Assembly: GCA_903855945.1 (NCBI GenBank)
Contig: CAIOAK010000098.1
Location: 1-51,009, forward strand
Length of the DNA: 51,009 nucleotides
Source: an uncultured Anaeromyxobacter sp.
GTDB taxonomy: Bacteria; Myxococcota; Myxococcia; Myxococcales; Anaeromyxobacteraceae
Reading direction: 5' to 3'
The notes beneath the pieces are model-generated. The model saw only the letters and a program-made list of their open reading frames with translations. It was not told the DNA's origin and ran no database searches. Below, one piece after another: positions 1-51,009 of the stretch; within the stretch, counting starts at the first letter, position 1; each line of letters opens with the position of its first letter. The position numbers and the translations under genes are program-made.

Positions 1-79
1 CCTTCAGGCTTCCGGCATCCTCGAGAAGCCCATCGCCGTTCCCTGGTGGGGCGGCGCCAAGCTCAAGCTGTCCGCGTAG
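1..79 (+). CDS. C-terminal end of an unidentified protein (partial)
   Basis: One frame stays open from the window edge to a TAG at 77-79 and would encode about 25 residues ending in VPWWGGAKLKLSA. The gene would read toward the convergent modC end. Nothing identifies the family. The stretch LEKPIAVP faintly recalls the end of a receiver domain, but 25 residues are too few to judge. The call rests only on the open frame, the absence of any other candidate in the first 137 bases, and the compact gene packing of the rest of the window. Confidence 0.3.
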   Translation, partial: LQASGILEKPIAVPWWGGAKLKLSA

Positions 80-137
80 CTCGCCGGGTCGCCCGACGAC
101 CTCGTGTCAGGTGGATCGCGCACCGTGGAAATCCAGG

Positions 138-1223
138 CTAGCGCGCCACCACCCGCACGCCGGGCGCCTTCACCACCGCGACGACGCGGAGACCCGGCGC
201 GAGCCCCATCCGGTCCGCACTCTCGCGCGTGACCAGGACCACCAGCGTGGGTCCGCACGCCACCCGGACCCGCACCAGCGCACCCTCCTCCTGCCGGGAG
301 ACGACCGTTCCCTCGAGCCGGTTGCGCGCCGACGAGCCGTGCCGCTCGAGCGACTCGAGCACCACGTCCTCCGCCCGGATGCAGGCGTAGACCTCGTCTC
401 CCGCGCTCCCCGGATCGACGGCCAGGATCTCGGCGCCGCCCGCCTCGAGCACCAGCAGGCCCATTTCACTGCGAGTGACTTTTGCCGGGAGGACGTTCTC
501 CGTCCCCACCGCCCGGGCCACCTCCGCGTCCACCGGATTCGTGAAGACCTGGGGCACCGGACCCACCTGCCGGATGGAGCCGCCCACCAGGACGGCCATC
601 CGGTCCCCGAGCGCCAGCGCCTCGAGCCGGTCGTGCGTCACCACCACCGCAGGAACACCCGTCCGGACCAGGAGCTCGCGCAGCTCGCCGCGGAGCGACT
701 CCCGGGTGGGACCGTCGAGCGCGGAGAGCGGCTCGTCGAGGAGCAACAGACGCGGACCGGGCGCGATGGCCCGGGCCAGCGCGACCCTCTGGCGCTGCCC
801 TCCGGAGAGCTCCCCCGGCTTCCGCCCCAGGAGATCGGCGATCCCGAACCGGCCGGCCAGCTCGTCGATCCGCCCGTCCCGCTCCGCCTTCGGGACGGAG
901 TGGAGTCCGTAGCCTACGTTCGCGCGCACGCTGAGGTGCGGGAAGAGCGCGTAGTCCTGGAAGAGCAGGCCGACGTGGCGCCGCTGCGGCGGCACGTGGA
1001 TGCCCCTCCCCGCGTCGAACCAGGTCTCTCCCTCGAAGACGATGCGCCCCTCGTCCGGACGGTCGAGGCCGGCGAGCGCACGGAGCACGGTGGTCTTCCC
1101 GGATCCGGAGGGGCCGAAGAGGACCGTCACCCGCTCCCCGTCGAGGGGCCAGGCGCCCCGGGCCGAGACCACCGGACCCCGCGGGAAGCGGCGCACGAGG
1201 TCGAAGTTCAGCGTCCGTTCCAT
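138..1223 (-). CDS. modC: Molybdate ABC transporter ATP-binding protein ModC
   Basis: This 361-residue ATPase would power molybdate import through ModB. Visible motifs are a Walker A (GPSGSGKTT, about residues 36-44), the ABC signature LSGGQRQR, a Walker B LLLLDEP followed by the D-loop, and a switch histidine in VVTHD. After about residue 230 comes a TOBE/MOP-like C-terminal region, usual for ModC, which binds oxyanion and may give feedback control. The ATG at 1221-1223 begins MERTLNFD and overlaps modB by 16 bases, so translation is probably coupled. A longer open frame running upstream to 2702 crosses modB and modA in the wrong frame and was not used as the start. Sulfate or other oxyanion transporters are the alternative, but the ModA partner and the regulator favour molybdate or tungstate. 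Confidence 0.9.
   Translation of the reverse strand: MERTLNFDLVRRFPRGPVVSARGAWPLDGERVTVLFGPSGSGKTTVLRALAGLDRPDEGRIVFEGETWFDAGRGIHVPPQRRHVGLLFQDYALFPHLSVRANVGYGLHSVPKAERDGRIDELAGRFGIADLLGRKPGELSGGQRQRVALARAIAPGPRLLLLDEPLSALDGPTRESLRGELRELLVRTGVPAVVVTHDRLEALALGDRMAVLVGGSIRQVGPVPQVFTNPVDAEVARAVGTENVLPAKVTRSEMGLLVLEAGGAEILAVDPGSAGDEVYACIRAEDVVLESLERHGSSARNRLEGTVVSRQEEGALVRVRVACGPTLVVLVTRESADRMGLAPGLRVVAVVKAPGVRVVAR
465..479. repeat. Dispersed palindrome copy, 11/12 match
   Basis: TTCACT-GCG-AGTGAC, one mismatch to TTCACT-N3-AGTGAA, lies inside modC. It is the only strong copy read in the frame giving V-T-R-S-E rather than S-L-x-V-N. See the finding on the dispersed palindrome. Confidence 0.55.
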
Positions 1224-1882
1224 GCGGGGAGCGAGCCCCTCCGGAGCGCGTGGACGAGGGCCAGCACGACGAAGGAGACGCCGAGGAGGAGCGCGGCGGT
1301 GCGGTGGGCGGCGGCGTACTCCAGCGCCTCGACGTGATCGAAGATGGCCACCGAGAGGGTCCGGGTGCGCCCGGGGATGTTTCCGCCGACCATGAGCACG
1401 ACGCCGAACTCTCCGAGGGTGTGGGCGAAGGCGAGCACCGTGCCGGCCAGCACGCCCGGCCAGGCGAGCGGGAGGGCGACGCGGAAGAAGGTCCCCAGAC
1501 GGGAGACGCCGAGCGCGTGGGAGGCCTCGAGCAGACGCCGGTCCACGCCGGCGAGCGCGCCCACGAAGGGCTGCACGGCGAACGGGGCGCTGTAGAGGAC
1601 CGAGGCGAGGAGCAGCCCCGCGAAGGAGAACGGGAAGGGATGGCCCACGACGGCCTCGAAGGCCCTTCCGGCCGGGCTCCGGGGACCGAGCCCGACGAGC
1701 AGGTAGAAGCCCAGGACCGTGGGCGGGAGGACGAGGGGCAGCGCCACCACCGCCTCGACGAGGAACCGCCCCTTCCAGCGCGTGTTGGCGAGCCACCAGG
1801 CGAGCGGCAGGCCCAACCCCACGAGCAGGAGGGTCGTCAGCGTCGCGAGTTCCACCGAGAGGAGGAGGGCGCCCGTGTCCAT
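1208..1882 (-). CDS. modB: Molybdate ABC transporter permease ModB
   Basis: A 224-residue inner-membrane permease with about five or six hydrophobic segments. It has the cytoplasmic EAA loop that docks on the ATPase, seen as EASHALGVSRLGTFFRVALP, and the family-typical HTLGEFGVVLMVGGNIPGRT near the C-terminus. Length and motifs are those of ModB/CysT-type permeases. It starts at ATG 1880-1882, three bases after the modA stop, and its end overlaps modC, so modA-modB-modC form one tightly packed minus-strand operon. It should form the homodimeric channel that receives molybdate from ModA. Confidence 0.9.
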   Translation of the reverse strand: MDTGALLLSVELATLTTLLLVGLGLPLAWWLANTRWKGRFLVEAVVALPLVLPPTVLGFYLLVGLGPRSPAGRAFEAVVGHPFPFSFAGLLLASVLYSAPFAVQPFVGALAGVDRRLLEASHALGVSRLGTFFRVALPLAWPGVLAGTVLAFAHTLGEFGVVLMVGGNIPGRTRTLSVAIFDHVEALEYAAAHRTAALLLGVSFVVLALVHALRRGSLPAWNGR

Positions 1883-1885
1883 GGC

Positions 1886-2656
1886 TCAGGGCAACCCGAA
1901 CCCGTGACCGGTGAGGGCCGCCCGGCCGCCCGGGCCTGCGGCGTGGGCCAGGAAGGCGCGGGCGAGGGGCGCCTCGCGCGCCGCCGAGAGGACGACCCCG
2001 GCCAGCTCGATCCGGGGATGGGCGTTCTCGGGGAGGACGAAGACGCGCCCGCCCGCGAGCTCCTTCTCCAGCGCGAGCGACCAGGGCAGGAAGGCCACGT
2101 CGGCCGCGCCGGTGGTGGCGAACTGGGCCGCCTGGCCGACGCTCGTCCCGAGCACCAGCCGTTCCCGGACGGCGTCGAGGATCCCCGCAGACCGGAGCGC
2201 GCCCTCGGCGGCGCGACCGAACGGCGCGACGGCCGGGTTGGCGATGGCGATCCGGCGCACGCCGGGGCCGGCCACGCTCGCGAGCCCGTCCCGCCCGATG
2301 TCGAGCGGGGAGCCGGACGGCGTCCACACGACCAGCCTTCCGATGGCGAACACCTTCTCGTCGGCGGCCGCGCCGAGCCCGGCCGCCACGATCCGGTCGG
2401 GGTACTCCCGGTCGGCGGAGAGGAAGAGGTCGAACGGGGCCCCGGCCTGGATCTGGGCGAAGAAGGTGCCGCTCGCCCCGAAGACCACCGAGACCGAGAC
2501 CCGCGGGTGGGCGGCCTCGAAATCCCGCCTCCACTCCTCGACGGCGGGCTTCAGGCTGGCGGCGGCGGCCACGGTGAGGCTCGTCCCGCCGCCTGTCGGC
2601 GCGGCCGCGGTGACGAGCGGGACGAGCGAGAGAAGGGAGAGGGCGAGGAGGCGCAC
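1886..2656 (-). CDS. modA: Molybdate-binding periplasmic protein ModA
   Basis: A 256-residue solute-binding protein that captures molybdate (or tungstate) in the periplasm. The chosen start is GTG at 2654-2656, giving VRLLALSLLSLVPLVTAAAP, a good Sec signal peptide. No ATG start is available in frame near here. The mature N-terminus LTVAAAASLKPAVEEW and the later FGASGTFFAQIQAGAPFDLF are characteristic ModA segments that supply oxyanion-binding serines. It is the first gene of modABC and diverges from the HTH/binding-domain regulator at 2732, the usual arrangement for local control. Sulfate- or phosphate-binding proteins are less likely given the AASL and GASG motifs. Confidence 0.9.
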   Translation of the reverse strand: MRLLALSLLSLVPLVTAAAPTGGGTSLTVAAAASLKPAVEEWRRDFEAAHPRVSVSVVFGASGTFFAQIQAGAPFDLFLSADREYPDRIVAAGLGAAADEKVFAIGRLVVWTPSGSPLDIGRDGLASVAGPGVRRIAIANPAVAPFGRAAEGALRSAGILDAVRERLVLGTSVGQAAQFATTGAADVAFLPWSLALEKELAGGRVFVLPENAHPRIELAGVVLSAAREAPLARAFLAHAAGPGGRAALTGHGFGLP

Positions 2657-2731
2657 GGGCTGTCCAGGACAGGAACGAATATGCAACAATGAGGAGCAAC
2701 ATACCCCAAAGGACCCCCTGGTGCCCAGGCG
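2657..2731. promoter_or_regulatory. Divergent modA / regulator control region
   Basis: This 75-bp gap separates the modA start from the divergent regulator. It holds a 13-bp inverted repeat CTGTCC-A-GGACAG (2660-2672) next to the modA start. Beside it is an AT-richer patch (about 2681-2703) with TATG and CATA ends and two GCAACA half-repeats, unusual in this GC-rich DNA. Both look like protein-binding sites, most simply for the adjacent regulator. It does not clearly match the TATATA-type ModE operator. Confidence 0.4.
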
Positions 2732-3607
2732 ATGACCGACACGCTCCTCACCACCTCCGAGGTCGCGGCGGTCCTGCGCGTCCACCCGAAGCAGGTCTAC
2801 CGGCTCGTGAAGAAGGGGCTCCCGGCCCGCCGGGTCGGCTCGGAGTGGCGCTTCTCCCACGCCGACGTGCTCGCCTGGTCGGGGGGCGGTCCGGAGCGGG
2901 GAGGCGATGCCCGGGGGGCGGCCGAACCTCTCGCTGCGGACGGCGCGGCCCCCTCCCTGGTCGCCGCCAACGGCGACGTGGCCACGCTGGCGCTGCTGCG
3001 GATCGCGCAGGCCCTCGGCCCCCCGCTCATCGGCCTGGTGGAGGCGGACGTCCGCGGCGCCGCCGCACTGCTGGAGCGTCGCGCCGTCCTGGCGGCCGGG
3101 GCCCACGCCGGCGGATTCCCGAGCCACGTGGGGGCGGAGCGGGTGGCCCGGATCCACCTCGTCCGGCGGGAGGTCGGCCTCGTCTCCCCGAGGGGCGCAC
3201 CGGTACTCGCCGTGAAGGAGCTGGCCCGCAGCCGGCTCGCCTCCCGCCCCGCCACCGCCGGCGTGCGCGCCCATCTCGACGCCGCGCTGCGTGGCGCGGG
3301 GCTCGACCCCGGGCGCATCCACCGGCGGGCGCTCCTCGTCGCCTCCCACCTCGAGGTGATCCTCGCCGTCGCCTCCGGACGGGCCGACGTCGGCATCGCG
3401 TCCCGCGCCTGGGCGGAGCGCGCCGGCCTCGGCTTCCGGATGCTCGCCCGCGAGGACTACGGACTCATCGTGAACGCGCGCGACCTGGGCGACCCGCGGG
3501 TGATCCGGCTCTGCGAGGCGGCGCAGGGGCGCCGCTTCCGGGAGGAGATGGGCGCCGTGGCCGGATACGACGCGACCGGGGCGGGGGACATCCGCTACGA
3601 CGCGTGA
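2732..3607 (+). CDS. Excisionase-type HTH regulator with molybdate-binding-like (COG1910) domain
   Basis: A 291-residue protein. Residues 1-50 form an excisionase/MerR-like helix-turn-helix (TTSEVAAVLRVHPKQVYRLV followed by a wing, GSEWRFSHADVLAW). Residues about 65-285 resemble the periplasmic-binding-protein fold of the COG1910 group, with blocks such as ADVGIASRAW and the terminal GYDATGAGDIRYDA. There is no signal peptide, so the binding domain acts in the cytoplasm as a ligand sensor. Its position divergent from modABC implies that it senses molybdate or tungstate and represses or activates the uptake operon, replacing the classical ModE. The ATG at 2732 directly precedes the HTH. The sensing role is inference from domain and context. 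Confidence 0.8.
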   Translation: MTDTLLTTSEVAAVLRVHPKQVYRLVKKGLPARRVGSEWRFSHADVLAWSGGGPERGGDARGAAEPLAADGAAPSLVAANGDVATLALLRIAQALGPPLIGLVEADVRGAAALLERRAVLAAGAHAGGFPSHVGAERVARIHLVRREVGLVSPRGAPVLAVKELARSRLASRPATAGVRAHLDAALRGAGLDPGRIHRRALLVASHLEVILAVASGRADVGIASRAWAERAGLGFRMLAREDYGLIVNARDLGDPRVIRLCEAAQGRRFREEMGAVAGYDATGAGDIRYDA

Positions 3608-3622
3608 AACTGGCAGGTGGCG

Positions 3623-4618
3623 CTAGAACCCCGCGACCGCGTGGGGCACGTACGCCTCCTCCAGCACGGCGACCTCGGCGGGATCGAGCCGGACCGGGAG
3701 GGAAGCGACTGCGTCGGCGAGGTGCTCGAGCCGCGTGGCCCCGACGATGGGGGCGGTCACGCCCGGCTTCCCGAGCAGCCAGGCGAGCGCCACCTGGGCG
3801 CGAGGGATGCCCCGCCGCTCCGCGACCTGCGCCAGTCGGTGGGCGACGAGGCCGTCGGCCTCCTCGGTCCGGGCGTAGAGGGTCTTGCCGAAATGGTCGG
3901 TCTCGGTCCGGTGGGTGGGCGCGGCCTGCCACGGACGCGCCAGCCGCCCGCGGGCGAGCGGGCTCCAGGGGATGACCCCGATCCCCTCGTCCTGGCAGAG
4001 GGGGATCATCTCCCGCTCCTCCTCCCGGTAGATGAGGTTGTAGTGGTTCTGCATGGAGACGAAGCGGGCCCAGCCGTTCTCGTCGGCGAGGTGGAGCGCC
4101 TTCGCGAACTGCCAGGCATGCATCGACGATGCGCCCAGGTAGCGCACCTTCCCCGACCGGACCAGGTCGTGGAGCGCCTCGAGCGTCTCGTCGATGGGCG
4201 TGGCCGGATCCCACCGATGGATCTGGTACAGGTCGATGAAGTCGGTGCCCAGCCGGCGCAGGCTCTCCTCCACCTCGAAGAGGATGGCCTTGCGGGAGAG
4301 GCCGCGCCCGTTCGGCTCGTCGCGCATGAGGCCGTGCACCTTGGTGGCGATGACCACCGACTCGCGCCGGACCGCCCCCTTGAGGAACCGTCCCAGGATC
4401 TCCTCGCTGGCGCCGCTCGAGTAGACGTTGGCGGTGTCGAAGAAGTTGATCCCCAGGTCGAGCGCCTGGCGCAGGAAGGGCTGGCTGGCCGCCTCGTCGA
4501 GGACCCAGGCGTGGCGGCCGGGCTGGAGGGCGCCCTTCACGGGGACGCCGAAGCTCATGCAGCCGAGGCAGATGCGGGAAACCCGAAGACCGGTCCGGCC
4601 GAGGTTCGCGTATTCCAT
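3623..4618 (-). CDS. Aldo/keto reductase
   Basis: A 331-residue NAD(P)H-dependent oxidoreductase of the aldo/keto reductase superfamily (YajO/Tas-like group). The catalytic tetrad is visible as D61 and Y66 in NFFDTANVYSSGASE, K93 in ATKVHG and H134 in YQIHRWD. The C-terminal cofactor region contains PIVGATRLEHL. The start chosen is ATG 4616-4618 (MEYANLGRTGLRVSRICLG), which matches family N-termini; a start 15 codons upstream adds a charged, unconserved extension. It is cytosolic and the substrate cannot be read from sequence. It ends 16 bases from the stop of the molybdate regulator and is convergent with it. Confidence 0.9.
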   Translation of the reverse strand: MEYANLGRTGLRVSRICLGCMSFGVPVKGALQPGRHAWVLDEAASQPFLRQALDLGINFFDTANVYSSGASEEILGRFLKGAVRRESVVIATKVHGLMRDEPNGRGLSRKAILFEVEESLRRLGTDFIDLYQIHRWDPATPIDETLEALHDLVRSGKVRYLGASSMHAWQFAKALHLADENGWARFVSMQNHYNLIYREEEREMIPLCQDEGIGVIPWSPLARGRLARPWQAAPTHRTETDHFGKTLYARTEEADGLVAHRLAQVAERRGIPRAQVALAWLLGKPGVTAPIVGATRLEHLADAVASLPVRLDPAEVAVLEEAYVPHAVAGF

Positions 4619-4746
4619 GGGGGCGGCATTATCTGCGTCCGGCCGAGGACGCGCCACCGGCATCGTGCCCTCGAGACCGAAGAGCGCCGGCAGGATCCGC
4701 TCCGGCGGGTATCGGCGACGCAGTTCCGCGACCCATCCCTACCTCG

Positions 4747-4763
4747 CTTCACGGTACTTCACG
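4747..4763. promoter_or_regulatory. Tandem direct repeat CTTCACG-N3-CTTCACG
   Basis: Two exact 7-bp copies of CTTCACG are spaced one helical turn apart (10 bp centre to centre) in the 207-bp gap between the divergent aldo/keto reductase and the 33-residue peptide gene. Such tandem half-sites are typical of response-regulator binding. No clear -35/-10 pair was found, so the role is unproven. Confidence 0.35.
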
Positions 4764-4825
4764 AGCGGGACCGGACGGCCCGGCGTATGCATCGCCCCGT
4801 GGGTGTTCAGGGAAGGGGGGGCCAC

Positions 4826-4927
4826 ATGACGAGTGGAATCGAAAGGGCCGTGGGGCTGGGCATTGCCGTGATGGTGGCGGCCGAGATCGTCCTGGGGATC
4901 GCCGTCGAGTTCCTGCTCGCCTGGTAG
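4826..4927 (+). CDS. 33-residue single-pass membrane peptide
   Basis: The ORF encodes MTSGIERAVGLGIAVMVAAE and ends VEFLLAW. Residues about 8-32 are almost wholly hydrophobic, enough for one transmembrane helix, with a short polar N-terminus. An exceptionally strong purine-rich ribosome-binding site, GGAAGGGGGG (4811-4820), sits five bases before the ATG, which argues for real translation. It stands alone between the aldo/keto reductase and the SnoaL-like gene. No family is recognised; small hydrophobic peptides of this kind often bind a larger membrane protein or act in stress responses, but nothing here shows which. Confidence 0.6.
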   Translation: MTSGIERAVGLGIAVMVAAEIVLGIAVEFLLAW

Positions 4928-5077
4928 GCGGCGCCGAGCACGTTCCGGAGGCAGGCCCGGCCAGTAAACGCTGATTGTCGCCGGACGCCTCGCTTACACC
5001 CCGGGTGAGACTGGCGACCCCGCCCTCTCCGCGCCAGAGTCCTGCGCGCACGGAATCATCCGTGACGGGAGGACCCC

Positions 5078-5560
5078 ATGAAGAAGAAGACATTCCTGTC
5101 GATGGCTCTGCTCGCGATGCTCCTCGGCTCCGGCAGCGCGCGCGCCGAAGGACCGAAGGTCGATCCCACCCTGGCCGACGCGGTGAAGCGGTTCAACGAC
5201 ACCTTCAACCGGTTCGACGCGAAGGCCACCGCCGCATTCTGGGCGGAGGAAGGAACCCTCATCAGCCCGGCGGGCGAGGTGGGCAAGGGTCGCGCGGCCG
5301 TGGAGACGGTCTACGCCCACGACATCGAGATGTTCCTCAAGGGCACCACCTCCACCTTCCGGATCGACTCGGCACGAGCGTTGAAGGGCGGATACGCGCT
5401 CCTCGACATGAGCCACGAGATCCAGAACGCCAGGATGCCGGACGGCTCGACCGGCACGATGAAGCTGCACACCCTCATCCTGGCGCAGAAGAAGGGCGGC
5501 TCGTGGCAGTGGCTCGATGCCCGTCCCTACGCCTTCCTGAGGCCGCCGGCCGCGAAGTGA
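5078..5560 (+). CDS. Secreted SnoaL/DUF4440-like (NTF2-fold) protein
   Basis: A 160-residue protein with a clear Sec signal peptide (MKKKTFLSMALLAMLLGSGS followed by ARA, cleavage near residue 23). The mature part has the NTF2-like pattern of SnoaL/DUF4440 proteins: an N-terminal helix (AVKRFNDTFNRFDAKATAAF), W-A-E-E-G-T-L-I-S-P-A-G, and later strands ending in WQWLDARPYAFLRP. The fold forms a cone-shaped pocket used by enzymes and binding proteins. No catalytic set is certain, so substrate and reaction are unknown. A good Shine-Dalgarno, GGGAGGA, precedes the ATG. It would act in the periplasm. Confidence 0.75.
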   Translation: MKKKTFLSMALLAMLLGSGSARAEGPKVDPTLADAVKRFNDTFNRFDAKATAAFWAEEGTLISPAGEVGKGRAAVETVYAHDIEMFLKGTTSTFRIDSARALKGGYALLDMSHEIQNARMPDGSTGTMKLHTLILAQKKGGSWQWLDARPYAFLRPPAAK

Positions 5561-5576
5561 CATCCCGGAGGACGAC

Positions 5577-5627
5577 ATGCCGAAATACGTCGGCTCTCCT
5601 ACCCGACGGACGGGCACGAGGCGGTGA
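5577..5627 (+). pseudogene. 16-codon micro-ORF, possible gene remnant
   Basis: A start codon with a good Shine-Dalgarno (GGAGGACGAC then ATG), 16 bases after the SnoaL-like stop, opens a 16-codon frame, MPKYVGSPTRRTGTRR, that closes at TGA 5625-5627. Several small conserved proteins (for example DUF4242) begin MPKYV, so this may be the surviving 5' end of a decayed downstream gene. It could also be a translated micropeptide or chance. The remaining 21 bases to the kinase end show no continuation. Confidence 0.25.
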
Positions 5628-5648
5628 CCGGCGTCGCACCCAACGAGC

Positions 5649-7604
5649 TCACCTGACCGGGCTCTCGCCGAGGGCCGCGCGGAGCCGCTCCGCGAGATCC
5701 TCCGGCGAGAAGGGCTTCTGGAGGAAGGCGGCTCCCTGCGGGAGGCCTCCCGTGTCGTCGAACTCGTCGGCGGAGTAGCCCGACATGTAGACGACCGGGA
5801 GTCCCGGGAACCGCTCCCGCAGCGCCGCCGCCACCTCCGGACCACTCCGGACCGGCATGCGCACGTCGGAGAGCAGGATCGCCGGCGGCCGCGAACCGGC
5901 CTCGATCCGCTCGAGTGCCTCCTCCAGGGTGGCGGCCGCCACGACGGCGAAGCCCAGGCGTTCGAGGGTCCGCGACGTGATCCGGCGGACCTGCTCGTCG
6001 TCCTCCATCACGAGCACCAGCTCCCCCGCGCCCCGGGACGCCTCGCCCTCCGGCCCCGCGCCCTCGGTCGGGGGCGCGGCCCGGTCGGCCACCCGTGGCA
6101 GGCAGATCTCGAAGCGGGTGCCGCGCCCCGGCGCGCTCTCCACCTGGATGCGTCCGCCGCTCTGCTCGACGGTGCCGAACACCATGGCGAGCCCCAGTCC
6201 CGTGCCCTTCCCGACCGGCTTGGTCGTGAAGAAGGGCTCGAAGATGTGGGACCGGGTCTCCTCGTCCATGCCGACCCCCGTATCCTCCACGGTGAGCAGG
6301 ATGCACCCTCGTCCCTCCTCCGCGGCGCTGCCCTTCCACTGGCAGTCGGCTTGCCCCGACAAGTTGCCGGTTCGGATGGTGAGCATCCCGCCATGAGGCA
6401 TGGCGTCCTGGGCGTTGAGGGCCAGGTTCATGATCACCTGCTGCAGTTGCACGGGGTCGGCGCGCACGAGGCCGAGATGCGGGGCCAGCTCGGTCCGGAG
6501 CGCCACGTGTTCCCCGATGAGCCGGGTCAGGATCCGCTCCGAGTCGAGCACCACGTCGTTCAGGTCGACGTCCCGCGGATCGAGCTCCTGCCGGCGGCTG
6601 AAGGCGAGGAGCTGCCGGGTGAGGTCCCTCGCCCTCCGGGCCGCAGCGTGGATCTCATCGATCTCCTCCCGAAGCACCCCGCCCTCCGGCGCATGGTCGA
6701 GCGCCAGCCGGGCCCCGCCGAGGATCACCGTGAGCAGGTTGTTGAAGTCGTGGGCGACGCCCCCGGCGAGCCGCCCCACGGCCTCCATCTTCTCCGACTG
6801 GCGCAGCCGCTCCTCGGATCGGCGCTGCACGGTGAGGTCGCGGACGATGCCCCACATGCTCGCCGGCCCGTCGTCGTGGTACCGGACGAAGACGCGGAGC
6901 TCGATGGGGAAGACGGTCCCGTCCTTCCGTCGGTACTCCTTCTCGTAGGTGGCCCGAAGCCCGCGGGCGCGGAAGAGCTCCGAGATGGTGCGCGCCTCCT
7001 CCTCGTGCCAGCGCTCCGGCGTGAGCTGCGGGTACGACATGGACCGGAGCTCGTCGATGGAGTACCCGAGCATCTTGAGGTAGGACTCGTTCGCCTCCAG
7101 GATCGTCCCGTCGGGGGTGGCGCTCACGATCCCGTCTCCCAGGGCCTCGTAGAGTTCCCGGAACCGGCGATCGAACCGCGAGGCGACCCGCTCGGCCTGC
7201 TCGATCCGTTCCCCCTCGGAGACGTCGCGGAAGATGGTGTAGGCGACCGGTTCGCCCGAACGATCGGTCACCACCGACGAGGTGAACTCGGCCGGGAAGG
7301 TGGTTCCATCCAGCCTGCGAAGGTGGAGCCGGCCCTTCACCGATCCCGAGCGGGTGCGGGTCGCGAGCTTCTCCCGGAGGACCTCGTCGTCGAGGACGAT
7401 GCCGCGGCGCCCGGCACGCACGATCTCCTCCTCGGTTCCTCCCAGCGACCGGCAGGCCGCAGGATTGGCCCGAAGAAAGGTCCCATCGGGCCGGCTGACG
7501 AGCGCCGGATCCCCCATGGCCTGGAACAGCCCCTCGTCGAGCGGGCTCAGTTCCGGGTTCGGCTTCCGACGGTCCGGCAACGGCTCCTCCTCTTCCGGAG
7601 TCAC
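5649..7604 (-). CDS. PAS-PAS hybrid sensor histidine kinase with C-terminal receiver
   Basis: A 651-residue cytoplasmic kinase with no membrane segments. Order: PAS domain (about 25-135), second PAS (about 145-260), HisKA dimerisation helix with phospho-acceptor H285 in GGVAHDFNNLLTVILGG, HATPase with N-box MNLALNAQDAMPHGG, G1 DTGVGMDEE and G2 GKGTGLGLAMV, then a receiver (530-650) with acidic pocket MEDDEQ, phospho-acceptor D580 and K630. It would autophosphorylate and pass phosphate to its own receiver, so an outside HPt protein or response regulator is needed for output. Start is GTG 7602-7604. The signal is unknown; PAS domains often bind haem, flavin or small ligands. It is divergent from the RND efflux operon and shares a 127-bp upstream gap with it. 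Confidence 0.9.
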   Translation of the reverse strand: MTPEEEEPLPDRRKPNPELSPLDEGLFQAMGDPALVSRPDGTFLRANPAACRSLGGTEEEIVRAGRRGIVLDDEVLREKLATRTRSGSVKGRLHLRRLDGTTFPAEFTSSVVTDRSGEPVAYTIFRDVSEGERIEQAERVASRFDRRFRELYEALGDGIVSATPDGTILEANESYLKMLGYSIDELRSMSYPQLTPERWHEEEARTISELFRARGLRATYEKEYRRKDGTVFPIELRVFVRYHDDGPASMWGIVRDLTVQRRSEERLRQSEKMEAVGRLAGGVAHDFNNLLTVILGGARLALDHAPEGGVLREEIDEIHAAARRARDLTRQLLAFSRRQELDPRDVDLNDVVLDSERILTRLIGEHVALRTELAPHLGLVRADPVQLQQVIMNLALNAQDAMPHGGMLTIRTGNLSGQADCQWKGSAAEEGRGCILLTVEDTGVGMDEETRSHIFEPFFTTKPVGKGTGLGLAMVFGTVEQSGGRIQVESAPGRGTRFEICLPRVADRAAPPTEGAGPEGEASRGAGELVLVMEDDEQVRRITSRTLERLGFAVVAAATLEEALERIEAGSRPPAILLSDVRMPVRSGPEVAAALRERFPGLPVVYMSGYSADEFDDTGGLPQGAAFLQKPFSPEDLAERLRAALGESPVR

Positions 7605-7682
7605 AGCGATGGAGGGCTCCGGGAAGGGACAAATACCTTCGGGGGACTGCCCGCGCCCGGCGATCGCTTCGCCGGACCCCGA

Positions 7683-7698
7683 CCCGTCAATTGACGGG
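7683..7698. promoter_or_regulatory. Perfect 16-bp palindrome upstream of the RND operon
   Basis: CCCGTCAATTGACGGG is a perfect 16-bp inverted repeat centred on AATT, 33 bp before the adaptor ATG and 78 bp from the divergent kinase start. Position and form fit a homodimeric repressor operator such as TetR-type proteins use at efflux operons. No TetR/MarR gene lies nearby, so the regulator would be encoded elsewhere. Confidence 0.5.
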
Positions 7699-7731
7699 AC
7701 GGCCGGATCCCGCTACGCATTCCCGCTCTCC

Positions 7732-8892
7732 ATGACGAATCATGCGCCCGCGCCCCGGTGGCGCCAGGTAGAGATCCTGGCACTTCTGGCCCTTCTCTCC
7801 TCCCTCGCCGCCTGCGGTTCCCGCTCCGCCGCTCCGCCGCCCCCGGCACCGGTGGAGGTGGGTGTGGTGGTGGTGACTCCGACGCTGCTCACCCTCACCC
7901 GCGAGTTGCCCGGGCGAACCTCCCCGTACCGCGTGGCCGAGGTGCGCGCGCGGGTGAACGGTGTCGTGCTGAAGCGGCTCTTCGTCGAGGGCACCGACGT
8001 GAAGGAGGGGCAGAAGCTCTTCCTCATCGACCCGGCCCCCTACCAGGCCACGCTCGACGGCGCCGTGGCCGCCAGGTCCCGCGCCGAGGCCACGCTGGGC
8101 AACGCCCGGCTGCAGGCGACGCGGGCCACCGATCTCATCCGGAACGGCGTCGTCAGCCAGCAGGATCACGACAACGCCCAGGCGGCCCAGAAGACCGCCG
8201 AGGCCGATCTGGCGTCGGCGAAGGCCGCCGAGGAGACCGCCCGCATCAACCTGGGCTACACCACCGTCATCTCCCCGGTCTCGGGGCGGATCGGCCGCGC
8301 CGCGGTGACCGAGGGGGCCTACGTGCAGTCCGCGCAGGCCACGCTGCTCGCCACCGTGCAGCAGGTGGACCCCATGTACGTGGACATGACCCAGTCGGCC
8401 GACGAGGTGCTGCGCCTCCGTCGGGACTTCGAGGCCGGCCGGATCCGGGGCGCCGGGAAGGGGCACGCCCGGGTTCGACTCGTCACCGACGACGGCAAGG
8501 AGTACCCGCTCGGCGGGACCCTCCAGTTCACCGACGTGAGCGTCGACCCGGGAACGGGTTCGGTGCTCCTCCGGGCGCTCTTCCCCAACCCGACGGGGGT
8601 GCTCCTGCCGGGCCTCTTCGTCCGGGCCCGCATCGAGGAGGGTGTGAACCCGCAGGCGCTGCTCGTGCCCCAGGTCGGCGTGACGCGCGATCAGAAGGGG
8701 ACGCCATTTTCACTCGTAGTGAATTCGGAGAAGAAGGTGGAGCGGCGCTCCCTCGTCACCGACCGTACCGTGGGAACCTCCTGGCTGGTCACCGAGGGCA
8801 TCCGGCCGGGGGACCAGGTCATCGTCGAGGGGCTGCAGAAGGTCCGCCCGGGGGCGACCGTGAACCCCGTCCCGGCCTCCGGCGCGAAGTAG
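7732..8892 (+). CDS. RND efflux periplasmic adaptor (membrane fusion) lipoprotein
   Basis: A 386-residue AcrA/MexA-type adaptor. The start used is ATG 7732 (MTNHAPAPRWRQVEILALLA), leading to a lipobox LAAC with lipidated C28, so the protein is anchored to the inner membrane. The body shows the lipoyl half-motif VAEVRARVNGVVLKRLFVEG, a coiled hairpin (about 115-180, rich in A, K and E) and beta-barrel segments GRIGRAAVTEGAYVQ and LFVRARIEEG. It bridges the RND pump to an outer-membrane channel. The RND gene starts six bases after its stop. The operon has no outer-membrane factor of its own. An upstream extension of the frame overlaps the divergent kinase and was rejected. Confidence 0.92.
   Translation: MTNHAPAPRWRQVEILALLALLSSLAACGSRSAAPPPPAPVEVGVVVVTPTLLTLTRELPGRTSPYRVAEVRARVNGVVLKRLFVEGTDVKEGQKLFLIDPAPYQATLDGAVAARSRAEATLGNARLQATRATDLIRNGVVSQQDHDNAQAAQKTAEADLASAKAAEETARINLGYTTVISPVSGRIGRAAVTEGAYVQSAQATLLATVQQVDPMYVDMTQSADEVLRLRRDFEAGRIRGAGKGHARVRLVTDDGKEYPLGGTLQFTDVSVDPGTGSVLLRALFPNPTGVLLPGLFVRARIEEGVNPQALLVPQVGVTRDQKGTPFSLVVNSEKKVERRSLVTDRTVGTSWLVTEGIRPGDQVIVEGLQKVRPGATVNPVPASGAK
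8709..8723. repeat. Dispersed palindrome copy, perfect
   Basis: TTCACT-CGT-AGTGAA lies inside the RND adaptor gene. It is read as S-L-V-V-N using the codons TCA, GTA and AAT, which look rare in this GC-rich DNA. Confidence 0.65.
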
Positions 8893-8898
8893 GATCCC

Positions 8899-11800
8899 GT
8901 GGCCCGATTCTTCATCGAGCGTCCGATCTTCGCGTGGGTGGTGGGCATCCTGGTGATGCTCGCCGGCGGGCTGGCCCTGCTCCGCCTGCCCGTCTCGCAG
9001 TACCCGGCCATCGCGCCCCTCTCGGTGAGCGTCACCACCACCTTCCCGGGAGCCTCCGCCAAGACGCTCGAGGACACCGTCACCCAGGTGATCGAGCAGC
9101 GGATGAACGGCATCGACAACCTGCGCTACATGGCCTCCTCGTCCGACTCGGCCGGGAACGCCTCGGTGACGCTCACCTTCGACGCCGGCACCGATCCGGA
9201 CATCGCCCAGGTGCAGGTGCAGAACAAGCTCGCCCTCGCCGTGCCCCAGCTGCCCCAGGAGGTGCAGCGACAGGGGGTGAAGGTCGCCAAGTCGGTCCAG
9301 AACTACCTCCTCATCGTCGGCCTGGTCTCCGAGGACGGGTCGATGTCCCGCAACGACATCTCCGACTACGCCTACTCCACGCTGCAGGACCCCATCAGCC
9401 GCGTGTCCGGGGTGGGCGAGGTGAACACCTTCGGCGCGCAGTACGCGATGCGCATCTGGCTCGACCCCATCCGGCTCGCCAAGTACCGGCTCACGCCCAT
9501 CGACGTCGTCGGCGCCCTGAACGCACAGAACGTGCAGGTCTCGGCCGGCCAGCTCGGCGGCCTACCGGCCGTGGACGGGCAGAAGCTGAACGCCACCCTC
9601 ACCGCCCAGACGCGCCTCCAGAGCCCGGAGGAGTTCCGCGCCATCCTGCTGCGGGTCCAGCCCGACGGGGCGCGGGTGCTCCTCGGCGACGTGGCCCGGC
9701 TGGAGATGGGGGGCGAGTCCTCCGAGATCGAGACCCGCATCAACGGGCGCCCCTCCTCCGGCATCGGCGTCCGGCTCGCCGCCGGGGCCAATGCGCTGCG
9801 CACCGCGGCCGCGGTCCGGGCGCGCATCGACGAGCTGGCGCGCTACTTCCCGCCGGGCCTGAAGGTGGTCTACCCGCTCGACACGGTCCCCTTCATCCGC
9901 CTCTCCATCGAGGAGGTGGTGAAGACCCTCCTCGAGGCGATCCTCCTCGTCTTCCTGGTGATGTACCTCTTCCTGCAGAACTTCCGGGCCACCCTCATCC
10001 CGACCATCGCGGTCCCGGTGGTGCTGCTCGGCACCATGGGCGTGCTGGCCGCCTTCGGCTTCGGCATCAACACGCTCACGATGTTCGGCCTGGTGCTCTC
10101 CATCGGCCTGCTCGTCGACGACGCCATCGTGGTGGTGGAGAACGTCGAGCGCGTCATGGCGGAGGAGGGGCTCGGGCCGCGCTCCGCCACCCACAAGTCG
10201 ATGGTCCAGATCACCGGGGCGCTCGTCGGCATCGCGCTCGTGCTGGCCGCGGTCTTCGTGCCCATGGCCTTCTTCGGCGGGTCGGTGGGCGTCATCTACC
10301 GGCAGTTCTCGATCACCATCGTCTCCTCGATGGTGCTCTCGGTGCTGGTCGCCCTCTCCCTCACGCCGGCGCTCTGCGCCACCCTCCTGAAGCCCGTGGA
10401 GAAGGGGCACGGGCTCGCGAAGACGGGCTTCTTCGGCTGGTTCAACCGAATCTACGACCGGGGATCGGGGCGCTACCAGCGGATCGTGGCCTGGATGCTG
10501 CAGCGGCGCGTGCGCGCCATGATGGCCTACGGCGTGCTGGTGCTGCTCCTCGGGATCGGCTTCGTGAAGCTCCCCACCGGCTTCCTTCCCCAGGAGGACC
10601 AGGGGCTCATGTACGCCTCGGTGGTGCTGCCCCCCGGCAGCACGCTCGAGCAGACCCGGAAGGTGCTCGAGAAGGTCGCGAACCACCTGCTGACCGAGGA
10701 GAAGGACGCCATCGAGTCGGTGATGGAGATCGCCGGGTTCAACTACGGCGCGCGCGGCCAGAACGCCGGCGTGGCCTTCATCCGTCTGCGCCCCTGGGAC
10801 GAGCGCAAGGGGGAGCGGCTCCGCGCCGACGTGGTCGCGGCGCGCGCCCAGAAGGCCTTCGCCCCGGTGAAGGAAGCCAACGTCTTCGTCTTCACGCCCC
10901 CGGCGGTGACCGAGCTCGGCAACGCGAACGGATTCGAGTTCCAGCTGCAGGACCGCGGCGGGCTGGGGCACGACGCCCTCATGGCGGCACGCAACCAGCT
11001 CATCGACCTGGCCCGCAAGGACCCGCGCCTCGCCAAGGTGCGCCCCTCCGGCCTGGACGACACGCCCCAGTTCAACCTGGACGTGGACCAGCAGAAGGCA
11101 GTGGCGCTCGGCGTGTCGCTCGCCGACGTGAACCAGACGCTCGCCGCCACCTGGGGCGTCACCTACGTGAACGACTTCATGGACAAGGGGCGCACGAAGC
11201 GGGTCTTCCTGCAGGCCGACGCCCCCTTCCGGATGAACCCCGAGGACCTCGACCTCTGGTACGTGCGCAACCGGGCCGGGGAGATGGTGCCGCTCTCGGC
11301 CATCTCGGCGCGCCGCTGGAGCTTCGGCTCCCCCAAGCTGGAACGCTTCAACGGCATCCCGGCGGTGGCCATCCAGGGTGAGCCGTCGGCCGGGCGAAGC
11401 TCGGGCGAGGCCATGGCGGCGCTGGAGGGGATCGTGGCCCGGCTGCCGCCCGGGATCGGGTACGAGTGGTCCGGCCTCTCCTACGAGGAGAAGGTCTCGG
11501 GCGCGAACGCCGGGGCGCTCTACCTCATCTCGCTGCTCGTGGTCTTCCTCTGCCTCGCCGCGCTCTACGAGAGCTGGTCGATCCCGGTCTCGGTGATGCT
11601 GGTCGTGCCGCTCGGCGTGCTCGGCGCGGTGGGTGCGATGCTCGGCCGCGGCCTCGTGAACGACGTCTTCTTCCAGGTCGGGCTCCTCACCACGGTGGGG
11701 CTCTCCGCCAAGAACGCCTTCCTCATCGTGGAGTTCGCGAAGGAGCAGCACGACCGGGGGAAGGACGCCGTCGAGGCGGCGCTCGAGGCGGCCCGGCTGC

Positions 11801-12093
11801 GGCTCCGCCCCATCCTCATGACCTCGCTCGCCTTCATCCTGGGCGTGCTGCCGCTCGCCATCGCCCACGGCGCGGGAGCCGGGGGGCAGGTGGCCATCGG
11901 GACCGCGGTGATCGGCGGCATGCTCTCCGCCACCGCGCTCGCCCTGCTCTTCGTCCCGCTCTTCTTCGTGCTCATCGCCCGGCGGGTGCGGCCACCCGAG
12001 CCGCGGCGCGAGCCCAACGACCCGGACGCGGACGCGCAGGCGGAGGAGGCCGAGGAGCGGGCCCGGCTCGCCGGCGCGAGGGGGCCGGGGTGA
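8899..12093 (+). CDS. RND multidrug efflux pump inner-membrane subunit (AcrB/MexB family, HAE1)
   Basis: A 1064-residue pump, the usual HAE1 length. It begins [20 protein letters not shown] (GTG start 8899) and shows the 12-helix, two-large-loop plan. Typical markers are [18 protein letters not shown] in helix 4, where the paired aspartates carry protons, [17 protein letters not shown], and the C-terminal [16 protein letters not shown] with the relay lysine and [18 protein letters not shown]. It expels hydrophobic drugs, bile-salt-like compounds or solvents using the proton gradient, with the upstream adaptor. The stop codon overlaps the start of the following MFS gene (GTGA). Specificity cannot be read from the sequence. 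Confidence 0.95.
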
Positions 12094-13313
12094 ACCGGGC
12101 CTCCGGCCGCGACTGGCGCACCCCGACGATGGTGCTCGCGGCTGGCTCGATCCTCCTCGCCCTCTCCCTCGGCTTCCGTCACGCCTTCGGCCTCTTCCTC
12201 GCGCCGATGTCCCGGGACAACGGCTGGACGCGCGAGGTCTTCGCGCTCGCCATGGCCTTCCAGAACCTGGTCTGGGGGCTGGCCCAGCCCTTCGCCGGTC
12301 GCATCGCCGACCGGTACGGGGCCGGCCGGTCGATCCTCGGCGGCGCCATCCTCTACGTGGCCGGTCTGCTCCTCATGTCCGTGTCCCACACCGGGTCCAC
12401 GCTGGGCTGGGCGGGGCTGCTCATCGGCCTCGGGCTCGGAGGCACCACCATCTCGGTGGTCTTCGGCGCCATCCTGCGGGCCACGCCCCCGGCGCGGCGC
12501 AGCATGGCGATGGGGATCGCCATGTCGGTGGGCTCGCTCGGCCAGTTCGTCATGCTGCCGGCGGCGCAGATCGCCATCGGATCGGTCGGCTGGCAGACCA
12601 CGCTCCTCGGGATGGCCGCCGTCGGCGCCCTCATGATCCCGCTGGCGGGCGCGCTCTCCGAGAAGCCGGCCGGGCCCTCCGCGGAGGGCGACATGCGGCT
12701 GCGCGCCGTGCTCTCCGAGGCCTTCTCGATCCCCGGGTTCTGGCTGCTCTGCTTCGGTTTCTTCGTCTGCGGCTTCCACGTGGTCTTCATCGCCACGCAC
12801 CTGCCGTCGTTCCTCACCGATCGGGGGCTCGGCCCATCCGTTGGCGCAACCGTGCTCGCGCTCGTCGGACTCTTCAACATCTTCGGGTCCTACGTGTCGG
12901 GGCTTCTCGGGGGACGGATCTCCAAGCCGGCGATCCTGGTCTTCATCTACGGGGCCCGGGCCCTGGTGATCGCGCTCTTCCTGGCCTTCCCGGTGACCGA
13001 GACCACGGCCTACGTCTTCGGGGCCGGCATGGGACTGCTCTGGCTCTCCACGGTTCCCCCCACGAACGGCACCGTGGCCACCCTCTTCGGCGTCGAGAAC
13101 ATGGCGCTCCTCGGCGGCATCGTCTTCCTCTTCCACCAGATCGGCGCCTTCCTGGGCGGCTGGCTGGGGGGGCGGCTCTACGTCGCCACCGGGAGCTACG
13201 ACCTCGTCTGGTGGCTCTCCATCGGACTCGCCGTCATGGCCTCGCTCATCAACCTGCCCATCCGGGAGGTCCCGGTGGAGCGCATCCGCGCCAGGGCCGG
13301 GGGATTGGCGTGA
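12090..13313 (+). CDS. MFS transporter (oxalate/formate antiporter-like or MCT-like)
   Basis: A 407-residue, 12-helix major facilitator. The GTG start at 12090 overlaps the RND stop in a GTGA arrangement, so the two are probably translationally coupled. The loop 2-3 signature is [20 protein letters not shown], and the N-terminal half contains [21 protein letters not shown], a pattern of the monocarboxylate / oxalate-formate antiporter branch. These carriers usually move organic anions, so its place behind a drug pump is unexpected. It may export a metabolite or take up a compound related to the RND substrate; neither can be told from sequence. Confidence 0.88.
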
Positions 13314-13435
13314 CCCGGCGGATGGTGATCGCCTCGGCCGTGGGACTCCTCGGCCTTCTCGCGCTCTGGGCCTTCGTCTCCTACCTGCAGCCCTCCTTCA
13401 GCGGCGAGGTGGGCGATCTCCTGCTCTGCAATTGA
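13310..13435 (+). CDS. 41-residue membrane peptide coupled to the MFS gene
   Basis: GTG at 13310 overlaps the MFS stop (GTGA) and opens a 41-residue frame starting [20 protein letters not shown] and ending EVGDLLLCN. Residues 5-24 form one strong transmembrane helix and the rest is a short polar tail. The second such overlap in a row, with the same gene polarity, argues that it is a real member of the RND-MFS operon. It could be a small subunit or regulator of the MFS carrier, as AcrZ is for AcrB. An internal ATG at 13322 is an alternative start. No family match is claimed. Confidence 0.6.
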   Translation: MTRRMVIASAVGLLGLLALWAFVSYLQPSFSGEVGDLLLCN

Positions 13436-13496
13436 CGGCGCCGCCGAACGCCCCATCTGGAGTCCCCGGGGCCGGCGGGCTGCGTGGTATCGGTCG

Positions 13497-14129
13497 GTGG
13501 TGACGAGAAAACTCCGCTCGGCCGCGGCCCTCCTCCTCCTCCTCGCCTCCTGCTCCACCACCCGTCTCACCGATACCTGGCGGGACCCGGGCTACGTGTC
13601 GAAGCCCGTGAAGCGGGTCTTCGTCATCGGGGTGCTCGTCCGCGACGAGGTCTTCGACTCCTCCTTCGAGAAGGCCATGGCCCAGGCGCTCACCGCGAAG
13701 GGGTACCAGGTGGTCACGGCCTCGATGGCCTTCTCCCCCTGGGAGCTCGACTCCGACAAGATCGAGAAGTACGTGCGGGCCCACCGCATGGACCTGGTCG
13801 TCCAGATGCGGATCTCGACCCGCACCACGTCGAGCTACACGCCCCCCGCGACCGCCTACGTGGGCATGCCCACCAACGTCCCGGTCGGCTGGTACGGCGG
13901 AGGGTACGGCGGGTACTACGCGCCGGGCATGCTCGTCACCCAGCAGGGGCACGTGAGCGAGGATTCGCGCATCGCTGCCGAGATCAAGGTCTTCAGCGTC
14001 CCGGGCGAGGCCCTCGTCTGGAGCTCCAGCGCCAGCGTCGAGAACGTGGTGGGAGACAAGGACGCGGGGCGTTCGCTCTCCGCCGAGGTCGTCCACGACC
14101 TCCTCCGGGCGGGCATCCTCGTCCCGTAG
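13497..14129 (+). CDS. Lipoprotein of unknown function (DUF4136-like)
   Basis: A 210-residue lipoprotein. MVTRKLRSAAALLLLLASCS has a type II signal with lipobox LASC (C19). The mature part begins STTRLTDTWRDPGY and contains a conserved-looking alpha/beta segment (VKRVFVIGVLVRDEVFDSSF, then AMAQALTAKGYQVV), the pattern of DUF4136/GNA1162-like lipoproteins. The middle has a Gly/Tyr-rich stretch (GWYGGGYGGYYAPG). GTG at 13497 or 13500 can start it. It lies 61 bp after the small membrane peptide on the same strand, so it may belong to the same operon, and it is convergent with the next kinase. Function is unknown; an outer-membrane or periplasmic role is likely. Confidence 0.75.
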   Translation: MVTRKLRSAAALLLLLASCSTTRLTDTWRDPGYVSKPVKRVFVIGVLVRDEVFDSSFEKAMAQALTAKGYQVVTASMAFSPWELDSDKIEKYVRAHRMDLVVQMRISTRTTSSYTPPATAYVGMPTNVPVGWYGGGYGGYYAPGMLVTQQGHVSEDSRIAAEIKVFSVPGEALVWSSSASVENVVGDKDAGRSLSAEVVHDLLRAGILVP

Positions 14130-14140
14130 CGCCGGGCGCC

Positions 14141-16294
14141 CTACCCCGCCGGAAGCGACTCGCGGATCCGGGCCACCAGCGCCTCGGCCGTGAAGGGCTT
14201 CTGCAGGAAGGCCGTCCCCGCCGGGAAGGTCACCTCGTCGGCGAGATCCTCGCTGGCGTACCCGGACATGTAGACGGTGCGCAGGCCGGGCATCCGGATG
14301 GTGAGCTCCGCGGAGAGCTCCGGGCCGCTCGTGCCGAGCAGCCGGACGTCGGCGAGGAGGACGGACGGAGGCTGCGGGTGGTTCGCCACCCGCTCGACCG
14401 CCTCGTCGAGCGTCCCGGCCGCGAGCACCGTGAATCCGGCATCCCGAAGCGTCCGGGCGGCGATCCTGCGAAGTTGATCGTCGTCGTCCACCACCAGGAC
14501 GACGTGACCGGTGGGCTCGGCCGCCGCCCCGGGTGCCTCCGGGCCGATCTCCGGCTCCGCCACGTGCTCGAGGCGGGGGAAGCGGATCTCGAATCGGGTC
14601 CCCTGCAACGGCCCGGTGTCGACGTGAATGCAACCTCCGGCCGCGGTGACGATCGAGGCAGCGCTGGAGAGGCCGAGCCCCGTCCCCTTGCCCACCGGCT
14701 TGGTGGTGAAGAAGGGCTCGAAGATTCGGGAGCGGGTCTGCTCGTCCATCCCGGCTCCGGTGTCGGAGACCACGAGCAGCACGCCGCCACCGGGGGGCGG
14801 CAGGCCGACGTCCGGGGCGCGCCCGGGCGGGCCGTCGACGAGTGCCGTGGAGATCGTGAGCGTGCCTCCCCGAGGCATGGCGTCCCTCGCGTTCGCGGCC
14901 AGGTCCACCAGCATCCGCTCGATCTGGCCGGAGTCGGCCAGGATCGTGCACGGGTCGGAGGAGAGGGTGGTGCGGACCCGGATGCGCTCCCCGACGACCT
15001 GCTCCAGCGTGCGCTGGCCGTCGCGGACCAGCCCGCCCAGCTCGATCGGGCGCGGATCGAGCACGTGCCGGCGCCCGAAGGCGAGCAGTTGCCGTGTGAC
15101 CGTTCGGGCCTTCTGGGCCGCCGCGTGGAACTCCTCGATGTCGTCGTGGAGTTGCCCCTCCTGCGGTGCGGCCGCGAGCGCGAACCGGCTCGAGGAGAGC
15201 ATCACCGAGAGCAGGTTGCTGAAGTCGTGCGCGATCCCGCCGGCGAGCATCGTGAGCGCCTGCATCCGCTGCGACTGCCGGAGCTGCTCCTCGGCCCGGC
15301 GGCGGGTCGTGACGTCCTGCACGTCGGTGATGAAGTAGCGCGGGGCCCCGTCGGGGGCCCGCACGAGCGACACCGAGATCTGGGCGAGCAGCAGGCTCCC
15401 GTCCTTGCGGACGTACCGCTTCTCCAGCTCCACGGCCGAGGTCTCCCCGACGAGCGTCCTGCGGACCGCCTCGTCGCTGGCCTCGCGATCCTCCGGGTGG
15501 GTGACGTCCGCGTAGCGCAGCTCGAGCATCTCGTCGGCCGTGCGCCCGAGCATCCGGCACAGCGCCCCGTTCACCCGCACGTACCGGCCGTCCGCGGAGG
15601 TGAGCGCCTTGCCCACCAGCGAGTTCTCGAAGGCGGTCCGGAAGAGCTCCTCGCTCTCCGCCACCGCCTCCTCGGCACGCCGACGCTCCGCGCGGGCGCG
15701 AAGCGAGTCGATGCCGTAGGCGACGTCGGCGGTGAGCCGCTGGAGCAGCTCCTCCTCCTCGGCGTCGAAGGCGTCCACGCGCGAGGAATATACTGTGAGT
15801 GAACCAACCGTGCCGGACGCGAGGTTGATGGGCAGGCCGATGACCGAGGCGAATCCCCGCTCGGTGGCGGCCTCCCGCCAGGGCTCGAAGGCGGGGTCGG
15901 TATCGGTGTTGCGGACCACGAGCGGCTTCCCCGTGCGGATGGCGGCCCCGCCGGGCCCCCGGCCGTGGACGTCGTCGGCCCAGGTGAGGGGGATCGACTC
16001 CACGTACCCCTCGGAGAATCCGGCCTGCGCCACCCGGCGGACGCTGCGTGCAGGGTCGTGGACGGCGTAGCCGACCCAGGCCATGGCGTACTCCCCGACC
16101 TGGACGAGGACCCGGCAGAGCTGCTGGAGGAGCTCGTCCTCGGAGGTGGCCCGGACGAGCGCCCGGCTGCACTGGGCGAGCGCCCAGTAGGACCGGGACA
16201 TCCTTCGCTCCCGCTCCTGGTGCACCTTCAGCGACGGGACGGGATCGACGGCCGCGGGTTCGGCTGTGGGGGACTTCCTCGGGGGGTGGGCCAT
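14141..16294 (-). CDS. GAF-PAS hybrid sensor histidine kinase with C-terminal receiver
   Basis: A 717-residue soluble kinase. Order: GAF domain (about 45-200, with GKPLVVRNTDTDPAFEPWR and ASVIGLPINLASGTVGSLTV), PAS (about 212-330), HisKA with H356 in GGIAHDFSNLLSVML, HATPase (N-box LVDLAANARDAMPRGG, G1 DTGAGMDEQ, G2 GKGTGLGLSSA), and a receiver (597-715) with D649 and K699. It shares the block FEPFFTTKPVGKGTGLGL with the kinase at 5649-7604, so the two are paralogues with different sensor domains. ATG 16292-16294 (MAHPPRKS) is used; a start 37 codons upstream adds a low-complexity segment. It has no dedicated output domain. It diverges from the cytochrome cluster, which it may control. Confidence 0.9.
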   Translation of the reverse strand: MAHPPRKSPTAEPAAVDPVPSLKVHQERERRMSRSYWALAQCSRALVRATSEDELLQQLCRVLVQVGEYAMAWVGYAVHDPARSVRRVAQAGFSEGYVESIPLTWADDVHGRGPGGAAIRTGKPLVVRNTDTDPAFEPWREAATERGFASVIGLPINLASGTVGSLTVYSSRVDAFDAEEEELLQRLTADVAYGIDSLRARAERRRAEEAVAESEELFRTAFENSLVGKALTSADGRYVRVNGALCRMLGRTADEMLELRYADVTHPEDREASDEAVRRTLVGETSAVELEKRYVRKDGSLLLAQISVSLVRAPDGAPRYFITDVQDVTTRRRAEEQLRQSQRMQALTMLAGGIAHDFSNLLSVMLSSSRFALAAAPQEGQLHDDIEEFHAAAQKARTVTRQLLAFGRRHVLDPRPIELGGLVRDGQRTLEQVVGERIRVRTTLSSDPCTILADSGQIERMLVDLAANARDAMPRGGTLTISTALVDGPPGRAPDVGLPPPGGGVLLVVSDTGAGMDEQTRSRIFEPFFTTKPVGKGTGLGLSSAASIVTAAGGCIHVDTGPLQGTRFEIRFPRLEHVAEPEIGPEAPGAAAEPTGHVVLVVDDDDQLRRIAARTLRDAGFTVLAAGTLDEAVERVANHPQPPSVLLADVRLLGTSGPELSAELTIRMPGLRTVYMSGYASEDLADEVTFPAGTAFLQKPFTAEALVARIRESLPAG
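15789..15803. repeat. Dispersed palindrome copy, 10/12 match
   Basis: TATACT-GTG-AGTGAA lies in the GAF-coding part of the hybrid kinase. On the coding strand it is read S-L-T-V-Y, the same codon frame as the perfect copies. Confidence 0.35.
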
Positions 16295-16349
16295 CGACCT
16301 TCCAGTGTCCTTCAATTCCGGCGCTCCGTGCAGTCCCCTGACCCGGGGG

Positions 16350-16367
16350 TGACGCCGCGGCGCGTCA
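16350..16367. promoter_or_regulatory. Inverted repeat TGACGC-N6-GCGTCA in a divergent gap
   Basis: Perfect 6-bp arms separated by CGCGGC lie in the 192-bp gap between the GAF-PAS kinase and the cytochrome cluster. The spacing suits a dimeric regulator. GTCA half-sites also occur nearby (for example TTTGACCC around 16380). No confident promoter boxes were found. Confidence 0.35.
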
Positions 16368-16457
16368 ACGAAATGGGCGATTTGACCCACCTCCGAATGG
16401 CGCACACGCGGCAGCCTGGTGTAACTTCCGCGGTCCTTCTACCCCCTCCCCTCCCTG

Positions 16458-16480
16458 TGCCGGCTCACGGCCGGCAGGAG
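16458..16480 (+). promoter_or_regulatory. 5' leader hairpin abutting the Shine-Dalgarno
   Basis: TGCCGGC-TCACG-GCCGGCA forms a perfect 7-bp stem with a 5-base loop at 16458-16476. The Shine-Dalgarno GGAG (16477-16480) follows with no gap, and the ATG is at 16487. The stem could stabilise the mRNA 5' end or tune ribosome access to the cytochrome cluster. Confidence 0.4.
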
Positions 16481-16486
16481 ACGAAA

Positions 16487-16765
16487 ATGTACGGAACGAT
16501 CCGGCGGTACAAGCTGAACAAGCCCAAGGAGTTCAACGACCAGGTGAACAACTCCTTCATCAACGTGGTCCGCAAGGTCCCGGGCTTCATCTCGTACATC
16601 GCCATCGACGAGGGCGAAGGATGGTGGGCCTCCCTGAGCCTCTTCGAGACTCGCGAGGGGATCATCCAGTCCGATCGCGTGGCCGCCGAGTGGGTCAAGG
16701 CCAACTGCCCCGGCATGGTGCAGGGACCGGCCGAGATCACGGCCGGCCCCGTGGTCGTGAAGTAG
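16487..16765 (+). CDS. Small ABM-like (dimeric alpha/beta barrel) protein
   Basis: A 92-residue protein beginning MYGTIRRYKLNKPKEFNDQV. The pattern of an N-terminal strand, a helix with a conserved N/F region (NVVRKVPGFISYIAIDEGEG), the strand WWASLSLFETREGIIQSDRV, and a C-terminal helix plus GPAEITAGPVVV strand matches the dimeric alpha/beta barrel of antibiotic-biosynthesis-monooxygenase-like proteins. Such proteins act as cofactor-free monooxygenases, haem-degrading enzymes or simply ligand binders. No catalytic residue can be assigned. It is first of a three-gene set with the tetrahaem cytochrome, 15 bp away, so a redox or haem-related role is plausible inference. Confidence 0.75.
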   Translation: MYGTIRRYKLNKPKEFNDQVNNSFINVVRKVPGFISYIAIDEGEGWWASLSLFETREGIIQSDRVAAEWVKANCPGMVQGPAEITAGPVVVK

Positions 16766-16780
16766 GCATCGGGGTCATAC

Positions 16781-17431
16781 GTGTTCTCCATCCACTCCAC
16801 AGAACAACTCCTCCGGGCCATCGCGCTGGCGAGCGCAGGGCTCTCGATCCTCATCTGCCTCTGGTACATCGTCCGCCGCCCGCACCTGAACCGGGTGACC
16901 AAGTCGATGCTCCTCCTCGGTCTGGGTGCCTTCCCGCTCATCGTCTCGCTCACCGGAAACATCGCCGGCTTCGAGTACACGCTCTCGCGCCCGTTCTGCG
17001 GCTCCTGCCACGTGATGGGACCGTACCTGCGCGACGCGGAGGACCCGAAATCCACCAGCCTCGCCGCGATGCACAGCCGCAACCACAAGTTCGGCGAGAG
17101 CAGCTGCTACACCTGCCACGCCGACTACGACATGTTCGGCGCCATCACGACCAAGCAGAACGGCATGAAGCACCTGTTCAAGTACCTCACCGAGTACGCC
17201 TCCACGGGTCCGGACGGCGAGGGCGGGCCGACCATCCACCTCTACAAGCCCTTCAAGAACGGCGCCTGCATGCAGTGCCACTCCACCACGGCGAAGAAGT
17301 ACGTGGAGACCCACGGGGATTCGGTGGAGGCCATCCGGTCGGGTGAGATGCGCTGCATCGACTGCCACGACGTGATCCACCCGCTCGCGCTGTCCCGCCG
17401 TCCCGGCGCCAAGAAGGAGGTCTCCAAGTGA
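16781..17431 (+). CDS. Tetrahaem NapC/NirT-type membrane cytochrome c
   Basis: A 216-residue cytochrome with four CXXCH haem sites: CGSCH (73-77), CYTCH (109-113), CMQCH (163-167) and CIDCH (192-196). Two hydrophobic segments (about 8-31 and 43-62) precede the haems. Classical NapC has one anchor helix, so this form has an extra one. Family members take electrons from menaquinol and pass them to periplasmic reductases. The region FEYTLSRPFCGSCHVMGPYL resembles the quinol-oxidising haem 1 site. No terminal reductase (nitrate, nitrite, fumarate or metal) lies in the window, so the acceptor is unknown. GTG start at 16781; the end overlaps the next gene by GTGA. Confidence 0.92.
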   Translation: MFSIHSTEQLLRAIALASAGLSILICLWYIVRRPHLNRVTKSMLLLGLGAFPLIVSLTGNIAGFEYTLSRPFCGSCHVMGPYLRDAEDPKSTSLAAMHSRNHKFGESSCYTCHADYDMFGAITTKQNGMKHLFKYLTEYASTGPDGEGGPTIHLYKPFKNGACMQCHSTTAKKYVETHGDSVEAIRSGEMRCIDCHDVIHPLALSRRPGAKKEVSK

Positions 17432-17706
17432 AGCGCGAACTGGCAAAGAAGATGGTCCTCCTCTCCGTGCTGGGGACCATCGGCGCCATGCTCTTCATGG
17501 CGGCCTCCCTCGTCTACCCGCACCCGCTCCTGCTCGTGCTCGCCATGAGCATCGGCCAGGGCATCGCGATCTTCGCGCTGGTCCTCTTCCTCCTCGCCGT
17601 GGCGCTCGACCTGCAGGCGAGCGGTGAGCTCTACATCCCCGAGGAGGAGAACCCCGCCACCGAGACGCCTCCGTCCACGGAGGGGAGCCCGCCCCCCACG
17701 GCCTGA
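17428..17706 (+). CDS. Small two-helix membrane protein linked to the cytochrome
   Basis: A 92-residue protein whose GTG start overlaps the cytochrome stop (GTGA), showing coupled translation. Residues about 8-31 and 33-63 are hydrophobic (MVLLSVLGTIGAMLFMAASL, then LLLVLAMSIGQGIAIFALVL), giving two helices. The C-terminal 30 residues are acidic and Pro/Thr-rich (EEENPATETPPSTEG). It probably sits with the tetrahaem cytochrome in the inner membrane as an accessory subunit. I recognise no family. The next gene starts two bases after its stop. Confidence 0.7.
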   Translation: MKRELAKKMVLLSVLGTIGAMLFMAASLVYPHPLLLVLAMSIGQGIAIFALVLFLLAVALDLQASGELYIPEEENPATETPPSTEGSPPPTA

Positions 17707-17707
17707 A

Positions 17708-18292
17708 GTGAAACGCCTCCTCGCCACCCTCCTCCTGACCTGCGCCACCCTCCCCGGGGCGGCGCGGGGCTCGGAGGGCGAGGCGGCGGCGGGCCCGAAG
17801 CCGGTCGTCGCGGCTCCGCGGATCGTGCTCGCGGCGCGGAGCATCGGCTCCCGCCGGGGCGACCCCCCCTCCCCGAAGGCCCACGCGGCGCTCCTCGTCC
17901 GGCTCGGATCGGGCCCCGGAGGGTTCATCGTGCAGGGCGGGAAGGAATCGGTCTCGGGCTGGCTCCCGGGACGCGCCCGCGTCATCGGCTACGTCATCCC
18001 CTGCGCCGATCCGGCGCTCGAGTTCACCCGGGCCGCCGGGGCCTTCTGGGGCGAGGGCGAGGTGCGGGAGCTGCCCACCCGCGCGCTCGCCACCTTCGAC
18101 GAGCCGGGCCTCACCGAGGCGCGCATCCGCGCGATCGTCGACTCCCTGAACGAGGAGTTCCGGAGCCGCGACTACCGGCTCGACGGCGGGCCCAGTTCCA
18201 ACAGCTTCGTGAGCCGATTCCTGGAGCGGCTGGGGCGTGCGCTCCCGGCCGTGGGCGATGCCGACCTCCCCGGCTGGGGATGGCGGCCCTGA
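17708..18292 (+). CDS. Secreted protein of unknown function
   Basis: A 194-residue protein. GTG 17708 gives MKRLLATLLLTCATLPGAAR, a Sec signal peptide. The mature domain has short strands such as AHAALLVRLGSGPGGFIVQGG, and a C-terminal block YRLDGGPSSNSFVSRFLERL that resembles the Asn/Ser-containing segment of DUF3750/papain-like (NlpC-type) proteins; that resemblance is tentative. It is packed between the two-helix membrane protein and an acyltransferase-like gene on the same strand, so it may share their transcript. Function is unknown; a periplasmic peptidase or transferase fold is possible. Confidence 0.65.
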   Translation: MKRLLATLLLTCATLPGAARGSEGEAAAGPKPVVAAPRIVLAARSIGSRRGDPPSPKAHAALLVRLGSGPGGFIVQGGKESVSGWLPGRARVIGYVIPCADPALEFTRAAGAFWGEGEVRELPTRALATFDEPGLTEARIRAIVDSLNEEFRSRDYRLDGGPSSNSFVSRFLERLGRALPAVGDADLPGWGWRP

Positions 18293-18304
18293 GAGGAGCC
18301 CGAC

Positions 18305-19342
18305 ATGGCCGAGGCACGTAGCCGGAAGCTCTGGCTCGACTGGCAGCGCGGCCTCGCCGTGCTCTACATGCTCGAGTGGCACACGTGGGACTCGTGGCGT
18401 GCCGACCCGGCCGCGGTCGGGCCCGTCCACGAGGCGCTCGCGATCCTCGGCGGCTTCGCGGCCCCGTCGTTCCTCTACATGGCCGGCATGTCGCAGCTCC
18501 TCGGCGACGCGGCCCAGGAGCGGAAGGGGATACCGGTCGGGGTGCGGCGCATCGGCGCCATCCGCAGGGCGCTGTGGCTGCTCGGCGTCGCCTACCTGCT
18601 CCGGATCTTCTGGTTCACCGCCGGTGGCGCCTGGCGGGTCCCGGACGGATGGCAGGGGATCCTCAAGGTCGACGTCCTGAACGTCATCGCCGTCTCGCTC
18701 CTCGTCTCGGCCCTCTTCACCGTGGGGATGAAGCCGAGGCTCCACGCGATCCTGGCGGTCGGCGCCACCGCCGCGGTGGCCTTCCTGGCCCCGGTGGTGG
18801 CCGGCTGGAACCACCCGCCGAGCCGCATCCTCGACTACCTCTACTCGGAGTGGCCGCGCGGCATCTTCTACCTCTTCCCCTGGGCCGCCTTCTGCTTCGC
18901 CGGGAGCGCGCTGGGGCGGCTCGCGATGGGGGAGTCGCGGCCGAGGACCTGGCTCGCGCTCGGGGCCGGGCTGGCGCTCGTGGGCTGGCTCGGCGACAAG
19001 CTCCCTCCGTTCTACGCCCACCAGGATTTCTGGCGCGTCTCCCCGTCCTGGTTCGCGATCCGGCTCGGGGGCGTGGTGGCGACGAGCGGCCTCCTGCAGC
19101 TCGTCCCGGCGAGCGCCGACCGCTGGCTCTCCTGGCTCCGCACCATGGGGCGCCACAGCCTGCTCGGGTACTTCCTCTCCATCGAGCTTCCCTACGGCGT
19201 CCTCTCCCGCCCGTTCCACAAGCAGCTCGGCACCTACACGGGGCTGGTCGGGGTGGTGGCCATGGCGGTCCTCATCTGGGGCGCGTCGGTGGCGGCGGAG
19301 CGGTACGACCAGTGGAAGCTCGCCCGGGCCCGGGCGGCGTGA
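18305..19342 (+). CDS. HGSNAT/DUF1624-like membrane acyltransferase
   Basis: A 345-residue polytopic membrane protein with about ten hydrophobic segments. The N-terminal motif LDWQRGLAVLYMLEWHTWDS, followed by FAAPSFLYMAGMS, is typical of the heparan-alpha-glucosaminide N-acetyltransferase-like (DUF1624) branch of transmembrane acyltransferases, where the motif histidine is proposed to carry the acyl group. It would modify an envelope polysaccharide or glycolipid with acyl groups from cytosolic acyl-CoA. A good ribosome-binding site (GAGGAG) precedes the ATG. Its stop overlaps the GTG start of an SGNH hydrolase, a common partner of acyltransferases. The substrate is not identifiable. Confidence 0.8.
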   Translation: MAEARSRKLWLDWQRGLAVLYMLEWHTWDSWRADPAAVGPVHEALAILGGFAAPSFLYMAGMSQLLGDAAQERKGIPVGVRRIGAIRRALWLLGVAYLLRIFWFTAGGAWRVPDGWQGILKVDVLNVIAVSLLVSALFTVGMKPRLHAILAVGATAAVAFLAPVVAGWNHPPSRILDYLYSEWPRGIFYLFPWAAFCFAGSALGRLAMGESRPRTWLALGAGLALVGWLGDKLPPFYAHQDFWRVSPSWFAIRLGGVVATSGLLQLVPASADRWLSWLRTMGRHSLLGYFLSIELPYGVLSRPFHKQLGTYTGLVGVVAMAVLIWGASVAAERYDQWKLARARAA

Positions 19343-20412
19343 TCACCCTGCGCGCCGCGGCCGCACTGGCCCTCCTCGTCCTCGCGAGCACCGCGGAGGC
19401 CGCCGCGCCCCACCTCACGCCGGCCCCGCTCCTCTCGCGCGGGAAGCGGGTCGCATCGAGTCCGAAGGGGGGCGCGGTGGTGGTGGACGGCGTCTACCGG
19501 ACCTCCGCCTCCTGGGCCGGCGGGCACCCCACGCCCGCGAAGCCCTCCTGGGTCGCCATCGACGTGGGCTCGGGGCCCACGCGACTCCTCGTGTCGTGGA
19601 CCTCCTCCGGCAACCACGACTACATCGACCGGAAGTACGGAGCCCCGGTCGACTACCGCATCGAGACCTCGGCCGACTCCACGAACGGCGCCGACGGGAC
19701 CTGGCGGACCGCGCTCGCCATCTCCGGGAACCCGGTCCGGTCCCGGGCCCACGCCATCGACTTCTCCGGGCAGCGCTGGGTCCGGATGGTGGTCACCGGG
19801 CTGTCCCCGGATGTCTTCGAGCACGGCCTCTACCTCGACGAGATCGACGTCCACGACCTCTCGCGCGGGGGCGACGACCTCTGGGTCTTCTTCGGCGACA
19901 GCATCACCTCCGCGGTCTTCGACCGGGCGCCGGGGCACCAGCCCGACTTCGCCACGCAGGTGGCGCTCCTCCATCCCGGCTACCACCCGGCCGTGGTCGG
20001 CGCGGGATTCGGGAGCCTGCACCACTCCGACGCCGTGCGACGCATCGACGAGGTCCTGGCGCAGAACCCGGACGCCCGGGTCATCGCGCTCGGATTCGGA
20101 TCGAACGACTGGGACCCCAAGGCGTTCCGCGCCGACCTGCTCGAGGTGATCCGCAAGGTGAAGGCGGCCGGGCGCATCCCCATCGTGGCGCGGATCCCCT
20201 TCCGGGCCGACGCGAAGGTCGACTTCGCGGCCCAGCTGAACCGTGTGGTGGACGAGGAGACGGCCCGGCTCGGCCTCCTTCCAGGGCCCGACCTGTACGG
20301 CTGGTTCCGGGCCCACCCGGAGCGGCTCACCGACGGGCTGCACCCGGACGACGCGGGGGCGCGGGAGATGATCCGGCGCTGGGTGCAGGCAGCGGCGCCG
20401 CTCTACCGCTGA
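19339..20412 (+). CDS. Secreted SGNH/GDSL hydrolase with N-terminal discoidin-like domain
   Basis: A 357-residue exported esterase. GTG 19339 overlaps the acyltransferase stop (GTGA) and starts a signal peptide, VITLRAAAALALLVLASTAE. Residues about 35-175 look like a discoidin (F5/8-type) carbohydrate-binding beta-sandwich (WVAIDVGSGPTRLLVSW, then QRWVRMVVTGLSPD). The hydrolase follows, with block I VFFGDSIT (Ser188), block III GFGSND, and block V DGLHPDD carrying the catalytic Asp and His. These enzymes remove or transfer acyl groups on polysaccharides. Pairing with the membrane acyltransferase suggests an acylation/deacylation pair for a surface glycan. Confidence 0.85.
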   Translation: MITLRAAAALALLVLASTAEAAAPHLTPAPLLSRGKRVASSPKGGAVVVDGVYRTSASWAGGHPTPAKPSWVAIDVGSGPTRLLVSWTSSGNHDYIDRKYGAPVDYRIETSADSTNGADGTWRTALAISGNPVRSRAHAIDFSGQRWVRMVVTGLSPDVFEHGLYLDEIDVHDLSRGGDDLWVFFGDSITSAVFDRAPGHQPDFATQVALLHPGYHPAVVGAGFGSLHHSDAVRRIDEVLAQNPDARVIALGFGSNDWDPKAFRADLLEVIRKVKAAGRIPIVARIPFRADAKVDFAAQLNRVVDEETARLGLLPGPDLYGWFRAHPERLTDGLHPDDAGAREMIRRWVQAAAPLYR

Positions 20413-20427
20413 CCGGGCGAGGCCCGG
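20413..20427 (+). terminator. GC-rich hairpin after the SGNH hydrolase gene
   Basis: CCGGGC-GAG-GCCCGG forms a perfect 6-bp stem with a 3-base loop, beginning on the base after the hydrolase stop codon. No U-tract follows, so it may act as a weak or factor-assisted terminator or as a 3'-end stabiliser. Confidence 0.35.
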
Positions 20428-20437
20428 GCCGCCGCGG

Positions 20438-20450
20438 TACAATCGGGCCA
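20438..20450 (+). promoter_or_regulatory. -10-like box giving a possibly leaderless acyl-CoA-binding protein mRNA
   Basis: TACAAT (20438-20443) matches the sigma70 -10 consensus at 5 of 6 bases and lies six bases before the ATG at 20450, so transcription would start at or beside the A of the start codon. There is no Shine-Dalgarno in front of this gene, consistent with leaderless translation. No convincing -35 box was found. Confidence 0.4.
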
Positions 20451-20713
20451 TGGCCGCCACCGATCCGTTCGTCGATGCCCAGGGGCGCGTGAAGAAGCTC
20501 CGCACCCGCCCCGCCAACTCGGAGCTCCTCGACCTCTACGCCCTCTTCAAGCAGGCCACGGAGGGGGACGCGACGGGGAGCCGCCCCGGAATGCTCGACC
20601 TGAAGGGGCGGGCCAAGTTCGATGCCTGGACCTCCCGCAAGGGGATGGCGCAGGGGGACGCGAAGTCCCGGTACGTGCAGCTCGTGGACGCGCTCGTGAA
20701 GAAGCTCGGCTGA
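20450..20713 (+). CDS. Acyl-CoA-binding protein (ACBP family)
   Basis: An 87-residue single-domain ACBP, the length of the eukaryotic protein. The family core is easily seen: LLDLYALFKQATEGDATGSR (28-45 region with the acyl-CoA-contacting Tyr and Lys), GMLDLKGRAKFDAWTSRKGM, and the last helix AKSRYVQLVDALVKKL. The protein binds medium- and long-chain acyl-CoA thioesters, buffering and delivering them to lipid enzymes in the cytosol. ACBPs are universal in eukaryotes but patchy in bacteria. It has no ribosome-binding site. The acyltransferase upstream uses acyl groups, so a supply role is conceivable, but that link is inference. Confidence 0.92.
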   Translation: MAATDPFVDAQGRVKKLRTRPANSELLDLYALFKQATEGDATGSRPGMLDLKGRAKFDAWTSRKGMAQGDAKSRYVQLVDALVKKLG

Positions 20714-20729
20714 CCCGAGCGAGCGCGGG

Positions 20730-23700
20730 TCACGCCGCCGCGCTCTCCGGCGTGGGCTCCCCGTCCGGGAGCCCCTTGCCCTTCCAGAGCAGGTAGACCG
20801 CCGGGTACACGAGGAGCTCGAGGACGAAGGAGGTCGCGAGCCCCCCCACCATGGGCGCGGCGATCCGCTTCATGACGTCCGCCCCGGTTCCGGTGGACCA
20901 CATGATGGGGAGCAGCCCCATGAAGGCGGCGGCCACGGTCATGGCCTTGGGGCGGAGCCGCTTCACCGCGCCGTGGACGATGGCCTCCACGAGGTCGCCG
21001 CGGGTCCTCAGGCACCCTCGCTTCGCCCTCTCGTCGAGGGAGAGGTCGAGGAAGAGCAGCATGAACACGCCGGTCTCCGCGTCGAGCCCCATGAGCGCGA
21101 TCATCCCGACCCAGGCGGCGATCGAGACGTTGTAGTCGAGCGCCCACATGAGCCAGACCGCCCCGATGGCCGAGAAGGGAACCGCCAGCATGACGATGCC
21201 GGACTTGGTCGCCGACTTCGTGTTCATGTAGAGCAGCCCGAAGATGAGGACGATGGTGATGGGGAGCACGAGCTTCAGCCGCTCCCGGACCCGGAGCATG
21301 TTCTCGTACTGGCCGCTCCAGGTGAGCGAGTAGCCGGTGGGGACCTGGACCGCCGCCGTCACCGCCCTCTTGGCCGCGTCCACGTAGCTCCCGATGTCGA
21401 TCGCCGAGGTGTCGAAGTCCACGTAGACGTATCCCACCAGCATCCCGTTCTCGTTGCGGATCATCGACGGCCCGGAGACGAGCATCACGTCGGCGATCTC
21501 CTCCATGGGGATCTGGCCGCCTCGCGGAAGCGGCAGCAGCACCCGCTTCAGCGCATCGAGATCCTCGCGGTAGTCGCGCTGGTAGCGGACGTTGATGGAG
21601 TAGCGCTCCCGCCCCTCCACCGTGACCCCCTGCTCGTCGCCGCCCACGGCGGTCATCACCATCATGTTGGCGTCGTCGATGGAGAGGCCGTACCGGGCCA
21701 GCTCGTCGCGCTTCAGGACGAAGTCGAGGAAGTAGCCCCCGGCGACCCGCTCGGCGAAGACGCTGCGGGTGCCGGGGAGCTTGCCGAGCGCCGCCTCGGT
21801 CGCCAGCGCGATGCGCTCGATCTCCGGCAGCTTCGCCCCCGAGATCTTGATCCCGATGGGGGTGCGGATGCCGGTGGAGAGCATGTCGAGCCGCCCCTTG
21901 ATGGGCATGGTCCAGGCGTTGGAGATGCCCGGGATCTGGAGCGCGGCGTCCATCTCGTTCTTGAGCTCCTCCTCGGCGATGCGGTCCCGCCAGAAGGGGC
22001 GCAGGGGCGCCTTCAGCCACTCCGGCGCCCAGGAGGAGTACCAGCGGGGCCGCTCGCGCCACTCCAGCTCGGGCTTCAGCACCACCGTGGTCTCCATCAT
22101 CCCGAAGGGGGCCGGATCGGTGGAGGTGTTGGCCCGCCCGGCCTTCCCGAAGACGCTCTTCACCTCGGGGAAGGTGCGGAGGATCTTGTCCTGGAGCTGC
22201 AGCACGGCCTGGGCCTCGGCCACCGACATGCCCGGCTGCACCGCCGACGGCATGTAGAGGATGGTCCCCTCGTTGAGCGGCGGCATGAACTCCGAGCCGA
22301 GCCGGAGGTAGACGGGCACGGTGGCCGCGACGAGGAGCAGGCTCGCGGCGATGACGCCCCGGGGGTGGCGGAGGACGAAGCGGCAGGGGCCCTCGTAGAG
22401 CCGGTGGAGGACGCGGCTGACGGGGTGGCGGTCCTCCGCGTGGTACGTGCCGACGGCCACCTGGGTGGCGAGCCAGGCGAGCGCCCGGGGACGGAAGCGG
22501 AAGGGCTCGATGCGCGCGAAGAGCATGCGCATGGCGGGGTCGAGCGTGATCGCCAGGATCGCGGCGATGGCCATGGCCAGGTTCTTCGAGATGGCGAGCG
22601 GCCGGAAGAGCCTGCCCTCCTGGTCCACCAGGGTGAAGACGGGCATGAAGGCCACGGCGATGACGAGCAGCGAGAAGAAGACCGAGGGGCCCACCTCGAG
22701 CAGCGCCTCGAGCCGGACCTCGTGGAAGCTCCTCTTCGAGCCGCTCGCCTGCCAGATCTGGATCTTGTTGTAGGCGTTCTCCACCTCGACGATGGCCCCG
22801 TCCACCAGCACGCCGATGGAGATGGCGATGCCGGCCAGCGACATGAGGTTCGCCCCCATCCCCATCGCGTACATGGGGATGAACGCCAGCGCGATCGAGA
22901 CCGGGATGGTGACGATGGGGACGATGGCGGACGGGATGTGCCAGAGGAAGATCAGGATCACGAGCGAGACGATCACGATCTCCTCGACGAGCTTGTGCTT
23001 CACGGTGCCGATGGCCTGCTCGATGAGCTCGGAGCGGTCGTAGGTCGTGACCACCTCCACCCCGTCGGGAAGCGACGACCGGAGATCGGCCAGCTTCGCC
23101 TGCACGCGATCGATCACGGTGAGCGCGTTCTCTCCCTGGCGCATCACCACGATGCCGCCCACCACGTCCCCCTGACCGTCCATGTCGGCGACGCCGCGCC
23201 GGATCTCGGGGCCGAGCGCCACCTGGGCGACGTCCTTCACCTGGATGGGCGTCCCCCCCTCCGCCTTGAGCACCAGCTTCTCGAGATCGGCGATCGACTT
23301 CACGTACCCCCGCCCGCGAACCATGTACTCGCGACCGGAGAGCTCGACGAGACGCCCGCCCACGTCGTTGTTCCCGCGGCGCACGGCGGTGATGACCGCC
23401 TCGAGCGGCAGCTTGTAGGCGGCGAGCTTGGTGGGGTTGACCGTGATCTGGTACTGGCGGACCTGGCCGCCCACCGTGGCCACCTCCGACACGCCCGGAA
23501 CCGACTGGATGGCGTAGCGGAGGAACCAGTCCTGGTAGGAGCGCAGCTCGTCCGAGCTGTGCTTCCCGCTCCGGTCGACGAGCGCGTACTGGAAGACCCA
23601 GCCCACGCTGGTCGCGTCGGGGCCGAGCTCGGTCTTCACGCCGGCCGGCAGCTGGCCGGTGATCTTGGACAGGTACTCGAGGACCCGGGTGCGGGCCCAG

Positions 23701-24008
23701 TAGGGATCGGTCCCGTCCTCGAAGATGACGTAGACGTAGCTGAACCCGAAGTCGGAGAATCCCCGGATGGCCTTCACCTTCGGTGCACCCAGGAGCGCCG
23801 TGGTGATGGGGTAGGTCACCTGGTCCTCGATGATGTCCGGGCTGCGATCCCATCGGGAGTAGACGATCACCTGCGTGTCGGAGAGGTCGGGCAGCGCGTC
23901 GAGCGGGATGTTCCGCATCGTGTACACGCTCACCGCGAGCAGCACGAGCGTCGCCGCCAGGACGACGAACCGGTTCTCCGCGGAGAACCGGATGATCCTC
24001 CGGACCAT
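20730..24008 (-). CDS. cusA: Heavy-metal RND efflux pump CusA/CzcA family
   Basis: A 1092-residue HME-type RND protein beginning MVRRIIRFSAENRFVVLAAT. Family marks include LPDLSDTQVIVYSRWDRSPD, the periplasmic pore segment, and the helix-4 region SIGVLVDGAIVEVENAYNKI, which replaces the DD pair of drug pumps. RNENGMLVGYVYVDF and the C-terminal MWSTGTGADVMKRIAAPMVGG occur in CusA-like proteins. Methionines in the porter domain are compatible with Cu+/Ag+ relay, but the ion cannot be fixed from this. It starts two bases after the adaptor stop, so the three pump genes form one operon. It expels metal from periplasm and cytosol using the proton gradient. Confidence 0.92.
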   Translation of the reverse strand: MVRRIIRFSAENRFVVLAATLVLLAVSVYTMRNIPLDALPDLSDTQVIVYSRWDRSPDIIEDQVTYPITTALLGAPKVKAIRGFSDFGFSYVYVIFEDGTDPYWARTRVLEYLSKITGQLPAGVKTELGPDATSVGWVFQYALVDRSGKHSSDELRSYQDWFLRYAIQSVPGVSEVATVGGQVRQYQITVNPTKLAAYKLPLEAVITAVRRGNNDVGGRLVELSGREYMVRGRGYVKSIADLEKLVLKAEGGTPIQVKDVAQVALGPEIRRGVADMDGQGDVVGGIVVMRQGENALTVIDRVQAKLADLRSSLPDGVEVVTTYDRSELIEQAIGTVKHKLVEEIVIVSLVILIFLWHIPSAIVPIVTIPVSIALAFIPMYAMGMGANLMSLAGIAISIGVLVDGAIVEVENAYNKIQIWQASGSKRSFHEVRLEALLEVGPSVFFSLLVIAVAFMPVFTLVDQEGRLFRPLAISKNLAMAIAAILAITLDPAMRMLFARIEPFRFRPRALAWLATQVAVGTYHAEDRHPVSRVLHRLYEGPCRFVLRHPRGVIAASLLLVAATVPVYLRLGSEFMPPLNEGTILYMPSAVQPGMSVAEAQAVLQLQDKILRTFPEVKSVFGKAGRANTSTDPAPFGMMETTVVLKPELEWRERPRWYSSWAPEWLKAPLRPFWRDRIAEEELKNEMDAALQIPGISNAWTMPIKGRLDMLSTGIRTPIGIKISGAKLPEIERIALATEAALGKLPGTRSVFAERVAGGYFLDFVLKRDELARYGLSIDDANMMVMTAVGGDEQGVTVEGRERYSINVRYQRDYREDLDALKRVLLPLPRGGQIPMEEIADVMLVSGPSMIRNENGMLVGYVYVDFDTSAIDIGSYVDAAKRAVTAAVQVPTGYSLTWSGQYENMLRVRERLKLVLPITIVLIFGLLYMNTKSATKSGIVMLAVPFSAIGAVWLMWALDYNVSIAAWVGMIALMGLDAETGVFMLLFLDLSLDERAKRGCLRTRGDLVEAIVHGAVKRLRPKAMTVAAAFMGLLPIMWSTGTGADVMKRIAAPMVGGLATSFVLELLVYPAVYLLWKGKGLPDGEPTPESAAA

Positions 24009-24010
24009 CG

Positions 24011-25297
24011 CTACTTCCCTCCCATGGCGGCGAGCGAGGCTCGCAGGCGGGACTCGGAGTCCACCAGGAAGTTGGCGCGGGTGACCACCTTGTCCCCGGC
24101 CTCGAGGCCGGCCCGCACCTCCACCTGGTCCCCGTTCACCGACCCGACCTGGATCTCGCGGGGCTGGAACTTCCCCTCCCCGAGCGCGAGGAAGACCACC
24201 TTCTTCGATCCCGAGTCGATGACCGCGTCGGCGGGGATGCGGAGCCCCTCGCGCCGCTCCGCCTCGAGCGTCACCTCGCCGAACATCTCCGGCCGGAGCT
24301 CCCCCTTCGGGTTCGCGAACTCCAGCCGCACCTTGGCGGTCCGGGTCTTCGGATCGAGGATGGGATCGAGGAAGATGACCTTCCCCTGGAAGGTCCGGTT
24401 CGGGAAGGCCTGGAGGGCGAGCCTGGCCCGCATGCCCGGCCGGATCCGCGCCAGGTCGGTCTCGTAGGCGTCGGCCAGGACCCAGACCTCGGACAGGTCG
24501 GTGATCTCGTAGGGCATGTCGCCCTCGTTCAGCCGGTGGCCCATGACGATGTCCTTCTTCGTCACCACCCCGGTCATGGGCGAGACCATGGTGAGGTTCT
24601 TGGTGGGCTTGCCGGTCTCCTCGAGCCGCTTCACCTCGCTCTCCGGGATGTCCCAGAGGCTCAGCCGCTCCCGCGCGGAGTCGACGAGATCGTCGCCGGC
24701 GCCCGTGGCGACGCCGCCCTCGGCGAGCGCCTTGCGGGTGCGCAGGGCGAGCAGGTACTCCTGCTGCACGGAGAGCAGGTCCGGGCTGTAGATGCTGAAG
24801 AGCGGCTCTCCGCGCTTCACCGGCTTGCCCACGTAGTCGGCGTAGACCGTGTCCACGAAGCCGCCTACCTTGATGTTCACGTGGTGGACGTTGGCCTCGT
24901 CCACCGCCACCTTGCCCACCGTGCGCCAGGTCGCGCCCACCGGGCCGCGGGTGACCTCCGCCGTTCGCAGGCCGATGAGCTGCTGGCGCTGCGGGTCGAT
25001 CTGGACGTTGGCGAGCCCGTCCACCGGGCTCGCCCCGCCGGCCGCCTCGCCCACCTTCACGAGCGGCATGCCGCAGATCGGGCAGTCGCCGGGGTGGTCC
25101 GACACGATGGTGGCGTGCATCGGGCAGGTGAAGCGGGTCCGGGCCTCGGCCGGGTCGGCCGCATGGACGTGGGCCGGCCCCTTCCGGGCGACCAGGTAGG
25201 CCGCCCCACCGCCGACCGCGAGGCCGAACAGGAGGACCGCGACGAGCGACCCGGCGCCGAAGCGGCGCGCCGGAGCGGGAATCTTGGTGTCGTTCAT
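24011..25297 (-). CDS. cusB: Heavy-metal RND periplasmic adaptor with N-terminal metal-binding domain (CusB-like)
   Basis: A 428-residue adaptor. From ATG 25295-25297 (MNDTKIPAPARRFGAGSLVA) it has one membrane anchor (about 14-36). A short heavy-metal-binding YHS-like domain follows, with FTCPMHATIVSDHPGDCPIC, whose CPMH and CPICGM cysteines, histidine and methionines bind metal and are typical of CusB/CzcB adaptors. After this come lipoyl, hairpin and beta-barrel segments (GGFVDTVYADYVGKPVKRGE; GVVTKKDIVMGHRLNEGD). It would accept periplasmic metal and activate the CusA-like pump. A 40-codon longer frame upstream is low complexity and overlaps the outer-membrane-factor gene; it was rejected. 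Confidence 0.92.
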   Translation of the reverse strand: MNDTKIPAPARRFGAGSLVAVLLFGLAVGGGAAYLVARKGPAHVHAADPAEARTRFTCPMHATIVSDHPGDCPICGMPLVKVGEAAGGASPVDGLANVQIDPQRQQLIGLRTAEVTRGPVGATWRTVGKVAVDEANVHHVNIKVGGFVDTVYADYVGKPVKRGEPLFSIYSPDLLSVQQEYLLALRTRKALAEGGVATGAGDDLVDSARERLSLWDIPESEVKRLEETGKPTKNLTMVSPMTGVVTKKDIVMGHRLNEGDMPYEITDLSEVWVLADAYETDLARIRPGMRARLALQAFPNRTFQGKVIFLDPILDPKTRTAKVRLEFANPKGELRPEMFGEVTLEAERREGLRIPADAVIDSGSKKVVFLALGEGKFQPREIQVGSVNGDQVEVRAGLEAGDKVVTRANFLVDSESRLRASLAAMGGK

Positions 25298-25316
25298 CTT
25301 GCGTTCTCCCGTGGAG

Positions 25317-26690
25317 CTACATTCCGGAGGGCATGCCGTTCTGCGCGGGGACCGCGGCGGGCTGGGGCGCCCCGCCGGCTCCGCCCGAGCGACCCGCCGT
25401 GGAGACGGAGGCCGCACCCGGCATCGAGCCGCCCCCGCCGCCTCCGGAGGATCCGTCGGGCGGTGCCAGGCTCACCTCGCGGTCGGAGATGGCGATCCGC
25501 TGCGCCGAGGCCAGCGCGTCCAGGTAGCCCCCCTCGTCCACCACGAGGCCGCGAAGCACCTCGAGCACGGACGGGAAGGTCACCTTCCCCACCTGGTACT
25601 GCGCCAGCGTGGAGCGGACGGCCGCGTCCGACTGGACGAGGATCCCACCCCGGTAGATCTCGAGGGTCTGGAGGGCCGCCTCGAGCAGGGAGCGGCGCTC
25701 CTGGGCCCGCAAGGTCACGAGCTGCCGCACGGACTCCTCCCCCCGGAGCTCGGCCTCCCTGCGGGCCTGGCTCTCGTCCACCGCGCGGGACTGCTTCGTG
25801 GCGCCCCACACCGGCAGCGTGATCCCCAGCTGCAGCGTCCACATCGGCTCGATCGGACCGCGCGGCATGATCCCGGCCGTCACGGCGAAGTCGGGGAACC
25901 ACTCCTTCTTCGCGGCGTCCACGCGGCGGTCGGCAGTTTGTACCGATAGTGAAGCGATGAAGAGGTCGGGGCTGCGCCGCTCGGCGTCGGCGACCGCCTC
26001 GGCGGTGGCCCGCAGGACCGGGTCGGCGAAAGCGGAGAGGGGGTGGGGCGTCGCGATGGGCTCCTCGAGCGGGTGGACCCGCAGCCGGTTGAGCGACTGC
26101 AGGCGGATCCGCTCCTCCCCCTCCAGCGCCGCGCGCCGCTGCTTCAGACGGGTCCGCTCGAGCTGGGCGCGCAGGAGGTCCGACTGGGCCCCCTGCCCGA
26201 CCTCGTAGCGGGTCCGGGCCATCACCTCGGCCTCCCTCCAGAGCACCTCCAGCTTGGCGAGGATGCCCATCTGCCCGCGGACGAGCAGCAGGTCCACGTA
26301 GGCGCGCTCCACCTCGGCGGTGGTGACGAGCCGCAGCCGGTTCGTCTCCGCGGAGGCGACCCCGGCCTGCGAGCGGGCCGTCGCCGCGCGGGCGGAGAGC
26401 TTCCCCGGCCACGGGATGGGCTGCGTCAGCATGACCTGCCAGTAGGAGGTCTCCATCGTCCCGATCTGGATCCCGTTGAACCCGTCGTTCTGGATGCCGA
26501 GCGTGAGGGTCGGGTCGGGGAGGGAAGCGAGCTGCGGCGCCCGCTCGACCTCGGCCCGCGCCGTCGCATCGGCGCGACCGATCTCGGGGCTGTTCTTCAG
26601 CGCCTCGGCCACCAGCGCGGCGACCGCCGGGTCGGACGGGAGCGGAACGGGAGCGGCGGCGAGCAGGAGGGAGGCGAGGACGGGGAGCAT
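25317..26690 (-). CDS. cusC: TolC-family outer-membrane factor of the metal efflux system (CusC-like)
   Basis: A 457-residue outer-membrane channel. A short hydrophobic leader (MLPVLASLLLAAAPVPLPSD) has no basic residue, so the signal peptide is atypical. Two long alpha-helical halves follow, with the OEP pattern: SPEIGRADATARAEVERAPQ, WPGKLSARAATARSQAGVAS, then YEVGQGAQSDLLRAQLERTR and the repeat YQVGKVTFPSVLEVLRGLVV. The last 45 residues form an odd Gly/Ala/Ser/Pro-rich tail (GGSSGGGGGGSMPGA region) not needed for TolC function. It is first in the cusCBA-type operon and diverges from a two-component pair. The ATG lies very close to the predicted sigma54 start site. Confidence 0.88.
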   Translation of the reverse strand: MLPVLASLLLAAAPVPLPSDPAVAALVAEALKNSPEIGRADATARAEVERAPQLASLPDPTLTLGIQNDGFNGIQIGTMETSYWQVMLTQPIPWPGKLSARAATARSQAGVASAETNRLRLVTTAEVERAYVDLLLVRGQMGILAKLEVLWREAEVMARTRYEVGQGAQSDLLRAQLERTRLKQRRAALEGEERIRLQSLNRLRVHPLEEPIATPHPLSAFADPVLRATAEAVADAERRSPDLFIASLSVQTADRRVDAAKKEWFPDFAVTAGIMPRGPIEPMWTLQLGITLPVWGATKQSRAVDESQARREAELRGEESVRQLVTLRAQERRSLLEAALQTLEIYRGGILVQSDAAVRSTLAQYQVGKVTFPSVLEVLRGLVVDEGGYLDALASAQRIAISDREVSLAPPDGSSGGGGGGSMPGAASVSTAGRSGGAGGAPQPAAVPAQNGMPSGM

Positions 26691-26705
26691 GGCCCCTGGA
26701 ACAGG

Positions 26706-26721
26706 AGCAGCAAGCGTGCCG
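26706..26721 (-). promoter_or_regulatory. Sigma54-type -24/-12 promoter facing the metal efflux operon
   Basis: Read on the minus strand, CGGCACGCTTGCTGCT has the invariant GG-N10-GC spacing and matches TGGCACG-N4-TTGCT at 10 of 12 positions. It points at the outer-membrane-factor gene, and an NtrC-type activator is encoded next door. The start would fall near 26695, only about five bases before the ATG, leaving almost no leader. Either the mRNA is nearly leaderless, the real start codon is further in, or the match is chance. Confidence 0.5.
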
Positions 26722-26846
26722 TTCCTGGGGGCGAGGACCGTGACAGAATAACCAGTAATTTCAGGGTATTAGAAAAACGGTTCCCGGCCGGAAGGGATTT
26801 TCCGTCACCGCTGGGATTACACTGTGACCTCTTCGGTTACTCTTCG

Positions 26847-28295
26847 ATGACCTCCTCCTGGTCCGGCACCGCGCGCAGGCTCCTCCTCGGATTCGGGGCG
26901 ATGGTCGCGATCTTCGGCGTGGCCTCCTGGGTGGCGCTCGCGGGGCTGGGGCAGACCCAGGACGCGGTGGCGCGGATGAAGGTCGCCGAGGAGGAGGTGC
27001 GCGTGGCCCTGCAGCTCGCCAGCGCCGTTCGCGACCAGTACGCCCACCAGGCCCACACCATCATCATCGGGGACGAGAGCCACCTGGGCTTCTACTCCGA
27101 GGCGCAGCGGCGCGTGCTGGAGCTCACCCGCCAGCTCCGCAGGAGCTCGTCGTCGCCCGATGCGCTCGCCTCCGTCGAGGAGATGGAGCGGGCGAGCGCG
27201 GAGCTCGACGCCATCTTCCGCCAGGGGATCGTCCCCGCGGTGGTCCGGGGAGACCGGGCCTTCGTGCAGGACGAGCACGCCCGGGCGCAGCTCGTGGTGA
27301 CCCGCATCCAGGATCTGGCCGAGGCGCTGGTGGCCCGCTCGGAGGGGTCGATCGCATCGGCCCGCGCCGAGGTCGAGGCGGTGGAGCGGAGGACCCGCGC
27401 CTGGGTCCTGGCGCTGCTCCTCGGCGCCCCGCTCCTCGCCGGCGCGGTGACCTTCGTCATCGTGCGCTCCATCGCCCGACCCGTAGCCCGCCTGCAGGAG
27501 GGCGCGGCCCGGCTCGCGGCCGGGCGGCTCGACACCCGCATCGACGTGGACTCCCCGGACGAGTTCGGGGCGCTGGCACGCCAGTTCAACGCCATGACCG
27601 ACGCGCTCCGGGAGCACCAGGACCGGCTCGTGCAGAGCGAGAAGCTGGCCGGGATCGGCCGGCTCGCCGCGGGCGTGGCCCACGAGATCAACAACCCGCT
27701 CACGGTGATCCTGGGATACGCGCGGCTCCTGCAGCGCAAGGAGGACGCGGCGACCCGGGAGGAGGCCCGCATCGTCGAGGAGGAGGCCATCCGGGCGCGC
27801 GACATCGTCGAGGGGCTGCTCGACCTCTCCCGCCCCCTCCCGGCCGGCCTCGACCGGGTCGATCTGCGGGCGCTCTGCGACGACGTCGTGGAGCGCTACC
27901 GGGAATCGGCCACCGTGCAGCCGGCCTCCCTCCAGGTCACCGGGTCGGGCGCCGCACCGGGAGTCCCCGCGAAGCTCCGGCAGGTGCTCGCGAACCTGGT
28001 GCGCAACGCGGCGGAGGCGGCCGGCCCCGGCGGGAGCGTGGAGGTGCGCGTGGCCGAGGAGGCCGGGCGGATCCGGGTGGAGGTGGACGACACCGGGCCG
28101 GGCATCGGAGCCGACGCGGCGGCGCGCCTCTTCGAGCCCTTCTTCACGACCAAGGAGCGGGGAACCGGTCTCGGGCTGGCGGTCTCGCGCGCCCTCGCAC
28201 GCGCCCACGGCGGCGACGTCCTCGGCGCCTGCCGGGAGGGCGGCGGCGCCCGCTTCACCCTGCTCCTCCCGCGCGTGGCCGGGGAGGGCGCATGA
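26847..28295 (+). CDS. Membrane sensor histidine kinase of a metal-type two-component system
   Basis: A 482-residue kinase. TM1 (about 11-33) and TM2 (185-207) enclose a 150-residue periplasmic helical-bundle sensor containing a His-rich spot (YAHQAHTIII, 65-74). A HAMP linker (208-260), HisKA with H279 in GVAHEINNPLTVILGYARLL, and HATPase (N-box LANLVRNAAEAAG, G1 DDTGPGIG, G2 GTGLGLAVS) follow. The organisation resembles ZraS/HydH-type kinases. It presumably senses periplasmic metal and phosphorylates the regulator whose start overlaps its stop (ATGA). No clear ribosome-binding site precedes the ATG at 26847. It diverges from cusCBA. Confidence 0.88.
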   Translation: MTSSWSGTARRLLLGFGAMVAIFGVASWVALAGLGQTQDAVARMKVAEEEVRVALQLASAVRDQYAHQAHTIIIGDESHLGFYSEAQRRVLELTRQLRRSSSSPDALASVEEMERASAELDAIFRQGIVPAVVRGDRAFVQDEHARAQLVVTRIQDLAEALVARSEGSIASARAEVEAVERRTRAWVLALLLGAPLLAGAVTFVIVRSIARPVARLQEGAARLAAGRLDTRIDVDSPDEFGALARQFNAMTDALREHQDRLVQSEKLAGIGRLAAGVAHEINNPLTVILGYARLLQRKEDAATREEARIVEEEAIRARDIVEGLLDLSRPLPAGLDRVDLRALCDDVVERYRESATVQPASLQVTGSGAAPGVPAKLRQVLANLVRNAAEAAGPGGSVEVRVAEEAGRIRVEVDDTGPGIGADAAARLFEPFFTTKERGTGLGLAVSRALARAHGGDVLGACREGGGARFTLLLPRVAGEGA

Positions 28296-29686
28296 GCCCG
28301 CCCAGCCGCGTCCTCGTGGTGGACGACAAGGAGAACATCCTGGGGCTCCTGGCCCGGATCCTCGGCGACGAGCACGAGGTGACGACCGCGTCGGACGGCG
28401 CCCGGGCGCTCGAGCTCCTTCGCACCAACGAGTTCGACGTGGTGGTGACCGACATCCGCATGCCGGGCGCCGGCGGCTTCGAGGTGCTGGCGGCCGCGAA
28501 GGCCGCCTCGCCGACCACCGAGGTGGTGATGATGACCGGCCACGCCACGGTCGGGGACGCGGTGCGGGCCATGCGGCTCGGCGCCTACGACTACCTGGAG
28601 AAGCCGTTCGACCCGGACGCGGCGGCCCTCACGGTGGCCCGGGCCGCCGAGCGGCGCCGGCTGCGGCACGAGGCGGCCTCGCTGCGGCGGGAACTCGTGG
28701 GGATCCACTCCTTCCACAACCTGGTGGGCAAGAGCGAGCGGATGCGGGAGGTCTACCGGCTCCTCGAGCAGGCGGCCGGGCTCGACATCACCGTGCTCCT
28801 CGGCGGCGAGACCGGCACCGGCAAGGAGCTCGCGGCCCGCGCCATTCACTACCAGTCATCCAGGAAGGACCGCCCCTTCGTGGCGGTGAACTGCGGGGCG
28901 CTGCCGCCCGACCTCGTCGAGAGCGAGCTCTTCGGCCACGCGCGCGGCGCCTTCACCGGGGCGGTCACGGCCCGCGTCGGACTCTTCGCGGAGGCCGACG
29001 GCGGGACCCTCTTCCTCGACGAGGTGGGAGACCTGCCGCTCGCCACCCAGGTGAAGCTGAACCGGGTCCTTCAGGAGCGGGAGGTGCGCCGCGTGGGCGA
29101 CAGCGTCCCCGTGAAGGTGGACGTCCGGGTGATCGCCGCCAGCCACCGCGAACTGCGGGCCGAGGTGTCCGCGGGGCGCTTCCGGGAGGATCTCTTCTAC
29201 CGGCTGAACGTCTTCCCGGTGCGTCTCCCCTCGCTCCGGGAGCGGGTCGAGGACGTTCCGCTGCTGGCCGCCCATTTCCTCGCCAAGCACGCGCGCGCCA
29301 TGCGGCGCGAGGTGGGCGCGCTCGACCCCGAGGCGCTGCGCCGGCTCACGTCCTGGCCCTGGCCGGGCAACGTGCGGGAACTGGAGAACGCGGTGGAGCG
29401 GGCCGTCGCGGTCGCGTCGGGACCGACGCTCTTGCCCGGCGACCTTCCGCCCGAGCTCTCCAGCCCCTCCCCGGCGATGCCGCCCGGCCCGGTGCTCGCG
29501 ACGATGCCCTACCGGGAGGTGCTGGAGCAGGCGCAGGACCGGGTCTCCCGCGAGTACCTGGTGGCGCTCCTCACCGAGTTCCAGGGCAACGTGACCCGAG
29601 CGGCGGCCCGCGCCGGGATCGAGCGGGAGAGCCTGCACCGGCTTCTCAAGCGGTACGGGATCCGCTCCGACGACCACAAGCGGTGA
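28292..29686 (+). CDS. NtrC-family sigma54-dependent response regulator
   Basis: A 464-residue activator. The receiver occupies 1-120 with D54 (VVTDIRMPG) and K104. The AAA+ domain spans about 140-370, with Walker A GETGTGKE (172-179), the sigma54-contact loop GAFTGA (219-224), Walker B GGTLFLDE (237-244) and arginine-finger region ERVEDVPLL. The Fis-type HTH lies at 430-455 (GNVTRAAARAGIERESLHRL). It should bind upstream of a -24/-12 promoter and open it by ATP hydrolysis; the candidate is at 26706-26721. Its ATG overlaps the kinase stop, making a tight two-gene operon. Convergent with the haem-binding gene. Confidence 0.93.
   Translation: MSPPSRVLVVDDKENILGLLARILGDEHEVTTASDGARALELLRTNEFDVVVTDIRMPGAGGFEVLAAAKAASPTTEVVMMTGHATVGDAVRAMRLGAYDYLEKPFDPDAAALTVARAAERRRLRHEAASLRRELVGIHSFHNLVGKSERMREVYRLLEQAAGLDITVLLGGETGTGKELAARAIHYQSSRKDRPFVAVNCGALPPDLVESELFGHARGAFTGAVTARVGLFAEADGGTLFLDEVGDLPLATQVKLNRVLQEREVRRVGDSVPVKVDVRVIAASHRELRAEVSAGRFREDLFYRLNVFPVRLPSLRERVEDVPLLAAHFLAKHARAMRREVGALDPEALRRLTSWPWPGNVRELENAVERAVAVASGPTLLPGDLPPELSSPSPAMPPGPVLATMPYREVLEQAQDRVSREYLVALLTEFQGNVTRAAARAGIERESLHRLLKRYGIRSDDHKR
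28845..28859. repeat. Dispersed palindrome copy, 10/12 match
   Basis: TTCACT-ACC-AGTCAT lies in the response-regulator gene, just after the Walker A region. It sits in the third reading frame, where the perfect motif would create a TGA stop; here TCA replaces TGA, keeping the gene open. Confidence 0.35.
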
Positions 29687-29695
29687 GCCGGGCTC

Positions 29696-30112
29696 CTACA
29701 GCCCCTTCGCCCAGTTCGCGAGCAGCTCCTTCTCCGCGGCGCTGAGCTTCGCCCCCGGATGCGCGATCACGTAGACGAAGGGCGGCATGTCCCCCTTCGC
29801 CACCTCCTTCGCGAGCTTCTTCGAAGCCTTCTGCGCCCCCTTCGGCGTCCACTCCGAGAAGTTGAGCTCCTCCCTCCCCTCCTTCACGTCGTGGGCCACG
29901 AGCCACGAGAAGGGGGCCACGTAGGCCTGGGGCGGCCAGACGGTCTCGTTCGAGTGGCAATCGAAGCAGGCGCGCCGAAGAACGGCCTCCACGTCCGGCG
30001 GGGCCGGGGCCCGTGCGGTCACCGGCGGGTTCCTGCGGTCCACCGGAACGAGCTGGGCGACGACGAGGAGCGCGACCAGCACGAGGGCGATCCGGATGAC
30101 GATTCTCTTCAT
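29696..30112 (-). CDS. Membrane-anchored haem-binding-domain protein (monohaem cytochrome c-like)
   Basis: A 138-residue protein starting MKRIVIRIALVLVALLVVAQ, an N-terminal anchor or uncleaved signal. A single haem site CFDCH (49-53) lies in the characteristic context CFDCHSNETVWPPQAYVAPF of the haem_bd family, followed by WLVAHDVKEGREELNFSEW and the distal GDMPPFVYVIAHPGAKLSAA segment. These proteins are periplasmic electron carriers or haem sensors of unknown partner. It is divergent from isocitrate lyase across a 204-bp gap and convergent with the NtrC-type regulator. The ATG at 30110-30112 is far inside a much longer antisense frame over isocitrate lyase, which was rejected. Confidence 0.85.
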   Translation of the reverse strand: MKRIVIRIALVLVALLVVAQLVPVDRRNPPVTARAPAPPDVEAVLRRACFDCHSNETVWPPQAYVAPFSWLVAHDVKEGREELNFSEWTPKGAQKASKKLAKEVAKGDMPPFVYVIAHPGAKLSAAEKELLANWAKGL

Positions 30113-30316
30113 CCCCCGAAGAGAGCACAGGAAACTCCCGACCGCCACGTTCGCGCGTATTCCCGGGGGGCCTGGCGACCCTCTTTTACAGAATTTACTC
30201 CCACGAGGCCCGTCCAGAGCCCTTTTCACCGACCCCCCAGAAGGAGCCCCCCCGAGAACGAGACAGGGAGGGGTCCGCTCCTTACATGAACGACCCCACG
30301 AGAGGAGAGCCATCCC

Positions 30317-32569
30317 ATGGATTTCGAGAAGCAGGTCGCCGACCTTCGCGCTTGGTTCGCGAGCCCCCGTTTCGCCGGCATCCGCCGCGTCCACTCCGCC
30401 CGCGAGGTGATCGAGCAGCGGGGCACCATCCAGCCCGACTACAAGGTGGCCCGCGAGGCCGCCGACGCCTTCCACGCCCGGCTGCGCGAGCTCTACTCCG
30501 AGAAGCGGAGCATCACCACCTTCGGCCCGTACTCGCCCGGCCAGGCCGTGGCGATGAAGAAGATGGGGATCGAGGGGATCTACCTGGGCGGCTGGGCCAC
30601 CTCCGCCAAGGGCTCCGCCCTCGAGGACCCGGGTCCCGACCTCGCGAGCTACCCGCTCTCCCAGGTCCCGGACGAGGCGGCGCCCATCGTCCGCGCGCTC
30701 CTCACCGCCGATCGGAACCAGTTCCACGCCCGCACGAGGATGTCGGAGGAGCAGCGCCGGGCCACCCCCGAGGTGGACTTCCGCCCGTTCATCATCGCCG
30801 ACGCCGACACCGGCCACGGCGGGGACGCGCACGTGCGCAACCTCGTCCGGCGCTTCGTCGAGGTGGGCGTCCCCGGCTACCACATCGAGGACCAGAAGCC
30901 CGGCGTGAAGAAGTGCGGCCACCAGGGCGGCAAGGTGCTCGTCTCCGAGGACGAGCAGGTGAAGCGCCTCTCCGCGGCCCGCTTCCAGCTCGACATCATG
31001 GGCGTGGCCGGCATCATCGTGGCCCGCACCGACGCCGAGTCGGCCACGCTGCTCGACGGGCGGGGCGACGACCGCGACCAGCCCTTCATCCTGGGCGCCA
31101 CGAACGTGACCGGCCCCACCTTCAAGGCAGCCTTCCTCGCCATGCTCCGCCAGTTCCACCGGGCCGGCGTCGAGGAGCTCTCCGGCCATCTCCTCTACGC
31201 CCTCTGCGAGGAGGAGTACGCCGCTGCCGATGCCTGGCTGGAGAAGAACGGCTTCACGAAGGCCATCTCCGACACCGCCGCCGACGTGGGATCCGGGAAG
31301 ATCGCCACCGTGGACGCGGCCCTCGACAAGGTGTTCGACGAGTTCGTCGATGCCTGGCAGCTGGAGGCCGGCATCTGCACCTACGCCGAGGCGGTGGGCA
31401 ACGTCATCGCCTTCCGGCACAACGAGGGGGACCCGCCGCCCATGACGAAGGAGCAGTGGCTGGCCTTCGCGGTGCGGGCGCCGTTCTACAAGGCGCGCGA
31501 GAAGGCCCGCTCCATCGGGGTGGACGTCGGCTGGGACTGCGAGCACGCCAAGACCCCGGACGGCTACTACCAGGTGCGCGGCGGCATCGACTACGCCATC
31601 GCCAAGTCGCTCGCGGCCGCCCCCTTCGCCGACATCCTCTGGATGGAGACCAAGACCGCCGACCTGCACGACGCCAAGCGCTTCGCCGACGCCGTCCACG
31701 TCGTCCACCCGGACAAGATGCTCGCCTACAACCTGTCCCCGTCCTTCAACTGGGACACCACGGGGATGAACGACGACCAGATGCGGGCCTTCCCGATCGA
31801 GCTCGGCAAGATGGGCTTCGTCTTCAACTTCATCACCTACGGAGGCCACCAGATCGACGGTCTCGCCTCGGAGGAGTTCGCCACCGCGCTGCGCCAGGAC
31901 GGCATGCTCGCGCTGGCGCGCCTGCAGCGGAAGTTCCGCCTCCTCGAGTCGGGGTACCGCACGCCGCAGACGCTCGTCGGAGGCCCCCGCCTCGACGCCG
32001 CGCTCATGTCCATCTCCGGCCGCACCTCCACCACCAAGGCCATGGGGCAGGGCTCCACCCAGCACCAGCACCTCGTCCAGACCGAGGTCCCGCCCAAGCT
32101 GCTCGAGGATTGGGTCGACGCCTGGCGCAAGGCCCACGGCGTCGCCGAGAAGCTCAAGGTCTCGCTCAAGCCCCGCACGTCCGGCTCCGACCTGCTCGAA
32201 CTCGCGCTCCTGGGTCCCGACGGAAAGGCCCGCGCCAACGTGGTCTTCGCCGTCATCCAGGACCGGCGCGGTCGCAACATCCTCTCCGTCCGCGACCAGA
32301 ACAACTTCGACCTGGCGCTCCGGAAGAAGCGTCTCATGACGCTCCTGCAGCTCTTCCTCATGCACCGATACAAGGCCCACTCGGTCCACTATGTGACCCC
32401 GACCGAGGACAACCAGCGGCAGGCCGAGGGCATGAAGAAGCAGGGGCTCTTCTCGATGGTGAACGAGGAGGTCGGCGAGATCATCGTCGCCGACGTGGCC
32501 CAGGAGCGGGTGAAGGAGCTCCTCGCCCCCGACCGGGTGGCGCTGCTCAAACTGGTGGCGGTCCGCTAG
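30317..32569 (+). CDS. aceA: Isocitrate lyase, long form (ICL2-like)
   Basis: A 750-residue isocitrate lyase that cleaves isocitrate to glyoxylate and succinate in the glyoxylate shunt. The catalytic hexapeptide region reads [10 protein letters not shown] with Cys200. Metal/substrate segments include [10 protein letters not shown] (161-170) and [15 protein letters not shown]. Ordinary AceA is about 430 residues; this protein has large insertions and a roughly 150-residue C-terminal domain (from about 590) beginning near [20 protein letters not shown]. That layout recalls mycobacterial ICL2, whose C-terminal domain gates activity in response to acetyl-CoA. A strong ribosome-binding site (AGGAGAG) precedes the ATG. 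Malate synthase follows after 53 bp. Confidence 0.93.
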
Positions 32570-32622
32570 CGGGGTGCTAGGCTTCGCCCCGACTCACCGC
32601 GACCCCCACCAGGAGATCTCCC

Positions 32623-34926
32623 ATGATCCGCGCGGACGTCCTCCAGCAGTTCCCCGGCCTCTTCGGCAAGAAGTCCGTCAACGGGCGCGAGCTCGACGTG
32701 GACGAGACCATCACCCTCCTCACGCGTGAGGTCGAGCCGGCCATCGCCGCCGCGCTCTCGGCCCGGCGGGCGGCGCTCGCCGATCCCGCACCGGTGGTGA
32801 AGAAGTTCGCCTGGCCCTCCTGGGACGAGAGCTTCGACGACCCGATCACCGGCAAGTCCTTCACCTACCGTCAGATCGTCCAGGGGCTGGTGGACAACTT
32901 CCAGGGGAAGGAGACCCCGCTCCGCTGGCGGCTCAACGACGAGGTGGCCATCCCGGAGCACGTCCACCCCTCCCGCAACCCCGGGCTCGAGCTCACCGGC
33001 CCGTGGGCGCCGCTCGACATGGCGATGAACGCCTTGAACAGCCCGGCCCCGATGAACATGCCGGACTTCGAGGACGCCTCGCCGCCCCACTTCCGGCCGG
33101 ACGGCGTGTCCGCCTCCGAACCGGTGGGCGTCTTCGCCGCGCTGCAGAACGCGAAGGACGTCTTCGCCGGCAAGTGGACCGGCACTCCCTACGAGGTGAC
33201 GAAGAAGGGCAAGACCCGCTCCTACCGCATCGAGCGGCCTCCGGCGCAGTGGCCCACGCGGCTGGCTCGCCCGCCCAGCATCCACCTTCGCTTCGACCAG
33301 GTCACCGTGGACGGCAGGCCCGCTCCCGGCACCGTGGTGGTGGCGGTCCTCTGGGCGCTCAACAACTTCGACTCGCTGCGCGCCCTCGGAAGCGGGACCT
33401 ACTTCTACATCCCCAAGATGCAGACGCCCCGCGAGGCGGCCATCGTGGAGCGGATCCTCTCCCGCATCGAGGAGCTCATCGGCGTCCCGGCCGGAACCCT
33501 CAAGACCAAGATGCTCTACGAGGAGGGCATCGCCGGCCGCTACCTGCCCGCCATCGCCTGGACCTTCCGCCGCAGGCTGCTCGGCACCAACGTGGGGCGC
33601 TGGGACTACCTGGGCAGCCTCATCGAGATGTGGAAGGACGATCCGAAGGGGATCTTCCCCGACCCGCAGTCGGTGGGGATGGCCACGCCCAACATGCTCG
33701 CCTACCAGCGCTACAACGCGCTGCTCATGACCATGGCCGGGATGAAGGGGGGCGAGCTCGTGAACGCCTCTCCCATCGGCGGCATGGCCGCCGTGATGAT
33801 CTACCAGAAGGGCGATCCCTACGGTCGCTCCCGCTACAACCCGCTCGCGCTGCGGGCCATGGTGGTGGACAAGATGCGCGAGCGTCTCCTCGGCCTCCTC
33901 TTCGTGCCCGACGCGCCGCTCCCCGCCGGGGCCCGCCCCACCCTCGCGGACGTCCTCGGCGGCCAGGTGAAGGGCAGGCTCTACGACGCCTACCGGCAGA
34001 GCTGGGTGGCGAGCCCGGAGGCCGAGTACGTGGCGGCCGGGAACGCTCCGCTGCAGGCGAAGCTCGCCGAGCTGCAGGCGCTCGTCGATCGTCCGCTCCA
34101 GACCACCGACGTGGAGGGGCGCGCCGTGCCCACCTCGGCGAGCGGCCTGTCGGCGGCCGAGCGGGAGCTCTTCCAGTCGCGCGGGATCCTCGACGCGGCC
34201 GGGAAGATCACGCCCAACGTGGTGACGCTCGAGTCGCTCGATTCGCCGGAGAAGCTGCTCGACGCGGCGCGCTGGGAGGCCATCTACCGGCCGCCCACCG
34301 GCGACGTGACCATCGAGCACGTCCAGCACTCGTTCTACATGGCGGCCAACTACGGCTTCCAGATCCTGAACGGCAACTTCGCCGCCGCCATCGACGACTA
34401 CGAGCTGAAGCTGCGCTTCATGAACGACCTCGCCACCTATCGCATCTACGTGTCGTGGCTCTGGTCGCTCGCCTTCCACCAGGCCACCCTCACGAAGGAC
34501 GGCCAGCTGCTTCGCCAGGAGCTGACCGCCGACGGCGTGGTGCTCGGGAGGAAGGCGGAGCCGGTGAAGGCCGGGACGCGCTTCGACCGGGCCCTCTTCG
34601 AGAAGGTCTTCACCTACCACGACGAGTGGACGGCGGCCTTCTTCGCCGAGCAGGACCGGCGCGGCGATCCCGGGCGCTTCGACCGGAAGAAGGCGCCCAT
34701 GATCATGGACCTGCTCCGGCGCCAGCTCCTCTCGCCGCGCTACGTCCAGCACAGCGCGCGCGTGCTCTTCGTCATCGGCCAGTCGAGGGCGGCGCTCCAC
34801 GGCCAGATCCTCGAGGCCATCTTCGACCTGTCCCGCGACGAGGTGGTCCGCCGCGTCCAGGCCGGCCAGATGGACCGGGCCGCGCTCGAGGCCCACGACT
34901 ACTGCCTCGACCTGCCGCCCACGTAG
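32623..34926 (+). CDS. aceB: Malate synthase, A-type core with long C-terminal extension
   Basis: A 767-residue enzyme that condenses glyoxylate with acetyl-CoA to malate. The A-type signature is clear: TYFYIPKMQTPREAAIVERI, AGTLKTKMLYEEG with the catalytic Glu, GTNVGRWDYLGSLIEM, and SPIGGMAAVMIYQKGDPYGR with the acetyl-CoA loop. E. coli AceB has about 533 residues and the G-form about 720 with different motifs, so this is an A-type core carrying roughly 230 extra residues. The extension includes VQHSFYMAANYGFQILNGNF and WLWSLAFHQATLTKDGQLLR. AGGAGA precedes the ATG. With isocitrate lyase upstream it completes the shunt for growth on acetate or fatty acids. Confidence 0.92.
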   Translation: MIRADVLQQFPGLFGKKSVNGRELDVDETITLLTREVEPAIAAALSARRAALADPAPVVKKFAWPSWDESFDDPITGKSFTYRQIVQGLVDNFQGKETPLRWRLNDEVAIPEHVHPSRNPGLELTGPWAPLDMAMNALNSPAPMNMPDFEDASPPHFRPDGVSASEPVGVFAALQNAKDVFAGKWTGTPYEVTKKGKTRSYRIERPPAQWPTRLARPPSIHLRFDQVTVDGRPAPGTVVVAVLWALNNFDSLRALGSGTYFYIPKMQTPREAAIVERILSRIEELIGVPAGTLKTKMLYEEGIAGRYLPAIAWTFRRRLLGTNVGRWDYLGSLIEMWKDDPKGIFPDPQSVGMATPNMLAYQRYNALLMTMAGMKGGELVNASPIGGMAAVMIYQKGDPYGRSRYNPLALRAMVVDKMRERLLGLLFVPDAPLPAGARPTLADVLGGQVKGRLYDAYRQSWVASPEAEYVAAGNAPLQAKLAELQALVDRPLQTTDVEGRAVPTSASGLSAAERELFQSRGILDAAGKITPNVVTLESLDSPEKLLDAARWEAIYRPPTGDVTIEHVQHSFYMAANYGFQILNGNFAAAIDDYELKLRFMNDLATYRIYVSWLWSLAFHQATLTKDGQLLRQELTADGVVLGRKAEPVKAGTRFDRALFEKVFTYHDEWTAAFFAEQDRRGDPGRFDRKKAPMIMDLLRRQLLSPRYVQHSARVLFVIGQSRAALHGQILEAIFDLSRDEVVRRVQAGQMDRAALEAHDYCLDLPPT

Positions 34927-34939
34927 GGCGCGGGCGCCG

Positions 34940-36013
34940 TCAGGGCACCACGGCCAGGAAGAGGTAGGCGGCGAGGATGGTCAGGTGGACCATCCCCTGC
35001 AGCACCGTGGTGCGCCCGGTGCCCAGCGTGATCACGCTCACCCCCAGGGTGAGCGCGAGCAGCACCGTGTCCTTGGCCGAGATGCCGAGGGAGAGCGGAG
35101 CTCCGGTGGCGAGGGCGACCACGGCGATGGCCGGGATGGTGAGCCCGATCGACGCCAGCGACGACCCCAGCGCCAGGTTGAGGCTGTTCTGCAGGAGGTT
35201 CTTCCGGGCCGCCCGGAGCGCCGCCACCGACTCGGGCAGGAGGACCACCGCCGAGATGACGATGCCCACCACGGCCACCGGCGCGCCCGCCCGGGCCACC
35301 ACCCCCTCGATGACCGGCGAGAGCACCTTGGCGAGCCCCACCACCGAGACCAGCGCCACGAGGAGCAGGCCCAGGCTGGCCAGCGTGGCGCCGGCCGACG
35401 GCGGCGGGGCGTGGTCGTCCTCCGAGGCGGCGTCCTCGACCAGGAAGTAGTCGCGGTGGCGAACCGTCTGGACGAAGACGAAGGTGAGGTAGAGCACGAG
35501 CGAGACGACCCCCACGAAGACGAGCTGCGACCGGGCCAGGGTGGGACCGGGGGTGGCGATCAGGTGGTTCGGCAGCACGAGCGTCAACACGGAGAGTGCG
35601 GAGAGCACGGCCAGCGCCGCGCTCGCACCGCGCACCTGGAACCCCTGCTCCCGGTGGCGCACGCCGCCCGCGAGCAGGCACAGCCCCACGATGCCGTTGG
35701 CCGCCAGCATGACGGCCGCCAGAACCGTGTCGCGGGCCAGCTCGGCCTTCTCCGCCCCGCCGGAGAGCATGAGGGAGGCGATGAGCGCCACCTCGATCAC
35801 CGTGACCGCGATGGCGAGGACCAGCGTACCGAAGGGCTCGCCGATGCGGTGCGCGATCACCTCGGCGTGGTGCACCGCCGCGAAGACCGCCAGCAGCAGC
35901 ACGGCCCCGGCGAGCGCACGGACGGCGGGGTGCGGAACCAGGATGGCGAGCGCCAGGACGGCGACGGCCGCGAGCGGAGCAGCCCACGTCCAGGCGGGAT
36001 TGGTCTTCGTCAT
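34940..36013 (-). CDS. chaA: Ca2+(Na+)/H+ antiporter, ChaA-like (CaCA family)
   Basis: A 357-residue membrane antiporter with about ten to eleven helices. The two alpha-repeats typical of CaCA exchangers are visible: EVIAHRIGEPFGTLVLAIAV plus TVIEVALIASL in the first half, and NLALGSSLASIGLTIPAIAV in the second, each with the conserved Glu/Ser-Leu-Ala region. The GEPFGT motif and a short acidic linker (EDAASEDDHAPPP) match ChaA. It would extrude Ca2+ or Na+ (possibly K+) in exchange for protons under salt or alkaline stress. It is convergent with malate synthase and lies 11 bases upstream of the surface-protein gene on the same strand orientation. Confidence 0.88.
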   Translation of the reverse strand: MTKTNPAWTWAAPLAAVAVLALAILVPHPAVRALAGAVLLLAVFAAVHHAEVIAHRIGEPFGTLVLAIAVTVIEVALIASLMLSGGAEKAELARDTVLAAVMLAANGIVGLCLLAGGVRHREQGFQVRGASAALAVLSALSVLTLVLPNHLIATPGPTLARSQLVFVGVVSLVLYLTFVFVQTVRHRDYFLVEDAASEDDHAPPPSAGATLASLGLLLVALVSVVGLAKVLSPVIEGVVARAGAPVAVVGIVISAVVLLPESVAALRAARKNLLQNSLNLALGSSLASIGLTIPAIAVVALATGAPLSLGISAKDTVLLALTLGVSVITLGTGRTTVLQGMVHLTILAAYLFLAVVP

Positions 36014-36024
36014 GTGACCCTCTT

Positions 36025-38655
36025 CTACCGGGCCGGGCCGGGTGGCGCCAATGCGGTCAGCTCGACCTCCCCGAGATCGACCGGGGCGCCGGCGGTTGCC
36101 TTCACCGGGAGGGTGAGGGGCGCGTAGCCGGCGGCCGTGATGCTCACCTGGTGGTCCCCCTCCGAGGTGATCCGGGTGAACTGGCCGGTGGCGACGACGG
36201 CGTAGCGGCGGGAGGCGACGCCGTCGATCAGGATGCGCGCCCGGGTGACGGGCTTCCGGGTTGCCGCGTCCACCAGCTTTCCGGTGAGGGTGCAGGAGGG
36301 GGAGAGCGGGACGTCCACGGCCCGGGTCTCGGCCGCGCCCACGGTCACCTGCGCGTCCCCCACCCGGCCGTCGGATGTTTTCACGTGGAGTGAAACCTGC
36401 CCCGGGGCCACGTCGTCGAGCGTGAACGTGCCCCCGGCGAACTGCTGTTCCGGCGTTCCGCCGCCGGGCACGAAGGAGCGCCGGCTGGCGGTCACCGCGA
36501 AGGTCTCCGGGGCCGGCTCGCCGACGAGCCGCCCCTGCACGCTGGCCGCGGGCTGGAGCTCGACCACCACCTCCGCGGAGGGGGGCGTGGCCTGGACGCT
36601 CCCGGTGCGCCCGCCGTTGCGGGCGTTCACCTGCAGGGGATCGGGGGTCCCGGGGGCGATCGAGAAGGCGCCCCCGGCGTCGGCCTGGGCGAGCTGGAGC
36701 CCGGCCCCGGGGGCACCGATCCAGACCACCGCCCCGGCGGCAGGCGCCCCCCCCGGCTCGAGGACGCGACCCGAGAGCGTGGCCGGGGGCTCGTCCGGGA
36801 GAACGAGCTTCACCTCCGCCCGCTGGCCCACGGCCAGCCGGACGGTCGCGAGCGGCGTGGGGCGCCCGGTGAAGCGGAGCATCGTCCGGAGGCGCATGGC
36901 GTTCAGGGCCCAGCTTCCCGCCGGCAGCGCGAGCAGGAAGGTCCCCGCCGCATCGGCGTCCACCTGCCGGGCCTCCCCCGGTCGCATGGGTCCCCCGCTC
37001 CCCGAGGTCCAGATGCGGGCGCCCGGGACGGGATTGCCGGCCGGGTCCACCACCGTGCCCGAGATGATGCCGCCCTCGACGATGGCGAGGTCGGCCGTTG
37101 CCGTCTCCCCCTCCTCCACCGTGACGAGCTTCACCGAGGCTGGCGAACCGGCATCCCTCCGCGCCGCGACGCGCACCGGCCCGGGAGCGACCCCCTCCAG
37201 CCGGTAATGCCCCTCCGCATCGGTGCGGGCGGCCACGGTCGTGGGCGCGGGTCCCGGGCCTCCTGGGTTTCCGCCACCGCCCCCACCGCCGGGGAATCGT
37301 TGCGCGTCTCCGGTGACGAGGGCAGCCGAGACCGGCGCCCCGTCGATGTCCTTGACGGTCCCCTCGATGACCGCGGGGGCGGAGAGGCTCACATCGAGGA
37401 CGAAGCGGTCGCCGGGTCGGAGGTTCACGGCCGGGACGACGGCGTCGGCGTGGCCGCGGGACGTGACCGTCACCGACCAGGTGCCGGGGAGGAGTCCGCG
37501 CATCTCGTAGGCACCCTCGGCGCCGCTCGTGGTTCGCATGGCGCCGGCGGCGTCCCCTTGCAGCACGGCCACCACCGAGGCACCGGGGACCGGCCGCGCG
37601 CCGGAGCGGATCCGACCGGAGAGCGAGGGTGCCGGGCCGAGCGGGATCTCGACCCCGCCTGCGGTGCTCCCGGCCGCCACCGGGATGGCCCTGCCGGCCG
37701 AACCGGTCTCGACCCCGAGCCGGGCGAAGGCCCGGTGCAGGCCGGGCTCGACGTCGGCCGCGAACCCGCCGCCGGCGCCGGTCTCCACGACGACCGGCTC
37801 ACCGGCGCCGATCACCGAGACCGTGGCCCCGGGCACCGGACGGCCGTCGCGCGTCACCATCCCCTCGACGACGCCGGCCGGGGAGAGCTCCAGGAGGAGC
37901 TCGGCGGACCGGGGCACCGGGAGGTCGTGGCTGCGGGCCGGCGAGTGGCCCACCGCCCGGGCCTCCACCTCGAGGCGGCCGGCGGGCAGACCCTCGATCC
38001 GGAACCGACCGTGCGCGTCGGAGGTCGCGGACGCCCGCTCCTGCGAGGGCACGTCGAGCCGGCGAAATCCCGGTCCGCGCCGGACCGGAGACGCCGTGAT
38101 GGTCGCGAAGGGGATGGCGGCGCCGCCCCGCCGCTCCACCGTCCGGCCGGACAGGGCGAGCCCGGCGCCGAGCTCCAGCGTCACCGCGGTCCGCTCCTCC
38201 CCGCGCGGGCGGACCACCTCCTGGAGGGTCCGGGCCGTGCCGGGCGCTCGGGCGGAGAGGAGGTGGGGGCCGATGGAGGCGGCGAGGAAGAGCGTGCCAT
38301 CGGGGCCGGTGAGCCCCTGACCGGCCTCCTCCCAGCGGGAGAGGCCCGGAACCGCGCTCCGACGGTAGAGCCGGACCTCGGCCCCGGAGACCGGCTGGCC
38401 GGACGAGCGCACCCGGACGGCGAACCCTCCAGCGGCCATGTTCACTTCTAGTGAATTCGCCTCCGCGCCGGCCGGGACGGCGGCGGCGGGCGCACTCGGG
38501 GCGCGCGCGCCAGCCCCGGCCCGGGTCGGGGATTCGACGGTACGGTGGTCCTCGCCGGACGGGCCCGTCTCGCGCGTCGCGAGGTACCACCCCGCGCCGA
38601 TCGCCACCGCCATCGTGAGGAGCAGCAGCGCCAGGCCGGCCCGGGATCGGTTCAC
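36025..38655 (-). CDS. Large envelope protein with tandem carboxypeptidase-regulatory-like beta-sandwich repeats
   Basis: An 876-residue exported protein. GTG 38653-38655 starts one N-terminal helix (about 6-25, LALLLLTMAVAIGAGWYLAT), and a Pro/Ala-rich linker follows. The remainder is a chain of about eight to nine domains of roughly 85 residues with the carboxypeptidase-D regulatory pattern, for example ISGTVVDPAGNPVPGARIWT, LSGRVLEPGGAPAAGAVVWI and LTGKLVDAATRKPVTRARIL. Such domains are structural or ligand-binding modules of surface or periplasmic proteins, common in Myxococcota and Bacteroidota. No enzyme domain is visible. The gene carries two copies of the dispersed palindrome. Confidence 0.8.
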   Translation of the reverse strand: MNRSRAGLALLLLTMAVAIGAGWYLATRETGPSGEDHRTVESPTRAGAGARAPSAPAAAVPAGAEANSLEVNMAAGGFAVRVRSSGQPVSGAEVRLYRRSAVPGLSRWEEAGQGLTGPDGTLFLAASIGPHLLSARAPGTARTLQEVVRPRGEERTAVTLELGAGLALSGRTVERRGGAAIPFATITASPVRRGPGFRRLDVPSQERASATSDAHGRFRIEGLPAGRLEVEARAVGHSPARSHDLPVPRSAELLLELSPAGVVEGMVTRDGRPVPGATVSVIGAGEPVVVETGAGGGFAADVEPGLHRAFARLGVETGSAGRAIPVAAGSTAGGVEIPLGPAPSLSGRIRSGARPVPGASVVAVLQGDAAGAMRTTSGAEGAYEMRGLLPGTWSVTVTSRGHADAVVPAVNLRPGDRFVLDVSLSAPAVIEGTVKDIDGAPVSAALVTGDAQRFPGGGGGGGNPGGPGPAPTTVAARTDAEGHYRLEGVAPGPVRVAARRDAGSPASVKLVTVEEGETATADLAIVEGGIISGTVVDPAGNPVPGARIWTSGSGGPMRPGEARQVDADAAGTFLLALPAGSWALNAMRLRTMLRFTGRPTPLATVRLAVGQRAEVKLVLPDEPPATLSGRVLEPGGAPAAGAVVWIGAPGAGLQLAQADAGGAFSIAPGTPDPLQVNARNGGRTGSVQATPPSAEVVVELQPAASVQGRLVGEPAPETFAVTASRRSFVPGGGTPEQQFAGGTFTLDDVAPGQVSLHVKTSDGRVGDAQVTVGAAETRAVDVPLSPSCTLTGKLVDAATRKPVTRARILIDGVASRRYAVVATGQFTRITSEGDHQVSITAAGYAPLTLPVKATAGAPVDLGEVELTALAPPGPAR
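36380..36394. repeat. Dispersed palindrome copy, 11/12 match
   Basis: TTCACG-TGG-AGTGAA lies in the repeat-domain protein gene. The arms can be extended to TTTCAC/GTGAAA. The coding strand reads S-L-H-V-K. Confidence 0.5.
38441..38455. repeat. Dispersed palindrome copy, perfect
   Basis: TTCACT-TCT-AGTGAA lies in the same gene as the copy at 36380. The coding strand reads N-S-L-E-V-N with codons TCA and CTA. Confidence 0.65.
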
Positions 38656-38728
38656 GCTTCCTGGCTACCACCCTTCGAGGCGCCGCCGGAAGCGGGTACA
38701 CGCTTCGACACGTCCCGGCACCCGCGCC

Positions 38729-39307
38729 CTACCAGCGGCGGACCGGACCGGTGTCGACGTGGACGAAGTCCTGCGACGGGTAGAAGCCCACGCCCCCGCG
38801 CCCCAGTTCCAGCGCCGCGTCGCGCAGCACCGAGGTCCGGACGTCGGCCAGCCGCACGTCGATGGCACGCCCCTGCATGTGGAGGCTGTGGCGAGCCTGC
38901 CCTCCCCCGTGCCCCCGCAACGCATCGTTGGTCTGCGGCGAGCGATATCCACTGATGACCTGGAACGGCGCACGGGACCCGGTGGCGAGCCGGAGCGAAT
39001 GGAGCTGGTCGAGAAGCGCCGGGTCGATGGGGTGGCGGTCGCCGGTCCGGAAGTCGCGGAGGAATTCGTCCACCCGCGAGAGGCTGGCCGGAAGGTAGGT
39101 GCCGTCACCCCAGTAGGGAAGCGAGAGCCGCTCGCCGGTATGCGTGTGGTGGAAGGTGAGGACTCGCTCTTCCCGGCCGCCGATGGAGGCAAGCGCCCGC
39201 CCCGGCTCGAGGAGGGACGCGCCGGCGAACGCGGCGAGCCCCCCGAGGAACCTGCGGCGGGACAGGGCGGGTGCGGTACACCCGTTCTGGGGGTCGAGTC
39301 GGGGCAC
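38729..39307 (-). CDS. Tat-exported DUF882 / M15 murein endopeptidase, MepK-like
   Basis: A 192-residue protein starting at GTG 39305-39307. The twin-arginine motif SRRRFLGGLAAFAGASLLEP (16-35) marks Tat export. The DUF882/peptidase M15 core has PFQVISGYRSPQTNDALR, then the zinc ligands H143 and D150 in HSLHMQGRAIDVRL and H183 in DFVHVDTG. E. coli YcbK (MepK) of this family cuts 3-3 (meso-DAP to meso-DAP) crosslinks in peptidoglycan. It diverges, across 68 bp, from an L,D-transpeptidase that makes such crosslinks; in E. coli ycbK lies beside ldtD (ycbB) too. The pairing strongly supports the function. Confidence 0.88.
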   Translation of the reverse strand: MPRLDPQNGCTAPALSRRRFLGGLAAFAGASLLEPGRALASIGGREERVLTFHHTHTGERLSLPYWGDGTYLPASLSRVDEFLRDFRTGDRHPIDPALLDQLHSLRLATGSRAPFQVISGYRSPQTNDALRGHGGGQARHSLHMQGRAIDVRLADVRTSVLRDAALELGRGGVGFYPSQDFVHVDTGPVRRW

Positions 39308-39329
39308 GGAAAGGTTCTACGCTGTATCC

Positions 39330-39346
39330 GTCACGGTGTTGTCACG
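39330..39346. promoter_or_regulatory. Tandem direct repeat GTCACG-N5-GTCACG
   Basis: Two exact GTCACG half-sites, 11 bp apart start to start, lie in the 68-bp gap between the divergent MepK-like and L,D-transpeptidase genes. The geometry equals that of OmpR-class response regulators such as CpxR (GTAAA-N5-GTAAA), which control wall-remodelling genes. It could coordinate both genes. Confidence 0.4.
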
Positions 39347-39375
39347 CAAGTGCCGGGAGAGGGAGGGGCGTCGAG

Positions 39376-41037
39376 ATGGGAGCAGCGAGGCTGGGATGGG
39401 TGGGTGTCGCGCTGGCAGCGATGCTCTGGCCGGGGGGCGCGCGCCCCGCGGCGGGCGTCGAAACGGAAGCGGGCAACGGCGTCGCAGGCATCGTGGCGTC
39501 CGGCCGCCATCCGTGGCTCTCGCAGCCGGACCTGCGGGACTTCGCCCGGGAGCTCGCGGAGCTCTACCCGGCCGACCAGGCGCGCCCGATCTGGTTCGAG
39601 GGGGCGCAGCCGGCCCCGGCGCTCCTCGCGACGGTTCGGGCGCTCGGGGACGCCGGGCGGCTCGGGCTCGACCCCGCCGACCTCGACGCGGACCGGCTCC
39701 TGGAGGAGGCCCGGCGAAGCTCGGCCGGCCAGCTCCCCGCCCCGGATCGCGCGCTCCTCGACGTGGCCCTGTCGGTGCAGTGGATGCGCTACCTGCGTGC
39801 CGCGCACGCCGGACGGATCCCCATGCACCGGGCGGGGCGCGGCGCCGACCTCCCCGACCGGCCCCTCGACCTTCCGGCGCTCGTCCGCACGACCCGCACC
39901 GGCGGCGACGCGGCCGCGGTGCTGGCCTCCGTCGAGCCCCGCCACCCGGGGTACGTGCGCCTGAAGGCGGCGCTGGCGCGGCAGAAGCTGCTCGCGGCCG
40001 CGGCGCCGCTCCCGGAGGTGCCGCTGCCGGCGCGCAAGGTGGAGCCGGGCGCCGAGTGGGAGGGGATCCCGGCCCTGCGGGCGCGCCTCTCGCTCCTGGG
40101 CGACCTGCCCGCCTCGTCGGCTCCGCCCCAGACGGCCAACCTGTACGACCCGGCGCTGGTCGCCGCGGTGAAGCGGTTCCAGAACCGCCACCTGCTCGGG
40201 GAGGACGGCGTGATCGGCAAGGGAACGGTCGCCGCCATGAACGTTCCCGCGGTCCGCCGGATCCGGCAGATCGAGCTCTCGCTGGAACGCTGGCGCTGGC
40301 TTCCCGACCCGGGTCGGCGCGAGGTCGTGGTGGAGCTGCCCCGCGCGGAGATGTGGGCGCTCGACCTGGAGCGGGGCACGACGGACCTCCACATGCGCAC
40401 CGTCGTCGGGGAGGCCCACTCCCACGCCACCCCGATGATCGCCTCCTCCATCACCTCGGTGGTCTTCCGCCCGTACTGGGTGCCGCCACCCAAGATCTTG
40501 AAGGAGGAGATCCTGCCCAAGGCGAAGGCCGATCCCGCCTGGCTCGCCGGGCAGAACATGGAGATCGTCGCCCGCCCCGAGGAGGGAGCCGAGCCCATCG
40601 AGCCCACCGAGGACGTGCTCGCCCAGGTGTCGAAGGGGGAGCTCATCCTCCGGCAGCGCCCCGGCCCCCGGAACTCGCTCGGCACCGTGAAGTTCGTCGT
40701 GCCCGACTCGCAGTGCATCGGGCTGCACGGGACCCCGCACAAGAAGACCTTCGACCTGCCCCACCGCGACCGGAGCCACGGGTGCATCCGGCTGGAGGAT
40801 CCGGATGCGCTGGCCCGCTGGGTGCTCGTGGGCGAGCCGGGGTGGGACGCGGCCCGCATCGCCGCCGCGTCCGACGCCGACACGACGACGCCGGTCCGGC
40901 TGCGCGAGCCGGTGGGCGTGGTCCTCGTGTACGGGACCGCCACCGTCGATCCGGACGGGACCGAGCACTACGTCGACGACCTCTACCATCTCGACGCCCA
41001 GGCCGAGGCGGAGCTGGCCCGGCAGCGGGGCCGGTAG
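39376..41037 (+). CDS. L,D-transpeptidase of the LdtD (YcbB) type
   Basis: A 553-residue periplasmic enzyme that forms 3-3 peptidoglycan crosslinks. The ATG at 39376 starts a signal peptide (MGAARLGWVGVALAAMLWPG). An N-terminal scaffold domain follows, then a peptidoglycan-binding segment (about 235-300: LYDPALVAAVKRFQNRHLLG, EDGVIGKGTVAAMNVP), and the YkuD catalytic domain (about 325-490) with FRPYWVPPPKILKEEILPK, CIGLHGTP and the active-site SHGCIRLEDPDAL (Cys470). Length and order match LdtD. It is divergent from the MepK-like endopeptidase and convergent with the M24 peptidase. It may contribute to beta-lactam tolerance, as LdtD does in E. coli. Confidence 0.92.
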   Translation: MGAARLGWVGVALAAMLWPGGARPAAGVETEAGNGVAGIVASGRHPWLSQPDLRDFARELAELYPADQARPIWFEGAQPAPALLATVRALGDAGRLGLDPADLDADRLLEEARRSSAGQLPAPDRALLDVALSVQWMRYLRAAHAGRIPMHRAGRGADLPDRPLDLPALVRTTRTGGDAAAVLASVEPRHPGYVRLKAALARQKLLAAAAPLPEVPLPARKVEPGAEWEGIPALRARLSLLGDLPASSAPPQTANLYDPALVAAVKRFQNRHLLGEDGVIGKGTVAAMNVPAVRRIRQIELSLERWRWLPDPGRREVVVELPRAEMWALDLERGTTDLHMRTVVGEAHSHATPMIASSITSVVFRPYWVPPPKILKEEILPKAKADPAWLAGQNMEIVARPEEGAEPIEPTEDVLAQVSKGELILRQRPGPRNSLGTVKFVVPDSQCIGLHGTPHKKTFDLPHRDRSHGCIRLEDPDALARWVLVGEPGWDAARIAAASDADTTTPVRLREPVGVVLVYGTATVDPDGTEHYVDDLYHLDAQAEAELARQRGR

Positions 41038-41042
41038 CCCGC

Positions 41043-42227
41043 CTACGCGTCGATCACCATCAGGTCGTCCGGCAGCTCGGTGATCCGCTCCCCGCCCCGC
41101 TCGCCGACGCTCCAGGTGTTCTCGATCCCCACGGCGCCCAGCCCGGGAAAGACGAACTTGGGCTCGACGGCGAGGGTCTGCCCGAGCCGCAGGGGCGCGT
41201 CGAATCCGGGCGCGAGCACCGGTACCTCGTCGAGCTCCAGCCCGATGCCGTGGCCGACGAAGCGGGCCTGGGCACCCGGAGGACCCATGAAGCGGTCCCC
41301 CAGTCCTGCTTCGTCCGCGCGGCGCCGCGCGGTGGCGAAGAGCTGGCTCGGGATCGCGCCCGGGGAGAGCGATCCGGCGACCTCGTCCTGGATCTCCCGG
41401 GCCACGCGGAAGGCACGCTCGAGCTCGGGCGCGAGTCGCCCGCAGACCGCCATGCGGCTCATGTCGGTCACGTAGCCGGCCCGGATGGCGGTGTAGTCGA
41501 TCAGCACCGGCACGTCGCGCGGGATGACGTCGGTCGAGGCGCCCAGGGGGGAGGATGCGGAGAGCCCGCGTCCGGTGACCGGCCCGTCGAAGTAGCTCGG
41601 CGCGGTGGCCGCGCCGCCGGCGATGGCGAGCCCCATGAAGAACTCCTGGTTGAATCCGCGCACGCGGGGGCTTCCCTCGTTGCCGGCGCGGCGCATCCGC
41701 ACCTCGATCTCGGCCGCCAGGTCCACCTCGCGCATGCCGGGGCGGAGGAAGGTGGGAACCTCGCGGAAGACGTCGCAGAGGAGGCGCGCCGTGTCCCGCA
41801 TCCGCTCCCGCTCCCAGGGCGACTTCACGCTCCGTACGTCACGGACCGCGGAGGACACGTCGGTCCACTCCACGCCGGGGAGGGCACGGGTCCAGAGTTG
41901 CTGGAGGGCGACCGGGACGGTGTCGAGGGTGAGCCCGATCCGCCGCGCCGGCCCCAGGAGCCCGGCCAGCTCGCGCGACGGGGGGAAGGGCAGGACGCGG
42001 GCGAGCGGGCTCTCGGCCCGGGCGCGCTCCAGGCTCTTGCGAACGAGGAGCAGGGGCTCTCCGGAAGCGGGGATCCAGAGCGAGGCGTTCTGCCGTGTCC
42101 CGGAGATCCAGAGGATGTCCACCGCCTGGAGCAGGAGCACCCCGTCGAGTCCGGCGCCCTCGAGCGCCTGACGGAGCCGGTCCACGCGCCCCTTGCTCTC
42201 ATCGGCGGGAGTGAAGGGAGGTTCCAC
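41043..42227 (-). CDS. M24-family metallopeptidase (Xaa-Pro aminopeptidase-like)
   Basis: A 394-residue cytosolic peptidase of the creatinase/prolidase fold. The N-terminal creatinase-like domain (1-140) includes RLRQALEGAGLDGVLLLQAV and LWISGTRQNASLWIPA. The C-terminal pita-bread domain has the metal ligands: Asp in VPVLIDYTAI, Asp in GYVTDMSRM, His in GHGIGLELDEVPVL, Glu in AVEPKFVFPG and Glu in GIENTWSV. It would remove N-terminal residues before proline or cut dipeptides with a dinuclear metal centre. Start is GTG 42225-42227, with no better ATG nearby. The exact substrate class is not determined. Confidence 0.9.
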   Translation of the reverse strand: MEPPFTPADESKGRVDRLRQALEGAGLDGVLLLQAVDILWISGTRQNASLWIPASGEPLLLVRKSLERARAESPLARVLPFPPSRELAGLLGPARRIGLTLDTVPVALQQLWTRALPGVEWTDVSSAVRDVRSVKSPWERERMRDTARLLCDVFREVPTFLRPGMREVDLAAEIEVRMRRAGNEGSPRVRGFNQEFFMGLAIAGGAATAPSYFDGPVTGRGLSASSPLGASTDVIPRDVPVLIDYTAIRAGYVTDMSRMAVCGRLAPELERAFRVAREIQDEVAGSLSPGAIPSQLFATARRRADEAGLGDRFMGPPGAQARFVGHGIGLELDEVPVLAPGFDAPLRLGQTLAVEPKFVFPGLGAVGIENTWSVGERGGERITELPDDLMVIDA

Positions 42228-42243
42228 CCCTCCATACTATCCG

Positions 42244-42534
42244 TTACTCGAGGCGGACGGCCTCGCGGAGGGTGATGCGGTTCCGGTCTCGCAACTCGTA
42301 CTCGAGCTGGACGAGCGCGTCGAGAAGGGTCTGTCCGGAGGTGATGTGGGGCTCACCGAGATGGCGGGCGCAGGCGAAGTAGGGGCCCGACCCGTACCAC
42401 CAGACAACCTTCACCCCGGGGATATGCCGGATCCGCTCGGTGGCGACCTCGACCGGGTCCTCGACGGGACGCGGCGCAGGCACAGGCGCAGGCATTGGCG
42501 CAAATGTCGTTTCCCGAAGGAAGTAACGTAGCAT
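42244..42534 (-). CDS. Hypothetical 96-residue protein
   Basis: The ORF begins MLRYFLRETTFAPMPAPVPA and carries a Pro/Ala-rich stretch (residues 13-24) produced by short GC-rich direct repeats in the DNA. A folded-looking segment follows: VATERIRHIPGVKVVWWYG, GPYFACARHLG and TLLDALVQLEYELRDRNRIT. Secondary-structure feel is alpha/beta with a final amphipathic helix. No signal peptide, no membrane segment and no known family. It lies 16 bases upstream of the M24 peptidase on the same strand, so it may be co-transcribed with it. It could be a small partner protein; function unknown. Confidence 0.6.
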   Translation of the reverse strand: MLRYFLRETTFAPMPAPVPAPRPVEDPVEVATERIRHIPGVKVVWWYGSGPYFACARHLGEPHITSGQTLLDALVQLEYELRDRNRITLREAVRLE

Positions 42535-42955
42535 TCACCCGTCCATTGACCCGTGGCGCCCCACTCCACCGCCCGGTCTCGGAATGAGTAGAACTGACTT
42601 ATGGTGTGGAGAGAAGCGTTCTCTCTCGGTTTTTTCTTTCCGTGAGACGCTCACATTTCCCGCTGCTGCTCGACGAAATCCGGCGGTCGAGGCAGGGCGC
42701 CAAGGGTGCGAAACGACGGCGGTGCCCCTCCGGCGGTTCCTCGCGAATCTGGGGATTTCTCATCGAGGCTTGCATCATCTCGATGGTGCGGGCCAAGTCG
42801 CCCATCATCCAGCAGGTCGGGGACTCCCACCCGCCGGGAACCCATTCGGGTCAACGGGCATCCTTCGCGGCGGCGGCGCGTTCCACCTGGAAATCCACCG
42901 TCGGGTATCATCGGGGATGACCGTCTGAGACTTTTTCACGCCCAGGAGTGACAAC
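42535..42955. other. 420-bp gap without a credible gene
   Basis: This is the longest gene-free stretch in the window and visibly less GC-rich in its first third. Short frames exist on both strands but show no family, no good start context and no third-position G/C bias. It contains an orphan intrinsic terminator (42609-42635). It ends with the ribosome-binding site AGGAG (42944-42948) for the metalloprotease at 42956. Possible contents are a small RNA, a long 5' leader or a decayed gene. Confidence 0.5.
42609..42635 (+). terminator. Orphan rho-independent terminator
   Basis: GAGAGAA-GCG-TTCTCTC is a perfect 7-bp stem (42609-42625) followed, after TCGG, by six T residues (42630-42635). It works only for plus-strand transcription. 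The nearest plus-strand gene upstream ends 1.6 kb away, with two minus-strand genes between, so it points to an unannotated short plus-strand transcript starting in 42535-42600. Confidence 0.5.
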
Positions 42956-44623
42956 TTGCACGAACACCGCAGGCACATTTTCCCTGCACTGGCTGCCCTT
43001 CTCGGCTCCCTCCTCTCGGCCTGCGGTGGCACGAGCGACTCGACCCCGTCCCCACCGCCCGTCGGGACCCTGGAGGTCGCCTGCAGCGGGACCTCCTGCG
43101 GCGCCGCGAGCCCGACGCAGTACTCCGGCTCGGGCGTGGGGATCTGGCGGTACCGCAACACGGGCGACTCCGCGGCGTCGGTCGACATCGACATCTCGGG
43201 CGTGTCGGCGGGCCAGCAGGCCCTGCTCCTCTTCTCGAACGGGAGCATGAGGTCGGCATCGCTGCCTGCGGTGGGGACGCTCGCCTCCCCCGCCCGGTTC
43301 GCGCCCGCAGCCCCCGTCACCGATCCGATGGGCGGCATCGATCGGGACGAACGCCCGCGCGACGCATTCCACTCCGAGCTGCTCCGCTGGAACGCGGAGG
43401 CGGCGGAGCTTCTCCAGCGACGCGACCCCGCCTCGCGCGGCAGCGCTGCGCTCGGCACGCCCCGGCCTGCCTCGTCCACGCCGGCGGTGGGATCCAGCAA
43501 GAGCTGGTACCAGGCCGCCACCCCGGCCGGCACCTACACCGCCGTGGTGAAGGCGGTATGCAACCTCACCGCCTCTCCGGGGCGCAAGGCGGTCTTCTGG
43601 GTGGACCCGGCCTCGACCGCATCCGGCAGCATCGGCGACTCCGACCTCGTCTTCTTCCAGAACGTCTTCTGCGGCGCCACGGGCGGCTTCGCCAGGGTGA
43701 TCGAGGCGCTCGGAGACGTCTGGGGCGCGGGCGCGGCGCAGTACACGAACGTGATCCAGGACGAGCCGGTCCTCCAGGACGTGAACATCCTCTTCCTCGA
43801 GGTGAAGCAGAACGTCTGGGCGGGATACTTCGCGAGCGCGAACAACCTCCTCAAGTCCAGCGTTCCCGCCTCGAACGAGGCGCTCGCCTTCTTCATCGAC
43901 TCGGCCCAGGTGCGCAAGAGCCTGCCGGCCAGCGAGGACTACATCGGCTCGACGCTCCTCCACGAGCTCACACACATGGTCAACTTCAACCAGCGCAACA
44001 TCGTGCGCGGATACGACTTCAGAAGCGACACCTGGCTCGAGGAGATGAGCGCGATGATGACCGAGGACATCGTGGTCCCCTCGGTCACGACGAACCGATA
44101 CTCCAGCATCCCCGGGCAGCGGGTGCGCGGATACATCCGGTCGGGAGGCGGAGCGAGTCTCCTGAACTGGTCCTTCCCGGCCCAGGATGCGTATTCGGTG
44201 GGCGGCTCGCTCGATGGCTTCCTCGACCGGCGGTACGGTACCGCCATCTGGAAGGGTCAGGTCGACTGTCCCGGTGGAGCGTCGTGGAGCTGCATGGACG
44301 GCCTGATCCGCACGGCCGGGGGCGAAGGATTCGCCGACGAGTTCGCCCGGCTCGGGGCGACGATCTTCGGGCTCGTCCCGGCGGCGACCACGCCGGACGG
44401 CTACGGCTTCCCCCGGAAGCTCGCGGGCGAGTACACGCTCGACGCCATCGACCCCACCACGTACACATCCTACCGTCCCGCGACGGCCACCTCCCTCGGC
44501 GTGACCTTCGATCCGGGAACCCAGACCTACCTGCTCGACACCATCCCGTCCGGCGGAACGCGCTACCAGCGCAACGGCGTGTCGGTCCCTGCGGGAACGT
44601 CGATCATGCTGGTGGTCCAGTAG
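42956..44623 (+). CDS. Lipoprotein zinc metalloprotease, M30 (hyicolysin)-like
   Basis: A 555-residue exported protease. TTG 42956 is the start, eight bases after AGGAG; it gives MHEHRRHIFPALAALLGSLL and a lipobox LSAC with C23, so the protein is probably lipid-anchored. The zincin motif HELTHMVNFNQ (336-346) is followed by a further acidic segment, DTWLEEMSAMMTEDI, carrying the likely third ligand Glu, the arrangement seen in M30 peptidases. The N-terminal part has a beta-rich domain with GVGIWRYRNTGDSAASVDID. Several cysteine pairs (CSGTSC, CPGGASWSC) suggest disulfides. It lies 38 bp before an HtrA protease on the same strand. Substrate unknown. Confidence 0.8.
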   Translation: MHEHRRHIFPALAALLGSLLSACGGTSDSTPSPPPVGTLEVACSGTSCGAASPTQYSGSGVGIWRYRNTGDSAASVDIDISGVSAGQQALLLFSNGSMRSASLPAVGTLASPARFAPAAPVTDPMGGIDRDERPRDAFHSELLRWNAEAAELLQRRDPASRGSAALGTPRPASSTPAVGSSKSWYQAATPAGTYTAVVKAVCNLTASPGRKAVFWVDPASTASGSIGDSDLVFFQNVFCGATGGFARVIEALGDVWGAGAAQYTNVIQDEPVLQDVNILFLEVKQNVWAGYFASANNLLKSSVPASNEALAFFIDSAQVRKSLPASEDYIGSTLLHELTHMVNFNQRNIVRGYDFRSDTWLEEMSAMMTEDIVVPSVTTNRYSSIPGQRVRGYIRSGGGASLLNWSFPAQDAYSVGGSLDGFLDRRYGTAIWKGQVDCPGGASWSCMDGLIRTAGGEGFADEFARLGATIFGLVPAATTPDGYGFPRKLAGEYTLDAIDPTTYTSYRPATATSLGVTFDPGTQTYLLDTIPSGGTRYQRNGVSVPAGTSIMLVVQ

Positions 44624-44661
44624 TGCGCGCAGGCCCCGCGGCTTCGGGGCGGAGATCCACC

Positions 44662-46095
44662 ATGCATCGGTTCGCGAAGGTCGTCTCATCCATGCGGCTC
44701 GCCGGGGCGCTCTCGCTCCTCGCGATCTCCGTTCCCGCCAGCGCCCAGTCGGCCAAGGGGGCCTCGAGCTCCCCGATCCTTCACGAGATGAACGCGGCGG
44801 TCACGCGGGTCGTCGAGAAGGTGTCACCGGCCGTCGTCCAGATCCGGGTCACCGGCTACGGACCCGCCGGCGAGGGCGGCGCGGAGGGGCAGCTGCTCAC
44901 CCGCCAGCGCACCATCGGGTCGGGCGTCATCGTCGATCCCACCGGATACATCCTCACGAACGAGCACGTCATCCGGGGCGCCCAGAAGATCCAGGTGGTC
45001 CTCCCGGGGACGCCCGGCCAGGAGGGCGCCGCAGCCGGGCGGCAGCGCGTCCGGGACGCTCGCATCGTCGGCACCGCGCCCAGCATCGACCTGGCGCTCC
45101 TGCGGATCGACGCCACGGGGCTCCCCACGCTGCCCCTCGACCCCTCGGCCAAGGTGAAGCAGGGGGAGATGGTCCTCGCCATCGGGAGTCCGCAGGGGCT
45201 CGCCAGCACGGTCACCATGGGGGTGGTCTCCGCATCGGCCCGTCAGATCGACGCGGCCACGCCGCTGCCCACGCCCATGCTCCTCATCCAGACCGACGCC
45301 CCCATCAACCTGGGCAACAGCGGGGGACCGCTCGTGAACGTCGACGGGGTGATGGTGGGGATCAACACCTTCATCGTCAGCCAGTCGGGCGGCAGCCATG
45401 GGCTGGGCTTCGCCATCCCGGCCCCCATGGTCCGCTTCGCCTACGACAACCTGCGCAAGTACGGCTACGTGCGCCGGATCGAGGCCGGGATCACGGCGCA
45501 GGCCGTGTCCACGGGCATGGGCGCCGGGCTGGGGCTGCCACGCGACTGGGGCGTGGTGGTGTCCGACGTGGCGCCGGGATCGGCGGCCGCCGCGGCCGGG
45601 GTTCGCCCGGGGGACGTCATCGACGCGTTCGACGGCCACGCCATCGACAGCCTGCCGGCGCTCACCGGCGCGCTCTTCCTGCACCGGGTCGGCGACCCGG
45701 TGGAACTGGCGCTGCTGCGCGGCGACCAGCGAATTGCACTGATCGTGAATGCGCCGGAGGCCAAGCAGCCCACCGACCTCCTCGCCGACCTGGCGAACCC
45801 GGACCAGGGGCTCGTACCCCGCCTCGGCATCCTGGGGGTGGACGTGAGCGACAAGCTGCGCGGCATCATCCCCCCGCTTCGCATCGGCTACGGGGTGGTG
45901 GTGGCGGCACGCACGGTGGAGGGGGGCGGGATCGGGTTGCAGCCCGGGGACGTCATCCATGCCATCAACCGGGACCGGGTCGAGTCGGTGGAGGGGCTCC
46001 GCCAGGCCATCCTGGCGACGAAGCCGGGGGAGCCGATCGTGCTCCAGGTGGAGCGCCAGGGGCGCCTCTCCTACCTGGCGTTCGAGCTGGAGTGA
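44662..46095 (+). CDS. HtrA/DegP-type serine protease with two PDZ domains
   Basis: A 477-residue periplasmic S1C protease/chaperone. The ATG at 44662 opens a signal peptide (MHRFAKVVSSMRLAGALSLL, then PASAQS). The triad is H102 (TNEHVI), D143 (PSIDLALLRI) and S220 (NLGNSGGPL). PDZ1 lies at about 290-370 (VVVSDVAPGSAAAAAGVRPG, carboxylate-binding GLPRDWG) and PDZ2 at about 385-475 (PRLGILGVDVSDK, GGGIGLQPGDVIHAINRDRV). It degrades or refolds damaged envelope proteins. It follows the metalloprotease closely and probably shares its transcript. Convergent with the diguanylate cyclase across a palindromic hairpin. Confidence 0.92.
   Translation: MHRFAKVVSSMRLAGALSLLAISVPASAQSAKGASSSPILHEMNAAVTRVVEKVSPAVVQIRVTGYGPAGEGGAEGQLLTRQRTIGSGVIVDPTGYILTNEHVIRGAQKIQVVLPGTPGQEGAAAGRQRVRDARIVGTAPSIDLALLRIDATGLPTLPLDPSAKVKQGEMVLAIGSPQGLASTVTMGVVSASARQIDAATPLPTPMLLIQTDAPINLGNSGGPLVNVDGVMVGINTFIVSQSGGSHGLGFAIPAPMVRFAYDNLRKYGYVRRIEAGITAQAVSTGMGAGLGLPRDWGVVVSDVAPGSAAAAAGVRPGDVIDAFDGHAIDSLPALTGALFLHRVGDPVELALLRGDQRIALIVNAPEAKQPTDLLADLANPDQGLVPRLGILGVDVSDKLRGIIPPLRIGYGVVVAARTVEGGGIGLQPGDVIHAINRDRVESVEGLRQAILATKPGEPIVLQVERQGRLSYLAFELE
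45735..45749. repeat. Dispersed palindrome copy, 10/12 match
   Basis: TGCACT-GAT-CGTGAA lies in the first PDZ-coding part of htrA, in the frame read A-L-I-V-N, the same as the perfect copies. Confidence 0.35.
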
Positions 46096-46102
46096 TCCGA
46101 GT

Positions 46103-46116
46103 GCCCCGTACGGGGC
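46103..46116. terminator. Symmetric hairpin between convergent htrA and diguanylate cyclase
   Basis: GCCCCGTACGGGGC is a perfect 14-bp palindrome in the 22-bp gap between two convergent stop codons. It can fold with a GTAC loop on either strand. It lacks a T-tract, so if it ends transcription it does so weakly or with Rho, in both directions. Confidence 0.35.
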
Positions 46117-46117
46117 T

Positions 46118-48739
46118 CTAGCCCTCCGGCGGGGCCCGGAGGTGCTTCCCCAGCGCCACGTCGTGCGACAGGATGTGGTAGCGGAACCACTCCGGTAGCC
46201 GCTTCGTCGCCCAGTGGCGGAACCCCAGCGTCACCCCGTTCTGCTCCAGCTCCAGCAGGAACCGTCGGGAGTCGGCGACGAAGTGGGCGTGCGCCTCCTC
46301 GTGGCGCGTGCGGGACGGGTAGGCGCTCTTCCGCATGAGTTCCTCCTCGAGCCCGAAGTGATCGACCACCGTGGCGATGAAAACCACCAGCCCGGGGCGC
46401 ACATTCTCTGCGTCGCCGAGGTCCACCCGCTCGATGAAGTCGGCGATCCCCTCCGCGAGCTCCCGATGCTCCGCGTCGAAGGGCCCGTACCCGGTCTCCA
46501 TGAAGCCAGACGGATTGCAGGGCTTCCCGTCGGACGTGTCCTTCTCCGCATTCTGGACGGCCCCCATGTCGACCCAGGACTCGGCGCACTGCACCTGGTT
46601 GCGCCCCCCGTTCTTGGCGGCATAGAGGGCATCGTCGGCCCGGTGGATCATGGTGTGGAGGGAGTCCTCCGGCCGCATCTCGGCGACGCCGAAGCTGGCG
46701 GTCACCCGGCCCACGCTCCCGATCTGTGCCCCCTCCAGGTGGGTGCGCAGCTTCTCGGCGAGGCGGGCCGCTCCCGCGGCGTCGGTCATCGAGGCGATGA
46801 TGGCGAACTCCTCTCCGCCCCACCGGGCCACCAGGTCCGAGTCGCGCACCCGCGCGGCGAGGAGCCGGGCGGTCGCGGAGAGCACCTGGTCGCCGGCGGC
46901 GTGCCCGAACCGGTCGTTCACGTCCTTGAAGTGGTCGAGGTCGACGATCACGACGGAGAGCGGATGCCGGAATCGGTGGGCCCGCGCGAATTCGCGGGCC
47001 ATCGCCTCGTTGAAGCTCTGCCGGTTGGCGATCCCGGTCAGCGCGTCGGTGTCGGCCTTCCGCGCCATCGCACGGGCGCGACCCTCGGCCTCGTTCCGCT
47101 TCTGGGTCAGTTGCGCCTCGGTCCCGAACTGCGCCTGCAGCAGGACGAAGATGGAGATCACGCCGATGCTCAGGATGAGGGTGATGGCGATGCCGAGGAG
47201 CCGGCTCATCCCGGTCAGGGTCTCCGCCCGGAGCGAGACGACCGAGGCACCCATCCACGGCAACGGGGAACGCACCGCAACCTGGCGTTGCCGGTCGAGG
47301 CGAACCCATGCGGCTCCGCTCCACGGACCCGGCATGAGCGGACTTTCCCCGCCGACCACCCCCGCCGGCTGCGCGGCTCCTGCCCAGACCACCCTTCCCC
47401 GATCCCAGCCCTCTCCCGCCAGGATCACCCGCCCGTCGTCCGACACCAGGAGGGAGACCCCGGTGCCGCGGGGACCGAAGGAATCGCGATCGATCACCTG
47501 CTCCACCACGGCGACGCCCAGGATGGCACCGCTTCCATCCCGGACCGGCCCGGCGGCGAGGAACACCGGCGTGCCCCCGCTGCCCCGGGCGCCGATGGTG
47601 TGCACATCCCGCCCCTCCACGGCGGCGCGGAACCAGGGGCCGTCGGCGACCCTCGCCTCCAGGTTGTCCTCCGGGCCACCCCGCAACGAGGAGGCCACCA
47701 CCCGCCCACCCGTGTCGATCAGGTAGGAGGCCGGATCGCCATTCTCTCCCGCGACGGCGTCGAGGAGGTCGTGGAGGCGCGCCTTGTCCCCGAGGGCCAG
47801 CGCGGGCGAGAGATCGAACGCCGCGACGACGCGCTGAAGGGTCCGGAGCGAGTCGACCGTCCCGGAGAGTTCCATGGCGAGGTGGTCCTGCACGCTAGCG
47901 GCACCGGCCTGGGCATCGGCCTGCAGTTCCCGGTCGCGCTGGCTGCCGAGCCGTTCGGTGAAGACCCAGCCGCCGGCGAGGATGGCGAACAAGGCCGCGT
48001 TGAGCGCCCAGAAGAAGCGCCTTCGCTTCTTCGCCACCCGCCCGTTCGGATCGAGGGAGATCCCGTGGGCCCAGACGCCGACGGTCGCCACGCCGATTCC
48101 GAGGACGCAGACCACCTGGATGGGGATGCCCGTGACCGCCAGGAAGGCCTCCTCGGTGGGCCAGCCCGTCGGCACCACCGGAGAGGCGGGGACGAAGATG
48201 CCGCTCGCAACCCCGAAGATCGACAGCCCGACGGCGGTCCAGAAGAGTTCCTGGCCGACCTCGCCATCCGGCCGTGCGCCTCCTCCCGATGCGGCCCCGA
48301 TCACGAGCGCCGCTCCCAGCGTGGCCGGCAGTGCGGCCAGGAGCCTCACCGCCGTGCCCAGGCTCGAGACGCCCCACACGGACGCCACCAGGAGCGGGAG
48401 CAGGGCCACCGCTCCGGTGACCCAGGGTGCCGGTCCGCTCCCGTGGGTCACCGCTCGGGCACGCCGGGCGAACTCGAGGAGGAGCAGGTAGCTCGCGAGG
48501 GAGAGGAGGGAGGTGACGGACGCCGGGACGAGTTGCCCCCCGAGGGCGGTCTGCACGAGCTGGATCCACGCGACGATTCCGTAGAGGAAGGCGAAGGCCG
48601 AGAGCCACTCCCAGGGCAGGCGCCCGCTCTCCGAGCGTGGCTGGACGGCTGCAACCGCACCCAGGGCGACCATCGCGAGCCCGTACACGAAGTAGACGTA
48701 GTCGAGCTGGGCGACGTAGAACTCGATCATTGCCGCCAT
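46118..48739 (-). CDS. Diguanylate cyclase with membrane/periplasmic sensor and C-terminal bacteriohaemerythrin
   Basis: An 873-residue c-di-GMP synthase. Order: about seven membrane helices (1-230), another helix near 245-262, a Cache-like periplasmic sensor (about 265-500, LIDTGGRVVASSLRGGPEDN, GVAVVEQVID), a last helix (about 505-530), GGDEF (560-725) and haemerythrin (745-870). The active loop is W640 plus GGEEF (641-645). The inhibitory I-site RDSD sits five residues before it. Haemerythrin ligands are visible: EH in FDAEHREL, H and E in VDHFGLEEE, HxxxH in RHEEAHAHF, and H-I-x-x-x-D in WFRYHILSHD. The di-iron site binds O2, so c-di-GMP output is probably oxygen-controlled. Confidence 0.92.
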   Translation of the reverse strand: MAAMIEFYVAQLDYVYFVYGLAMVALGAVAAVQPRSESGRLPWEWLSAFAFLYGIVAWIQLVQTALGGQLVPASVTSLLSLASYLLLLEFARRARAVTHGSGPAPWVTGAVALLPLLVASVWGVSSLGTAVRLLAALPATLGAALVIGAASGGGARPDGEVGQELFWTAVGLSIFGVASGIFVPASPVVPTGWPTEEAFLAVTGIPIQVVCVLGIGVATVGVWAHGISLDPNGRVAKKRRRFFWALNAALFAILAGGWVFTERLGSQRDRELQADAQAGAASVQDHLAMELSGTVDSLRTLQRVVAAFDLSPALALGDKARLHDLLDAVAGENGDPASYLIDTGGRVVASSLRGGPEDNLEARVADGPWFRAAVEGRDVHTIGARGSGGTPVFLAAGPVRDGSGAILGVAVVEQVIDRDSFGPRGTGVSLLVSDDGRVILAGEGWDRGRVVWAGAAQPAGVVGGESPLMPGPWSGAAWVRLDRQRQVAVRSPLPWMGASVVSLRAETLTGMSRLLGIAITLILSIGVISIFVLLQAQFGTEAQLTQKRNEAEGRARAMARKADTDALTGIANRQSFNEAMAREFARAHRFRHPLSVVIVDLDHFKDVNDRFGHAAGDQVLSATARLLAARVRDSDLVARWGGEEFAIIASMTDAAGAARLAEKLRTHLEGAQIGSVGRVTASFGVAEMRPEDSLHTMIHRADDALYAAKNGGRNQVQCAESWVDMGAVQNAEKDTSDGKPCNPSGFMETGYGPFDAEHRELAEGIADFIERVDLGDAENVRPGLVVFIATVVDHFGLEEELMRKSAYPSRTRHEEAHAHFVADSRRFLLELEQNGVTLGFRHWATKRLPEWFRYHILSHDVALGKHLRAPPEG

Positions 48740-48745
48740 GCTGCC

Positions 48746-48760
48746 ATCTCTTCTAGTGAA
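48746..48760. repeat. Dispersed palindrome copy (10/12) in a divergent promoter gap
   Basis: ATCTCT-TCT-AGTGAA lies in the 27-bp gap between the divergent diguanylate cyclase and EamA genes, followed by an AT-rich TTTTTAGTG. It is the only copy found outside coding sequence, and it shares CTTCTAGTGAATT with the copy at 38441. Confidence 0.4.
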
Positions 48761-48766
48761 TTTTTA

Positions 48767-49660
48767 GTGCGCCGTCACCCCTATCTGCTGCTCTCCGGCG
48801 CGGCGCTCCTGTGGGCCGGGAACTTCGTGCTGGGGCGTGCCATGCACGGCCGGATCCCGCCGGTCGGCCTGGCCTTCTGGCGCTGGTCGCTGGCGCTGGC
48901 GGTGCTCCTCGTGCTCTTCGGCCGGCGGTTCCTGGCCCAGCGCCGGCCGCTGCTCGCACGCTGGGGCGTGGTGGTGGCGCTCGGGGTCCTCGGCGTGGGG
49001 AACTTCAACCTGTTCCTCTACGTCGGGCTCCAGTCCACGACCGCCGCCAACGCGCTGCTCCTCAACGCCGCCGCTCCGGCCTTCATCCTGGCCCTCTCCT
49101 TCGCCACGGGTCAGGGGCGCCCCACCCTCCGCATGGTCGCGGGGGTCCTCCTCTCCCTCGCCGGGGTCGCCGTCATCCTCTCCCACGGCGACCCGGGGAC
49201 CCTCTATTCACTACGAGTGAATCGCGGCGACCTGTGGGTGCTGGCGGCGGTGCTCTCCTGGTCGATCTACACGGTGGTCCTGCCTCGCCGGCCGCCGGGG
49301 GTCGACCCCATGGTGCTGCTCACCGCGACCACGCTCGTCGGCACGGCGTGGATCGCGCCCTTCTACGCCTGGGAGGTCGCACGCGGGCTCCGGGTCACCC
49401 CTGACCTGCCCACGCTCGCGAGCATCGCCTACGTGGGGATCTTCGCCTCGCTCGTGGCCTACGCCCTCTGGAACGCCGGCGTGGCCCTCGCGGGGCCGGG
49501 GCGGGCCGGGGTCTCGCTCAACCTGATGCCGGCCTTCGGCACCGTCCTCGCCGTGATCCTGCTGGGGGAGCCCTTCCAGGGCTTCCAGGCCGCCGGCATC
49601 GGGCTCATCGGCGCGGGGGTAGCGCTCGTGCAGTTCCGCCCCGGCACCTCCTCATCCTGA
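48767..49660 (+). CDS. EamA/DMT-family transporter
   Basis: A 297-residue membrane protein with ten helices in two EamA repeats. The first starts YLLLSGAALLWAGNFVLGRA and the second includes GDLWVLAAVLSWSIYTVVLP; AFGTVLAVILLGEPFQGFQA is the typical penultimate segment. These proteins export amino acids, nucleobases or other small metabolites. GTG 48767 is the only start close to the first helix; no ribosome-binding site is obvious. Only 27 bp separate it from the divergent diguanylate cyclase start, so one of the starts may be further in or the mRNA nearly leaderless. Substrate unknown. Confidence 0.88.
   Translation: MRRHPYLLLSGAALLWAGNFVLGRAMHGRIPPVGLAFWRWSLALAVLLVLFGRRFLAQRRPLLARWGVVVALGVLGVGNFNLFLYVGLQSTTAANALLLNAAAPAFILALSFATGQGRPTLRMVAGVLLSLAGVAVILSHGDPGTLYSLRVNRGDLWVLAAVLSWSIYTVVLPRRPPGVDPMVLLTATTLVGTAWIAPFYAWEVARGLRVTPDLPTLASIAYVGIFASLVAYALWNAGVALAGPGRAGVSLNLMPAFGTVLAVILLGEPFQGFQAAGIGLIGAGVALVQFRPGTSSS
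49207..49221. repeat. Dispersed palindrome copy, perfect
   Basis: TTCACT-ACG-AGTGAA, extendable to a 17-bp palindrome with flanking A and T, lies in the EamA gene. It is read S-L-R-V-N with codons TCA, CTA, CGA and AAT. Confidence 0.65.
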
Positions 49661-49667
49661 GCTTGCG

Positions 49668-50129
49668 ATGCAGTATGGTGGTGGGGTGACCACCCTCGCC
49701 CAGCGCATTCCGCACGTCTTTCCCCGCGCCGACCTGGCCATCCTGCTCGCGCCCACCTACGCCGGGTCGCTGGCGGTAGACGAGGACATCGCCCAGGAGC
49801 GGCTCGGCCGCGCGCTCGCCGATCCGGCGCTCCTCGCCGGGATCTACGCCGCCATCGGCGAGGCGCTGGAGGCCACCCGGGGGCCGCGTACCGACCCCGA
49901 CGCCCAGCTCGACCGGATCTCGAAGGCGCTCCAGAAGCGGCGCTGGCGGGTCCGGCCCGTGGATCCCACACCGGGGGTGTCGGCGGTGTCGATCTGGCTG
50001 AACCTCGCCATCGGGCTCGCGCCCGAGTCGATGCGGGAGACGCTCGCATCGGGCAAGGGCGCGGCCATGCTCGCGGCCGGCCTCCGGGAGGTGGCCGCGA
50101 GCCTGGTGAAGGACCTGTCCCGCGGCTGA
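49668..50129 (+). CDS. Hypothetical 153-residue protein
   Basis: The ORF starts at ATG 49668 (MQYGGGVTTLAQRIPHVFPR). GTG 49686 (VTTLAQRIP) is an alternative preceded by a TATGGT -10-like box six bases away. The protein is soluble and mostly helical: ILLAPTYAGSLAVDEDIAQE, LLAGIYAAIGEALEATRG, AQLDRISKALQKRRWRVRPV, and a conserved-looking middle VSAVSIWLNLAIGLAPESMR. No signal peptide, membrane helix or known motif is visible. It lies 7 bases after the EamA stop on the same strand and is convergent with rubrerythrin. Function unknown. Confidence 0.65.
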   Translation: MQYGGGVTTLAQRIPHVFPRADLAILLAPTYAGSLAVDEDIAQERLGRALADPALLAGIYAAIGEALEATRGPRTDPDAQLDRISKALQKRRWRVRPVDPTPGVSAVSIWLNLAIGLAPESMRETLASGKGAAMLAAGLREVAASLVKDLSRG

Positions 50130-50145
50130 AGTCCGCGCGCGGCGG

Positions 50146-50646
<501 letters not shown>

Positions 50647-50729
50647 GGAACGACCTCTACCGTTGCCGGTGGAGGTCGCCCTTGATCGCCGTCATGGATG
50701 CCCGGAAGGGTGGTCTCTACGTCCCGTCT

Positions 50730-51009
50730 CTACGTCCCGAGGAAGCTCTTGCTCATGGCCTTCCACTGGGAGTCGGTGAGGAGGGTGTCCGGGGAGCCGA
50801 TGAGCTCGCCGCCGTCGGCCGCGGCGATGCCGAGCTGGGCCTCGAAGAAGCGCTCGAGCCTCTCGCCTTCGGCGCGGAGCCAGTTGCGGGCCATCTCGCC
50901 GACCGGCAACGACTTCCACTCCTGCCCCTCCGGCTCGATGGCGAAGAGCCAACCGGCGCCGTAGTTCTCGCTCTTGGCGAGGGTCGGCTCCCGGAGCACC
51001 TCTGCGTTC
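50730..51009 (-). CDS. GcvH-like lipoyl-domain protein, C-terminal part (runs off the window)
   Basis: The frame continues past the right edge. The visible 92 or so residues begin NAEVLREPTLAKSENYGAGW and continue LFAIEPEGQEW, which matches the region after the lipoyl-lysine hairpin of glycine-cleavage H proteins (N-x-E-V, then G-x-G-W-L). The C-terminal part (LRAEGERLERFFEAQLGIAA and a short tail) is longer than in ordinary GcvH. The lipoyl lysine lies outside the window, so true GcvH activity versus an H-like carrier cannot be decided. No other glycine-cleavage gene is seen. Confidence 0.7.
   Translation of the reverse strand, partial: NAEVLREPTLAKSENYGAGWLFAIEPEGQEWKSLPVGEMARNWLRAEGERLERFFEAQLGIAAADGGELIGSPDTLLTDSQWKAMSKSFLGT

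Follow-up and report, generated by a model that had tools for sequence, protein, structure and literature searches.

A predicted membrane-anchored diguanylate cyclase with a putative C-terminal haemerythrin sensor and a diverged Cache domain in an uncultured Anaeromyxobacter

The window, which is the whole stretch of 51,009 nucleotides analyzed here, comes from an uncultured Anaeromyxobacter sp. and carries a gene for a multidomain signaling protein. By analogy with characterized enzymes, and with modest confidence, this protein is read as a membrane-anchored, GGDEF-dependent cyclase that would be tuned by oxygen or redox state through a C-terminal di-iron haemerythrin, its periplasmic input having been retired or re-targeted. 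From the N-terminus to the C-terminus, its parts are eight hydrophobic helices, a double Cache domain predicted to be periplasmic, a ninth helix, a GGDEF domain, a linker, and a haemerythrin. A preliminary description had proposed the order membrane region, Cache, GGDEF, and C-terminal haemerythrin, with which Pfam, NCBIfam, and hydropathy agree.

Gene and domain architecture

The main search for relatives covered 99 genomes, namely the window's own and 98 relatives. The full architecture was found in three relatives of the same family of genomes (G001, 54% identity; G003, 54%; G004, 43%). Full-length orthologues at these identities exclude chance as the origin of the 873-residue open reading frame, which runs from an ATG at 48739 to a stop at 46118 (Table 1). 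Comparison with the orthologues indicates that Met4 could be an alternative start. A haemerythrin arising by chance or out of frame was also ruled out by the orthologues, the ligand alignment, and the fold match. The cyclase gene is solitary and has no co-directed partner: the left neighbor, which encodes a trypsin-like protease with two PDZ domains, is convergent, and the right neighbor, which encodes an EamA transporter, is divergent. A scan for promoters and terminators returned 0 sites. A rubrerythrin is encoded nearby and is syntenic, with 91 and 92% identity, by the cyclase orthologues in G001 and G003. A redox-protective di-iron rubrerythrin near the gene of a putative di-iron sensor is suggestive, although it falls short of demonstrating a functional link.

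Table 1. Features of the cyclase gene and its surroundings (window positions; res, residues of the protein).
Feature	Position	Strand	Basis or remark
CDS, 873-aa 7/8TM-dCache-TM-GGDEF-haemerythrin protein	46118..48739	(-)	ORF, orthologues
Eight predicted transmembrane helices (res 14-260)	47960..48700	(-)	Plain hydropathy scan; no Pfam family
Periplasmic double Cache, DctB-like (res 261-512)	47204..47959	(-)	dCache_1, six-member profile vs PDB
Ninth predicted transmembrane helix (res 514-532)	47144..47200	(-)	Hydropathy
Cytoplasmic helical linker into GGDEF (res 533-561)	47057..47143	(-)	AlphaFold helix, model residues 2-23
GGDEF domain (res 562-715)	46595..47056	(-)	PF00990, TIGR00254, PDB fold match
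I-site RxxD (R632, D635)	46835..46846	(-)	Sequence; invariant in six-protein alignment
GGEEF active-site motif (res 641-645)	46805..46819	(-)	Sequence; invariant in six-protein alignment
Disordered linker GGDEF-haemerythrin (about res 722-752)	46484..46576	(-)	pLDDT below 50; poorly conserved
C-terminal haemerythrin (res 748-866)	46142..46498	(-)	TIGR02481, ligands, fold
Rubrerythrin (PF02915 + rubredoxin-like PF21349)	50149-50646	(-)	1.4 kb from cyclase gene

The GGDEF domain matches PF00990 and TIGR00254 with E-values of 3.8e-44 and 9.3e-49, respectively. It was aligned in a set of six proteins, which contains the window protein, its three orthologues, and two distant GGDEF-haemerythrin proteins (L063 and L065). 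The signature GG[DE]EF is present, and the D, N, D, K, and R positions, which we take to be the metal and substrate residues, are invariant across this alignment. The I-site had been called intact, and R632 and D635 are indeed present and invariant with the orthologues and the distant proteins. Residues 541-873 were modeled with AlphaFold from 30 alignment rows, where the GGDEF domain has a pLDDT of mostly 92-98 and matches PDB structures with Z up to 28.1 and 1.0 Å over 162 residues. Among the matches listed for this GGDEF-haemerythrin model in the fold search, there were GGDEF domains only and no haemerythrin. An intact GGDEF domain of this type should act as a diguanylate cyclase that makes cyclic-di-GMP.

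The haemerythrin was earlier said to follow the GGDEF domain directly. The model argues against this, since the two domains are separated there by about 30 residues of low confidence (model residues 182-212, pLDDT about 42). The preliminary description was right in assigning a complete di-iron ligand set: H758, H794, E798, H813, H817, H855, and D860 are all present and invariant in the six-protein alignment. The domain scores 59.0 bits with TIGR02481, above the cut-off of 51.75, and falls below the cut-offs of PF01814 (18.8 bits, cut-off 25.3) and NF033749 (55.3 bits, cut-off 84). Haemerythrins of the relatives L118 and L122 pass the PF01814 cut-off. The nearest solved relative is the haemerythrin domain of DcrH (E 1.3e-8). 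In the model of residues 541-873, the haemerythrin part forms a four-helix bundle with a pLDDT of roughly 79-89. When the haemerythrin was modeled alone with AlphaFold (3 alignment rows, pLDDT 82.5), DcrH-Hr ranked first in Foldseek (E 5.9e-4), and the first 14 rows of VIA-align were all haemerythrins with Z from 17.7 to 13.9, the top row having an rmsd of 2.1 Å over 130 residues. The best unrelated row has a Z of 13.4, which is a small gap from 13.9 for a helical bundle; therefore, the fold is an addition to the evidence of the ligands and no substitute for it. The haemerythrin is predicted to be a di-iron domain that would bind iron and sense oxygen or redox state. The other four haemerythrin matches of this genome (L001-L004) were considered as further GGDEF-haemerythrin proteins and rejected, as they look stand-alone by eye in their frames (L002 being judged from a 144-residue frame only).

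Six lysine or arginine residues in the loop before helix 8 suggest that the Cache domain is outside the membrane and the GGDEF domain is inside. No named 7TM family passes its Pfam threshold for the N-terminal module; the best scores, for ETR1_N (E 0.017) and Pox_A14 (E 0.16), are not credible. The 7TM module alone is present in 12 of the 195 genomes of the phylum. Five distant matches of this module were scanned, of which four (L173, L174, L176, and L178) carry histidine-kinase outputs and one has no named domain. This suggests that the module is an undescribed membrane sensor module.

Divergence of the periplasmic Cache domain

By its family profile, the Cache domain is DctB-like. dCache_1 matches all six family members tested and sCache_3_2 matches one of the six, with no other Pfam Cache family found. 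The window protein itself scores 32.7 bits with dCache_1 (whole protein), which is below the cut-off of 45. A profile built from the six members and compared with PDB (E up to 0.01) found three distinct sequences, all DctB sensor domains (3by9, 3e4o, and 2zbb; E from 1.6e-17 to 8.1e-15). A passage of PMC8694187 names 3by9, which was deposited as 'Sensor protein', as DctB of V. cholerae, and C4-dicarboxylates are given as the DctB signal in a passage of PMC4077058.

Most of the Cache signature RPYF ... GFYASEPV ... VVK survives in the relatives; G003 retains RPYF and VVK, and G001 has R in place of K. The signature is broken in the window copy, which reads GPWF ... VFLAAGPV ... VVE and has R367G, Y369W, S388G, and other replacements in the pocket region. 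The DctB-type pocket set consists of the R and Y of RPYF, an S or T, an aromatic residue, and the K of VVK. At these positions, the window copy has GPWF at 367, G388, V392, and E413. The changed positions are presumably the ligand contacts of the DctB structures.

To express this divergence, a position was counted as conserved when it was identical in every other family member, and the window copy was compared with the rest in a set of seven related sequences, whose rows are not independent and whose conserved positions overlap. Of the conserved positions, those changed in the window copy number 19 of 51 in the Cache domain, 12 of 60 in the 7TM module, 6 of 66 in the GGDEF domain, and 3 of 37 in the haemerythrin. 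When the other six rows are pooled, the corresponding Cache count is 23 of 209 (Fisher p 2.6e-5, rows non-independent) and the 7TM count is 20 of 277 (p 0.006). The rates for GGDEF and haemerythrin are no different from those of the other rows (p 0.61 and 0.42, respectively). The end branch of the window protein is 0.74, compared with 0.23 and 0.18. Since the 7TM module is also faster and the end branch is long, part of the Cache excess comes from a generally fast lineage. The lineage is fast overall, and the excess change is concentrated in the sensory half of the window copy. These replacements indicate that the window Cache has probably lost the ancestral dicarboxylate-type ligand. The earlier idea that the protein could integrate oxygen with a periplasmic ligand matches the family, with its DctB-like Cache, better than it does the window copy, where most of the shared pocket-region residues are gone.

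Relatives and known haemerythrin proteins

In G013 and G002, the Cache-GGDEF part is present without a haemerythrin (the G002 contig begins inside the 7TM part). G002, a draft that is 74% complete, has a stand-alone haemerythrin on another contig that is 56% identical to the window domain. This gene belongs to a pair of convergent haemerythrin genes (L122:3-1104, G002:C450) whose ends overlap by about 14 bases. G008 (L121:4174-6720, G008:C50) keeps the 7TM module, most of the Cache, and the haemerythrin, and its reading frame is missing helix 9 together with the N-terminal half of GGDEF. This gap may be a real catalytic loss or an assembly fault in a single draft genome. Among the matches listed for the 145 genomes of the order, GGDEF together with haemerythrin occurs only in the window genome, in G001, G003, and G004, and in G008, where the gene is broken. 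Among those listed for the 195 phylum genomes, where at most 11 candidates per genome were scored and weak cases may be missed, only G188 is added, which encodes a PAS-GGDEF-haemerythrin protein (L165). Outside the phylum, haemerythrin follows GGDEF in 2 of 80 loci of a protein search, in Rhodoferax and a Spirochaetales MAG, which is not a frequency because the search patterns included one haemerythrin peptide. Thus, a search for haemerythrin behind GGDEF does recover the architecture, and the finding is not peculiar to the window protein. A unique architecture was ruled out by these other proteins, which have different N-termini.

A tree of 42 haemerythrin domains places the window domain in a seven-member clade (support 99/97) that includes five fused domains. 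The stand-alone G002 domain is nested among the fused ones (98/75, not firm), and the stand-alone G009 domain is outside the six others (97/93 for the six). This G009 outgroup domain (L140, G009:C14:2298-2669) is within a long open frame, and the region upstream of it looks by eye like a histidine kinase in another frame. The domains of Rhodoferax, Spirochaetales, and G188 are far from the window clade on long branches, suggesting that they are probably separate fusions. The simplest reading of the tree is that a stand-alone haemerythrin would have been captured once by the cyclase family and later split off in G002. Haemerythrins are expanded in the genomes of family f1, with up to 11 matches (G022), and are absent from most other genomes of the order.

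Like Bhr-DGC of Vibrio cholerae (Q9KSP0), the window protein has haemerythrin and GGDEF in one polypeptide, and the di-iron centre to which c-di-GMP synthesis is tied in Bhr-DGC has its counterpart here as far as sequence can tell. The order is reversed, as the preliminary description had noted: Bhr-DGC has an N-terminal haemerythrin and a C-terminal GGDEF according to passages of a 2022 review (PMC9388753), so the window protein is not of this type. Unlike Bhr-DGC, it also has nine predicted transmembrane helices and a Cache. Bhr-HD-GYP of Ferrovum also joins haemerythrin to a c-di-GMP enzyme; however, it degrades c-di-GMP through an HD-GYP output behind an N-terminal haemerythrin. In both characterized enzymes, according to the passages of the review, the sensor precedes the enzyme domain (PMC9388753). 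DcrH of Desulfovibrio vulgaris is a closer match in layout, being a membrane receptor with a periplasmic region and a cytoplasmic C-terminal haemerythrin behind its signaling domain, but its output is a chemotaxis MCP domain and not a cyclase. The proteins of Rhodoferax sp. BLA1 (L063), the Spirochaetales MAG (L065), and G188 (L165) share the order GGDEF then haemerythrin, and the seven ligands of the first two align with those of the window domain. Their N-termini differ, with a hydrophobic multi-helix region by eye in L063, no Pfam-named domain in L065, and PAS in G188. DctB, the only solved relative of the six-member Cache profile, is a histidine kinase, whereas the window protein has GGDEF and has replaced most shared pocket-region residues.

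One survey counted 53 C-terminal and 30 N-terminal chimeric haemerythrins with 16 GGDEF partners (a passage of PMC2556348), and another listed 22 haemerythrin-then-GGDEF proteins among 56 architectures (a passage of PMC4919030). Since such surveys already count both C-terminal haemerythrin fusions and GGDEF fusions, although neither passage gives a separate figure for GGDEF followed by haemerythrin, the window architecture varies a known design. No characterized GGDEF-then-haemerythrin protein was found in searches of an open-access library of papers or in the passages of the review (PMC9388753). What is new is the DctB-like Cache in this cyclase family, the presence and absence of haemerythrin among its relatives, and, in this species, a selective alteration of the Cache.

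Proposed regulation and its alternatives

According to the review passages, Bhr-DGC gains about 10-fold in activity in its diferrous form, Bhr-HD-GYP is active only when reduced, and the activity of both tracks the iron redox state with no O2 adduct seen (PMC9388753). The N-terminal loop of DcrH-Hr is ordered in met crystals and disordered in deoxy crystals (PMC9388753, same passages). In the proposed mechanism, the N-terminal part (7/8TM, Cache, TM9, and helix) would keep the protein dimeric and so bring two GGDEF domains within reach of each other. The flexible linker would tether the haemerythrin at its N-terminal loop, which corresponds to the segment that changes order in DcrH, and a redox change would alter the freedom with which the two haemerythrins allow the GGDEF domains to come together. 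Because the haemerythrin hangs by a flexible linker on the loop that responds to redox state in DcrH, redox-dependent tethering of the GGDEF pair is proposed. If the window protein behaves like Bhr-DGC, its reduced form would be the more active one, a sign that is moderately likely at best. Oxygen itself may be the signal, although the characterized Bhr enzymes follow the iron redox state. The c-di-GMP product would feed back through the I-site. In the cell, the protein might govern the change between motility and attachment when oxygen is low, which would be an ordinary role for c-di-GMP. After the probable loss of the Cache ligand in this species, the haemerythrin would be left as the best-preserved input. 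Retention of the full architecture in three orthologues supports this proposal, as does the little change in haemerythrin and GGDEF compared with the Cache. The domain and motif assignments, the closeness of the haemerythrin fold to DcrH-Hr, and the rubrerythrin gene conserved by the orthologues of two genomes count in its favor as well, whereas the haemerythrin scores below the Pfam and NF033749 cut-offs weigh against it. The relatives in G013 and G002 indicate that the haemerythrin is not essential to the enzyme, and the floppy linker of the model would be just as compatible with an absence of coupling.

The Cache may have been re-targeted to another periplasmic ligand, which the protein would combine with oxygen or redox state; this amounts to the earlier reading with a new ligand and is possible but less likely. 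The changes cluster in the membrane-distal half, where 11 of 26 conserved positions are altered, and the frame is open, with no damage to the domain or to the helices on either side of it. However, relaxed constraint would give the same pattern equally well, the Pfam matches show no other ligand class, and all three solved matches are DctB. A related and somewhat speculative reading is that a sensor swap is part-way: a DctB-like dicarboxylate-sensing cyclase would have captured a stand-alone haemerythrin at its C-terminus, which in this species would now be the main input while the Cache pocket erodes, and regulation would come from the C-terminal side.

It is unlikely that the haemerythrin is a local O2 or iron buffer, or a protective cap, riding on the cyclase. 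The long disordered linker, the haemerythrin-rich family of genomes, and the close stand-alone homologues in G002 and G009 are consistent with such a role, but a one-copy membrane protein would presumably buffer little oxygen, and both characterized haemerythrin-c-di-GMP enzymes are redox-switched in the passages of PMC9388753. Still less credible, and very improbable, is a dispensable passenger from a single fusion that is being lost in some members with no regulatory effect. All seven ligands persist in the window protein and in its orthologues, including the most distant one at 43% overall identity, which argues against this reading even though relatives in G013 and G002 lack the domain, the G002 stand-alone copy is nested among the fused ones, and G008 keeps its haemerythrin with a damaged cyclase (possibly an assembly fault).

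If the sensor swap is true, regulation would act through redox-dependent ordering of the N-terminal loop of the haemerythrin and not through the usual N-terminal coiled coil. Control of a cyclase from behind would be evidence that a sensor tethered at the C-terminus is able to gate GGDEF output. The relatives with haemerythrin, without it, or with it encoded separately, and with an intact or eroded Cache, would provide a panel for how a receptor changes its input.
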